Positions 1 through 64,000 of a stretch of DNA of 64,000 nucleotides are shown in pieces. A program made the position numbers and the translations under genes. Source of the stretch: Hydractinia symbiolongicarpus (Eukaryota; Cnidaria; Hydrozoa; Anthoathecata; Hydractiniidae); contig NC_079888.1 in the NCBI RefSeq assembly GCF_029227915.1, positions 1,752,501-1,816,500 on the forward strand. The letters are read 5' to 3'. Below the pieces are notes generated by a model, which saw only the letters and a list, made by a program, of their open reading frames with translations, had not been told where the DNA came from and ran no database searches. The first letter of the stretch is position 1, and every line of letters begins with the position of its first letter.

Positions 1-104
1 GTGCGTCGTTTATGTACGTCGTGTATGTACGTCATTTCCGGTTTGCAATATCGTTTGCCCAAGATTTATCATCGAATTTTTTAACGTCGTTGTTTCTTCA
101 CGAA

Positions 105-1313
105 TTATGTACACTTATAAAGAACACAATTCACCGTCGTATGCAAAGCATAGTTCAGGTGACATTCCAGTAACGCAAGTGATCGGATGTGACGAATGTA
201 ATTTCCATCAGCAGTTTTCACTTTTGCAACCCTGTTGATGCCATCGTTGCTAGGACAGATTTTCGCAATGCGTCCTAGCGGCCAATGATTTTTCAAGACT
301 TTCTGGTCTCTAAATATCACGAGATCTCCTTCCTTAATATGGTCGTCGTTTGTATTCCATTTAGCACGTGTTGTCAAAGAAGGCTGGTATTCCTTTCTCC
401 ATCTATTCCAAAACATATTTGAAGCAGCTTTTACGGCTCTCCATCTTTTACGATCGTCGAGGTCTGTAAATACAGAATCTACAGGTGTATTTTGCGACGC
501 TCTCCCAATGAGAAAATGATTTGGCGTTAGTGCTTGGTAGTCATCTGCGTCACTGCTGATAGAAGTCAACGGTCGGCTATTAATGGTTGCTTCTACTTCA
601 GTCAAGAATGTACGTAATTCTTTTTCGGTGAAAACGCGATCACGAACTATCGCTTTCAACGCTATTTTAGTGATTCTTACCATAGATTCCATCGCTCCAT
701 TCATCCATGGTGAAAATGGTGGGTTGAACTTCCATTCGATACTATTCTTTGATAACTCTTTTCGAAGTTTTGTCTCATTCAGATTCGTTACCACCTCTCT
801 TAGTTCACGATCTGTGCCGACGAAGTTGTTTCCGTTGTCGCTGGTGATTGTTTTGGGTTTTCCTCTTCTTGAGATAAAACGTCGAAGTGCAAGAATGAAA
901 CTATCTGTTGATAAATCTCCAGCTAGCTCAATATGAACGGCACGTGACGTCATGCAGGTAAACAATGCTCCATGCCTTTTCACGGTACCAGATGAAGCTC
1001 TTGTCCTCTTACTTCTCTTGACAATCATCGGACCAAAGTAATCTACTCCTGATCGATTAAATGGTTGTTCACCTACAGCAAGACGATCGATTGGTAGATC
1101 TCCCATAGGTGGTGACATTGGTTTGACTTTCTTTGATTTGCAGTATGTACATGCATTTATCAAATTCCTCACAAAGGATTTTCCAGTCGGAATCCACATA
1201 TTTTGTCTTGATAGTGATAGTGCTAGTGTGGCGTTTTGTCCAACATGGAGGTTTGTATGATGAATGTGTTGAATTATGAGTCGTGCAATGTGGTGTTTCG
1301 GCGAGATTATCAC
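105..1313 (-). pseudogene. BEL/Pao integrase (HHCC, DDE core, C-terminal DUF5641-like)
   Basis: A 402-codon open frame is the best preserved part of the element. An HHCC zinc-binding region is visible (H18/H19, H23, C55, C58). The catalytic triad reads D91 in SGVDYFGP, D159 in TSDNGNNF and E209 in WMNGAMES, the normal spacing for this class. The C-terminal part has the KEGDLVIFRD and LGRI patterns of the DUF5641-type tail found in Pao integrases. The first Met is only the first in-frame ATG; the natural protein is part of a longer polyprotein, whose upstream part continues in another frame at 1344-1571. Function would be insertion of the cDNA copy. The domain looks intact, but the parent polyprotein is broken. 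Confidence 0.9.
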
Positions 1314-1343
1314 TTGGTGCTTCGACGCAAATGGTATATCGAT

Positions 1344-2345
1344 TTAACCAATTCTTCCTCCAACACGAATCAAATTGTTTTGCATCATTGGTCTCAAAGC
1401 TAGAAGTGGTGATCTCTTTGGTAGTTCCTTGTGTGATTGTAGGTTTTCGAATTCTGATGGGTAGGATTCTTGTTGTAAGATGCTATACAACTGTAACTTT
1501 GTTGCTTCAATTTCATCAACGGTCAGGTAATCAAATTTTTCACGTTCAGATCCTCCCTTTCTTAATAACAACCAATTTCGTTTTAATTTGATAATTCACA
1601 CAATGTGCCGACAACTGATGAATCAACTGATTATCGGATTGTAGTTTGAGCCATCGAAGAATGTTGATCGATGTTAGTTTCTCCAGTTCACTTCTCCAGC
1701 TTAACCTCCTTGTTTTTAATTCAGTTGGTATTTCTTCATTCCAGTCTACTTTGGATTTCCACAAAGATTGGATGATAAGTTTTCCTTCTAAAATGAATGG
1801 TGTTAAGATGCCAAGTGGGTCAAATATTGAACTTGTTAGACTTAATATACCTCTTTTAGTTTCAGGTGATGGCTTGTTGACAACTTTGAATTTGAAATAG
1901 TCAGTATTCGGATTCCATAACATACCAAGTACTCTTTCAGTCGGTAATTTGTTTAGATCTAGATTGACGTTGATTACAGTTTCGGTATTAGGAAAACACT
2001 TAAGAATTTCACAAGAATTTGAAAGCCATTTTGTTAAACGAAAGCCACTTTTCAATGCTTCTGTCACGGTTTTTGCTATCGATACGGCTTCTTTTACCGT
2101 TTTCATGGAGTCCAGACAATCATCCATGTAAAACCTTTTCGTGATAGCGCCTACGATTTCGCGATCGTGATCGATACTAGTTTGTCGAAGAGCGTAATTT
2201 GTGCAACAAGGTGAGTCTACTTTACCAATAAAATGTACTTGCATCGCAAAGTCATTAATGTTGTCGCTAGTGTTTTCTCTCCAAACGAAACGAAGAGCAT
2301 CTTGTTCTATCCTTGTTATACTTTGAGCTGATGAAACATGTTTTC
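1344..2345 (-). pseudogene. BEL/Pao reverse transcriptase and Pao-specific region, fragmented
   Basis: The frame 2244-1546 holds the RT active site as Y39-M-D-D (bases 2119-2130), followed by CLDSMKTVKEA. The upstream MQVHFIGKVDSPCCTNYALR stretch is typical of Pao RTs. Downstream comes LGMLWNPNTDYFKFKV and SSIFDPLGILTPFILEGK, the region annotated in families as Peptidase_A17/Pao. More RT sequence is readable from about 2345 in another frame (MADIENMFHQ). The segment 1571-1344 (SEREKFDYLTVDEIEATK onward) belongs just before the integrase. No RNase H motifs are seen between these pieces. Confidence 0.85.
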
Positions 2346-2758
2346 AATGTCAGCCATAATTGCGTAACGATTGGTACGGAATGTGAGTAATACAGATACT
2401 AGGTTGTTCAGCAAGTCTGGACCGGGCAATAAGTTGTCGTTTAATGAAATACCTTTGTACTTTGCAGCTGCGTCAAAGGCTACATGAACTTTTCCGGGCT
2501 TGTTAGAATGGACAACACCATGATGTGGTATGTAGTTGGTGATATCGGATGTTGGGTTTTTCTCAAAGTCTGAAAGCTTTCTCGCATGTCCAAGAGCGAT
2601 ATATTCCTTGGCTTGTAATCTGTAATTTTCTGCTAAAATTGATTGCTTGCTCAGTTTTCTTTTGTTAGATTTCAGACGTTGGACTGCTAATTACCTGTTG
2701 TATGGTAATTTTGGTTTCTCATCTTTCCACAATAAACCTACTTCAAAATGACCGTCTT

Positions 2759-3345
2759 TCATTTTCGTGGTCGATTTAAGTATTTGTAACGCATGTTTCT
2801 CGTCTTTCGGTCTGGATGGAGTGGAGGCTTTGTTCCATATGACTCGATTTCCCAAAATCTTTTTACTGCTTTATTGAGATTATCCGTATCAGTTTCTAAT
2901 CGATTAATATTGATAAATATGTTTTTATTCTTTCCACCAAACAGGATCCAACCAAGTTGCGTTTTAACAGCTACTGGTTCGTTGCGTTTTCCTACTCGAT
3001 AATCGTGTTGAATATGAAGTGATGGTGTATCAATTCCAATAAGTACTATTACTCTGTCGTCGGTATGTCGTTGGTATATCTGTGATGTTTCGTTTTTTAG
3101 TAGGAGTGTTAAAATCTGGTACAACCTATGCTTTCTCGATTCTGATTTCTTCTTTCAGTTTGATAGGATGAACATTAAATGATACGATTTTTGATTTAAA
3201 CGTCTCTGAATTCGATAGGATCGTCAATACTCTCAACGGTTGCTCCTTTCTACCTAATCCGAGTTTCCGCGCTGTTTCTTCGCAAATTAAGGTGCTATCT
3301 GATCCACTATCTAAAATAGCGTTGGTTATTACTGATTTGTTGTTA
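2759..3345 (-). pseudogene. BEL/Pao aspartic protease (DUF1758 type)
   Basis: The active site reads NAILDSGSDSTLI on the minus strand, with the catalytic Asp codon at 3309-3311. The frame 3124-2759 carries the family's C-terminal half: VLIGIDTPSL, then YRVGKRNEPVAVKTQLGWIL and the flap-side FGGK. It then runs into KRFWEIESYGT, the usual lead-in to the RT domain. A frame break near 3124 separates the two halves. The role would be maturation of the Gag-Pol polyprotein. Confidence 0.82.
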
Positions 3346-3527
3346 TGAGTTACGGTAACCGGGATAACTTGAAGATAGGTGTCAGTTGTGGTACGAGATC
3401 GGGTGATTTTTGCCTCAGATTCATTCTTTGTATATTCATTTTCATTTTGTTGTGGCGGTCCTAAAAGCAGCAGGGTGTGGTGACGTTTTCCACATTTATC
3501 TTCTCGACACCTATTCTTAGATTTACA

Positions 3528-4350
3528 TTATTTTATTTTGTGAGAAGGTGAAAGACAATTGAACCAAAGTCCCTTTTTTAAAACAAACTTCCTACGATCT
3601 GCCACCGGGTTTGATTTGAATTCTCTGCATTTAAAAACAAAATGATTTTCTGAACAAATCCAACACTTCGTACTGCGTTCACTACCTGCACCTGTTGCAG
3701 ATGTTCTCACTCTTTTCTCATCTCTAATTTGAAAAACTGATTGTGAAAGTGGTGAGGTAATCTAGCTACAGCCTTTGCTAAATTCTCAGTTGAATTAATA
3801 GCAGATTTGTAGCCCATGGAGATTTGCCAAGTATTATTAGAATTAGGAAGCTGCTGATATCGACGGAGAGATGTTCTGTCGCGAGGTGGTATTTGAGGAA
3901 GATCGAGAACGTTTTTTAATTTAAAGTATGATACAACAACAGGATTGCCGAAGTCACGTTTCAATGCTTTAAATGCAGATGCGTAAAATATGCCACTTGT
4001 ACCAATCGATAACACCGTCTTCTTCGCATCACCGTCTAATACACTAATCAACCTCTCCATCCTTGTGTTATCGTCAAAGGAAACCTTCAAGTGTACTCTA
4101 GATTTAAAGTTTTCCACAAACTCATCAATAACAGATCAACAACTGGTAGATTTCTTGATTCATACTCCCAACGAAGTACCCTAGCGGTAGTTATCGCATT
4201 TGCAACTTATGTAATAGTTTCTTGTCCTTCAATAAGATCGACAATAAATTTATCAATCGGTTGATAACAAGATTTATCGATATTTTCCGGATTATTGAAG
4301 ACATTGCTTTCGACATCTTTTAGTTCTGAACGGTTCGTTTGAGATTTATC
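3528..4350 (-). pseudogene. BEL/Pao gag (DUF1759 type) with zinc knuckles
   Basis: The frame 4117-3707 has the gag core pattern ENFKSRVHLKVSFDDNTRME then LKRDFGNPVVVSYFKLKNVL. The next frame, 3710-3528, carries CWICSENHFVFKCREF and GLWFNCLSPSH, the paired Cys-rich knuckles at the end of BEL gag. Upstream, minus-strand codons near 4340-4120 still read as gag (KFIVDLIEGQETIT, then ARVLRWEYESRNLP) but shift frame. The segment 4646-4356 is a weakly supported N-terminal extension. Confidence 0.75.
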
Positions 4351-4840
4351 CTGATTTAAACATGGAAGTAATTTAGTCTGATCTTTATATGGATGTTGAT
4401 TGACTGACGAGTTGCATCAGACGGTACATCATCGATGTTGAAGAAGTGACGGCTTTTTGTTGAATGGTTTGATAAAGATGAAGAATGTGGTTTAGAACAA
4501 TGTTTGTTGATGTCACTAGGAATAACGAAAGCAGTGTCGTTTTTAGGATCAGCCTGCCGTATCCAATGCAGGACACTTCTTTGCCATACAAACTTCATAA
4601 TTAATTGATACTTGGCCTCCCCAGCTAGCTTTAAGCACCACAACATAATCTTCCACTCAAACTACGGATTGATTCTTCCTGATGCTTCTATGCCTCTTCA
4701 GGTCTTTCTCGTTGTTAATCATGTTATTACTTTGCTTCTATACATCAGCTTTTCTTGTTTATCGTGTCCCATACAGAACTCTTTACAGTATTATTAGCAT
4801 ATAGATAGCAACACAACACTATATACAGTAATACATACGT

Positions 4841-5661
4841 TCAATCATAAATCAATCGCCAAGGAGGTCTTCGATTTCGACCTGAACTTCGGATATCATT
4901 TTGTTTGTGTTGTGCTGTTGTGTCTTTTGTAGACTTATTTCCACCCATCCAAACTTCATCAACCTGATATGGGACAGTTTCTTCTGCTGCATCATTGTCT
5001 GCATCTGGATCCTTGGGGAGATCAGATGTTTCAGGGACCTCAGGATTTACATTGTCAACGTCATCTTCAATACGTAGAGCAGGAACAGCAGCATCTCTGT
5101 CAATTGAGTCATCATCCTCTTCAACAGGAACATCTAAATCAGCAACATCTTCAACAGGAACTTCAACATCAGCATTATTTGCACAATTTGTGTCATCTGC
5201 ACTACTTTCCCCTTCAACAAGAGCAGTGTTGTCTAAGTTGGCAATTTCTTGACGGTCTACAGCTCTCATATCGGAGTCAATTTCTTCATAGAGCTCTGGA
5301 TCAGCAGTCTTGGGTGTTCTACTCTGGCTCTGTGCTAACTCTAATTGTAGGAAATCACATTTTAACATTAGGTTACGATTTAAAGATCTGGGCTCTCCCT
5401 TACCATTTTCTCTCCTGATCACATACACAGGTAGGTCCTCTACCTTTCGTAGAACCACATGTACATCTACTTCCCAATAGGAACGAAGTTTACCAGTGCC
5501 ACCTCGCTCACTTCGATTTCGCACCAGGACTCTGTCTCTTCTTTCAACTCCAAACCTCGAACTTTCTTGTCGTATTGATGTTTTCCGTCCATAGCATAGT
5601 CTTGTTGTAATTTGCCTGGTCTATACCTTATTGTAAATTGATAATTTGAAAGATCTGCCAC
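4841..5661 (-). pseudogene. gypsy integrase C-terminal tail fused to RNase H end
   Basis: The frame 5661-5467 begins with the RNase H end (ADLSNYQFTIRYRPGK) and passes at once into QYDKKVRGLELKEET, which belongs after the integrase core. The next frame, 5524-4841, gives RNRSERGGTGKLRSYWEVDV, the beta-barrel-like tail of this gypsy group, followed by about 120 residues rich in Asp, Glu and Asn. The direct join means the whole integrase HHCC and DDE region was deleted. The frames overlap out of register, so a frameshift is also present. Confidence 0.85.
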
Positions 5662-6322
5662 TCATCTCAAACCTGTTGCATTTAATTTTGCAGTGATCAT
5701 GATGTATGTTAGGGGGTTGTTGTCTGTGAATATTTCAAAGGGTGGGCCATATCCCAAGTAGTCAGCAAATCTTTCGGTTATGGGCCACTTCAAGGCTAGA
5801 AACTTGCGTTTACCGCTATGAAGATGATAGGTTTGTTCCGCGTTCGTTAGCGTTCGAGAGGCGTAACTGATGACCTTTAGTTTGCCTCCTTTATTTTGGT
5901 ATAAGACAGCTCCTAGGCTTTTTTGCGAAGCATCACAATTTACAATAAAGGGTTTATTGAAATCAGGAAAGGCTATTACTTCTGGTGACTGCAATTTATG
6001 AATGATCTCATGCAAGATGTTTTGATGTGATTGTAACCAATTGATTTTTAACTTCGAATTCTTTTTGTGTCCATGTCCTTTTAATATATTGTAAATCGGC
6101 TTCATTAACTTCATTAACATAGTCCTTTACTTCTGAGTAAAGGTTTCGAGGTATTGATTGATATGGTTTACTTACGGTGGTCTCATCCTTCAGTCTTATG
6201 TTCAATTTAGAATCATCAATACTCCCAATATCGCTTTTTGATCTTGAAAATACTGTGTTCACTTTACGTAACATTGTTTTTAAGCGATTCTTTTGGTCAT
6301 GCCACATATGCAAAAGATTCAC
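5662..6322 (-). pseudogene. gypsy reverse transcriptase start joined to RNase H
   Basis: The frame 6322-6008 holds the RT entry (VFSRSKSDIGSIDDSKLNIR, then IPRNLYSEVKDYVNE). It then reads directly into ILKGHGHKK in the other frame (6120-5662), which belongs to the RT thumb/connection. That frame continues with the RNase H core: SPEVIAFPDFNKPFIVNCDA, LGAVLYQ, ISYASRTLTNAEQTYH and FEIFTDNNPLTYI. RNase H acidic residues (D in NCDAS, D in FTDNN) are present. The RT palm with the YxDD box is absent. Confidence 0.87.
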
Positions 6323-6849
6323 GCCTGGAAGCCAATTATCGGAAGTCTTAGTTAATACAGAATCCGTTTTGATTTTATTCGGCGTCCCAGGAGTCTTTTG
6401 ATCAGGTTGTAATGGTATAGCTGCCGAAAAGGACTTTATGGTACCAATAACGGTGCCTTTTCGAAGAACGATATCTCAAATAGTTGGGTTTTCGATGTAG
6501 ATTGACACATTTGGCGATTTTCCGCGTTTTAGTCTTAACAGTGTTTCTCGAATCTTTATTTCTTCGTCGTAGTCACTGTTTTGCATAGGCTCTAACAAGA
6601 CCCTTCTTTACTTTTTATCCACCATAAGACGAGTTTTGCATGACACTGCAATCCGATGCTTAGCAGGAATTACCGTGTGATGCCTAACGTTGACGTTTTC
6701 CAAAATGTCTTCTGAATCATTGTTGTCCTGGATAATCTTTATCAATGACTGCACATTGCACTCATTCAAGCTCTGTAGAACATCTGTCAGTAGAGATGAT
6801 ACATCTAACTCTGGAAAATTTAAAACGTTATGTTCAATTATGTTACATC

Positions 6850-7344
6850 CGATTACGGGTTGTTCGATTGGTCCCGGGGTTACGAGAAATGGTACATTTA
6901 TTCAATAGCATGTAAAACGCGAAACGACAAGGGTGCGATCCCACAAATAGCAACTTCAGTGTTGTTCGCGGCTTTGAGCGATGTTTTTTGTTCCACGTCG
7001 ACAAATTCAGAAATCGGTGTTGGCTCTATGCCGGGGGTATGCGTAGAAAGCCAGATGCGGTCAACCAAACACATCATAGACCCGGTGTCCCACAGTGCTT
7101 TGCATGTCCAGTCATTTAACCGGCAGTTTATGATCGGTTTACGTTCAATAAGCTTTATTCATCTCGGCTTAAACTTTGACGACAAGGTTTGGTTATCAAA
7201 AACAGTAAAGTTTTTAAACTTTTTGTGACGCTCCAAATTAATTGAATCCTCGATTGCGGAACAAATGTTATTATAAATATCCTTCTTTTGGCATTTTCGC
7301 GAACAATAAAAAACATTAGATTTGCATTTTGAACAACGATACAA
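6850..7344 (-). pseudogene. gypsy MYND-like finger and retropepsin
   Basis: The frame 7344-7159 has a Cys-rich finger (MYRCSKCKSNVFYCSRKCQK) in the MYND style seen between gag and protease in some gypsy elements. After a single stop near 7159 the same frame continues into the protease, WTCKALWDTGSMMCLVDRIW, with the catalytic Asp codon at 7087-7089, then LKAANNTEVAICG. One flap-side half can be followed to about 6850. The stop alone disables the fusion. Confidence 0.8.
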
Positions 7345-7851
7345 TTTTAAACTATTTACATTACATATCCGACAATATCTATTTACAGCAGAGGGCTTTT
7401 TTGAAGCACTACTCGCCTCTCAGGAGCTCTTGTCAGTTTTTTTGAAAAAGATCACACTCAGATTGGCGGTAGTACAGGGACCCACAACAAAAACAATGTT
7501 GACAGGGGCCGTGCGAATTCCGCTGCATACATTCCTTACGTCGTGCAGAGTGAGGGGCTTTGGACCTATACTGGTTTGAATTTGGTTGCCACTTTCTTGA
7601 GAAGACCAAATCTCTCAGTTAGGTTTTTATCTCCTCAATTTCCTTTTGCAAATTCAAATTATTAAGGGTAGGGTTTTGTTGTTCCCCAACAATCTCATTA
7701 ATTTCCACAGTTCTATTATATAGTTTTATTTTATTAATATGGTCGGTTTCATCTGAAACAACTTGATTCAATTTTTGTAGAATATCTTCATCCGAAACAA
7801 AGTTTTCAATTTGAATAAGGGCAGGTTCTTTTTTTTTACAAATACCTTTAT

Positions 7852-8709
7852 TTAAATCCTTACGTTCCTTAATCCAGAAATAAAAGCATGTAAGAATTTT
7901 TTTCCCACTAACTGCCCATCATAGGGGAAATCTTCCTCCTGAGACACAAGAATGATTTTTTGTCGTAAACTGAGAAGTCTGATTGCAAACTCTTGGGGTG
8001 TTTCTGTAATAGTTTGGCAAGCATTTGTCATTTCGATAAGAAGTGTAGTTGCGTTTTTTTCGAGAAAATGGCATCTGAGAATTTTAAGTAGTGGTTTTAT
8101 TCTCAACCCGGACCTCAACTCTAGGTAGGATGTCAATGGATTATTTGGCTTGAACGTTTTTTTAACGGCTGCCAAAATAACCCTTTCACTATATCCTCTA
8201 ACCCATTTTTTTTTTCGGAAAGCCAAACTTTGGTAGGTTAGTTTTTCCGTCTGACCTGGACTGCCAATTGACCCATTGATTTTGAATTCTCTGATTTTTG
8301 AATTTAACAAAAGTTGGGCATGCTTCCATGATATGACAAAAGTTTTAGATGGGTGCTCTATTGGTTGGAAAACATCATCAGGTGGAATTAAGGTATCACA
8401 TGGATAAATGTTCCTTCGGGCTGAAAAAGGATTGTATGAATTACTCAACGATTTCTCCAGGGTGGCACCATGACTGGGAGTCGAACTTTTCAGAGTAAAG
8501 GTACGAAAGGGATCCTGTGGCAACCTTTATTTGTGTGTATGTGGCCAGAAAGTTTCCCTACTTAGTCTGACTGGTTTTAGAATACGGCTAATAGACTCAT
8601 GCAAATCTTCAAACAGGCTCATTCCGTGGTCATTCAAATTTTCTACAGTTTCACAGTTTATGTATCTCTGGATTAAATAGAATGTTTTACCTTGCTTTTT
8701 TCTATCCAA
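7852..8709 (-). pseudogene. gypsy gag-like protein, two frames
   Basis: Frames 8709-8527 and 8523-7852 give about 280 residues without similarity I can name exactly. The second shows a retrotransposon gag (capsid) pattern: KLTYQSLAFRKKKWVRGYSE, PLTSYLELRSGL, then a region ending in QEFAIRLLSLRQKI and FLHAFISGLRN. It sits between the primer binding site and the MYND-protease segment, the gag position. The call rests mainly on position and the capsid-like helical pattern. Confidence 0.65.
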
Positions 8710-8880
8710 TCCCAGTCTTCATTCCAAAAACTTCTGATACAATTTTATCTTCTCCATCATAATTTGGCACAGCGTCTTCAAATGTTAGGAATTCCTGTGG
8801 AGCAGCAGCCATCATACATCAAACCCATCCAGCCATCAATAAGCAATCTTTTGTTCTGTTGACACCCTCGTCTTCTTGTT

Positions 8881-8900
8881 AATCCTCACACAAGGCACCA
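8881..8900 (-). other. Primer binding site, likely elongator tRNA-Met
   Basis: The plus strand here ends in CACAAGGCACCA, which looks like a tRNA 3' end including CCA. On the minus strand this gives TGGTGCCTTGTGTGAGGATT two bases after the LTR edge. The 3' half of metazoan elongator tRNA-Met (CCTCACAC..GGGCACCA type) is the closest match I know. The tRNA identity is from memory of the consensus and not from a search. Confidence 0.65.
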
Positions 8901-8902
8901 AA

Positions 8903-9260
8903 TGTTAGAGGGTGTGTCCAATAAAAACTACTTTTTTGTCATCTATACTTTTTTAACACACATTGCTTTGTTACAACCAATCAATACTGCCTACTGTGCC
9001 TCTACTTATATGTTTCCTTATTTGGGCCTAGCCTCCCTGATGTGAGCCCAATTAGGCACAGTATTCTAAAATGCACTTGATAGGAAATGGGAAAAGCTTG
9101 ATACGAGACTCAACTGGTGTAGACTTAACCAAAACATGGTATCCAGCTACAAGAAAGTGGAACAAGGTTTTACAACTGATATATCTCACATATTTTATCC
9201 AAGAAAAAGTCACGTGATTTTAGTAAAAGTAAGCAATGTATCACGTGGTTAAAGCTAACT
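8903..9260 (-). repeat. Probable 5' LTR of the gypsy element
   Basis: The LTR edge next to the primer binding site reads TGTTAGAGGGTGTG on the plus strand, so the minus-strand LTR ends in CTCTAACA, a normal CA terminus. The outer end is not defined: I see no clear inverted terminal match or target duplication, so 9260 is only an estimate. Confidence 0.45.
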
Positions 9261-10700
9261 TAGTCTTACCCGTTGATCCTTAAAAAAAAGTACTCCATCG
9301 CCGCGTTGTCTCGCTTAATTAAGCATTTATATGAGAGAATGACCGGATTAAAGTACTGGGCAACTCAGTCCAAAAAAGTGGCACGAAAATTGAAGATTTT
9401 AATGTATAGGTGCGAAAATCCTATACACTCTCCTCCGACCCTTATATTTTCCTTATTTAATGAGGAAATGGGCTCCGCTACTCTCCGCAAAAAGAAATAT
9501 TAGCTTAAAATTAGAAAATGTTTTTTGCAGTTTATATTTAATTCTAGTACTTTTGGATCTCATGTTTCCACAAAAATCTTTGAACTTCATTAATAGCCAT
9601 TTTACCCTATGTGGGTGCTGTTTTTTGTCCTACAAGAAAGCGCACGCATGCACATTGTTCTTAAAGCGAAATCAAAACAACTACGTCACACAGAAAGTGG
9701 TCTATGCATGGATAGCTATGTTTACATTTTCAACAGTAAAGCTTTTTAGCTCTGTGGCAGTCAAAATAATGGATATCATCTTTAAAGACTTTTTGTCCTT
9801 TATTTAAATATTTTGAGTACAGGTTGGGTATACCTTTATGCACAGATTATGCTGATTTTTATGTAAACCTGCTTTACCAAATAAATTAGTAGTAGTGGTA
9901 GTATCATGGATTTAAAAGCCTCACTCACTTAAACCTGTCGTCTCCACATTGACTGCCACACAGATGTTAAAGACAAAAAAGCTTAATGCTAGAGAAATAT
10001 AAACACAGAAAACCGTTTATAGCAAGCTACAGGATTTGTGTGTGGATGGTGGTGGCTTTTAATGGTGTAAAAAGCTTATAAATGTTTGCTAGCTGGCTAG
10101 CCGGTATAATTATAAACATTTGTGACTAGTTATTTTCTCTTTAGATAGCAACTAAAACTTAGCTCTATGAGACTTATGGTTACACTAGCTGGCTAGAAAC
10201 ACCTAGCTACTAGCTGTAACAGTAAAAAAGGCAAACAATGAAATAAATATATATATACATGACCTTAACTGCATGCGATCCATAGCTCTTAGTCCCAAAC
10301 TCGCTTCACAAAATAAAAAGATAACTTTTTTGGTGCTCATGAAAAAACACGATCAATTTTAAGAAGAAACAAGCCTTAGCTCTATATCGGGCTACCATAT
10401 TGCCGGAACTCATTTGATAAATAATGCAAATAAAAACAAAAACAATTTTAACTTACTTTCTTCAACCAACCGGTGTCCTTTCTCCACTTGGTTTTGTTTA
10501 AAAGTTACCGCCGCTTCAGACATTCAAAATTGTACAGACGGGGGTAATAATTAAGTTTTTTACTTTTTAATCATTCTTTTGAATGATAATACAGATTTAC
10601 CCTGCTATTTTAATACAATACAAGTTTTTGAAATCAAGTTATTGTGAGGTATATTATATATATTATTAGCAGTGTTACGTTTTTACATGAAAGAAGTAAT
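9261..10700. other. No gene seen
   Basis: AT-rich sequence with short open frames (for example 9460-9807 plus) that show no recognisable domain. GCTAGCTGGCTAGC-type low-complexity motifs occur at 10080-10210. Nothing else can be supported. Confidence 0.5.
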
Positions 10701-10740
10701 TAAATATGTTACCCGCGGAAATACAGTAAACCAATTAAAT

Positions 10741-10965
10741 CACGAATAAAACACGGGTTTTTTCGATCTTTTTTGCGTCTTTCAAATGCGCGTCTTTTAT
10801 CACAAACGAAAAAGACCGTGCCTGAAAAAGACGCATTAAAGACACCTTTAAAATGCGCGTCTAAGACATGCGTGTTAAAGACGTTTAAAAGACGTATTTC
10901 GGGTGCGCGCATATTTCATGCGCAAAAAAGCCCCAGAAAAGGCGTCTTTAAAACGTCTGGGAAGT
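10741..10965. repeat. AAAGACG/CGTCTTT repeat cluster
   Basis: About ten copies of AAAGACG or its complement CGTCTTT, often extended to TGCGCGTCTTT, occur in 225 bases in both orientations. The block is richer in CpG than its flanks. The overlapping short open frames on both strands are by-products of the repeat. Such clusters occur as subterminal protein-binding repeats in DNA transposons, but I found no terminal inverted repeats, so the role is open. Confidence 0.6.
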
Positions 10966-11019
10966 CATGGGTAATTAATTTTAATTGTTGTCTAAATGCA
11001 GTTTCTTTGTAACGTGCAC

Positions 11020-11790
11020 GGAGAAAAAGTTTTAATTTTTCGCGCGTTTTTCAAGACATTACGAAAAACAAAACATTTACAAATTTTGTGATAAGAAGAA
11101 AGTTTATGTAAGTGGTTTTTTGTTTGTTTGTTGGCTGTTTTATTAAAATGAATTAAAATTATCAAACGAATGAAAATAAAAATGTTTCTTTTATATTTAC
11201 TAAATATTAATTTGAAATTAATTACTTGAACATTTTTTGACTTTAACCGTTTAAATCTATTTTTGAGAACGTTTTAAGCTGGATTTGTTTCTTTCTGAAC
11301 GTGTTATTATTGTATTGTAATTATTGTTGTAAATATGAATTTATCTACGAGCAAAAACCCGGATAAACATATTCAAATTTAATTGACCATCTGCTAATTA
11401 TTATTACTAGCCGGCGTCAATATTTAAGTATTGTGTATGAAAAATAAACCCACAATAATAGAATAAAAAGTGTTACCTTTTTGCAATGCTTTGTTAATGC
11501 AGGGGCGTTAAAGATGAAAGAAAGGATGTATGAATGGTGTACCTACAGGAATAAAAAAACATTAAATAAGAGTGTACTTGATACTAAAAATAAAGGTCTT
11601 TACTGAGTTAAGGCCTGCTGGTCCCCTGGACATTTGTTATTGTCCGTATCAGCTGTGATGCACAGGGGTATCAGTTTTGCCAAAATGTTATCCAAAGAAA
11701 ATTTATCTGGATAAACTTAAACCTTATTGTCGCCAGCTTTATATAGATATATAGAACGAAGTACTAATTAATATTATTTCATTACAGTGA
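11020..11790. other. No gene seen
   Basis: AT-rich intergenic sequence without coding signals that I can support. Confidence 0.5.
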
Positions 11791-11860
11791 CGCACTTCCC
11801 ATCCTGGTAGGTGTGGCCTGGTAGGTGTGACCGATTCCAACTCTCTTTTCTTCGGCTTCA

Positions 11861-12062
11861 TTATTTTTCGCCAGACGAAGTCATCTCTGTCCCGACCACC
11901 ATTTCGCCTCCACACCAAAAATGCCGCGCGGGACCTTGGGCCAGCCTTAACCCTTCGAAATCGTAAGAACGCTTGAAATGAAAAGTCCTAATTAACAATT
12001 ATTTTTCGCCAGACGAAGTCATCTCTCTCCCGGCCACCATTTCGCCTCCACGTTCAAAAATA
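11861..12062 (+). repeat. Direct repeat pair, about 60 bp
   Basis: Two near-identical blocks, 11861-11921 and 12000-12062, begin ATTTTTCGCCAGACGAAGTC and continue with CCACCATTTCGCCTCCAC. They are about 139 bases apart. A smaller tandem CCTGGTAGGTGTG(A/G)CC precedes them at 11804-11832. Possibly an internal duplication of a mobile element. Confidence 0.75.
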
Positions 12063-12069
12063 ATGCGTT

Positions 12070-13124
12070 TTGCATGGTTAAAGAAAGTTTACTTGAGGTT
12101 CAGCAGCTTCCACATTTTCTGAGTCAGTTTTATGCTCCTCTTGCATTGCCTCTATTTCTTCTTTCCCTTCCTGGTTACTATCACCATTGCGTGGCTGCTT
12201 TTCGGTGCAGGACGAAAACCTATTTCTTGACATTTTATTCTAACCTAAAGTACCAAAGTATTTATTAATGTGACAGACTGTGTAGGGAGAATATGAATGA
12301 AACATATAACCACAAAACAAAAATTACATTTTTAATAAAGAGATATTACACATAGTAGGTGATGAATGATTATTGTAAAGTGGCAGCTTTGGAAATTTCC
12401 ACCACCAACTGTGAGTAATAATCTTGGCTTTTAGTTTGTAAACTTTAACTACGTGCTAATGAGGAAAAATACCTTGTACATTTTTGTTCATTGAGGGTAG
12501 TTAAGATTCACGTAACAGGGTACACCACGAGAAGGTAAGCCATAGGATTTTAAACCCCATCTATGTGAGAAGAAGAAAAGCAGGCACTAGCCGAACAAAC
12601 AACATTGGACTAAAAAACTCTCACAGGCGTTGAATGTAGAATTTTTTCTACATCCAACGTTTACACGTTAGATGGTGTATAAGATAGACGCTCTGTAGCA
12701 ACACTGTGTAAAACCGTTTTGGTATCCACAAAATAACTGGCAATCGTGCAAATATTTTGGACAGAACGCAAAGTTTAATCATAGTAAGTTGCAAGAACTT
12801 TCTGTGAAGAAGCTTTGAGCACTGTCCATGGACAAAACACATATCAACATTGCCCACTTTGACAGAACACAACTGATACTGCCATGCATACCGGTAAAAA
12901 GTATGCCTATGTTTAGGAGATATCACACTAACCTGACACCAAATTCAAAACGAAGTAAATTTAATTAAAATATGCGTATAAATATGGTGTACAGGTTGAC
13001 ACTCCACAAGGTACACAATTTTTTATTGAAGCAAAGTAGATCAAATTTTATACATAAGGCATAAAACATGGCACATGTGCGGGTAACAGGGTGTTGCTGA
13101 AAAATCACATTTATGTTTTGAAAA
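12070..13124. other. No clear gene; likely Helitron 3' flank
   Basis: The minus-strand open frames 12648-12926 and 12965-13216 lie downstream of the Helitron helicase and have no recognisable domain. A hairpin at 12628-12659 (arms CGTTGAATGTAG and CTACATCCAACG, one mismatch, 8-base AT loop) could belong to the element's 3' end, but no CTRR end at the expected distance is convincing. Confidence 0.4.
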
Positions 13125-14240
13125 TTACAAAACTTGTGGGTAAACAACATTTTTAGTATAGCATCTATCTCGTACATAACCCTGCTGTTGTGCATTGCAT
13201 ACCTTGACCTTGACATGTCTAAGAGCGCGAGCTCTTAAAAAGGCAACAAAAAGTTGACCATGGCTAAAGCAACGTCTGCGAAGATATATTCCAACTTTTT
13301 CAAAAGTTTGACCTTGACTTTTGTTTACGGTCAAGGCGTACGAAAGACGTAATGGAAATTGAACACGTTTAATTTGAAATGGCAAGTTAGTATCATTGGG
13401 AGCAAGTGCAATGCGTGGAATTAGTACACGATTACTTGCAGCAATCCCAGCAAGAAGTTCACAATCAAGAACATTGTCTCTCATGTGGCAAACAACTACT
13501 TTTGTGCCATTGCACAATCCATTTTTTAGGCTAAGATTTCTTAAGAGCATTACAATACACCCGGATTTCAAATGCAACATGTGTGGCGGCATATCAGAAA
13601 GCGTAATGCTATTTAAAAACTCCATAGGATACATACCAAGTTCTTCAGGGTCGTCTGAAAGAACTGAATCAATGGAAACATAAGTTCGCGTTTCCCCGGG
13701 AAGTGTTTTTAAAATGAGGTCATTAATTTCTAGAGCTTCATCATTTGTTGGTGTCAAAATAACACGACTCCTAAAATCAGCTGCTGCAACATCCCCAAAA
13801 ATAGCTTGAATGCGGTCCTCATTGTGTTGAAGGACACATTCAGGAGGCATGCAGCCGTGCAGTGGATCATCGTGCTTTACAGGTAGCCTTTCATCGCCTA
13901 ATTTAAGCCACCAATTTGCAAAAGCTTCCTCTTGTAGCCCTACCCTCATTTTGGTGCGGAGATGAAAGATCTGGACCGTGCGCCATATAACAGAACTTCT
14001 AAGACAAACCTCCACCACTTGTGCTGGTCGAGCACGGGAAGAGTTTGCCTGAAATCACCACCTAAAAGAATAACTTTTGCTCCAAAAGGAGGGTCGTTAT
14101 CGCAAATGTCTTGAAACATTCTATCGATAGCTTCAATTGCATGTTCAGGTATCATACTGGCATCGTCAAATAACGCAGTTATAAGTAAAGGTTTTGCCAG
14201 TACCTCCTGGGATATCGAGAAAAAAAAGGTAGCTTGCTGA
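13125..14240 (-). pseudogene. Helitron PIF1-like helicase domain
   Basis: Walker A is intact as FFLDIPGGTGKTF (GGTGKT bases 14190-14207). A stop and frame change follow within about 20 bases, and the next frame opens at FDDASMIPEHAIEAIDRMF, the Walker B region (usual DEAPM, here DDASM). Usually some 60 residues lie between these motifs, so motif Ia and its surroundings were deleted. Then come GGDFRQTLPV (motif III), LKSGCIVMLLRNLSLKNGLC, and motif V/VI YALTVNKSQGQTFEKVGIYL and SHGQLFVAFLRAR; the last normally reads VALSRAR. The frame 14018-13125 carries the C-terminal half. Confidence 0.9.
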
Positions 14241-14313
14241 TTATTATTATTATTAAGCAGCGCGGTAAGAATAGTATCAGCAGCAAGGAGCTGTTCTGGG
14301 TTTAAAAGAGGCC

Positions 14314-14990
14314 TTAACGTCTCATTTCTTCAACATTGGGCAGATCATCTGCAAGGTCTTCATGTAACAATGGAAGCCCAAAATCATTAAGGTGCTTACC
14401 AAACTGCTGAAGAACCTGCTCTACTGCAGCAGGAGCAGCATGTTTAGCTTGTGGTGAAGCTATGTTCACAACATCTTGCATTGTATTGCTCCACATGGTA
14501 TCATCATCTAGAAAATTACGTGCAATGCAAACTTCCCCAAAAGTGGGACAAATGTTTCCATCAACAGTTTTGAAGTAGTCAAAAGAAGTGGCAACAGGAA
14601 CATGCAATAACAGTATCCGGAGGATTATACATGCGAGTGATAATTTTTTCAGCACCTCTTTGCCTTGGACGCCATACTTTATTCTTTTTAATAAGAACAA
14701 AATGGTACGGAATATCCGTATACAAAAAGTGCCCGGCATATTCCTGATTTTGATTCAAAAGAAACCAAGACGTAAGCATGGTGTTTTGAACCTCAGCCCT
14801 TGGTGCCGAAACACCTTCCTCTCCATGTCTGAAAATAACACGTTGATTGTCAGGGAGATGTAAGGGAAGGCGTACAATGTTGTGATTTTGTGAGTGCATG
14901 GGAAAAGCAAATAGGCGCCACGCAGCTTCAGGGGCAGAAACTTACCAGGCATCTAGGAACGTTTTTACTTCATCATGGTCAATGCGCTCA
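14314..14990 (-). pseudogene. Helitron Rep-helicase linker region
   Basis: Overlapping frames read, in order, TGEFNERIDHDEVKTFLDAW, a stop, VSAPEAAWRLFAFPMHSQNH, then HNIVRLPLHLPDNQRVIF, MLTSWFLLNQNQEYAG, LYTDIPYHFV and, in the 14739-14314 frame, SFDYFKTVDGNICPTFGEVC. These are the conserved stretches between Rep and helicase in animal Helitrons. At least two frameshifts and one stop are present. Confidence 0.88.
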
Positions 14991-15017
14991 TTAAACTCAC
15001 CTGTTGTGTGACCGTTC

Positions 15018-15998
15018 TCATATTGTCAGGTCTGGCATAAAGTGGATAACCATCGAAATTATTGACATTCTCAGCCCCAAAGTGTTTAGGAAAGTTTTTA
15101 GTGCATTTACCATCAGCCATACATGGGGAGTTATTATTAAGGTGACCACAGGGACCATGGACCATAGTAGTTCTGGTTCTAAGTTTGCGTCTGGAATTGT
15201 TGCAGAAATGAGAGAATCAATATCATCAGCATTTTGAAGCTTGAAGTCATGGGACATATGTGAAAGCATGTGTTTGTGGGGAAGGCCTCTCTTTTGAAAC
15301 TCGATAACGTCAACACGGGTAAAGAGAAAGCCGAGAACACCATGCTTTAATTCCTCCTTTAAAGTGTCTAGCTTTAGTTTAAAAACCCTTGAAATGAAAT
15401 CAGGTCTATCACATGCATATCGACCTAACAATAAGTTTTTAACAACTTCGGGCCATTTAGGGTTGCAGGTGAAAGTCAAAAACAAATCAGGTTTACTTTT
15501 TTTGCGACCAAAGCCATAGCATCAAGATATAACTGATGCATACTCCTAGGGATTCCATAAAAGGTGGATGGTTGAACAACAATTGCAAGTTACGTTCGTT
15601 TGTGATATTGCTTAAATAGCCAATGAGGCCACTGTAAGTATTAGTCCGTAGCTGCTGTTAATTGTTGCGTAGGAATTCAAGGCGACTTCTCTCAACTTTA
15701 ACAGAAATCTTCGTATGGCTATTCTGTACACGTAATATTGGAGTTGGGTCACATGATTGCGACGTGCTGTTGCAAGTTCTGCAACATGGTTTATATTTTG
15801 ATCCCACCCAAATTCCCCTCTAGGGAATAAAATGGGATAGGTCATTGGATCAATGCTTACTGACGCATAAGAAATATGGCGCGAGGGTTGATATCTCGGG
15901 TAAACAACATCCTCAGCCCCATCCTCAGAGATAAATATTGCAGCTACTTCGTCATGAAGTGGTGCATTGTACCTGCGACGATCTGGGCCTTCCCTCAA
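15018..15998 (-). pseudogene. Helitron N-terminal and HUH Rep domain
   Basis: The frame 15998-15612 gives RRRYNAPLHDEVAAIF and DPMTYPILFPRGEFGW, the Helitron-like N-terminal domain. After a broken stretch (AMAL segment near 15510) the frame 15485-15018 gives FLTFTCNPKWPEVVKNLLLG, RPDFISRVFKLKLDTLKEEL and VIEFQKRGLPHKHML. The HUH metal-binding pair is H70-K71-H72 (bases 15270-15278). The reading then goes from ARPDNMRTVTQ straight to the linker stretch TGEFNERIDHDEV; the intervening segment that should hold the two catalytic tyrosines is absent. Confidence 0.92.
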
Positions 15999-15999
15999 T

Positions 16000-17600
16000 A
16001 ATTACAATTTGAATAATTACAAATTATTTGGTGCCCAAAGATTTTGAGATGATGTCATCAACTCGTCCGTTCGGAAACTCTTACTGTTAAATGAGAATGA
16101 TATACCCTCGAAAATAAATTTCTCCCGTGGTTTGATTTAATCGGCTCTATACGTGTAACACAGGAGTGACAAATTTAACACTTTTCAAATGCATTGTTTT
16201 TTAAAGAATAGCGTAAGTCCGGGTGAAGTGATTTCTCAGTCAGCTTTTATGAACATAAGTAACCCACGCGGAAAATAATCTACGTCGTTAGGTATATTAT
16301 TTTACATATAATATTCAATTGTTTTAAATAATCAATTTACTGCCGAATTTTAATAAACCTAATACGGAGAACCTTAATAAGACATTCACGGATGTTTTTG
16401 CTCCACAAGAGAGATACTTTATTTTTTCCAAAAATACAGAGCGTCGTCTTCTTTAATCGCACGCAAATAAGTTGTTGTTCAAATGTGAATTTAATGTGAC
16501 ATATTGATGATAAGTTGGTTAACTTGCCATCGCTCATTTTTGTTTATTTTTTATTTCGAACGAACGAACATTCTAGTGATCATAATCTGCATAGAAACCT
16601 GGACTGCTAAAACTCTAAATACACACATTGCTACACCACAAGCAATATTAAAAGAATGTGTTTTAAGTTGCAGGTAATTCCGGATGATGGGAACTATTCT
16701 TTCCTTGCATTTTACATTTTTGGTTGATTTTGCCAAGTTGCCTGTTAAGGTAAACTTCCCTTTGGAAATGTTATTAGAATAAAATTTAATGGCAGGATGT
16801 GTTTCCCGTGGACAAAAATTATTGTTTAAAAAAAAATCGGTCTTAGGCCCTATTTCGGTGCTCTATATGCCGAATTTCAATTGTTATTTTCTTCAAAGAA
16901 TTGCTCTATATGCCGAATGAACGTAGAACACAAGAAAACAGATATAGCGTTACTTTTTACTTAAAATGTTTAAGCTCAAGACAATTATACACCACTGAAT
17001 TCATCTTTTTACCAGATATTCTAAACACTAGGAAATAGCTACTTTTCAGTTCTAGCGTAATTAGTCGTGAATTACTTTTATCAGTTTATAAGTTAATTTT
17101 TTATGGCAAAAAAATAGTATGTACCTGATTTTAACGAGGTATCTTTTCTCGTGTATTAAATTAGGTTTGTATAGAATTTAACTAACCATGATAATGAGAA
17201 AAACAACCAAAATAGTCTCTTTATTTTTAAGTTTCCTCGATTTATAGTAGAACATCGTGAATAGGTTTCTTTTCAACATAATCAGGTGAGAGGCCAATGA
17301 ATTAAGTATAATTTGGGTTTCATATTTATTACGGGTGTGATACAACAAACGAAAATTAAAAAATAGAAATTAACAAAATAGAAAATTCTTTCCAATATTT
17401 ATGGTGGTATCCTCTCTCAACATAAAAACATAACCTTAGACCTGGGTAAAACTATCGCAAATCGGCAAAGATGGTAGAAATCTATGTGTGTATGTAAAAA
17501 TGCAGCTTCATGCAACAATCAACCCCATCCGAATACCATTATGAAACCGCATCGGAGGAAAAGACTAGTAAGTAGTATAGGAGGGACAAGAAAAAGTAAA
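16000..17600. other. No gene seen
   Basis: AT-rich intergenic DNA. GCTCTATATGCCGAAT occurs twice, near 16860 and 16903, as a short direct repeat. No coding signal. Confidence 0.5.
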
Positions 17601-17614
17601 CAGGCTCATTTACA

Positions 17615-18330
17615 ATGGAGTTCGATATGATAAGCAAGATGAAAGTTGAAGAATTAAAAAAATATTTAAGAATGCGAGGTTTCAAGGTGTCTGGAAGGAA
17701 GTGTGAGTTGGTGGCAAGGGTATCTTATGCTAGTGAGAACAATGTAGAAGTGGTAAAAACTGCAGTGCAGGTAGAAGAGCAGTTAAACGAAGAGTATATG
17801 AGCAAATTATTAGTTGAAGATGGTGTTTTGCCTGACCCAATGGACATTACTTCTGGATGGTTAGCGGAGGAAGACGGTGTATCGTTTTGGCCAATGACTA
17901 CATATGGAAATATTTTTAATTATTCAACCTTCACTCCTAGCACACTGGGGAGTGGCGACCTAAACGATTACAAAACAAGCAAAGCATATAGCGATTTTAC
18001 AAATGGTTGGCTAGGATTAATAATGTGCCATCCAACAGACGAAGATTCAAAGTACTGCTTTTTAAAAGGAGATTGTAGGCCTTCGATTAAATGAGGGTAT
18101 GCGTTCTGAAAGGAGACAGTAATCGGATTATGGCACAATGCACCTGCATGGCAGGAATGTCCAAGACGTGAAACCATATTGCTGCACTTTTGTTTCGAGT
18201 AGATGCTGCAGTAACAGGTAGGCTGACAAATCCATCATGCACAGCCAAAGTGTGTGAATGGCTACCTAACTGAAAAGAAGTCAGACCACAGAAAATGATA
18301 GATTTAGTTTTAAACAGAGATTAAATGAAA
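17615..18330 (+). pseudogene. SAP-SWIM part of a SAP-SWIM-YqaJ family gene
   Basis: The open frame 17615-18094 (159 codons) starts with a SAP-like DNA-binding helix pair (MKVEELKKYLRMRGFKVSGR, residues about 9-30) followed by a family-specific region with DITSGWLAEEDGVSFWPM and DLNDYKTSKAYSDFTNGWLG. After a stop, codons continue recognisably to about 18300: CTCMAGMSKT, stop, NHIAALLFRVDAAVTGRLTN, PSCTAKVCEWLPN. The CxC...NH pattern is a SWIM zinc finger in which the third Cys position is now a stop. Genes with this layout are common and multicopy in invertebrate genomes and end in a YqaJ nuclease, found here at 20690-21075. The insert between them breaks the gene. Confidence 0.8.
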
Positions 18331-18352
18331 AAATCAAAAAAGAAACATGCAT

Positions 18353-18620
18353 AAATACGGGGTTTTTTTCATCCGAATTTCTCCGTATTAAGAGAGAATA
18401 CAGACAAATTCGGAGACTAAATCGTCGGTATAAACTCCGTACATTAATCCGTATCACACCGTATTGGGACTATTTGAATACGGACAATAGGATACTATCC
18501 GTATACGGAATGTGGAATACGGACGGATACAAGCATTATACGGAGATTGATACGGATTTACGAAATTCCGTATTACAAAACGCAGTATACGGAGAATACT
18601 GATATCATACGGAAATGGCG
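18353..18620. repeat. Dense TCCGTAT/ATACGGA repeat block
   Basis: About a dozen copies of TCCGTA or TACGGA, in both orientations and partly fused as palindromes (ATCCGTATACGGAATG near 18500), are packed in 265 bases. The block begins just after the broken SWIM region. Inference: a subterminal protein-binding array of the DNA element that split the SAP-SWIM-YqaJ gene. Confidence 0.7.
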
Positions 18621-19102
18621 AAATATCATCCTTAAGGAATACGAAAAAATATTGATGATGAATACTTTGAATATATTGCGTATCGACCAGCGCAGCAGTT
18701 AAACAAATCAAACAAACTCTGCTATTTTAGGAAAATAAGGAAATGTGCAACAGGAAATGTACAAATGAATTGTTGAATATTTAATATATGAATTTGTTAA
18801 GAAATGTTATCTGTTTTTAACAAGCAATTTTTTTAAACTACAATAAAATATAAATAATAAAAAACTGTAAGATATGAAGCATCTAAAAAATTGATGCTCC
18901 CCAAAAAAATTTTCAGCCTTTTTTTATAATAAAATTTAAATATATAAATTATGCACAAAAACCTTTGCCAAAACTTGATGCTGTGAAAAATAATGACAAT
19001 GAACACTCAATTTATACAAATATCTTTAGGGTTTTAAGTAAAATAACACTTACTAGGGGAAACGTTGAAATAAGCACACACGAAGTAAAGAAAACATTAC
19101 AA

Positions 19103-20658
19103 TTAAAGTTCTGGTTTTACAAATTCAAGACAGTGAACATTTGGTGCACGATCAGATGGTTCGCCATATTTTCTAATAACTTCCAATGCCATGTCACATC
19201 TTCTTAGTAAGTGTGAAGCCTCCTCGTTTCTCCAAGGGAGAGATCGGAATATCTTATTCCCTTCTTCGTCTTCATCTTCATCAGACATTGCCCACACATT
19301 AAGTTTGCCCCAAACATCCAAATCATTATCTTCTTTTAAAACTTTATCTCTCGCATTGTATAACTAAAGTATAAAAAGACATTAACATCAAAATCAATAA
19401 CTATTTTACAATATGTATATATATACTATGCTATGCTTTTATTTGCTTAGTCCATTTTTTAACATAAACCTTTGATACTTACTCTATGTCTGGCTGTGAT
19501 GATTTTTCTATTTGTCTTTATTCTTGTTTGTTCCACATCAGACGATTGTGCAAGGACATATTTTCTTTTTTGTCCTTCAAAGAATCTGTTGATGGCTTCT
19601 AATCAAAGATTTATAAAGTTATTTAAAAGAAAACAAATTTAAATTAAATGTTGCATATATGTTTTGTGAATAATGACCTACCAAGGACAGTTTTTAGAAT
19701 AAATGACAAGGTCGAATTGATTCAATATTTATTAATATCAACTTACTTCTTTGAATTTTGCGATCAAATTCACAAGAGCTATCTTTCAGACCTTACAATA
19801 GCCTGTTTATCACTTCAGTGTTGTCTTTGGCTCGAAATCTAAAAAGGTTCAATTTTATTCTGACAGCTTCTTTTTATTGAAATTTAAACAAAAGAAAAAT
19901 TGTTTAACATTTTTTAGATACATTTATGGATATTTAAAACAGGAACGGTTGACTAAAATTCCAGCCTCCCACCTCTTGGTATGGCTGATACAGATCCCGA
20001 ATGGTTTTCTAAAAATGGAATAATATACAATGGCGGTTACGTGGGAATAAATTTTTGCGAGAATTACCAGTTGCAATTTCACAAAAAAAGGAGAACGTCA
20101 ACATAATAAGAAATAAGTCTTACCGATAACTGGAAAGGAATTGTAATTTTCCCTTTTTGTTTTGGTTGCTTCAACACAGTACCTCATCCCTCAATTCTAG
20201 TAATTCTCCCTGTAGATTACGTACAATCTCCTCATTTGCTCCTTGAATTTGATTGATTTTCTCATTAAAGTTGTCTTGGAGATTGTTAAGTAGACTAAAA
20301 CAGTATAGTTACATAATTATATATCATCCAGAAATATATAAGATTGATTTGCTCCTTCTACCTGTATTTATGTATGTTTAAGTCTGAAAAAACTTTTAGT
20401 TGTGAGCTACAAATATTTGATATTAAATTGACCGAAAACATACCGTAAAACGTTCCCATTATTATTTGGTGAAGCCAATGATGCTGAGGATGAAAATGAA
20501 TTATCAGAGGAGTTTCTATTATTACTGTCACTTGGTGTTGATGGAAAGCTAGCTAGCTACCTGAGTGATGGACCATCTGTTTGAGTTGGCAGAAGAACCT
20601 TTACACCTTTGGGAGTAGTCATGGTTCTTTTACTGAAAAATGATGTTGTTGATGCCAT
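19103..20658 (-). CDS. Spliced coiled-coil protein of unknown function, possibly decayed
   Basis: Proposed minus-strand exons: 20658-20444 (or ending at 20561), 20294-20183, 20129-20124, 20008-19973, 19838-19747, 19598-19483, 19363-19103. The start reads MASTTSFFSKRTMTTPKG. In exon 1 a TAG at 20557-20559 lies in a GCTA microsatellite; use of the donor at 20560 (CAG before GTAGCT) avoids it and keeps phase 2 into exon 2. Exon 2 is a coiled coil (NEKINQIQGANEEIVRNLQG). The last two exons join cleanly: FFEGQKRKYVLAQSSD, then DLDVWGKLNVWAMSDEDEDE, LPWRNEEASHLLRRCDMAL, ending FVKPEL at 19103. Exon 19838-19747 has a stop in the only frame that joins exon 19598-19483, so the gene is either broken or uses a site I have missed. 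No family recognised. It lies in the insert inside the SAP-SWIM-YqaJ gene. Confidence 0.55.
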
Positions 20659-20689
20659 AACTTTTAAAAAATGCTTTGGTAAAATCGTC

Positions 20690-21075
20690 TGCATTTAAGG
20701 AAGAAATAAAGAAAGAGCATAAAAATGTAGAAGTGCGGTCTTGTGGCTAATTTATTGACGGTAACGTGAAATTTGTTGGTGCTAGTCCTGATGGGTTGGT
20801 GACTTGATGCTGCTGTTCGCCTAGCTGTCTGGAAATAAAGTGCCCCTTTTCAATAAGCCACAGGTAGGTTCCCAACAGATGTGATTCTTGATTTTCCGGT
20901 TGAAAGGAACAAATATTACTCGCAGTGTCAATTGAAAAAATGTTTTTTTATAGTTTGGACTTTGCATGGCTTTGTTACTGATGAAATTTTGTATGATGAA
21001 GAATTTTGTAAAAATTCAATTGAGATGATAAAGCTATTTTATGACAAATTTATAGATTTTAAGTTGAATGTTTAA
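20690..21075 (+). pseudogene. YqaJ-like nuclease fragment
   Basis: Plus-strand codons read AFKEEIKKEHKNVEV, a stop, FIDGNVKFVGASPDGLVT, a stop, CLEIKCPFSISH. Then the frame 20881-21075 gives KYYSQCQLKKCFFIVWTLHG and LYDEEFCKNSIEMIKLFYDK. SPDG plus ExK is the PD-(D/E)xK active site of YqaJ-type recombinase nucleases (lambda exonuclease fold). Two in-frame stops and a shift disable it. It is the 3' part of the gene whose 5' part lies at 17615-18330. Confidence 0.82.
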
Positions 21076-21126
21076 AACTAACTGGTGTTTTTTGTGTATA
21101 TATTTTAGAAAAAAATTGCGTAAAAC

Positions 21127-21344
21127 CTTGATCGTCTAATGTAAGACACCTACATTGTATTATTAATATAATTTAGAGATAAAATAGTATAATATTTTGC
21201 AAATATGCAAAAATACATAACATTGTTATAATGTTTTATGTCTGAAATACAGTTTTTGCTGTTATATTCTAAAGTATAATCATCTTGACCAGGACTTGAA
21301 TCTGGATTTCCTACAATGTAGGTGTCTTACATTGGACGATCAAG
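21127..21344. mobile_element. MITE with 33-bp terminal inverted repeats
   Basis: The left end (21127-21159) begins CTTGATCGTCTAATGTAAG and the right end (21312-21344) is its reverse complement with one mismatch. The 152-base centre is AT-rich and noncoding. TGCGTAAAA lies just left and TGCGTGAAAA about 15 bases to the right; whether this is a target duplication is unclear. It lies 51 bases after the YqaJ remnant. Confidence 0.88.
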
Positions 21345-21621
21345 ACTTTTTTTTACAAATGCGTGAAAATATTAAATTTATACAAAAAGCAGCTACAGCT
21401 ATACATACATATACCTAATCAAATTCTGTTTTCAACACACCATGGTGAGTTTCACATTCACTGCTTGTCTGTCCCCTCTAAACTAGAGCTCTGTTTCCTT
21501 TATGCACGGTTGAGAGCTACGGGGTTGATTTGTGCGTTGTCTAACATCTATTTTCTAAGAAATTTCTTTCTGGTCAAATAAACTATAAAATGAATCTAGC
21601 ACAAAAGTACGTTCATTTTAA

Positions 21622-22080
21622 CACTATTCGGTCCAGGGGTTTTCCAACATAACATGACCGGGCTGGACTCGACCGACCTACAATAACGTTTGATAGTCTA
21701 GTCTAAAATAATAGAAACTTGGCACACTTATGGTACGTCATAAGAGGAACTAGATAGTACCAATAAATATGTCTGCATTTTTCCATGCCGTCATCATAAT
21801 CTTAAAAGTTGCCCTAAATTCCCAATTTGTCTAAATATCTCCTTAAATTACTTAAGTTGTAGAGCGATTTTTTACATATTCTGTTTAATGTTTCTATTCA
21901 AAAATGGCGCACAAATAAGAAAAAATTGATTGATTTTCCGTTTTAAGTAATCGCCAGTATCTAAGGCCCTAAAAGGTTTAGAACCAGAAAATTTGGCATG
22001 CAGGTCTAATAGTAACTTTCAATTGCACCTTGTTACTTTATATATGTTACAAGAACACCTTCAATACGTGCGAGCACATT
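21622..22080. mobile_element. TTAA-flanked MITE, copy 1, right end lost
   Basis: TTAA at 21618-21621 is followed by CACTATTCGGTCCAGGGG, the left terminus of the family seen complete at 24228-24965. Shared internal stretches include CTTGGCACACTTATGGTACG and GGCATGCAGGTCTAATAG. The right terminus is missing. Confidence 0.8.
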
Positions 22081-22350
22081 TCCTATTTATGCACAAATTA
22101 TAGCTTTGTATACATTTAGTGTGCGAATAACTGTCTGAATTGATAAGTTATTTTAAAAACATTGTAATAAGAACACAGTTTTTGAAACGCTGAAACTGAG
22201 GTTTTGCTAAAAGATAAGAATATAATGGAAAAGTATCAACCTGAAGACTGCTAATTTCTGTTAAGTAAAAAAGAGTTATTAATATTAGTGTTTAGAGGGA
22301 AGCAATAATATGCATATTTAATTAACAAACTTGTCATTTATAAAACCGTT

Positions 22351-22380
22351 TCAAATGTGGTGTATCAACACCACATTTGA
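22351..22380. repeat. Perfect hairpin, 13-bp stem
   Basis: TCAAATGTGGTGT, loop ATCA, then ACACCACATTTGA. No neighbouring gene explains it. Confidence 0.8.
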
Positions 22381-24223
22381 TTTACGCTTTTTAAAGTTAC
22401 AAATTGTGTTTGTGTTTATTATCGTAAAAAGTTAACAAGCAAAATTTATTGTTTTTTTTGCTAACTTATTTAGATGTGCAGAAGAATCACCCATTGTCAA
22501 AATGAAGACAGGGGACAAACTTTTGACGTAATAAAATAAGATTTTCTATCTCAATTAAAATGCATTACATCTTTATTTTAGCCCTAAAAATTATATATTT
22601 AAAACTCAATTGTCAGGGGAAAATCCAATGAAGAATTTTGGGCTGAAATTTAGAGTATCGACAATTTTATTTCCCGCAAAATTCTGGACTTAAAATTCGT
22701 TTTATATATAGATTTAAAATGCTTGATCTTTTAAATAAATTTGATGATGTATCTTAATCAGAACAAATCAAGTAACTTTCACCGCAAAGGATTTTGCGAT
22801 ACATCAGTGCCTTAATTCTTGAAAAAAATATTCTAATGAGATTTTTCTTTTTAGAGCGCAAGATTTCCGTAAGTGTTCAATTGTCTAATAGTTTAACTCA
22901 ACATTAACGTGTGCATATTAATAAATAAGGTGTGCCAGACTAAATGGTAAGTTTATTTTCGTTCTTGGCAGAGGAGAATCAATTAGTTATATAAACTGTT
23001 CTGTCTCCTAAAACGAGAAATATTACCCGAATTTGAATGTATAGCCCAAACGTGAGGTCGATATGTTAAACCGATGCTCACCTATCTCGCTGACCGAGCA
23101 GAAAAAGATGAAGCAGTTTATATTGTATTTTGTTTTTTAATGTATTTCTACTTGTGACAAGGTTGTATAGAATTTTCTTATGCTTTTTAAACAAGGTTTT
23201 AGTTGTGTGAGTTATCACACAAATTGGACGATATTTAGCTTGTTTCCCATTGTGCTGATGAATGTTTCATTAAAACATGTGTGCACCATCGAACATAAGT
23301 TTGAAATTACGAACATTTATTGCTGTTTTTCTGGCAAAGTGATTCGACATTTTCGCGATTTACTGCAATTTGATTTTTTAGTCTATGTGTACAAAGAATC
23401 TCCGACAATGTCATTGGTTTACACTTATAGCTATAATTTTAGTTGCTATAAAGTTAAAATTTATGACTTAATTAAGGCTTTTTAGCCAATTAGCGCTGTG
23501 AATTTCCCGTATAAACGGATTAAAAATAGCTATTAGAGTTTATAATACCCTCAATAAGCGCTTGGTAGGCACTTCTAACCAGTCGGACTTTAGTATGGAC
23601 ATCTACGGGCGGTTAAAAATTTTGATTGATAATTTGTATCGAATCTAATGAAATTCCTTAAAAAGCATATACTTTTATATATTATACAGATATATTAAGG
23701 AGATATATTAAAGAGAAATATCAAGGAGAATTATTAAGGGAAAATATTATGTTTGAAGAATGTAGTGAAGAAGAAAAGGACTGTTTAAAATTTTCGTCAT
23801 TTGAGAAAATTGTTGTTTGTGAAGATAGATAAAAAGCTATAAAATAATAATAAAATTTAAAAACATTCCGCATATTTGTAAACGATAAAATGACATAAAT
23901 TACCCCCTGAAAAAATTCAAAATCTGCAAGAATGTATTAAACAAAATTGTTTTAGTAATTCGAAGTTAGTGTGTTATAAATTTATTGTTTGTAATTTGTT
24001 TGTCTAAGAAAATAAGCTTTGTTAAAGATAACTTGTGGAAAGCTGACACTCTCGATAAAAAGGGTTGGCCACTTGGCGTTTATTAACGTTATTGATTACA
24101 TGTTCCAAATTTAAGATGTTCAAAAATAAATGGTAAGAAAGCGCACTTATAAAAGTTTATTCCGTTAGAATAAACCCTTATTCCCTTATTATTATTCGAG
24201 CTTGGAGGTTCATTGAGAGGCGC
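22381..24223. other. No gene seen; possible missing first exon of the microexon gene
   Basis: AT-rich sequence. Candidate splice pairs exist, for example the small 22855-22868 segment between a CTTTTTAG acceptor and GTAAGT donor, and a possible start exon ATGTTCAAAAATAAATG before GTAAGA at 24117-24133. That start exon would create a stop when joined to the exon at 25066, so it is not accepted. Confidence 0.4.
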
Positions 24224-24227
24224 TTAA

Positions 24228-24965
24228 CCCTATTCGGTCCGGGGTTTTTCGCACATACTATGACCGGGGGGCGGATTCCGCCCCCCCCCCTCATAACTTT
24301 TCATAGGGTTGTTCAAATTGAATCAAACTTGGCACACTTATGGTACGTCATAAAAGGAACAAAATGGCGCCAAAAAAAATTTGCTTGCGTCAGCAGATTT
24401 TCTGTGACGTCATCAAAAGCTTGAAAATTGTTAAAAATGCCACTATCTCCTTAAAATATAATTACTTTTGTTCTAGAGCGAATTTTTACATTCTGTTTGA
24501 AGTTTCTGAAAGCTAAATAAAAGTTATTTAACATATCTTCCGGTTTTTACATGGATCGGATGAAAAATTGCCAAAAATTGCCCGAAAATCCGTTTTTTTC
24601 CGATTTTTGGGTAAAATCCGACAAGATCGGGAAATCGGATTAGTCACGTGTTTAAATTATTTCAAATGATTCTTCTTGATGAAACAAAGTTGTGTTGCAA
24701 CTTTCAAGTTCTATGGATAATCCTAACAGGAGTTATTTTATTTTCCCCATTATAAGGATTTCATAGAGATTTTTAGGGGTAGTTTCGAGTAATGGCCAAT
24801 ATCAAAGCCTCTGAAAGGTATGGGACCTAAAAAATTAGCATGCAGGTGTCTAATAGATAAATGTTAAAACTCAGTAGGTATCACAGCCATATAACAAAGC
24901 AATCAGGAGTTATTAAAAAAAAAACAGTCAGGGGGGGCGGAATCCGCCCCCCGGACTGAGTAGGG
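24228..24965. mobile_element. Complete 738-bp TTAA-flanked MITE, piggyBac-like ends
   Basis: TTAA at 24224-24227 and 24966-24969 flank inverted ends CCCTATTCGGTCCGGGG (left) and CCCTACTCAGTCCGGGG (right, complemented). Near each end is a GC palindrome, GGGGGGCGGATTCCGCCCCC type, capable of a strong hairpin, unlike the AT-rich interior. No open frame. TTAA target plus CCCT termini are typical of the piggyBac superfamily, but Kolobok also uses TTAA. Confidence 0.88.
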
Positions 24966-25065
24966 TTAATCAACGGTTTGAGTATGTTATTTTTATGGTA
25001 TATACAAATAAAATGAAATACACGATGATATACATGTAAATAAAAGTTGTGCAATCACTTTCTAG

Positions 25066-28000
25066 AGCCGTCGTATTGCCGGCATCAAGTCGTTTAGCGA
25101 AAGCTACGAAAAGAAAATGGTATATGTAGAACGGAGTTTTTTTTTTTTGTTTTAAAATGTACTATCTTCGTTATTTACTCTCGGTAACTCGAACCTTCAC
25201 GAGACTTTAAAGCAGTTCAAACTATTGAAAGTTCGAGTTGTTGAAAATTTTGGTGAAGCAAGGAAGACTGTGACAGGTAAATTCTTAAGCTCTTTACCTT
25301 TTATTATTTTTTGTGGAAAAATTCCAAATTGTCAATGCAAGACAGTGAATTTCGTTCCCATGTGAACCGAAAATAGAGAGGTCTTAGTGTCGTTATTACA
25401 TCTTCATCTTTTTGTATTTTCACTTTAATAAATTCGGCAATGATATCACCATTATTTGAGAATGAAGCAGATGTGAACACTTCGTCATCCATGTCAGCAA
25501 ATTCTATAGCTGACAGATTATTTATTATCCAACTTGTGCAAATTATTAAGTCCTTCCTACAAAAATTTCCTTTAATACAGCTGAATGTTTCTAACAGCAA
25601 GAAAACAGTTAACACCAAGAAAATGGTGAAAATCCTTTTAAACAATTTTCAAAATGCAAATTTGACAAAAATGATATTGTATTTTTACCTTTTCTGGCGT
25701 TAGTTGAGGTAAGGATCCGATGCCTTTAATTTTGAAGCCAAATGCTTATGCAAATTCTACGGTTATGATCCCATTAACGGAAATTTTTTTAATTCTTTTT
25801 CAAACAGTTTAGTTTCTTTAGCAATGATTGAAAAGAAAAGGAAATCAGAGACAATCAAATAGTTTTACCAACCGAGATGTTTGAGTTTTCGAGTATTTGA
25901 GTTATAGAGATCTTTTTAAACCTGAAACAGGTTTGTAGTTTAAAGACCGACATATGTGTGAGTTATCAAAAGTCAACTGTAAGTTCAAAGAATTCATTTG
26001 TAAGGTCTAACTAAAAAATATGTTATTATAAATAACTATTATAAATAAGCGGAGTGTGTATAATATGAAACTGCAAGAAAATATTTTTATCCACAAGAGG
26101 AATAAATTCTTGTTACATGACCTATATAGCGAACACAATTACTGCATTTATATTTATTTTTTGATTTTATTTTTATTTTAGGGCGAAGAAAAAAAATGTA
26201 ATTACTCCGCCAACTTATTTGTTGACTTTTTTTACTAAATTTGCGCGACGCAACCAAGAGGGTTATTATAACTTTTATGTAATTTCAGATGGTGACTGTG
26301 CCGCGGAAGCCGACATTAATAAAAAGAAAAAAAGAAAAAGAAGAATTGGAGGAGTTACATCATACGGTGATGAAACAATCTTTTTTTTAAATTACTTTTT
26401 TTATGGCATCCATCTGTCACTTTTATTGAAGTAACGTGGATTCTTGCCACAAACCCGAATTACAAGCCTGAGTTTAAAAACTAGGTTTTTACTCCACTTC
26501 TTCCTTTTTTTAAAAAGAACAATGTATTTGCTGTATGCTAATCCACTAAACTTGAAAAGCAGCAACAGGAACTTTTACAGTCCGCAGCGAATATTTTGCG
26601 CGTTGTTTGGATAATGAACAAAAACCAGGTAGCTAGTAGATAGAAATATGTAACTCAAATTAATATGCTAACTATATTATAAATAAAAAATTAATTCGTA
26701 TATAGCAAACTAACAACTGGTCACCATTACCAGAAATAGACTTGTTAGAGTTATTTTAGTCATTAACCTATCTTGATTAACCTATCTTGATATCCCAGTT
26801 TTCGCAAATCATAAAGTGCTCTTGTATAGTCATAAAAAAGATCACAACGGGATGTTGCTGCTGGAGGCGTATATATATAATATCAATACATAAATATCAC
26901 ACATATTAAAATGTTCTTGACATCCGCATCATTTTCTTAACATGCTTCCTTTAGTCGATTTTTGGATAAAACGGGGGACAAAATTTGTCCTGAAACTTTC
27001 GGATGGCTTGATAACAATAGCTGCACCAACATTATTAGAAAATTTTAACCATCTTTTGATGCTATTTGCAAGTATTGTTTATTTAAAACTTTAAAACTTA
27101 TAAAATACAGTGGAACAAAGCAAAAACACAATTTTTGCAACAACCACGCCAAATTTGCCAGTGGCGAGTAAATTGAAACGATGTATTGTAAACCTCTATA
27201 TATAATAGCCGGGTTTATACAAGTTAATACGATTTTTTATGGTGAGCGTTCTTATACGCAAATGAGCTTGTGCACAAAAAACATTACCGGTCACTTAAAA
27301 CAATGAGCTTAAAATGACGCGTCTCTTCTGGTTCTGCTATTTTGTATCTTCTTATATCCCACTTTATATCGTACCTCTTTAAAATTTGCTATAAAAAAAA
27401 TTGCTTATATAGAGAGAGCTTATACTTGTTTTGTTTGTAGAGGTTTTCACGAAATAAAAATTTCTACGATCAACAATAATACAATGCAGTTTAATAATAG
27501 TTTTTTGGGCGATAAGCTGAAATTGTTGAACGTTCAACGAAGAATATCATAGAACCGCAGAAGGATCATGCGATTAGGTTGCACATGTGCTGTTTCGGGC
27601 CATGAAAGTGTCTTTCGTAGTTATATTTTGGTAAGTAAAGCCATTACGCCCACAAGACATAACCTATATTTTTAAAGTTTATTTTTAATGAAATACTGGA
27701 TATTTATTTATAAAAAACTGTGTTTTTCTATTTAACACCATGAATAGGCAATGCACATGATTTGACTTATGGTCCGCGTTCTATTAAGAAAATGTGACAA
27801 ATGGCCGCCATATTGTTCTGATATGTTTCTATTATGTTATGGTGAGCTAAATATTACACGAAATGTGTTACACAAGAAAATAACGCGAATTTCAGAAACA
27901 CACGTTAATTAATGTATCGCGTAACTTTCGCCTGTATAGTGTTAAATACCCCGCTAATTTTATCCAACTTTAATTTTCTATTTAAACGTTAAAAAATGTT

Positions 28001-31000
28001 TACAATTACCTCTCGGGGTCCAGGTTGATAAAAAATAACAACTGATAAATTGAACTTTTTGATTTAATTTTCTCCTTATAGATAATTTTAAGAGGGTAAA
28101 ATTATTGCTAAAATCTGAAAAGATTCTAAGCGATGCATTTAAGACAGGAAGGATGCATGTATTACCAATACCTTGGAAAAGGCCAGGAAAAGTCTTATCC
28201 AGGTGTTCTTTAATGTTGTTAAAAAAAACTTCGTAAAGAAAAAACATTATCTCTTGCCTATGTTTGGCTACACTGAATTTTGCTACAGGGTATTCTGCAA
28301 TAAGAATGCGCGTTAGCTACTACACATCTTTACCTGGAGTGCGATTTGCCTGTATTTTTGATCGCGAAAATTGTTTGTGCGTATTATCTTTCCTTGTACA
28401 TTTCGTGTAATAGACGAAATAAAACATTTACCTTAAAATATAATTTCTGAAACATAAAACACGAAATTTAAAAAGAAGAATATATAATATATAACGTTTA
28501 AAGTGTATAAATCTTCATATTTTAGTTGGGTATGGGTTATTCGAAGGATTCCTTTCGATTTAGAACATTTTTTTATATAATTCAAATTTCATAATTTACA
28601 ACGCAATTATATTCTTATTTGTATTTTTTGTTATTCTTCTTTGTGTAGATTGCAAGGTTAAAGGAAGAAATGTAAGTTCATATAATTTACGACTCCAGTT
28701 TTTACCATTCATTTATCCTATTTTCTGCTGAATTACGTTGTTAAATCACACTGGGTGCAATAACTTTGATTTCGCCTCTAAACAATTTCTCATTGGCTTG
28801 TCCAAATTTAAACAAACTTGGCGCACTTATAATACGTCACAAAAGAACAAAAGAACAGCATTAAATATTTGCCAAAAAGTATGCAGAAGTGTTTTATTTG
28901 ATGACAGCAGGTTGGGGTGCAAGTTTAAAGTTTTAAGAATAATAAAGTAGAGTTTTTATATTTTCCCGATTATAAAGATTTCGTAGACATTTTGTAGCGT
29001 TAGTTTTAAGTAATAGCCAATATCAAAAAGCCTTTGAAACCTATGGGACCTAAATATTTGGCATGCAAGTGTCTAATAAATAAATATTGAAACTCAGTAA
29101 GAACTATAGGCATGCAACATAGCATAAAGGATTTATTAAAAATAATCGTCAGAAGGGGCGGGGGGGGGCAGGACCGAATAGGGGTAATTTTCCAATTTTG
29201 TTGTTACGCATGCCTATGATGTACCATTTCACTGACTGCTTTTCCTCGTTTTGTAGTAACGAGAAAGACGAAGAAATAGAGGAGCTGGTAATTATATTAA
29301 CTTTAAATCACCTGATATGTTTTACGACATTTTTCATGGCAGGGTTTTAAAATTTAAAATTTGAGATACAATTTGGAAATTTAAAACGCGCTAAATAATT
29401 AGGAAATAGAATAATTACGTATTTAGTGTAACCATGCAGATATTTTTTTGCTATTGTTACACTAACCTGGAACGAAAGCTGGCCTGTGCTAATTTAAAAA
29501 TATATTTTATTACCTTCTTATCGAAACAGTTATTAAAACCTTTTTAAAAACCATTCATAGGAAAGCTAATTTTCCACTTTCGTATAATATGTCAAATATA
29601 ATAATATATAATAAATATAATATAATATATACGTGTATATAGTGCCTCTCTGCGCGCTCTAATATTGATTGTACCGTAAAAGGAAGTACCGCAACATTTT
29701 TATAGAAGGCAACAAGAGACAACCTGAAAAGGTTAAACAACAACAACGGTATGTTTACTTTTTGTATTGTTAAAGTTTAATCGTTTTAACAGGAATTGAT
29801 TTTTCCATCCAGACACCAATGAGACAGGTTTTTCTAGACTAACTAGGTTTGATTATGCTCAAGAAAAACATTCCGAATGTGATTGGCTTACATGAGAGAC
29901 AAAAAATATATTTCATATATGCAATATGCTCATAAACCTGATACTTACATGTTTTTTTACCGAACCGGGCATATTGGATATAAATTATTAATATATTGAA
30001 ATCTCCAAAACCCCTGAAGTAATATATGCTAATAAAGCGGTCGGAGTTTTAAAGATTACTCATTCAAAACTCCCGTATCAATGTTTGCATTGAACAAATC
30101 CGCAAAAGACACACTAAATCAGAAGAAAATCGGGGAGATTTATGTTATTCGTTTACGTTAAAAATCTTGAACAGTAATAATTCGGCTAGTGTCAGCGCAC
30201 CCAAATTTTCTGATTTTTAACATCTCTACCGGCCGTAATGCTTATTTTACCACAATGCAAGTAGCGCAGCTTCGATGTTACTTACTTGGTTTACACCACT
30301 GTCAAAGCAAAGCTTTGCAGCCGGACGAATAAGTACTAGAACTATTGTTTCTGCACATATAGTGTCTCGTATGATTATCCTCATCGCTGGCCATATTTCA
30401 CAAGATGGTAGATGTTGTTTAGTGTGATTTATTAAAAAAGTCATCCTTAGAATTAAAAAATTTATAGGAGTAAAGAAAATCGGATTTAAAATTGCAAATT
30501 TCTGAATTTAAAAAAAAGTTTAAAGAACTTACATATCCAGATCTTTCGTAATCCTATTCGTGATGATTCAGCCCGATACTCCTCTTAACCTTTTTTTAAT
30601 AACTCTTTATGTGTTTATAGTTACACCTTCATTTTTTGTGACTTTTCCTAACCCTTATTTAGCTTTCTTTCCCACCAATTTTTTTTGGAATTATGCCGCA
30701 GTGTTGGCATAACAACAGTTTTTTTATGTTGATTAAAATTCTTAAAATTTTTTTTTTACTAAAAAGTGTTATTACATGTTTTCAATAGCTGTGACTTCTT
30801 AGTTCAAATTGTTATATTATTTTGTATTTCTATTATTATTGTTTCTAAATTAATCACAATTATACAACAATAAACAAAATTCAAAGTTAGTGTTTTTTTT
30901 TATATGTCACCGAATTTGATGACGTCGGCACCGAAAATGCTGACGTCATCAATTGTTTTTTCAAATTAATACCTGGACAACACTTGTGGAAAGTTACAAG

Positions 31001-34000
31001 TCCAAAGGACAACAATTGTAGAAATTACACAAGGGGTCGAATCACCCCCCTCCAGCATTCAGGAGCCCCTAATAGGCCGAGCAGGAATAGAGTTAAGGCA
31101 AATCTTGTTTGATCAAATCATATTGTAACCCAAGTAATTAAAACACTTATATTTTAATTTAGAAGAATCAGAAGAAGAATCTAAAAGTAAGTAAATCAAC
31201 TTATTAGCTTCTTTTTTTAAAAGAAGGATTTAAAACGACATCAGAGTTAATTAATAAATAAAATGACACCTAAGTTAGTCTTTAAGGCGACAACTTCTTT
31301 AAAAACTTGTCGAATCAATCGTAACGCACTTTTACATTAAGGGTAAAGTTTTACATGTTTCGAATATTTATCAATCTGATTTTTAATTTTAACCCAGTTT
31401 GGTATGTGCTTTTTTGACCTTAAAAGTACGATTTGGGGCATAAAGTGTATTTACAGTTTGTATAACATATGTTCCATTTTAGTGAGCTTAGTATGGTTGT
31501 TTTGAGAATTGTCAAATACGTTATAACATCAAAAGGTAGAGTCAAAGGAAAGGCTGCCAGACATTAAATTATTAGTAATCCTAACGTTTTATAAAAATTC
31601 AGTAAATTTTAATTTACGCAGGCACAATACCGAATAGAGTTAAATTGGCTATTCCGCAAAAAATAAATAAAAAAATAAATAAATAAAAAATAAAGTAAAT
31701 AGTTGTTACTCATCAAAATGTTTCGTTCGAGTTTCGATTTGATATTTAATATTCGATATTTGAGTTGATAAATAAATTGTTGAAACAAATTTTCATGGCA
31801 AAAAAACGTAAAAAAGATTTTGAAACTTAACACTTACATTGATTTTATTTTTGCTAGCCGTAACAGAGTTTTAGTTGTTCATAAATAAATGAAGTCTTAT
31901 AGAATGACGGGTAAAAAAAGATACATTGGTTAGAAATTAGAGACTATATTTTTTTAAATTAATCAATTATTATGGCAGCAACGATTTTAATGGATTTGTT
32001 TTATTTAGACGGAATGCAAGAAAACTTACTTCGAGGTTAGATAACATCTATTGTTCAGAATAACATATATTGTATTTACAGCTTGAACAAAATAATAAGT
32101 AACATTGTTTCATTTTTTAGTAAGAACTCCGATCCGGATAAGTAAGTATGTTTAAAACAAGATAAATCTCGCAAAATTAAGTCTGAAAGACTTGGACTGA
32201 TCCTTCTTAATAAAATGGTCATTGTTTGCCAGTAACACAATGAATCATAACATTTTGAAGAAACCTTATACAACCTGGTATTTCATAAGAGCAAAGTGAG
32301 TTTTTCAATCAAAGATTTCGGATTGCTTGTATCTTGTGTGGTACATTGCCCTTAACGTTTTGTGGTACATTGCCCTTAACGTTTTTTCATAGGTTTGCTA
32401 CTGTCCACAAAGCGCGACCACTTTACATAAATGTTTGAAACTGAATTTCCAATTGAATTCAATTTGAAAATTGCTTACCTCTACGCATGCATTCGAAGTC
32501 TGCATTTTCCCGAAAATTGCCCGGTTACCGCGGTAAATTATAATAAACCATGTGACCATTAGTCAAGAATCCCTTTTTTGATTCGACATTTGACATAGGC
32601 ATCATAGTGTTCTGCTCCTATCTTTGTCAAGACAGCATCTGTCAACTTTTATTGCATAAATATTTACCTTTCCGTTTAGATCCAGTGAATTGGAATGGTA
32701 AGATCTTTTATTCTGTCACTTCAAAATAGTGATCCCAGAGAACCTTCTCCTTCATCCCATGTTAAATTTAAACACACCTTAAATTTTAAATTAAGAACGA
32801 ACGTTTGTTTTCTACATTTTCAACCAAGTTTATTCTTGTGAATTTGACGGGTGGGCGTTGATGTTGTGCGGATAATCGCCGTTGAGCAAAAAAACCTTTT
32901 TCATCGTCTTCTATTAAAATTCTATGTTTAATAAGGGGTAAAAAATGTCTTATATAATGTAATTTTTAAATACACCAGCTCCTTAATGTTCTTTCATTTT
33001 TGTTATAGATCAAATACCGCCCCCGCCAAGAGGTAATTTTTTGTTACATTTTGTAAAATATGGATTATTTGATGACGATTAAATTTAATTCAATTTTTTG
33101 TTACTCTCAATAGAACTATTCGGGGAAATTACTGTTGAAAGTAAGTACCTTTACGAAACAGTGTTTTTACCTTGTTTTGTTTCTGTACTTGTGCTAACGT
33201 TGGTTAAAAATATTTTTGTGTAACTGGTAGTTACACCAGTATTGCAGGTCACGATTTTGTACTCTGCAGATCAACTCTACAATGTCAATATTGACAGAAT
33301 GAAGTCAGTTACATATATGATTGATACATGTATTTTCAACTTATACGTATCTTAAATTCTGGACTTATTAGCAACAGGCACTTCATGCCTTTTATAGCAG
33401 AGTTAAGTTTTTCTTCAAGCAACCGCTATAAATGTATTTATGTGTTTTAGATGAAATTCGTAAAAAAAGTGGGAAAGGTAAGCAACTATTTCTTTGTCTT
33501 CTTCTTCACATTACGTAGAAATACACATAAAAAGTTAGAATTATAATAAAAACGGTCGTAAAACTTTTTTTTTTAATTTAGAAAAAGTTGGTCCAGCAAG
33601 GCCAGGAAGTGAGTTGTTATTTTGTTGAACATCTCTAGTGTGCGCAAACATAAATTCACAATGTCAAGTAAATCTTCTTACCACTCTGTCAAGACCAACT
33701 TAATGAAATGAAATTTAGGTTACTTAGGACATTTTTTATTGCTACATATGTTGGTTTCTTAGCGAAAATAGTTTTTGTCAAAACAATACCTGAAATTTTC
33801 GTATCTCCAAGTTCTAACTTTCTTATTCGAAAAGTGTTTTGTTTCTACGCTTATAATGTAAAATTAACTTTTGTAACGGAAAAGGTGTATTTGCGAAAAA
33901 GGTTTGCCAATACTTCAAAATATCTGATATTTAATGTTAATTTAAATTAAGGGAGAAAAAAAATGAAAACGAATAGACCAGAAACTTTTCTTTCTTAAAA

Positions 34001-36457
34001 AAGTAATTTTCTACAAAAAATACGTGACAACTGGAAAAAAACATTTCAACATCGAACCTACGTTCCCAGACACACCTTTTGCAAATATAAGCAATGGAAG
34101 TTTACACATGGGCTTTACGGAAAGTTTGTGCGTAACAGAACTCTCTTCAATTTATATTTTTCTGCAATAGCAAAATAGCGAAATATAGGTGTCAGAACTG
34201 AACATATGTAATGTTGTACTAAATAAATTGCCCTGAATTTCTTACAGCCGTTACGCGCGAAAAATTATGTGTGTGCTTTGCCCGTTTTATAACATACTGT
34301 ATTTCTGTACTAAAGTTCTCCATCTAGATGTGTGGTACAGCTTACGGCTTAAATTTGGCGCTTTTCGAGACGTTTAAATTCGGTTCGCACAGTTACTTGC
34401 TGTTCACCTTGTGTTTTGACGCGTTTGTCTCTATAATAATAGCCGTCGTCTGTCTGTCTCTGTTAGAAAATGATGTTACGGAAACACGAATATCAAATGC
34501 GATATATTCTTATCCACTTTTCTGCGATGGGTAAATATAATGGACGGGCGAACCCGCGGATTTTTGCACAGGCTAACGACTATTTCTTTAATAATAGCCG
34601 TCGTCTGTCTGTCTGGGGGTCCGCGAAAGCCGTGTCCAGTAACGGAAACGCGAAATTTTTAGAATGCGCACCAATACCAAATGCGATATATTCCTGTCCA
34701 CTTTGTTGCAACGGGTTAATTTATAGGACGAGCGACCCCGTGGTTTTTTCCACGGGCTAACGACTAGTATTATATAATACTCGCTGTCAGTCTGTGAGTT
34801 AATTTGAAGACAGGGGGATTAGGCAGTCTCATACATCATTATAATCGCACCTGTGATCATAATAACAACCCCCGTCGAAGTGACTTTTATTACTTCATGG
34901 TTACAGTCAGTAATTATGCACGAAATATCAATGCGGAAAATGTGTAAACTAACAATTTACTGTGGAATCTTCTGTGGATTAACGACTAGTAACAAAATAT
35001 TTTTGTATCAGATTTTCGAAATATCACATGATTGAGAATAACAATTACTTTTTATGATATTTTTAGCTACAAAACAACATTTATCATCAGCTGATGTTAG
35101 CGAAGATGGTAGGTATTTATGTATAATCAAGGAGATGAACAAAGTGTGTCAACAAACTAAACGATTCGTTTTAAATTTTCTGTATATTTTATAGTGGCGA
35201 TGTTTTCTGAAATATTAGTAGATTTTTGTTTTCTTTTGATGCGTGAACTAGAAGAAAATCAGAAAAACGGCAAAGACTAACAAAGTTCCAGCTAAGTCAA
35301 ACTTTTAGACATTCTCGCGTAAAAAGTAACGGATGTGTAGTTGCTAAGAAACGGGAATGAAGAAAAGCTTTCCTTTCTTAAAATCTAGATTGAAAAATAA
35401 AAAATTGAAAATAAAAAAATTTAGATTGGTGATGTAAATTCTTTTTATATGCTACTGTTAATTAATTTAACAAATTTTTTTTTAGACATGCCCATAAAAG
35501 AATGGCTAGGTACAAAAACTATCATTTTAAATTTTACTTTTTCTAATCTAGCGCAAAACAAAACCTTCTGGTATCACTTAGTCCGTCATTTTCATTGTAA
35601 ATCAGTTTAAATATATTTCATATTATAAACTCTGCACAGAGATATGTCGAACAACAGCGAGGTGTTACTTAACAAACAAAGAAAAGAAAGTTAATAATTG
35701 TTCAACAAATTTAGGATACTGAATAGTTCAAAGCTATTTTGAAGTGTGTGTGATGTGTGTGCATCAGTCGAGGTGAAGTATAAAGATAAAACAAACTTAC
35801 ATGTGAACTTTTAAAGCAGAGTTAGGTTCATTGACAGATCATATACTAAGCATTATCTGATACTCGGCTTAAAATTGACCAGTTGACGATCCCGTGCTTA
35901 TTACCAGTTTACGTAGTGTCGGAGAAAATGAGTGTATTCTTTCCTCCAAGATGTATCCAACTTATTATTGTTTTGCTCGGTCTGTACTTTTGACCTCGGG
36001 CTTTGTATTTTACAGTGCAACATCAAAACTGGTCAGTATCCGTTAAACACCGTTTTGTTAAAACGTCTTTATAAACAGTCCAAGCTTAACTTTTATTTTC
36101 ACTAAATGGAGTCATTATAAAATTTTGGATCACATTTCTACAAAAAATAAAGCCCTGTAGTATTTTAACTAAAAAATGAGGTTAATGGTTATTGTTTACA
36201 TTGAGCGTCGTCGCCGTTAAATATTGGACATCCTTATTTTCCGATCAATGAAATAGTTTCTTGAGTACAAACTCTAACGTTTCTATGTATCTAATGTTAA
36301 TTCTTTATTTTTTAGCTCTGCCAGCCAATATCACAATTAAAGGTATGCTTTTCCTCTCATACACTTTATTAAAGCAGCGTAAATTTCTAACCATAACATT
36401 CATTTCTATATCTTGTTTTTATATCTTATAGACGAACCAACCTGTTCGAAATTCTAA
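25066..36457 (+). CDS. Microexon gene: coiled coil plus phase-1 microexon series (5' end missing)
   Basis: Eighteen exons with AG acceptors and GT donors: 25066-25119, 26182-26197, 26289-26366, 28649-28671, 29257-29287, 29706-29748, 31163-31186, 32009-32035, 32121-32141, 32680-32697, 33009-33032, 33114-33140, 33451-33477, 33582-33608, 35067-35108, 35486-35509, 36316-36342, 36432-36457. They total 559 nt and stay open as 185 codons plus TAA. Domains: AVVLPASSRLAKATKRKW, basic VPRKPTLIKRKKEKEELEEL, coiled coil RLKEEINEKDEEIEELKATR, acidic EESEEESK. Then come ten phase-1 exons of 18-42 nt (NGMQENLLR, VRTPIRI, DQIPPPPR, ELFGEITVE, NEIRKKSGK, EKVGPARPG, and others) and a terminal exon ending DEPTCSKF. 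The polyproline and charged pieces suggest an adaptor-like or disordered tail. No signal peptide or TM segment seen. The first exon is not identified. MITEs and short Helitrons sit in its introns. Paralogous exons lie at 55960-56127 and 63242-63918, minus strand. Family unknown; expression unproven. Confidence 0.72.
25304..25645 (-). CDS. Small secreted protein, intronless, unknown function
   Basis: A 113-codon frame starts MFKRIFTIFLVLTVFLLLET, a classic signal peptide: basic start, hydrophobic residues 5-18, and likely cleavage near residues 22-24. The mature part of about 90 residues has Cys at 29, 36 and 103 (plus C23 at the cleavage region), and charged stretches ADMDDEVFTSA and KVKIQKDEDVITTLRP. 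AATAAA overlaps the stop region on the minus strand, a possible polyadenylation signal. It lies within the first visible intron (25120-26181) of the plus-strand microexon gene, so the two are nested and opposite. No family recognised. A chance frame is possible, but the signal peptide argues for a real gene. Confidence 0.6.
   Translation of the reverse strand: MFKRIFTIFLVLTVFLLLETFSCIKGNFCRKDLIICTSWIINNLSAIEFADMDDEVFTSASFSNNGDIIAEFIKVKIQKDEDVITTLRPLYFRFTWERNSLSCIDNLEFFHKK
28741..29183. mobile_element. TTAA-family MITE, internally deleted copy
   Basis: Same family as 24228-24965: shared CAAACTTGGCGCACTTATAA-type and GGCATGCAAGTGTCTAATA stretches. The right end GGACCGAATAGGGG is followed by GTAA, not TTAA. 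The left terminus is degenerate. It sits in the intron between exons 28649-28671 and 29257-29287 of the microexon gene. Confidence 0.75.
30593..31094. mobile_element. Degenerate TTAA-flanked MITE, second family
   Basis: Between TTAA motifs near 30589 and 31093. The left part (TGACTTTTCCTAACCC, TAATAACTCTTTATG) matches, reversed, the right part of the complete element at 49510-50333. Two GATGACGTC/GACGTCATC motifs near 30918-30950 form an inverted pair. Intronic in the microexon gene. Confidence 0.6.
31393..31490. mobile_element. MITE end fragment, second family
   Basis: After TTAA at 31389-31392 comes CCCAGTTTGGTATGTGCTTT, then GATTTGGGGCATAAAGTG, matching the left end of 49510-50333. No right end found. 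Confidence 0.65.
32337..32386. repeat. 24-bp tandem duplication
   Basis: TGTGGTACATTGCCCTTAAC followed by GTTT occurs twice in tandem. Intronic. Confidence 0.75.
34283..34429 (+). mobile_element. Fragment of Helitron family 2
   Basis: ACATACTGTATTTCTGTACTAAAG and following bases match the 3' region of the copies at 43690-44674 and, reversed, 51330-51975. It lies immediately 5' of the short Helitron array that follows, in the intron 33609-35066 of the microexon gene. Confidence 0.6.
34430..34583 (+). mobile_element. Short non-autonomous Helitron, tandem unit 1
   Basis: Begins TCTATAATAATAGCCGTCGT with CTGTCTGTC repeats, ends with AACCCGCGG, a weak hairpin and CTAACGACTAT, a decayed CTAG end. 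Confidence 0.72.
34584..34767 (+). mobile_element. Short non-autonomous Helitron, tandem unit 2
   Basis: Starts at the next base after unit 1 (TTCTTTAATAATAGCCGTCG), ends with the 7-bp-stem hairpin CCCGTGGTTTTTTCCACGGG (34737-34756) and CTAG (34764-34767) followed by T. This is the hairpin plus CTRR layout of Helitron 3' ends. Confidence 0.82.
34768..34850 (+). mobile_element. Short Helitron, tandem unit 3, 5' part only
   Basis: Follows CTAG directly with TATTATATAATACTCGCTGT and CAGTCTGTGAG, the family start pattern. No 3' end found. Confidence 0.55.
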
Positions 36458-38260
36458 TAATTGTATCCGGTGAGTTAAGAACTACCTCTCGTTATCTGTC
36501 TTTGATATGCCATATCCCTTGACGTTGCTTTTCGCAATATATATGTTAGCTATATGAAGAAACTTCGTAGCGCTTCTTTTTCGTAGCGTTTCTTTTTGTT
36601 TATAATCAGTTTGATTGGGCATTTTCACTATTTACCTTCGTTAATCGCGTTATACCAAAGTGTTTGAGATCGGTTATAAGTCCATGTCGTTAACAAATGT
36701 TTCGCAAAAAACTAACATTAGGCAATGACTTTTATTCTGAATTAGCTAGTTGGCAACCACCGTTGAACTCCAGTTTAAGTGCAAGTGCAGCTGAACCATG
36801 TCATACATCCGTGCGTTGAGTCCTTACATCAGTGCGCCCTGTAAGCGGGATACTCTTTTTCAAAAAAAGCTTTATTACAACTTCAATTTAAATAAAAACA
36901 ACCCTAACAGATTAAGCATAAGAACGATTATTTAAAAAATATGTAGCAGTCAACTAGCTACTTTCACGTTTTGGCTAATAGCTAGATCTTCACAACCCCA
37001 GTTGCAGCTGGGTAAAAGTAAGATTGATAACACACACAAAAACTGGTATAAAAAGTTTACCAAACTGAATAAAAAACCTTAAAATATTATCAATGCAAAG
37101 GTTACTTAGTTAAAATAATCCATGGAAACTACATAGTTAGCACAGTTTTAAAATCGGTTTTACATTGATACACGGCTGTATTCTTATCCGAATAATTTTT
37201 ATTCCTTTTGTAAATAAAACTCTATTAATTCTTCGCTGATAAAGACAAGATAGCTGTCCCTCTTTTCTGCTCTAACGCTTCAATGTCTGTCCTGCTTTTT
37301 TAGCGCGCCATCGCAAAAAAGAGAATAACCTACCGTAGAAATTGCAACTGCTGCCTTAGGGTTCTTCTTAGACATATCTTAGACATATTATTTTTGACTT
37401 AAACAGTTTTTTATGACTAGGTTAAGTTTGAACTTTAAGTCTGTTCTCTACGATGGCTCACTTCTCTTCTTAATAAAAAAACTTTTCTTGTTAAAGGGGC
37501 TACGGGATGGCTGTTAGTTTTCGACTTACACGAAAGTTGAACTATGCCAGCGAAAAACAACTAGCTATTTTTCCGGCATGTATGTAATTTACAGACTCAA
37601 ACATATAGATATATCTAGAATTTTTATCTTCCCTGGCCTTGGTCATGTTTTCATCCAGAATGAGTCTCGCTGAAATGTTTCTTTGTAATGTACTTTTCAA
37701 AAAAAATATTGAACCAGCGAACAAGGTGCGCTGGTCTGTTCATTGCGCAAAACGGGTTTGCCGGATTCTTAATATGTGCGCGGGATATACGGAATGTGAG
37801 CACTTTAACAGGGTCGTTTTTCTTTTCTCCGTAATCTTCTCTTCCATTTAAAATACTTCTCTTCAAAAGTGAGACGCACTTCTCTTCCAGGAACTTAAAA
37901 AGCTCCCAGACTCAATTCTGGTACAGAATATTGATTAAGCTGGATTTTGATAACTCAAGTTTTTGAAAAAATGACAACCCTCGACCCCAGGCATTTTTTC
38001 CCTTTCCGAAATATAATGGATGGTGAAAACCCCTGCGGACAAGGATGAATAAATGACATACCGGCCATGAAAAAGATTTAGTGTTCTTCGTAATTAATAA
38101 CTCTCCAAAATATTTTGTGTGGTGGACCACTACACATACTTCAGATAAAAATATATTGTGGTATTCCGTTTGAGACGTTTCTTTATGCTTTTCAATACAC
38201 ACTTATTTTATAAATTCAAACCACACCAGGCTGGTCAGTATTCTTATTTTTCTTTTCTTC
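36458..38260. other. No gene seen; 3' flank of the microexon gene
   Basis: After the stop a good donor context (CCG before GTGAGTT) occurs at 36470, so an intron in the 3' UTR or an alternative last exon is possible. An unused-looking 16-nt segment 36016-36031 between good splice sites lies upstream. No further coding supported. Confidence 0.4.
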
Positions 38261-38264
38261 TAAG

Positions 38265-38373
38265 CAAAAGAACTGTTGGTTTTATCCTAAAATCCCAGCC
38301 TGATATTCTTATAAAGCACATTCATTATAATAAAGAAAAAGCCATTTATCTTACCACTGATTGTGTCTATTGA
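38265..38373 (+). other. Possible exon with SH2-like strand pattern
   Basis: A pyrimidine tract and TAAG acceptor precede codons reading KRTVGFILKSQPDILIKHIH, then YNKEKAIYLTTDCVY and a stop. The order hydrophobic strand, I-K-H-I-H, charged turn, Y-L-T resembles the central part of an SH2 domain (as in VKHIKI...YxIT). The FLVR arginine motif and the C-terminal helix are not seen. It may be chance. Confidence 0.2.
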
Positions 38374-41300
38374 TAAATAAAGTTAATTACTCTGCTACTG
38401 ATCTGAATTGATTTGTGACACCTTGGGACCTGCTACAATAAGCTGTTCGTAAATTGAGCACGTATGTTAGCCAAGTATACTTCCTGCAAAAAGTGAAAAA
38501 AATATACAGACCGTGGGTGTAAAATTGCGGACCAGAATTTTAAATTTAGTGTCAAGAGAAATTTTGGTCCACATGCAGGGAAGTGTTAAGTGTAGAAGAG
38601 AAGTGTCGAAATGCAGAAGAGAAGTGTGAGAAAACAGAAGATAACTGTTTGGATCATAGAAGAGAAATGTTTTTAAATTGGAAGAGAAATGAGCCATAGG
38701 GGCCATCGTTCTTCTTATTCTGTTCTTTTTACGATAAAATTCGAAATTGGTTTTTTTAATACTGTGTTTAATGATTATAATGATGTGTAAAATTCGTGAC
38801 TTTTTTGTGTCATTTTTGTATCAGATAACTTTCAGGGCATTTCTAGTCGTTTTATTACATAAAAGGCCTGGTCCAAATTGAGAGTTTTTTCACCTGCATA
38901 TTTTGTGACCTTAATTTCCTTTTAGACAACAGTAACGTCTACATGTTTAGCGCCCGGCTGTGTATATGCAACGGGAAAGGGGAAGGTCAAACTTCAGAAA
39001 CCTAAGAATGAGGCAGAGACATGAAAACTGGATTAAGGTTGAAACATTTTACTTCAAACAAAGCTTAGTTCTATGCAAAACCCATTTTCATCCACAGTGC
39101 ATCAAACATAACCTGCAATAGGTTGAGTTGATGAATGCAAAACCGAAGAAAAAGTTACTTCCTGGTGCGATACCAACGATATTTAAAATGTAGCTACGAC
39201 ATTATTAAACGTGTACTTTACAGATGTCCACGAAGTACTAAATATTTCATCTACTTAGTTTTTAAATTTTTTAAATCCAAGATATAGTACTCCAGAAGAA
39301 TTACGAACATGATTTACATTATTCAGTACACATCACACATACATAAAGATATTACAACTCCTAATCCTTTGCCAATGTTTTTATATTAGTGTGATCAGGA
39401 AGCAAAATTTTTATAATCTGTTAATCAATATTTTCTAAAAACAGAACAAAATTTAATTAGGACCTTATCTGCATATAATACAAAAGGATTCCGGAAAAAC
39501 CAAAGTTCAAATCATTATGCGCAATAGTGTCTCGATTTATAAAAAAATCAAAAAGAAAAAAAGGCGAAAGCGGTTTCGAAAGTGTTTTGTATTTAGCGGA
39601 AATCTCGGTGACCCGGCGATCGTGTTTCGGCTGTCGGCGATGGTTTTGCCCGTTGTTTCGGCGGTGATTTTGCTTTTTCTCGATGGTTGCACATCGCGGA
39701 GAAACGCTTGAAGAGACGATGTTGTACCGCGGTGGTTGGTATTTGAATGGTCTTTCGGAGGAAATGGCGGTTTCCATAAGAAATATATATATATATAAAC
39801 ACGAAGTACTTTTTAACACAATTACAGAGTGCCAAATATAACAGAGCAATTATTGCGCCCCGCCGAAGGGGCGCACATTTAGTGGACCGCGGGTATATAG
39901 TGTTTGTTTTATGTATGGGAGAAGTTTTTTTCTTACTCTCAACTTCGCGGGGGAACTTCGGCTCGAACATCCAACCTAGGTTTGATATAACACAACCTGT
40001 GTGTTTGGTACCATCAAGACAAAAATAACACTGATCGAGCAAAACTTATCTTGTCTCGGTTTCTTTGTTGTCTCTGAAGATTTGACTGCCATAAAAAATA
40101 TTAATCGAGATTCTTTTGTTATGTTAATTTAAAGCTTTGTAATATTGTCTCGTTTAATATGCTTAAATGTCACTGCAGCCCACGTGAATTTATCTTCAAG
40201 AAAAGGTTTGTTTTTCTTTATCCAAGTTGTTTCGAAACTTGTTAACAGTAAGTAGAAGGATTACTTATATTTTATATGAAATTAAACTCAGAACGGTTTA
40301 TGGCGTTGATCCAAAGGCCGCAATTTATAAATGCATCACAATTTAAAGTCAATCAAGAACAGAACATTCCGTGTATGACCATGACTAAAACTGCTTGCAT
40401 TTTGTTGGTCTTCCCTTCCCGATGGTCTGGCTTGTCGTAATAGCTTTAATGATGTAGCTAGGGAGCTAAATACTTATTTTTAAATTCTTGCATTTTATAA
40501 GTTAATAGTCGTAAAACTACTCTCACTTGTACTACAGCTATCAAGCTAGAACTGCACAAAATAGTGCTTTCATTAGAGTCCCTTTTTTCAGAAGCAACAA
40601 AAAACTTTTATCCTGCCCTGTGTAATTTTATCAACAAGGGTGCTGATAAGCCACATACACCGTAAAAAGTATAGGCGTTTTGGGTGAGTAAAATAACTTC
40701 TAAAGGAACCTTTGTGAGGCTGCTATCATGTATTCTTGCGGTCAGAATGTTCTCCTTCGTTGCTATCCGATGGAGAACAAAGTGGACTTTTCACGGTCAA
40801 ACCTTCAAAGTAGCAACCTTACTTAAACAGAACTTACAAGTAAAACGTCGTAAAAATGTCGCAAAATGGCAAAAATTAAGCAGTATCTAAAACATATTAA
40901 GATTTGACTAAAAAAAAAAGAATTCCTTGAAAAATTCAGTATTGTATTTATGAAGATTTCACCACAAAAACATTAATTACGGCATTTGTACCCCATTTCA
41001 TAATGGCTGCCCGTGATTGGTTGACACGAATCCGACTGCAAGAATATATATAAAAAGATATTTGTTGAATCATGAAAAAATATTGTTGTTCATTGCACGG
41101 AACAGTCAAGTTGAACTGATAAATTAACCAATAACATAACATAGTTAGCCCTTGCAGTACAACTAGACGCTACCCACAGTATGTTACAGGTTTCTTTGTT
41201 TTCTTCCCTTTTTTATGTTTTTTCTTGAAATTATAAATGATGTTGTTGATTTATCAAATCTGACAAATTTATTAATTGAGTGTCTACCCTTTTTTGTATC

Positions 41301-42765
41301 AACTTGTTCAATTCAATTCGAAAACAATGACCAATCAATTTCCTCGATAATAAACAATCAAATTTGTAAAATTCAATAAATCGATTTCAACAAAATAAGT
41401 CCTGTATTGTCCACAGGTTTGAAAATCTTGTATCGCCTGCCTAATATTATACTTGTTTAACAATGATATCAAAGCCAGCTTGACTAAATTTATATATATA
41501 TTTTTATTTATATAGTATACCTTTTGTGTATCACATGGCATTGATTTGTATCTTTTTAATAAATTCTAACATTAAATCAGATAAGTAGACAATAATTAAA
41601 CAACCTAGTATTAATTCAGTTCTGGTAAAATTGTATTCTTCTTTCTCAATTTTAAATATACTTTCTTTTTCAGATCATTTGTTATGAAACCATGCACCAT
41701 CAGCATTTTCGAAAAATCTTCAACGAGAGAAATTTTTAAGGATTTTATTGGTAACTTAACAGAGTAATAATTCATTGAAATTGAAATTGTTCAGAAGTTA
41801 TTATATATATTCGAATCGTGAAGTTCATACATAGCAATCCTGCATCCTGGAATTTTCGAGATCAGTTATAAAAAAATCCAGTTAAAGTTTTAACTATTGT
41901 TTTAGAATATATACTATATATATGTAAAAAAAAAACTTATTTTTTATTTATCAAGTTGTATTTTACGTTAATTACAATAATAATTGAGAATTAGGATACT
42001 TATGATGTGTTTATATACCCCATTGTTCTCCGTTTTAAAGTCTACTTCAAATTTCAGAATCTTTTAGGGTAATGACGGAAATCTTCAAGTCGCAGGGCTT
42101 CTTATTTAAAAATTTTCCCCTGGGCAATAAGCTTATTCACAAGCCTCTATGCAATTCCGTACTGCATTTCTATCATATTCGTCATATTTGGCGGAAAATG
42201 TTTCAGCAGAATAGCTTTCAGACACAATTTGTTATTACAGCACAAGAATTTTTGGAGATTTGATAAGTCAAAAATGTATGCGTAAGTCTTTTGAACGAAT
42301 TTTAACCAAAAATCAAAAGCAATGATTACGTGAAATTACACAACAAGAAGGCTAGAGGCGTTTAAAGTGTACATATATTTAATCAAGATCTAACTTTATA
42401 GATGAGCCTTAGCCAAATGTGAAAATAACGAAAATAATAAGTTCTAACACTGCAGTTTTTATAGATTTCAAACGTCCACCATTTTCCATTTTAATTTTAA
42501 ATCCCGTTCTAAATTTGAATGTTTGAAATCGTTATTAGTAATTCGGGGCGCATTAGTGGTAACTATGGCTAGTATTATTTTTATGTTTTGTTTTGATGAA
42601 ACAACTACATTCGTTTTTGCTAGTTAAAGTTTTCATGCAATCTTCAGGAAAATGATACAAGTTCTACAAGTTGGTACTAACTAAAGTATAAACCTTTTAA
42701 TTACGTGATAAAACGTAACAAATAAATACAAATAAATACATTGTTCGTTACGGTTCATTTCAACC
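38374..42765. other. No gene seen
   Basis: Mostly AT-rich. A GC-richer patch at 39590-39740 gives short open frames on both strands without recognisable domains. A G+C hairpin is at 39855-39874. Confidence 0.45.
39855..39874. repeat. GC hairpin
   Basis: GCGCCCC, short loop, GGGGCGC: 7-bp perfect stem in AT-rich surroundings, followed by ACATTTAGTGGACCGCGGG. Confidence 0.7.
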
Positions 42766-42769
42766 ATTT

Positions 42770-43440
42770 TAAAGTATATTTGTTACGATGGCGACATTTT
42801 TCTTCGGTTCAGCTCGTACAATTGGTATTTTTTCTTTTAGGCACATGTCACACGTGCGCGCTCTTGTCCTATACGGCATTGCGCGTTTTTCAATACTCCA
42901 TGAGATTTCGAAGTCTGTTCCGTCATTTTTTAATCTCCAAATTAATTTCGAAAATTCAGTTTCGTTTCGCTATTTCTCGTGTCGAAAGGACTTTTTGTGG
43001 TTGTTAAACCTTTCTTTAAATTCGCCTTCGCATAAGCCGTAGTAAAATTCATTTTTGTCTACGTATTTGACTTCCGCTTTGTAGATGATGTATGCAGCTA
43101 AACAGTCGCCATTCAGTGCACTGGGACTTATGCCGGCAATTGGAAGATTGTTGTTTTTGCTTTTCTGCAAGAGTGAGAACTTTTTTATTATGTCCCTTTA
43201 TGATGTTTCCGACGTTTGTGCTACATGAATAGCTCAACTTAAGGGTGTTTTTATTGAAAATTTTACAATATTTGTGTTCTTTACTGAAATTTTTTCTAAC
43301 AATCCTGAGAAATGATCGTCCAATGTCGGTTTTAACATTTTTACTGAACGCCGGATTGAACCAAATTATCTTCCTTTGGCGAGTTTGGCAAGTTTTTATT
43401 CAGTTTGGTACACTCTTATTTCTTTATATTTAGTGTTGTT
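42770..43440 (-). pseudogene. Penelope-like element GIY-YIG endonuclease remnant
   Basis: Minus-strand reading through several frames gives, in order, TRQRKIIWFNPAF and VKTDIGRSFLRIV, SYSCSTNVGNIIKGHNKKVL, CLAAYIIYKAEVKYVDKNEF, YYGLCEGEFKERFNNHKKSF, RNETEFSKLIWRLKNDGTDF, SWSIEKRAMPYRTRARTCDM. This is the end of the RT and the GIY-YIG endonuclease (YxxxV...YYGL...RFNNHKKSF) of animal Penelope-like retroelements. At least one frameshift (near 43120). The RT catalytic part is absent; the fragment stops at about 43440. Dead on its own. Confidence 0.85.
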
Positions 43441-43689
43441 GCTATCTATCTACCTCTTTAGCTACTTCAAACTATAAAGTGAAAGTAGCCAAATACAGTT
43501 TGGCTACCAACACAATTCCTAGTACTAAACTACGTATGCTAAATACAGTCAGGTGGCTGCAGCATTTGTTACTGTTACAAAAATTTTTTTTGCAAAAAAA
43601 ATTACTGAGTAATTTTTTCAACTGGACCGGGTAATGCCAACTGTTTACTGATTTCCTTAAAAAACGAAGCAAGAAAGATTTTTGAATAA

Positions 43690-44674
43690 TGGTTTTACCT
43701 CTATGCGCATGCATGACACGGTTTACCTGATAAGCGCTCAGCCTGGTGTTAACAACGGGCTGTTTCCTGTTTTTTTTTATTTAAACCGTGATGATAAAGT
43801 TTTTTTGGAAAATGGTTTTATACGGCAATTAACTCATGCGGGAGACGGTTCACCTGTAATAAACGTTCAACCTGGTGTTAACAACGGGCTGTTGTGTGTA
43901 TTTTTCTTATTTAAATTGAAGTTGTGGTAAGTTTTTCAGAAAAAGACTATTATGGCTATGCGTATAGGCGTGTGACACGGATTAGCTGTACTAGGCGCCC
44001 AGTCCAGTGTCATGATTAATTTGTTTACGTTTACTGAAACCTTTTCCACAAAATAAAATAATTTATATGATTTGTTATGATATAACAATAACCGTTGTTA
44101 TGATAATAACAACGGCTTGTAAATCTGTTTTTATTTCAGCTTCCGTTGCAGGAAAGTTATTTTAAAAAAAAAAATATGTTACAGTACACTACAATTCAAC
44201 GATTGGGTTTGACGTCACAATACTTTTGTTGCACGTGAATGGTTGCCGAAGATTAGAAAGTTTGAGCAAAGATTGAAGCAAAATCTTGATAGCTAAGCAT
44301 CATTCCCAGACAGATTTTTATTGTGATCACCTTTCGTTAGATAATTATTCTTCAACTTCCTCATTTGTTAGCACTATCCCCCCTATGAAGTAGGCTTGTT
44401 TTCACCCAGCGAAATGTTATAAATGGCGTATGTAGCACAATTGCGTTTCGTCAATTAAGACAAATGTCAATCAACACTACGGAAACAAAGCTAAATCGAA
44501 TCGCCGAATGGTGTATTCGCTTCACCTGATTTGCGACATACTGCATAATGGTACTAAAGCGCTCCACCGGAATATGTCTCACATTTTGCGGTTCTTATTA
44601 AGCGCTCCTCAGGGCATTTAACAACAGTTACTTGTGGCTTAACTCGGCGTTTCAAAGCCAGGTCTCCCGGCTAG
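43690..44674 (+). mobile_element. Helitron family 2, non-autonomous copy with internal ~130-bp tandem repeats
   Basis: Three diverged repeats begin CGGTTTACCTG (43719), CGGTTCACCTG (43846) and CGGATTAGCTG (43978). The 3' half (GACATACTGCATAATGG, AAGCGCTCC, CAACAGTTACTTGTGGC) matches the minus-strand copy at 51330-51975. It ends TCTCCCGGCTAG at 44674. The 5' limit is approximate. Confidence 0.75.
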
Positions 44675-44808
44675 TCTATATTATAATACCGGTATACGCC
44701 TGTCTGTCTGTCTGTTACGCCAAATGGTAACGGCAGTACCGAGACACACAAAATGCGGCATATAAAGGACGGCTAGACCCGTGGATGTATCCACGGGCCA
44801 CTGACTAG
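44675..44808 (+). mobile_element. 134-bp non-autonomous Helitron, family 1
   Basis: Starts TCTATATTATAATACC with CTGTCTGTCTGTCTG, ends with hairpin CCCGTGGATGTATCCACGGG (44778-44797, 8-bp stem) and CTAG (44805-44808) followed by T. It begins on the base after the CTAG end of the preceding family 2 copy. Confidence 0.87.
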
Positions 44809-47800
44809 TTCAATACTAATATACTAAAGGAAAAGTTGAAGAAAATAATATTATCTGTAATACATTCTAAAACTTATTTATATACTGACACTTTTTGTAA
44901 AAATAACTCCCTATATGAAATTTAAACATTTACAGTAATATTATATAATTTTATTTTCACCTCAAAATTCAAAGATACAAAATTATTGCTGCACAACATT
45001 CATTATTTATATTTTCCAAACAAGCAAAGATAAACAGGAAACCCCCTCCTTTTTTATTGCATTCTCGAAATAGATATTTAGTTAATTTAGTATTTTAATA
45101 TCATCAAGCCTCCAGTAAATACTGCTCACAGATATTTTTTATAGTATTTTTTTGAAAAAGAAGTTGTGTCTTAAACAATACCATGGAAACAATGATCGCC
45201 GTCAATTTTTCCTTTCGCACGCTTTTTAGTCTCTGCGACAGAGCTCACCGTTTCAACACGTCATTTTTAGCGCAAAAGGAAATAAACTGAACTTTTTTTT
45301 TTTTAAGAAGCCGAAAGGATAGGGAATATTTTGATCCTAACATTACCGTTAGTGGAAAGTGGTGCTTGTATTGTAACAAAAGTTTATGATTGTTCTCAAG
45401 CCATTTTTTGGTATCTAATGGCAAAAGTGCGATATGTTTACTGGACGTTAGGAAATTATTTTATTTACTTTTATTTATTACAAAAATCATTACAGCAACA
45501 AATCAATTTTCAAGTTTTAGTGTATGTAATAAGTAATGTCCCACATTCTTTTAAACACAATTTAAAAAAAAAATAATAATTTTAAGTATTGCGCAAATAA
45601 AAGAATCTTTTCTCAATTCAGGAAATATATAAGCATCACATGCGTAAGGTTGTTTTATAGAAATGATACTGTTTTCGCAATATTCTCTCGGAAAAAAATT
45701 TACTGAGAAAACACGGAAACATCTCCTTAGCAACACTTCAACACTTCAAAATAATTTGAACAGTTTTATACAACTAAATACGTTAGTGAAAATAAGAATA
45801 ACGGATGGGTGGATCAGATTCAAACGTGGTACCAAAAGTGCGCAATTATTTATGTACTTTTTTATAATGCCGTCAAGGATAGTTGGGCATGTTAGTATAA
45901 ACAATTTTCATGATAAAATGATAAATTAAAATATTCTCAATAAACTTTACTAGTCACAAGGTTTCACAATAATTGATCAAACATTTTAGAATAGAATTTA
46001 GAATTTTAGGTCAAATCAGCACCCGTCCCTCCCCCAGTTACCAAGAAGGGAAGTATTTTGTTACTGTTTTATTTATGAGAATTGATAAAACTTAAGGCTG
46101 AATGCAGAAGTAACTCTTATAATGTAAAGATATTTATTCGAGATCACGTAGTGGTAGAGATATAACCGTACCAGATTTTGACAAACAAGTGTTTTTATAA
46201 GAAAACTGTTTATAAGAATCGTAAATGTCCATTAGTTTTAGTTGGCATCACAGGTGACATTTTTCTTATCATTTTCGTAGATATCGAAACTGTTAGTTTT
46301 AAGTTATAACAGACCATAGCTACGATTTTGGTAGGAAATAAATAATAAGCTAGAAAATAATGTAGTCCAATGAGCACTAAGCGCTAACTTTAACAACAGC
46401 AGCGTAGCTCTGGTAATGTTTTTCTCTTCATTATTCAAAGTTTTTGTTTTTTAGCATCACTAACGCGATGTTTTTTTATTACTATTCTTGGTTTAAAAAA
46501 TAATGCACGCCACCCTGTATTCGGAAAGCGCTTGATGCGTAACCCAAAACCATTTCCTCACGCTCTTAAGAAAACGACAGATCGTGACTTTTGCGTCACG
46601 CTTCTTACCATCTGCACTTGTAATAGCATCGTGCGTACAGTGTAATAATACCCAAGCTAAATGAAGTCGCGTAACTGTTATTAATAAAACGTCTTTAATC
46701 CTCAACCAATCTTTATACATCGTTCTCTTAACGTCGTTAGTATTTGTGTTTTCCAAAGTGCGCACTAAATTTTTTTTAGTTATGCCATTCTTTAAGTTTA
46801 TTTCAGTCGTTCTCTGTATACGGTGTTTTATAAACAACCTGTGTCGTACGAAAGACGGGTTCGTATATAATATGTGAAGGTGCGCACGCAGTCTTTAGCG
46901 TAAAGCGTTTAGCGTTGTATTTGAATTGAAACATGTGTTTATATGAAAAAATGTTCCACATCAGCTGGAACGGGTCGGGATTGTCCATGGACAAAAATTT
47001 TCATGAGAAAAAAAGTGAGCCTTCGTACAATTATGAATAAGGGCGGGATCACATCACAAATTCCGTGCCACCAATCGAACTTTCTTAGCGTTAGTTGACT
47101 ATCTATTTGCGAAAACTAAAATCACGTTCTATCGCACAAAACTAACTACCTACTTCAGGCTATTGTTGGTCTTTTTCTTTGCAAGTGTCTAATTTTACTC
47201 TTTCTAAGGAGGTTGTCTTAATTGCTTGTTATTGATTTTTAGATGTTTCTCATAAAAATCGCGCGACCTTATTTTATCTGTTTTTATAAGAACGTCTGAA
47301 TTTCAGTTGAGGCTAAATGCATTTTTGTAAATTTTATTAAATCTTCTTATTTGCTCTCTTTTTAATATAACCGTAGAAAGTATGGTCAGAAAAAAATGAA
47401 GTTGTTTAGGGAATAATTTGTTAGTAAGCCGAATTATATGATTCTTATCAAAAACGGCGTTATAACAAAACGTTCACTGTGCAACTCCACATGAAATTAA
47501 CATTAAATGGTCTCTTGCCGATTTTATTCCCGCCTTCTATATGAAACTGATTACACAAACTGATCACTGAACTCTAACGCATACAAAGTTAATGAAGTGC
47601 AACCAAAAATTAAAAATTAATGGCCAAGATATACGATCAAAAATGTTTAGAGACAAACCACGCTGTTGCACAGACATTTTCGCAAGGTTCTGAATAATCA
47701 AGAGGATGAAAGTAAAGTTTTATCCTGGTACGTTAAATATACATTTTTTTAAATAAACTTTATATTAAAAACATTCATCATCTGAAAGAGTTCTGAATAC

Positions 47801-47836
47801 AGATGTATTTATAAGAAATGTTTTATTTCACTTTAG
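44809..47836. other. No gene supported
   Basis: Short open frames only. The minus frames 46994-46803 and 46837-46493 are the longest, with more CpG than average, but no recognisable domain or splice structure. Confidence 0.4.
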
Positions 47837-48322
47837 TATGAAAGAAAATCACAGAATTTTATTGCAACTGGATAATATCACAACCAACGTGTATCAAAGT
47901 CAACGTGTTTCAATAAAGTAAGTAATATTTTTACTACAATCGATTATTAGTATTTTAATCGCGTAGGCCTTATTTTTAAGACGTTATTTTTTCTTTATAA
48001 AAGTCACATATTGGCGCCAAATTGGAGAGACTATAGCGTGTGAGTGGCTATGCAAGTGGCTATGCAAGTGGCTATGCAAGTGGCTATGGTAAGTCGATAT
48101 TTTTTGGTTAATACTTTTAAAGCATATCCTAGGGTTAAAACGTTTAAACTGAAGCCGAATAGAATGTTTCTGAAACAATTTTCTTTTTAACAAAAACGAC
48201 TGACTAAAACTTTCTCTTGAGTTTTAGGCCGCTATTCTCATGCAGATACAGCTGATTTAGGTGCGGCGAAAACTGTACTAACTAAAGTTTTCAGTTTTGA
48301 GCAATTTATAAAGTGTAAATAA
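47837..48322 (+). other. Candidate 3' exons with a 12-bp minisatellite
   Basis: Three segments have good splice sites: 47837-47917 (KENHRILLQLDNITTNVYQS), 48037-48088 (four repeats of S-G-Y-A from a 12-bp GTGGCTATGCAA unit) and 48228-48322 (GRYSHADTADLGAAKTVLTK, ending KCK and a stop). The last two join in frame, but the first does not join the second without a stop. Weak support as a gene end; the repeat itself is certain. Confidence 0.3.
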
Positions 48323-49505
48323 ACAAAAATCATTTTTGTTAAACAAAAAATACAGAAATATGTTTTTGGGACATATTTTTTTCATTTGCCAGACAGAAAA
48401 TGTGCCGAATTTTGCATAAAAAATCTCAACGCTGTACAGAATAAAGAACGAAGCAAATTAACGGCGAATTTACCGGAGAAATGTATCTTACCTTTTTACA
48501 GTAAACAGTTTTTTTTAGCGGCGAAGTATTCGCTTAAACTTATAAAAACAAAATTCAATCTTCAGTATTTATTCTTAAATAGCTAATGAAAAGAATTACC
48601 TTGTTTTAGCTATTACTTTAAAGTTCGCTTACATTCAGTATTTTCAATTCACTACATGTTTTTTCGTTTTCCGTGAAAATTGCGGAGCTAATTCTCCGCC
48701 AAATTCGGCACTCACAATTCAATTTATGAAAATTCCCCTTAATATCTTTCTGAAGGCATAGTTACAGTTATGCAGTATTACCAAATTTAAAGCAAAAGTA
48801 ATTTTATTGTATAAAAAAATCAGACCTGGCTGCTTACTTTACGGACACGATCTTTCAACTAAGATAAACAATTTTTAAAAAATAGAATATTTTTGTAAAT
48901 ATCGCAAAATCATAACTCTGTAACACAAGATATGTTTTTATTTTATTCATATGTGGATAATTGGTATTTCTTAAATAAAGCCTTCTAACGAAAAAAATAG
49001 TGACATTGCATGAAAACATGCCTGATGACGTTTGTCCGTAACGTATCGGAAATTCAATACTAAGACATTGATGCAATGTTTCTTTTCAGTATATGTTTGT
49101 CCCTACGGATTAACAAGCTCTCTTTAAGTTCTTAATTTAAAATTGGTATATGCGGAGGAGAGTATATTCAAGTTGTCAATCAAGTTGTCAAATCTCAGTC
49201 CGTTATGGCAATATATAACATGTTCTAGCAGGCCAATAGGATTTTGAGTTTTAACGGCTTTCCCAGTCAGAGAGGAAACACCCACATGTTCACAAACTTT
49301 AACTTTTAAACGTCGTACGTTTTTGTCGTAATAGATATCGTTGCAGCCATCGCACTTAAGCGATAAACGACGTTTGAACGTAGAGCCTTTGAGCGGTCCT
49401 TAAATCTAACATTTAAAAACCCTGCACTTACAAGGAGGAAACTTTTATTAAAGGTAATAATTTAACGAGATCGTAGTCACAACCTCTTTCACGTGAAACA
49501 TTCTA
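48323..49505. other. No gene seen
   Basis: AT-rich DNA, no repeats or coding that I can support. Confidence 0.5.
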
Positions 49506-49509
49506 TTAA

Positions 49510-50333
49510 CCTATTTGGTATTTGCTTTTTTGGACCCTTTTAAGTATGGGTGGGGGCATAAAGTGCCCGCGGGCTGTTACTTTTGTTCAGTTTGGTTTTA
49601 CGTGACAAAACTTGGCACAAAGAAGCATCAACATGTTGTGACTTAATTAGTGATAAAATATATAGTTTGATATGTCATCACAGGAAGTAATAACGTCATA
49701 ATGAGACAATGGTTGAAGAAAATGTCTTTTCTTAAAAGGTCTTGTTTTTTACACTACTAGTCATTAGAAAATAAGAATGGAAATCAATCAGAATTCAAAT
49801 CTTTAAGAATTTTTTTGAAAAATCTATATTTGAGAACCTTAGTGTTAGTAGCTGTCATGGAATAAAACTTGGTATATCTATTAGCACTAACGTCAGTAGC
49901 TACTCAATAAAGGCAATGTGGATTGACATGGGACAAAATGACCTATGACGTTATCATATGACAATAGAAATAGTGAAATAACAAATTATAAACATTGTGG
50001 TCTGTAAATTACCAATAGTCTGATCGCAAATTGCGCAGTATGCATGCCAATATTGGATGATGACTTTTTGTCACTATCCCATATTCATACAACTGATTAG
50101 TTTAGAAAGCATTTATTTTTAGCACTACAACAAAAAAAGTTCATTGACCACCTGCCAAAGAGAACAAAGTAACATTGACAGAACAATTTTTGGAAATAAT
50201 TTTTTTTATTTTCCAAAATTCCAATAGAAGTTAGGAAAAGTCACGAAATTTCAGGTAATTTCATCAAGTATTTATAAAGTTATTAGAGTTTGAAAATGTC
50301 GCGGGCATTTTATGGCCCACATACCAAATAGGG
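49510..50333. mobile_element. Complete 824-bp TTAA-flanked MITE, second family
   Basis: TTAA at 49506-49509 and 50334-50337 flank inverted ends CCTATTTGGTATTTGC (left) and CCCTATTTGGTATGTGG (right, complemented). A second inverted pair follows inside: GGGGCATAAAGTGCCCGCGG (left) and GGCCATAAAATGCCCGCGA (right, complemented). No coding frame. Related fragments at 30593-31094 and 31393-31490. Confidence 0.88.
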
Positions 50334-50337
50334 TTAA

Positions 50338-51329
50338 GAAATGATTTCATACAATGGTGGATAGCCATTTCTTAACAGTGTCTCAGATAACGCGTTTCAA
50401 AATGGAATCCAGAAAAACCGATACAATATTAAACATTCTAAAAATCAGAATCAAAACTCAACCTGTATATTAATCAGGCAAAAAGCAAGGAAATTTCTAT
50501 AAACGGTACTAAATGTGGGACTTCTATAAATAGCAAACCTGGCGGTCTCACGAATAACAGAAACGCCACTAAACGGAAGACGATTGTCAACTTCATTTTC
50601 TGAAAGTATTTTGTTCCTACGGACAAACGTCATATATATCGAAGTCATATATATAAGGAAGTTTGTGGTGTTCGAACTTTGCCACTGCCTTAATCAGGAT
50701 TTTATACCCGTGAACCCGAAAGTCCATACCAAATAATGTGAAATGCAAACAGTAATTAAGGTTCAATAACCTCATTTGGTCTTAGAAAAATCTACTGGCT
50801 ATGTGCGACATTCATTTCTTTAACGATTTTGTGTTAACTTGTTTAGATGTTTTTAACAAGAGGAAATATCGTGTACAACAATAACTTGCCTTGAAAATGT
50901 TTTCATTGACGCAAAGAGGTTCTTCAAAGGTGGTATGAAATGTTTTTATAATTTTGTGCATGCTTTTTTATAAAGCGAAGCAAATAGCGACAAGCAGCCT
51001 GCAGTGGGTGTCTTATTTATTGTAGACATTTTGTATTTAGTTCTGTGCATTTTGTTCTGCTAAAATATGTAGCTAGGATCTCATCATTTTTTCTGCGCGA
51101 GTTAATAAAAAATTAAACAAGAGTACGACAGGAATTGTTATGCGTGAACCCGCGTGTCTAGCCATCTAATATATTTGAGGATTCAACTTGTGTTCTCTAT
51201 GTAAGTGTAACTGAGTTAATTGTCGTAAACTACAAATTATATACAAAAATTGTTTTCGAAAAAACATATCTTTTAAATTTTTTTAAAAAATAGTCGGTTG
51301 TTTGACAATTATTGAAATACAAATTAATA
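50338..51329. other. No gene seen
   Basis: AT-rich intergenic sequence. Confidence 0.5.
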
Positions 51330-51975
51330 CTAGCTGGGAAACCCGGCGTCGAATCGCCGGGATGAGCCACAAGTAACTGTTGTTGAACACCGTAAGGAGC
51401 GCTTAAAAAGAACTGCAAACTGTGCGACACAGTCAGGTGGAGCGCTTTAGTACAGGTATACAGTATGTCGTAATCAAGTAAAGCGCACACACCATTATAG
51501 TGTTGCAACTGTAACATATTTTCAAAAAATAACTTTCCCGCAACAAAGGCTGAAATAAAAACACAGTTTACAACCGTTGTGACTCCGTAATAGCAAAAAC
51601 AATTGGTCAATATTATTTTATTTTGCGGAATAAGTTTTTGTAAAAGTTAGAAAATTAATCGTGACACCGGACTGAGCGCTTAGTACAGCTAAACGGTGTT
51701 ACACAGGTGTATAGGGATAATACCCTTTCGAAAAAAACTTTCTTGCAGACTCTATATAAATGAAAACACAAGAAACAGTCCTTTGCTTCTTGCACAGGGC
51801 TAAGCGGTTAGTCCAGGTAAACATTGTTGCACATTCGTACAGGCGTGATTCCCAAGAAAGTTTCAAAATTAATTGTCACAGTGGGATAACCCGCATAGGC
51901 ATAACAGCCTCTTCCAAAAAACAGGCTATTGTTAACACTGACCTAACCGCTTAGTACAGTTAAACAGACTTGAAA
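51330..51975 (-). mobile_element. Helitron family 2, non-autonomous copy
   Basis: On the minus strand it ends with hairpin CCCGGCGATTCGACGCCGGG (51342-51361) and GTTTCCCAGCTAG, with T following. Internal repeats of about 130 bp recur near 51674, 51801 and 51944 (AAGCGCTCAGTCCGGTGT type, minus strand). The stretch with TTTTTATTTCAGCCTTTGTT matches the plus-strand copy at 43690-44674. The 5' end is approximate. Confidence 0.82.
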
Positions 51976-51979
51976 AGTA

Positions 51980-54119
51980 CCCTTCTCAAAAATAAACTTT
52001 ATCAACTTCGGTTAAAATTTTATTTGCAAAAAAAGTTTTGCATTTGGCATAAGACTTATTGCTGAGAATATTGCCATATTGATAGCCAAACTCAATTTTT
52101 ATACTCACACTTTTTAGGTAAATATATGAGCTAGCCAAGTGGCTACATCCTCGACATAAAAATAAATGTTGGGTTGGAGATAAACCTCCTATACGAAACA
52201 AAATTAGATATTCGTTCCTAGCCAAAACACCTAAAACTGGTGCGTTTAAGATCTGTACGTAGCTAAAAAACGTGACAATATATTTATCATAACATTTTAG
52301 AACATACAAAAAACCAATGCCACAAAAATAAAAAGCTTATAGAAGACAAAAAGGTGAAACAGACTTTCACAAACAGCACTGACCACCATTACTTTAAAAA
52401 CTAAAATGGCCATCATGTTTCGGTCCTTATATTTCTTCGTTTGCCCAGGCCGCGAAAGTCTTGGATTGCTTTTTCAAAGAATCAAGCGTTTTGATTAGTG
52501 TACTTCGTGCAAGCGCTCAAAAAAAAGTAGTAAAACTATCAGTAAAATGTCCCATTTGTTTTCTGTGGCTCATGAGCGAAAACGGCGATTGAGGTCACGG
52601 GGGTAAATTATTATTAAAAATGGCGCATTTAAATAATGAATTCATTTTAATCACTTAATTTGTTTTTTAAATTAGAGATTTATCAATTAAATTATGTAAG
52701 GAACTAAATTAATTTCTGTAGTTTATTTTGATAAATCATAAGATTTCCAATTAAACAACCCCCTGGTTTCTGAAAATTCGCGGAAAGATCAAAGGAATAT
52801 CGGTAACTCTTTTGAACAGACAAAATACGGCTATTAAACAGTCAGTTTCTGGCTAGGATTATAATTGAAGTGTATAATTTGTTTCTATTACCACAGTTAA
52901 TTACAAGGCATTTTTCCGTACTCAGATTCGTATAGTTTTTTATTATTGCATGGATCTGCCTTTGTCTTTTTCTCCAGGTGCCATACAGCTACTCTTCTGA
53001 ATCTAATTGTTCCTTAAACCGTGAAAAGTTCCGTTTTCCAGAGAGTAAGAAAATTCTCAAAGCTGAATTTTTTGATAAATTAACTAAATTCATGCCTTTT
53101 TTCCATTTTACAAATATTTGATTTAACGATAGTTTCTTGGTGAAATGTCTCCTTCTTTTCCCCTTTCCATCGAATAAATATCAAGTTGCCGGAAATCAAT
53201 CAACAGCTCTGTTTAATTTATTTTAAATTAAGGTTTTTCTTACTTAAAATCACTTATAGACTTTCAGACTTTGCAATCACAAACCTATCGCATTTTGTAA
53301 TTATTCCATGTTGCAAGCGTGTCCCGTTGCTTGGGTTTTAATGAAACATAGGACGAATCAGGCAATTTATACTCTGGCAGCAATACGAAAATTTCTTTGT
53401 GCCAAAATTCTCCGATCTTTATAGCTACGCGCTGTGCTAGCGTTTTATAAGTAACAGTTTCATTGTGGTAGCAATTCTGCGCTAAAGTAATTAAACATAT
53501 TCAAAACGTACATTACATTCACTTTCTGTCCCGATCCGGTGTTGATTCAACGGATCCATAATACATAATACATACGCTTTTTTGCCAGGGTATCTACCGT
53601 GGCCTATTCTTCTAGTGTCTTGTTTTATTTTGCCGTGACAGTGTGGGCTACTAAAAGATAAAATAGAAATCTTTATAGCAATTATTAATCTTTTTGAATC
53701 CTCCAAAATCTTAAATACTCGACACGTTTCTAAATTGACCTTAAGGTTTTTTTCTTTCCTACTGTATTTGCACACTATATATATTTTTCTATCCGGACAA
53801 AAAATAAAAGTTACAATGCAATTCTTCACAATACCGGTAATTACTATCAACCGCCTTTTGACGTGGATTTAAAATATTTTTCATTATTCTTGTTCTGTCT
53901 GCACACGTGCGCTCTGTGGTTATGTTTCAGGACCCATTGCAATAATTTTTGAATAATTTTAACTAGGATATCTCCTACTGGCAATTATGTTATACCTGAA
54001 AACACTGTATATAATCAGAGCTAAAAATGCACATCGCATCCACCTTTTCAATCGCGAAAATTATAAAATTATAACTTTACAACTGGTGGTAACGTTTGTG
54101 AAACGCAGTTGGTGTGTAC
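51980..54119. other. No gene supported
   Basis: The minus frame 53850-53491 (119 codons) has KQDTRRIGHGRYPGKKAYVL but no family I recognise; it could be a transposon scrap. Otherwise AT-rich. Confidence 0.4.
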
Positions 54120-54420
54120 ATGTGTCGTAGTATTTTGAAGTTTCAAATAGTTTTCAGTTCATGGATGCCAATTTTTGACAGTATTATTAAAGGTGAGAGA
54201 AATATAACTTTATCATATTTCTTGTCTTTTATACTTTTGAGTTTCAATATTCTAAACTATATTTCGCTTTTGCTTTTGTAACTGAACTGTTATATTCTCA
54301 AAATAGTATCTTATTGCTTCATTTATGTATATTTAAATATTAAATATCTGTATATTTTTAGATAAGAACAATTGTTGCTTGGATGAAATTTGGAACTTAG
54401 ATGAAGAAAAAATGAACTGA
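54120..54420 (+). CDS. Possible two-exon small protein (43 aa)
   Basis: Exon 54120-54192 starts MCRSILKFQIVFSSWMPIFD and ends in phase 1 before GTGAGAG. Exon 54362-54420 follows a TATTTTTAG acceptor and reads DKNNCCLDEIWNLDEEKMN, then TGA. Phases agree. The second exon alone looks like a genuine acidic terminal exon. No family recognised; it could be the 3' end of a longer gene. Confidence 0.35.
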
Positions 54421-55959
54421 AGATGGGCAAGAAAGCAATTGTTAGCATAGGATGTTTAATGTCAACTTAGAAAAAACATAATTTTAACCATGCTGCCGTT
54501 CCTTATTTATGAAACGTAATCACTCACTGATTTAAATCAGTTTAGCTATTGATGTATTGCTTTACTACAAATGTGGAATATCGCATTGTTGTGCTAATGT
54601 AAATACAGTTATCTCTCGTTTGGTGTTGTTTAATACAAGGAATGACAGATACAAACATGGACAATTGTTTTTGCTTGGGATTTCCAGATATATGTGACAC
54701 AAATCTCGTAAAGTTCATCACTCGTTAGAAACTGCATATGGTATAAATACAACCTTTTCACTCGTTCTATCCTACAAAAGTACTACAACAAATTCCTTTC
54801 GCCTGGTGATTTTATCCAAAACAAGATTGGTAGTATATGAATGCTTTTCCGATTCTCAAGAATATATTAAAGACAAGACTCAAATGATTTTGGAAGTTTA
54901 AAGAAAACTACATTAAAAATTTATTTGTTAATATATAGATATATACGTAGCGATTTCAAATATTTAAAACTGTGAATGTCCTTTCATATGAAACATTTAT
55001 AAAAACATTTTTCACGGCATACATAAACTGAAACTTTCAAACTGATGGAATGATTTCTGCGGGTAATTTAAAGTACCATCACATCAACTACGTTTCACAA
55101 ACACAACCACCCACTTTTGCTCCAATATTACGGGGAACAATGTGAAGCAACATTTTGTTCAATTTTTCTTAATGCTTAATTTCTTAATGCTTCTTCTGTA
55201 AATTTAGGCCATTATCTTTAATTTTTTATCCGGGTAGGAAATGAGAAGAATGAAATACTTAAGGAAACATCTGGTTTGAGCATTCCTAGAAAATCCTCTT
55301 TTTAATTTGTTAAAAACATCCAAATTTAAAATTTTTGCGAAAGTTCCGTATTTTCAATCCAAATGACGTCATATTGTTTTCTTTGCGTCCAGCATTTAAA
55401 AGTGTAAAATATATCGTCAGTTAGTTAATCAGAAAAATATAATTTAAGCATGTGTGATTCCATGACCTAATCAAGTTGATTTTTTTGCCTGAACTGAAAA
55501 TTGGCAAGGTAGCAAAGATTTGTTTATTTTTCTTACTTCTTTTTCCCCAAATTCTCCTGAATTGAGAAATCCTACTAACTTCGTAGCTGAAGAAAAATGT
55601 GTGTTTAATATAGATAGCAAAATATCATAGACTAAAGACATATTTTACATCTCAAGCGTATTAAATTAGCTTCTCGTCAAAATACTCTTCAACACCGTTG
55701 CCCTTATAACAGTATTCTTATAAAAACGCATGAATATCCTCCAGGTGAATAAAATGTATTAGCGTACGGTGGTGTGAGCTATATACATTATGTGATATTT
55801 CAGAATTGTAATTACGAAAATCATCACAGGCAAATGTTTTTCTAGAAACTTTTATAAGATCGGAAGGACATCAATCCCCTTTAACTGCTCAGTTGCAGAA
55901 AAATAAAATTAATTTTCTAAGTTACACACATTGGTGGCTTTTATCACTATAATACATAC
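54421..55959. other. No gene supported; expected downstream exons of the 56-kb paralogue not found
   Basis: A minus-strand segment 55534-55553 between good splice sites (GAGAATTTGGGGAAAAAGAA before GTAAGA) is the only candidate next exon; its phase works after TG but it does not resemble the plus-strand gene. Confidence 0.35.
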
Positions 55960-56127
55960 CATTTTCCTTTTGTAGCTTTCGCTAAACGACTTGATGCTGG
56001 CAGCAACACTGCCTCCGTTTCTAGAAGAAATTATAGTTTAAAGTTATTAAGAACTTTGAAAAACTGATTATAAAATAAAAGTAAATTACATAAAATTTTA
56101 CTTACCAAAAAACTTCAATAACTTCAT
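55960..56127 (-). CDS. First two exons of a paralogue of the 25-kb microexon gene
   Basis: Exon 56127-56106 reads MKLLKFF and ends in phase 1 at GTAAGT. After an 85-base intron, exon 56020-55960 reads ETEAVLLPASSRLAKATKGK and ends TG before GTATGT. The second exon matches 25066-25119 codon by codon: over 17 codons there are five synonymous changes and two replacements (L/V, G/R), so this is the coding frame and it has been under constraint. Downstream exons (basic, coiled coil) are not recognisable to the left, so the copy may be truncated. Confidence 0.6.
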
Positions 56128-56482
56128 TTTAAACAAAATAATATAAATCGACGACCATAAAGTTTTAATATATGTCATTTGAACATTTACAAAGTAAAAT
56201 GTGTTTGTCAAATAGTTTATTCCAATTTATTTTCCAGTTATAACGTTAGATAAAACATAATTTAGTAGAATTCTTTTCAGGCTCAGACACGCTTAGGGAT
56301 GAGAGGGGATGATAATTATGCCACATCCCCCATAGACGTTTTTAGTCATTACTTTTTTCTATGTCTCCTTGAAATTGTTTACTAACGGAAATCGCGCCCT
56401 CTTAACAGGAAAAATATGTCCATTTATATCAACCAAAAAAAACAGTACTACTTTTAGAAATAATTAAAGTAAAAAATCCCTG

Positions 56483-56580
56483 GGTTCGTCTGCGGATCCC
56501 AGTTCTGGGGACCGCGGATCGAATCCCGCTCGCTGCTTGGCATTATGTTAGTGATGAACAAAGTAGTTCTTCTTCAATAT
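56483..56580 (+). mobile_element. SINE-like, tRNA-derived insertion with 12-bp target duplication
   Basis: AAAAAATCCCTG at 56471-56482 recurs at 56581-56592 and flanks a 98-base insert. The insert has GGATCGAATCC (56516-56526), a perfect pol III B box in a T-arm-like GCGG...CCCGC context. No clear A box. Confidence 0.6.
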
Positions 56581-56592
56581 AAAAAATCCCTG

Positions 56593-59500
56593 TTGTTTTG
56601 TGTTCTCATGTATTTACTAAATGAAATGAATAAGGTTAATATTGATTAGAGGATTTTTGCTAAATTTGCCAAGCTGTAAGTAAAAATCCATGTTTGCTGT
56701 TCTTCTTGTTCCTGTATGTACTAACTTAATATCAAGTATGTTAAAATGAGAGACGGTCCATTTGATTTGTATTTTTCGTCTTCCAAAAACACTATTGTGG
56801 TTCGTTAATGGTTTCTGGTTCTTGACTTAAAATCTGTTGATTCCGTTGTAAGATTAGCAAAGCTAATAAAAGTCATGTGTCCAACATGTTAAACCAGAAA
56901 GAAATGTTATTGTTGGCACAACATGGCTAAATTTTGCTGTTATCTTTAACAAGAATTGCGCATAATAGTTTTTACTATTATATTTCATAAGTAAGCAAGT
57001 GCAGCTAGCTAGCTAGCTAACTAGGTAGCTGAAGAAATGTAGGTGTAGTTTAGGCCAGTTAGCTTTAGTTAGTCTGGCCAGTCACAGTCAGTACACAGGG
57101 ACAGGAAAAACATCATTGTAACTACTTTTATTATATCATTATGTTAGCTGCTAAGCAAATGAAAAATCGATTATCTAAACCAGACATAGAAAAAGTAATT
57201 CTCGCCAAAAAACCCTAACATTGCCAGATTAGCCGAAATTTAATATTGTTTATACAAATTGGTTAGTAAACTATTATTAGGAATGAAATCATAGGAAAAT
57301 TACATGAATATAAGAAATTGTTCTCTTTATACTTATTCGCAAGAATTTATTTATTTCAGCAAAATGAGTAACTCTTAAAATTTGTTGTGAACTTGTCTAC
57401 TAAAGAAAAAAATCTAAAAAAATTATGAAAACTTCTTTCTGTTTAAAATACTTTTTCCACAAAATTCCTGCGTCCACAAAACTTTCCTCGTAAAAAAAGG
57501 CAGCCAGAAAGAGTTAAATTTAAAATTTAAAAAGCTTTCAAAATTTAAATGATATTGAAGATGAATCATACGAATATGATGAATCATGTCTTTTTATTCA
57601 CGTCTTCGTCTGCATTAAAACTACAAAACTATAGCAGCTATAGGAACATTTGATGCTAAACCACGAGGTTATGCAGTCGGTGAAGTTAAAGTATAAGCTA
57701 GCTACAATGCAGTTGTGTCACTTTTAATAACCTGCGTCGAAATTTGACAATGGTCTTTGATGATTATCTATATCTTGATTCCTTTAGTCCATGCTCACTG
57801 TCTCTGCAGCCACACCCGCTAAAAATACCCTTTTTACCATCATCCAACTTTGAACTTTGTATAAGTTAATAACTGTAGGTTCTTCTTACTTAAAACGTTT
57901 TAATAAAGTTAATATACCACAGAGATGACTATCAGCACTATATCAAAACGTTATTTAAAAGTTAAACGTTATTATTATAAAATACAAAGAATTAGAAAAG
58001 AAACAACAGAGCGTTAGACATTCTGCCTTTTTTCCGTATGACACAAAAAATTCTTTGTGAGAAAGTGACAGGGCTATCGAGTCAAACAATAAAACAGGCT
58101 AAATTTGTTGCTACAAGCGCCTTACTAGTGCCCAGACTGCGTTGTATAAAAGTCGGTAATATTACTAAGTCACGCTTTTCCCTTTGTTGGGGTGACAAGA
58201 GTAAAGAGACTTAATACATTTTTGGATTAAAATATATTTATTTACATAAAAATGAAGGTCTTTAATTTTCGGAATCTAAATAAAGATATAGGTGTATATA
58301 AGAATAAAGATATAGGTACAAAATATTTCTATAATACCTTCAGGAAATGAATTTTTGTTGAAATTAATTTTTGCGAAATATATATAAACTTTGCGAAAAT
58401 TATTTTTTGCGAATTTTTTTTACTAAGAATTTTACCTAAAAATTAGGTCTCGAAAAAATTTATTCCAGTAATGTTTACCAATGTAGTAAAGTTCAGTTAA
58501 CCGAAATATATCGGCGACAAGACGGCAATGAAAAAGATAAACACACTAAGTAAAAAAAATAACACCATAAAAGACAAGACTTTAAAATTTAAATTTTTCT
58601 TTAGTAGGCTTATTTTATTCTGTGGAAATTTGGCTCTAACACGTCGCTGTCGAGTAAAATTTGTATCGAAAATATACTAAATATATATGTTTTAAAACAT
58701 TTCATACAAAAAGTTTGGAAATATTCGGAAAGCTGGTAGAATATACTCCACTGCTCTTATGAAAAAATACTGATAAAACGGGGTCGGCCAATGGCCGAAA
58801 ACAAATTGGTGAAGGTCAATGTTTATTTTAACCGAAATGATAAGTTTCAATTCTAGATTTAATCTTCTTTTTGTTTATAATAGTGGAGAGCACGTGCTTT
58901 CGTAGCTAATTATGCAGTTGCAGTATTGCAAATTTGATATCTAGCTACCTACAACTAAACACAAAAGTAAAGTTTAAATGTAAAATAGGTGTTTCCAGAA
59001 AATTTTAATGTTTCAAAAAAAACTGCATAGCAGAATATGAATTAAACTATAATAAATAAACCTTAAAAAATTAATGTAGTATTGAAAGATATTTTGCTGT
59101 AGTATGCACGGGTATTATCTGTAAAAAACTACCTCCCGCAAAAATCAAGTTAAACTCATATGAAAGACCTTTGAAAGTTATGTAGGAATCTTCTTACTGT
59201 TTTTAAGAAACCTTCGTCTTAAAACGTGTGTTTTCTGTTATAAGCATTAATAAAATTTATGTAAAATTTTTTGCCCTATCAAAACTATTAAATACAACAC
59301 CCACACGGGGCTAATTTTTATCGCGTAGAATCTAAAGTCGTGTTTGCTACCATTTTAAAAATAAAATGTAAATAAGGTGGTACGTGACACTAATGTCTTC
59401 CCACACATGGAAAATATGTACTTTTGTCACAAAAACAACATACTTCTTCCATTCTCTTCATTGTAGTTTTATTTAAAACCAAAAAAAATATTGCTTTGGT

Positions 59501-62500
59501 CAAAACTTTTTTAAAATACAGCTATTTTCTTTTTCAAGTGCTATTAGTTTTTTTCTTCGAAAATGCGCACTCAAGTATCCTAAAAACATATTACATGAAT
59601 GTCTGTGTGAAATAAGTATAAAGCCAGCAAAAACACGTTCGGTAACAATTGAATATCCAAATACTATCTATTGGTTGCCGAAACAAGTGAATTATGTAAT
59701 AAAGAGAAATCTTACCCTTGGCAAATGCACCTGGAATTCGTAACGTCGGCGCTCGTTATCTCAACTGCTCGTTCTCTTGAACTTTCTTTATCTCGGCCTA
59801 TTCTTACGGTCCCTTAAGTACATTTTATTACGTTATCTCGACATTCTCTGTAAACCAAACATTCGAACGTGCGAATTTCTCAAACTTTCTCAAAATCAAA
59901 ATTTGAAAAAAACCTACCCGAGTTACAAGAAAAGGATCCTAACTTGTTACATAAAGAGTTAACAGCAGAGGAATTTGTTCACATTGAATTTCAGGTTATC
60001 GCAACAGATAACCTGTTCACAGATGAAGAAATTATTTAATCTGTAATACACGTAGATGACAAAGAGGGTCAGAATAAAGATGACAAAATTAAAGTGTATG
60101 ATTAACCCATTGTAAAGCCATTGAAAATCATGGTTGATGCCGCCATAGAAACATTAAGAACTTCTTCCCTTTTAGCGGCAACGGCAACGACATGCACTCT
60201 TCATTACAGCGTTTAGAATACTTTTTAAATAAGGAAAGAAAGCAAAGGAAAGTAGTATTTTGAATTTTTTTAATTGATTAAATACATATAGTATGAGAAT
60301 AGTAATAATTAATTTAAATAATTTTTCTAATGTGTGCATGACATTGACAAACTTTCCTTATCTCGACATTTCTCACGATTGACGTTTCTTATCTCGACTA
60401 TCCACCATCTCGAGCTTTGTTTACCTTGACCTTTTTCACCATTCCCGTGGAAAGACCAACACACTGCAAATTCGTGTCATGTCTCAACAAATTTCTTCGT
60501 TATTTTTGTATATAGAACAAGAGATTAACCGATGTTTAATGAAGAAATAGTATACTATGGGAAAGTTGGAAACTGACGCACTTGTTTAGCTATTAAAATG
60601 AAATTAAGAAACATGGTCTGTCTATTTTTTAATGAAGCCTACGCGACTTTTAATTATTTTGACGTCACGCATAATTTCTATTACGAACGTTTTAAACCAA
60701 TTGAATTTTGACCACATTGAAGTGTTTTGTTTTTTCGAATAAATCAAAGTGTTTTAAATAAAAATGTCTTAATATTCTACGCGAAAAACGTCATGCATGA
60801 TTGGTGAAAAGAACCAATTAAGAAATTTAAAAATAATATTTACAAATTTATCGGCAACTTTTTAAGGTCTTTCATATAAAATCAACTTGATTTTTTACGG
60901 GGAGGAAAGCTTCAAACTCACACAATTCATTTATATAATTACTTAGAAAATAACTTGAAGAATTCATCAAAAGTTCAGTTTTTAAAAGGTTTTTTGAGAA
61001 AAAAGATACGAGAGAATACTGTAATTGTTTACCAACCAACGTAATTGCTTCTTGTAAGCATCAATATACAATCAATCAATATACAAACTACGCCGAAAGT
61101 GTATACATCTAAATAATTTTTACTTACCACTTAAACTAATGTTGGTGATTCTATAAAAATCACTTTGTGTTTTCTAAAAAGATTTTATATAAATTTATTA
61201 AAATTCACAGAAGAAATTTTATTATTTGAGTGCAGCAACAGTACGATAACAAAAGGTTATTTACGTCAAAGTATTGTTTCCACGAGAGACACTCCATGTC
61301 AATTTGCGTTTTAACGAGAGACTCAGACATTTTCATATATCTTACTAAGGGGTACGGATGGACACAGACGCATCTGGAAACGGACGCAGTCTCAGAACTT
61401 TTTCATCTCATAATGTTAGACACCGGCAGCTTGTCGCCCCATCTAGAAGGAGGAATACGTAATGTAGTAAATAGATATACATATATATTAAAGTGGATTA
61501 AATTAAAACAGAAGCATACCCATATCCGTGTAATGCTCTTCAACTAGAAACATAAATTTATATAAGCTGATAAGAAGAAGAAATCATAAACATATAGATG
61601 TATAAGTAAGTGGTTTAATATCTCCAATTTTAGAAGGTAGGTTTTGCGTAAAATTTACAACTTAACGTAAGGTAATTTGAGGTTTAAGTATCAAATGCTG
61701 ACATTTTATCTATCACTGAGCATGAGATATCATATGAACTACCTAGCAGTGGACAATCTTGGGAAGCAGGTGACCAGAATACACTTTTTTCGAATTAGAT
61801 TAATTTTTTGTAAAATCTTTATCAGTTCTCGAGATAATTGTGTTTCAAGCTGCGCTAATTGTGCGAAATTATGACGTCATAAACCAGCATTACGCATAAT
61901 TATAGTAACTAAATATTGAAATTTATGTAAAATATTCAAAACGCGTTGAAGTGAAAAGATTTTTAACTCTATATGGCTTGTCAAAATGTTATATATAACA
62001 CCCTCGCAGACCAAACTCATGACATCATGCATAATTAGTGAATCTTCTTAGTCCAAATTCTAAAGAAGCAATCAAGAATTTTTAAAAAAATGTGTATAAT
62101 ACCACCAAAAACAGCCTTAATATGGTCTTAAGATAAAACAACAAAATTATAAAAATCATGAAAACACCATGGAAATTCTGGTAAAATGCTACGTAGCTTA
62201 GCGGTCAGTGCTTACAACCCGTGTGACCACCGAATGAAAACTAGAAATTTTGACTGGAAAATTTTTTGAACCGATTTAATATAACACATATACAAAAAAA
62301 TTATATTTCGTACCATTTTTCTCCTTTATCCAAAAATCTAAAAAATTAAAAAATTAGACGTGTGGCTAGTTCACGTATAAGTATTTGAAAAGTCGTATAA
62401 TATAATTTATGACGAATTTAATTCTTTTCTCCACGTTGTGCTTTCTGGTACGTAAAGGAAAAAACAATATTTTAATCACATTTCGCGAATGTTGTTCTGC

Positions 62501-63188
62501 CGCACATCCCATGTTGAATGTGGAAATATCTGAGAAGCTCGCTCAATTCTTGTGAATGAATAGGAACAAAAGGTTTTTTTGTCTATTTTGATCGAAGCAT
62601 TTCAGTAAAATCTTTTTCCAGATCTAAGCGAGCTAACCGCAAGCGAAGCCCATTGGCCATTTGAGCGAGCGTAAATATTTTGGCCAGGAAACATTATTCC
62701 AAAGGTAGTCAGCTGTTCACTTTATTGCAAAGCAATTGAGCTTAGCGAGCGATGCGAAATGGTGGAGCAGGTTTGCTACGCGAAGTATACCAAGAGAATT
62801 ATTCAGATTCTCAAAATTTCGATGAAAAAATATCATAAAATCAGCGTAAGGTATAACTAATATTGTTCTTGATCAACAAATTTTGCTTGCAACATAAGAC
62901 AATAAGCGTATTTGAAAATATTTTTCCTACTTGCGTCTTTTTGAAAATTAATTGTATGTTTGTTGGTTTTGCGTACTGGTGCTGATGTGAAATGTGCAAA
63001 TCGAAATTGGAAATCGAACACGACGTTTAAATTTTCTTCTCTCAAGGAACAGAAGATAAAAACATAACGGACAACATAACATAACGTAATACGTTTTCAC
63101 AAGACGTTCGTATGTTTTTTGATTGCTTTCATCGTCTATGTTCTTTTTTCATGTTCATTTTGGTTTTATTGAAGTTTGGTAATTACAA
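56593..63188. other. No gene supported
   Basis: AT-rich DNA. A tRNA-like A-box motif (TAGCTTAGCGGTCAGTGC, about 62196) hints at another SINE scrap. GCGAGC-rich sequence lies at 62620-62760. Candidate minus exon 61153-61131 has good splice sites but uncertain frame. The plus frame 61230-61547 has no known domain. Confidence 0.4.
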
Positions 63189-63602
63189 GTTGTTTATATC
63201 TAGCGTCTATTCTTCAAGTTGATACAATATATATTACTTACCATCATTTTCTAAATCATCATCAGACGATTGGTCTTTCTTGCAACTAAAAAGTTGTGAA
63301 ATAATGCGTAAATAACTAACTGTAAAGTTGTTTATATCTAGCGTCTATTCTTCAAGTTGATACAATATATATTACTTACCATCATTTTCTAAATCATCAT
63401 CAGACGATTGGTCTTTCTTGCAACTAAAAAGTTGTGAAATAATGCGTAAATAACTAACTGTAAAGTTGTTTATATCTAGCGTCTATTCTTCAAGTTGATA
63501 CAATATATATTACTTACCATCATTGTCCAAGTCGTCATCAGACCATTGATCTTTTTTTGCAACTAAAAAGTTGTGAAATAATGTGTAAATAACTAACTGT
63601 AG
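63189..63602. repeat. Three tandem 138-bp repeats
   Basis: Units at 63189-63326, 63327-63464 and 63465-63602. The first two look identical; the third differs in the middle (CATTGTCCAAGTCGTCATC against CATTTTCTAAATCATCATC). Each carries one minus-strand microexon with its splice sites. Confidence 0.9.
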
Positions 63603-63918
63603 TGTAACGTGTCTTTTAAAAAAGTGTTGATAAAATGACTTAATTATAGGGCTCTGACAGGTATGGTACCTTTCATTTAACATGCAGCTGTCTATATTAG
63701 ATAATTATATAAAGCATTAACAAGCAAATAACAAAAAGAGAATCGGAAAAACTAGTAATTACACAAAATGTTAGCCTTTTTCTATTTTATTGTATCATTA
63801 TTATTATTATTATGTTGTGTTTTTAAGCACGTTTGATTGCCTCCATATTTAAAATTTCAATCTTTTTAAATTTAATAAAAAAACAACTTACTTTTCAGGT
63901 GGGCAGGGCCAACTACCT
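63242..63918 (-). CDS. Partial microexon gene: VGPA exon and three QWSDDD-type exons
   Basis: Minus-strand exons: 63918-63892 (27 nt, VVGPAHLK, before GTAAGT), 63562-63518 (45 nt, AKKDQWSDDDLDND, phase 1 to 1), 63423-63380 and 63285-63242 (44 nt each). The first resembles exon 33582-33608 (EKVGPARPG) and the second resembles the next exon, 35067-35108 (TTKQHLSSADVSED), so order is kept. The two 44-nt copies lack one base of the T/A run, so in the phase of the third they meet a stop; read one base off they give KKDQSSDDDLEND. The gene would begin beyond 64000. Downstream exons not identified. Confidence 0.5.
63650..63715. mobile_element. Scrap of the first TTAA MITE family
   Basis: CTCTGACAGGTATGGTACC then ACATGCAGCTGTCTA matches the right-hand interior of 24228-24965 (GGTATGGGACC, GCATGCAGGTGTCTA). 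Confidence 0.5.
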
Positions 63919-64000
63919 CTAAATTTACACTAAAAAGGGTTTATGAAAGATTCGTATATTTTCGTATACTTTCGTATATATAGCACCAAATAATACTGAG

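Follow-up and report, generated by a model that had tools for sequence, protein, structure and literature searches.

In the colonial hydroid Hydractinia symbiolongicarpus we found a gene, gene A, that is read from 18 short exons and is very probably a real coding gene. By homology it belongs to a microexon family on one chromosome, and we lean towards the reading that it encodes an intracellular coiled-coil scaffold whose tail could be varied by exon skipping. The analysed stretch of DNA, called the window throughout, comprises 64,000 nucleotides (C14:1752501-1816500) of the source assembly HSymV2.0 (PMC10411563), and the genome searched comprised 481 Mb in 76 contigs. Table 1 gives the positions for gene A and for genes B and C, counted from the first base of the window.

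The preliminary description had reported one continuous frame across 18 exons without an exon list, and the coordinates used here were rebuilt from the sequence. We obtained 18 AG..GT segments from 25066 to 36457; once joined, they leave exactly 185 codons open before a TAA. As the number of segments, the 185 codons with TAA and the end at 36457 agree, we take this to be the model that had been described. The joined segments comprise 559 nt, the 185-codon frame is read from base 25067 and the two remaining frames are full of stops. The description had also noted that every internal exon from the acidic one onwards is a multiple of three in phase 1, and this was true for all 11 exons from 31163 to 36342 (24, 27, 21, 18, 24, 27, 27, 27, 42, 24 and 27 nt). 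Donors at 25119, 26197 and 35509 are weak. A strong donor at 36470 directly follows the terminal coding exon, so that an intron in the 3' UTR after 36469 is possible.

Alternative structures were considered and not adopted. If 36016-36031 is included constitutively, the frame is lost. A version with 17 exons, without 26182-26197 and 36016-36031, has introns of 81-2282 nt but yields 180 codons and reads the first segment in another frame. For the first exon we also rejected the reading SRRIAGIKSFSESYEKKM in the first frame, because the copy in gene C differs there at 3/3 residues and because the inclusion of 26182-26197 gives exactly 185 codons.

Table 1. Exons and exon candidates of genes A, B and C in window coordinates.
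Feature	Position	Strand	Remarks
Gene A first known exon, (A)VVLPASSRLAKATKRK	25068..25119	+	phase 1 in, phase 2 out; segment of the preliminary description starts at 25066
Gene A 16-nt exon WAKKKN	26182..26197	+	restores phase 0; weak donor
Gene A exon MVTVPRKPTLIKRKKEKEELEELHHT	26289..26366	+	first in-frame Met; coiled coil begins
Gene A exon IARLKEEI	28649..28671	+	coiled coil
Gene A exon NEKDEEIEEL	29257..29287	+	coiled coil
Gene A exon KATRDNLKRLNNNN	29706..29748	+	coiled coil end
Gene A acidic microexon EESEEESK	31163..31186	+	first of 11 symmetric phase-1 exons
Gene A microexon NGMQENLLR	32009..32035	+	
Gene A microexon VRTPIRI	32121..32141	+	
Gene A microexon NPVNWN	32680..32697	+	aligned with PVDWDD of LOC130625998
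Gene A proline-rich microexon DQIPPPPR	33009..33032	+	
Gene A microexon ELFGEITVE	33114..33140	+	
Gene A basic microexon NEIRKKSGK	33451..33477	+	
Gene A microexon EKVGPARPG	33582..33608	+	aligned with EVIGPAHLK of LOC130625998
Gene A acidic microexon TTKQHLSSADVSED	35067..35108	+	aligned with IAKKDQSSDDDLEND
Gene A microexon DMPIKEWL	35486..35509	+	aligned with DFWIKE of gene B
Optional 16-nt segment	36016..36031	+	good splice sites; outside the 18-exon model; C-terminus becomes VQHQNCSASQYHN if included
Gene A microexon ALPANITIK	36316..36342	+	
Gene A terminal coding exon DEPTCSKF, TAA TAA	36432..36469	+	first stop 36455-36457
Gene B exon GKRKGK	64048-64031	-	just outside the window; precedes the EVVGPAHLK exon
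Gene B microexon EVVGPAHLK	63892..63918	-	
Gene B microexon AKKDQWSDDDLDND	63518..63562	-	
Two tandem 44-nt copies of the AKKDQWSDDDLDND (AKKDQ) exon	63380-63423, 63242-63285	-	out of frame; lengths by eye
Gene B microexon FWIKEKN	62314..62337	-	
Gene B microexon VEEHYTDM	61520..61543	-	identical to LOC130625998
Gene B exon DGATSCRCLTL, then stop	61408..61442	-	diverged from DGATSSRFLTP of LOC130625998
Gene B exon with a match to DFYRITNISLSGK, the C-terminus of LOC130625998	61120..61173	-	
Gene C possible first exon MKLLKFF	56106..56127	-	ATG, then canonical donor; by eye
Gene C exon TEAVLLPASSRLAKATKGK	55960..56020	-	near copy of the first known exon of gene A

The low chance expectation stated for such a chain is borne out by simulation. 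By dynamic programming with generic splice matrices we looked for the highest-scoring chain of short exons that leaves the frame open. At an exon cost of 12 bits the chain between 25 and 37 kb scored 64.7, more than any of 150 third-order Markov sequences (mean 20.0, sd 7.3, maximum 42.8), and the observed score again exceeded all 150 at exon costs of 9, 11 and 13. The best path at cost 12 has 20 exons and differs from the 18-exon model, with 12/18 exons recovered exactly and 4 sharing one border. It omits 25066 and 26289, the latter of which enters at two lower costs, and 26182-26197 is part of the best path at all four costs. The path also adds 4 segments outside the model, 36016 among them, which we do not accept as exons of gene A. 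Across 36 sliding 12-kb stretches on both strands of the window the five highest scores were all found on the plus strand (starts at 27, 30, 33, 24 and 36 kb). All five overlap gene A, the fifth (43.4) via its last two exons only, and the next stretch scored 41.5. As controls from real DNA we took the 40 strands of 20 ten-kb genome pieces, four of them immediate flanks of the window; at four settings the region 27-37 kb was outscored by 0, 1, 0 and 1 of them. The strands in question were L016, which carries a gene with longer exons, and L007, which together with L008 makes up the array of gene B described below. That gene A is nothing but splice-like motifs lined up by chance in AT-rich DNA is very hard to credit. 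Random sequence does yield long chains, with as many as 17 exons at the exon cost applied, but these are low-scoring, and both the Markov results and the similarity of the tail to an annotated protein speak against it. We regard homology as a better proof of the reality of gene A than statistics.

Two other genome pieces showed exon-like runs of their own. On the minus strand of L024 (C14:1.0 Mb) a 31-nt exon-like unit GATTGCTGGTATTCAGCG... occurs ten times and gives a high chain score; it is probably a tandem repeat. On the plus strand of L013 (985-2320; C1:25.0 Mb) there are short exon candidates with KKPVPTPR, RPVPAPRRAK and QPTPRPR, which resemble SH3-binding sites and possibly belong to a second, unrelated microexon gene.

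Protein searches were limited to candidates whose length was 0.55 to 1.75 times that of the query. With the product of gene A none of 161 candidates (about 99 to about 315 residues) matched, and with the gene B model a single match at E <= 10 was found among 5590 candidates, namely LOC130625998 (E 1.1e-19). This is an NCBI 'uncharacterized protein' of 102 aa from Hydractinia symbiolongicarpus and is located on the same chromosome as gene A. Aligning the tail of gene A directly with LOC130625998 gave a score of 76, which 0/5000 shuffles reached (maximum 49), and aligning it with the gene B model gave 89 (shuffle maximum 52). The alignment with LOC130625998 spans PVNWND through the acidic exon into the start of the next; because it crosses those exon borders, it supports the joins and phases of gene A from 32680 to 35486. 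The stretches PVDWDD, EVIGPAHLK and IAKKDQSSDDDLEND of the annotated tail follow each other in the order seen in gene A, as does, by eye, DGATSSRF, and we read the DEPTCSKF of gene A, eight residues long, as the likely counterpart of the latter. Judged by these alignments, gene A is a family member related to LOC130625998.

The profile search that had been proposed for the product found no Pfam family above the curated cut-off; the best matches lie below it and are typical of coiled coils. We rejected these Pfam matches, and likewise the PDB matches, as coiled-coil noise. Rfam gave nothing at gathering score. The earlier statement that no named family fits thus holds with respect to Pfam, but gene A is not an orphan, as it has an annotated, uncharacterized relative. 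Among the listed literature on cnidarian microexons or LOC130625998, nothing was recognised as this gene family.

Residues 85-102 of LOC130625998 are matched twice on C14, with ends at 1524172 and 1440245, both on the minus strand. The corresponding loci of 3 kb each (L035, C14:1522619-1525672, and L036, C14:1438692-1441745) are 84 kb apart and 98.5-99% identical over most of their length, a recent duplication of LOC130625998-type exons; against the 3' end of gene B they show 76-95% identity in pieces. We read the exon structure of LOC130625998 in the genome for its last four exons. Three exons (24, 33 and 23 nt) together with the last one account for the final 43 residues, and at both loci VEEHYTDM (24 nt), DGATSSRFLTP (33 nt) and YERHHLLD (23 nt) form separate exon candidates with good splice sites, followed by TAPDFYRITNISLSGK as the last exon. 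The 24- and 33-nt exons run from phase 1 to phase 1, and the 23-nt and last exons are not symmetric. As these C-terminal residues map to tiny exons, an independent annotation also joins microexons of this kind. NCBI gene models usually rest on RNA.

There are also differences between gene A and its annotated relative. LOC130625998 runs past DGATSSRF to DFYRITNISLSGK, whereas gene A ends at DEPTCSKF, and among the matches listed (E < 30) gene A has no DFYRITNISLSGK exon downstream on its strand. Unlike gene A, LOC130625998 has no coiled coil in its annotated 102 aa. It further lacks the FWIKEKN (IKE) stretch, which genes A and B carry as an exon; its absence may be due to skipping or to exon loss. 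At the DNA level, once simple repeats and a transposon-like stretch are set aside, the matches between genes A and B among the 25 best are short and weak, and one weak match falls in the intron after 33032. Because these matches are short and weak, gene A looks to be an older relative than gene B and the copies of LOC130625998 are to each other.

Gene B lies between 61 and 115 kb (window coordinates) of the minus strand, and its 3' end falls inside the window. Its 3' exons are homologous to the tail exons of gene A and are in phase 1. Upstream of this end, and just beyond the window, tandem array exons extend on the same strand from 115341 to 64777 (about 50 kb). We distinguished four kinds of 24 (or 18), 36, 24 and 45 nt, which encode SVSTSRV, PLDWEDTMNLP, NEEMEVG and KRKGKGLIGPEKLK, respectively. 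There are 63 copies in total and 43 of them are intact (AG, GT, no stop): 25 of STSRV (23 intact), 11 of PLDWEDTMNLP (10), 10 of NEEMEVG (8) and 17 of KRKGKGLIGPEKLK (2). For the last kind, the KRKG exons, 15/17 are without a GT donor, with AT in 13 and TT in 2 cases. Long matches between array units are mostly 95-98% identical including the introns, and shorter ones 84-98%; since the units are near-identical, introns included, the array is young or homogenised. Within one unit, three of the exon kinds together carry 9 substitutions over about 1007 sites, or 14 over about 1145 when the first is taken in its 24-nt form, compared to 0.0235 per site elsewhere. The rate within units swings from 0 to 0.089 across 30-base stretches, and many non-exon stretches are equally low. 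Because of this wide variation the lower rate in the array exons is weak support. An N-terminus of gene B was not found up to window coordinate 154000.

As the two 44-nt exon copies do not keep the frame and the DGATS exon no longer agrees with that of the annotated relative, gene B is at least partly decayed. Gene A could itself be a decaying relative of LOC130625998 from which functional protein is no longer made. We consider this improbable, even though its stop comes earlier than in the relative, a frame-breaking 16-nt segment is present, several splice sites are weak and the signs of decay in gene B (the out-of-frame copies and the KRKG exons without GT donor) are clear. What argues for an intact gene A is that 185 codons are open over 18 exons, although its introns align with gene B only in short, weak stretches among the 25 best matches, and that the GC content is 39.6% in the exons compared to 31.2% in the introns (17-exon version).

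Towards the 5' end, our search gave no convincing candidate for the first exon of gene A, and no convincing upstream coding chain was found in 16-25 kb. The first known exon is entered in phase 1 after an acceptor and hence requires at least one preceding exon if translation starts there. The listed exons might accordingly make up only the 3' portion of some larger gene, for instance the cytoplasmic tail of a receptor with its first exons upstream, and to our reading YTDM and PYERHHLL of LOC130625998 resemble tyrosine motifs of receptor tails. This explanation also seems improbable: gene A has no tyrosine, the upstream 16-25 kb are without a convincing coding chain and the first exon has a second copy, in gene C, with an ATG exon (MKLLKFF) within 90 bases upstream, which suggests a short N-terminus. 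The two copies are identical at 44/47 nt, and the match ends with the exon and four donor bases. With up to 3 mismatches allowed, the 26-nt core of the exon has only two copies in the genome, both perfect and 31 kb apart, in genes A and C. Read in the 185-codon frame, 3/4 differences between the two exons are synonymous over 44 aligned bases. The start of gene C reads MKLLKFFETEAVLLPASS; whether it contains a signal peptide was judged by eye alone. Neither a coiled coil nor a tail was found for gene C between 56200 and 36400, and gene C may be a fragment.

The window further contains several sequences of a transposon-like character. A short repeat at 24226-24968, also present near 21630 and at 28750-29190, has ends like accctattcggtccggg...gactgagtagggttaa by eye and is likely a non-autonomous element; one copy lies just upstream of the first known exon of gene A. 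At 17600-18094 on the plus strand lies an ORF of 164 aa that contains a SAP domain, has 26 relatives at E <= 1e-5 and looks transposon-associated to us. The ORF at 13125-14054 on the minus strand carries a Pif1 2B helicase domain; it and its neighbours as far as 16 kb resemble the remains of a Helitron split over several frames. On the same strand the ORF at 105-1343 has an integrase core, an H2C2 zinc-binding domain and DUF5641, and we read it as belonging to a BEL/Pao-like retrotransposon with more pieces extending to about 8.5 kb.

The predicted product of gene A is 38% charged. Its heptads LEELHHTIARLKEEINEKDEEIEELKATRDNLKRL cross three splice joins and 8/10 a and d positions are hydrophobic, a pattern that was matched by 132/20000 shuffles of the first 100 residues (17-exon version, in which this segment is unchanged). 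By eye the tail contains acidic motifs (EESEEESK, SSADVSED), a proline-rich one (DQIPPPPR), a basic one (GKEKVGPARPG) and IKE-type sites. We predict, at about even chances, that the product is a small coiled-coil scaffold inside the cell. Its N-terminal stretch, which is basic, would lead into five heptads of coiled coil, probably forming a dimer, and the coiled coil into a disordered tail with about one short motif per exon. Since the tail exons can be dropped or duplicated without frameshift, the set of motifs can vary; skipping or duplication would change their number and kind and leave the dimerising core untouched.

The preliminary description had interpreted the same layout as that of a gene that varies its protein by alternative splicing. 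The structural half of this claim is borne out, by phase-1 symmetry in 11/11 exons and by the duplication seen in the related gene B; the splicing half is an extrapolation from it, and we rate the use of skipping to vary the tail of gene A at slightly below an even chance. Alternatively, gene A is real and all its microexons are constitutive, their symmetry being a by-product of growth by exon duplication. Tandem exon duplication is plainly visible in gene B, and symmetry is simply what makes an exon harmless to duplicate. We nevertheless think this less likely, given that LOC130625998 is without one stretch that forms an exon in both gene A and gene B and that the segment at 36016 with its good splice sites would yield a second C-terminus. 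On the scaffold reading with a skippable tail, one could go further and suppose that a cnidarian family builds signalling tails combinatorially, combining a fixed dimerising core with one-motif microexons chosen from dozens in tandem, in a clone- or cell-specific manner. The array of gene B would then constitute a large repertoire and gene A a compact relative, but we regard this extension as a long shot.

Genes mostly built of symmetric microexons are known chiefly from schistosomes, where they are taken to diversify secreted proteins. If true, the hydroid genes would be an independent case and would offer an older compact copy, younger copies and an array on one chromosome, and the origin of such genes would become observable. 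It would also provide a testbed for whether the splicing of short-motif exons diversifies intracellular scaffolds. Gene finders may miss such genes, as only one annotated relative emerged from two protein searches with family members.

In schistosome micro-exon genes (MEGs) the coding sequence lies mostly in very small symmetrical exons, which allows splice variants, and all MEG products are said to have a signal peptide and the genes to be restricted to platyhelminths (PMC4350168). For gene A the corresponding share, carried by 11 symmetric exons of 18-42 nt, is 288/557 nt or about 52%, barely most of the sequence, and the host is a cnidarian. The schistosome comparison made in the preliminary description is apt for the layout of symmetric microexons and is an analogy of layout only. 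Hydractinia itself has the Alr allorecognition genes, described as encoding single-pass membrane proteins with polymorphic extracellular Ig-superfamily domains, mostly on chromosome 3 (PMC11067881, PMC11876637). Gene A does not fit this group by domain, as its known chain contains none above cut-off. The tandem exon copies of gene B are reminiscent of arthropod Dscam, in which one gene carries tandem copies of alternative exons. The Dscam exons, however, are far larger, encode parts of Ig domains and are chosen one per array. The microexon-gene layout was already known; here it is seen in a cnidarian gene family with a tandem microexon array.
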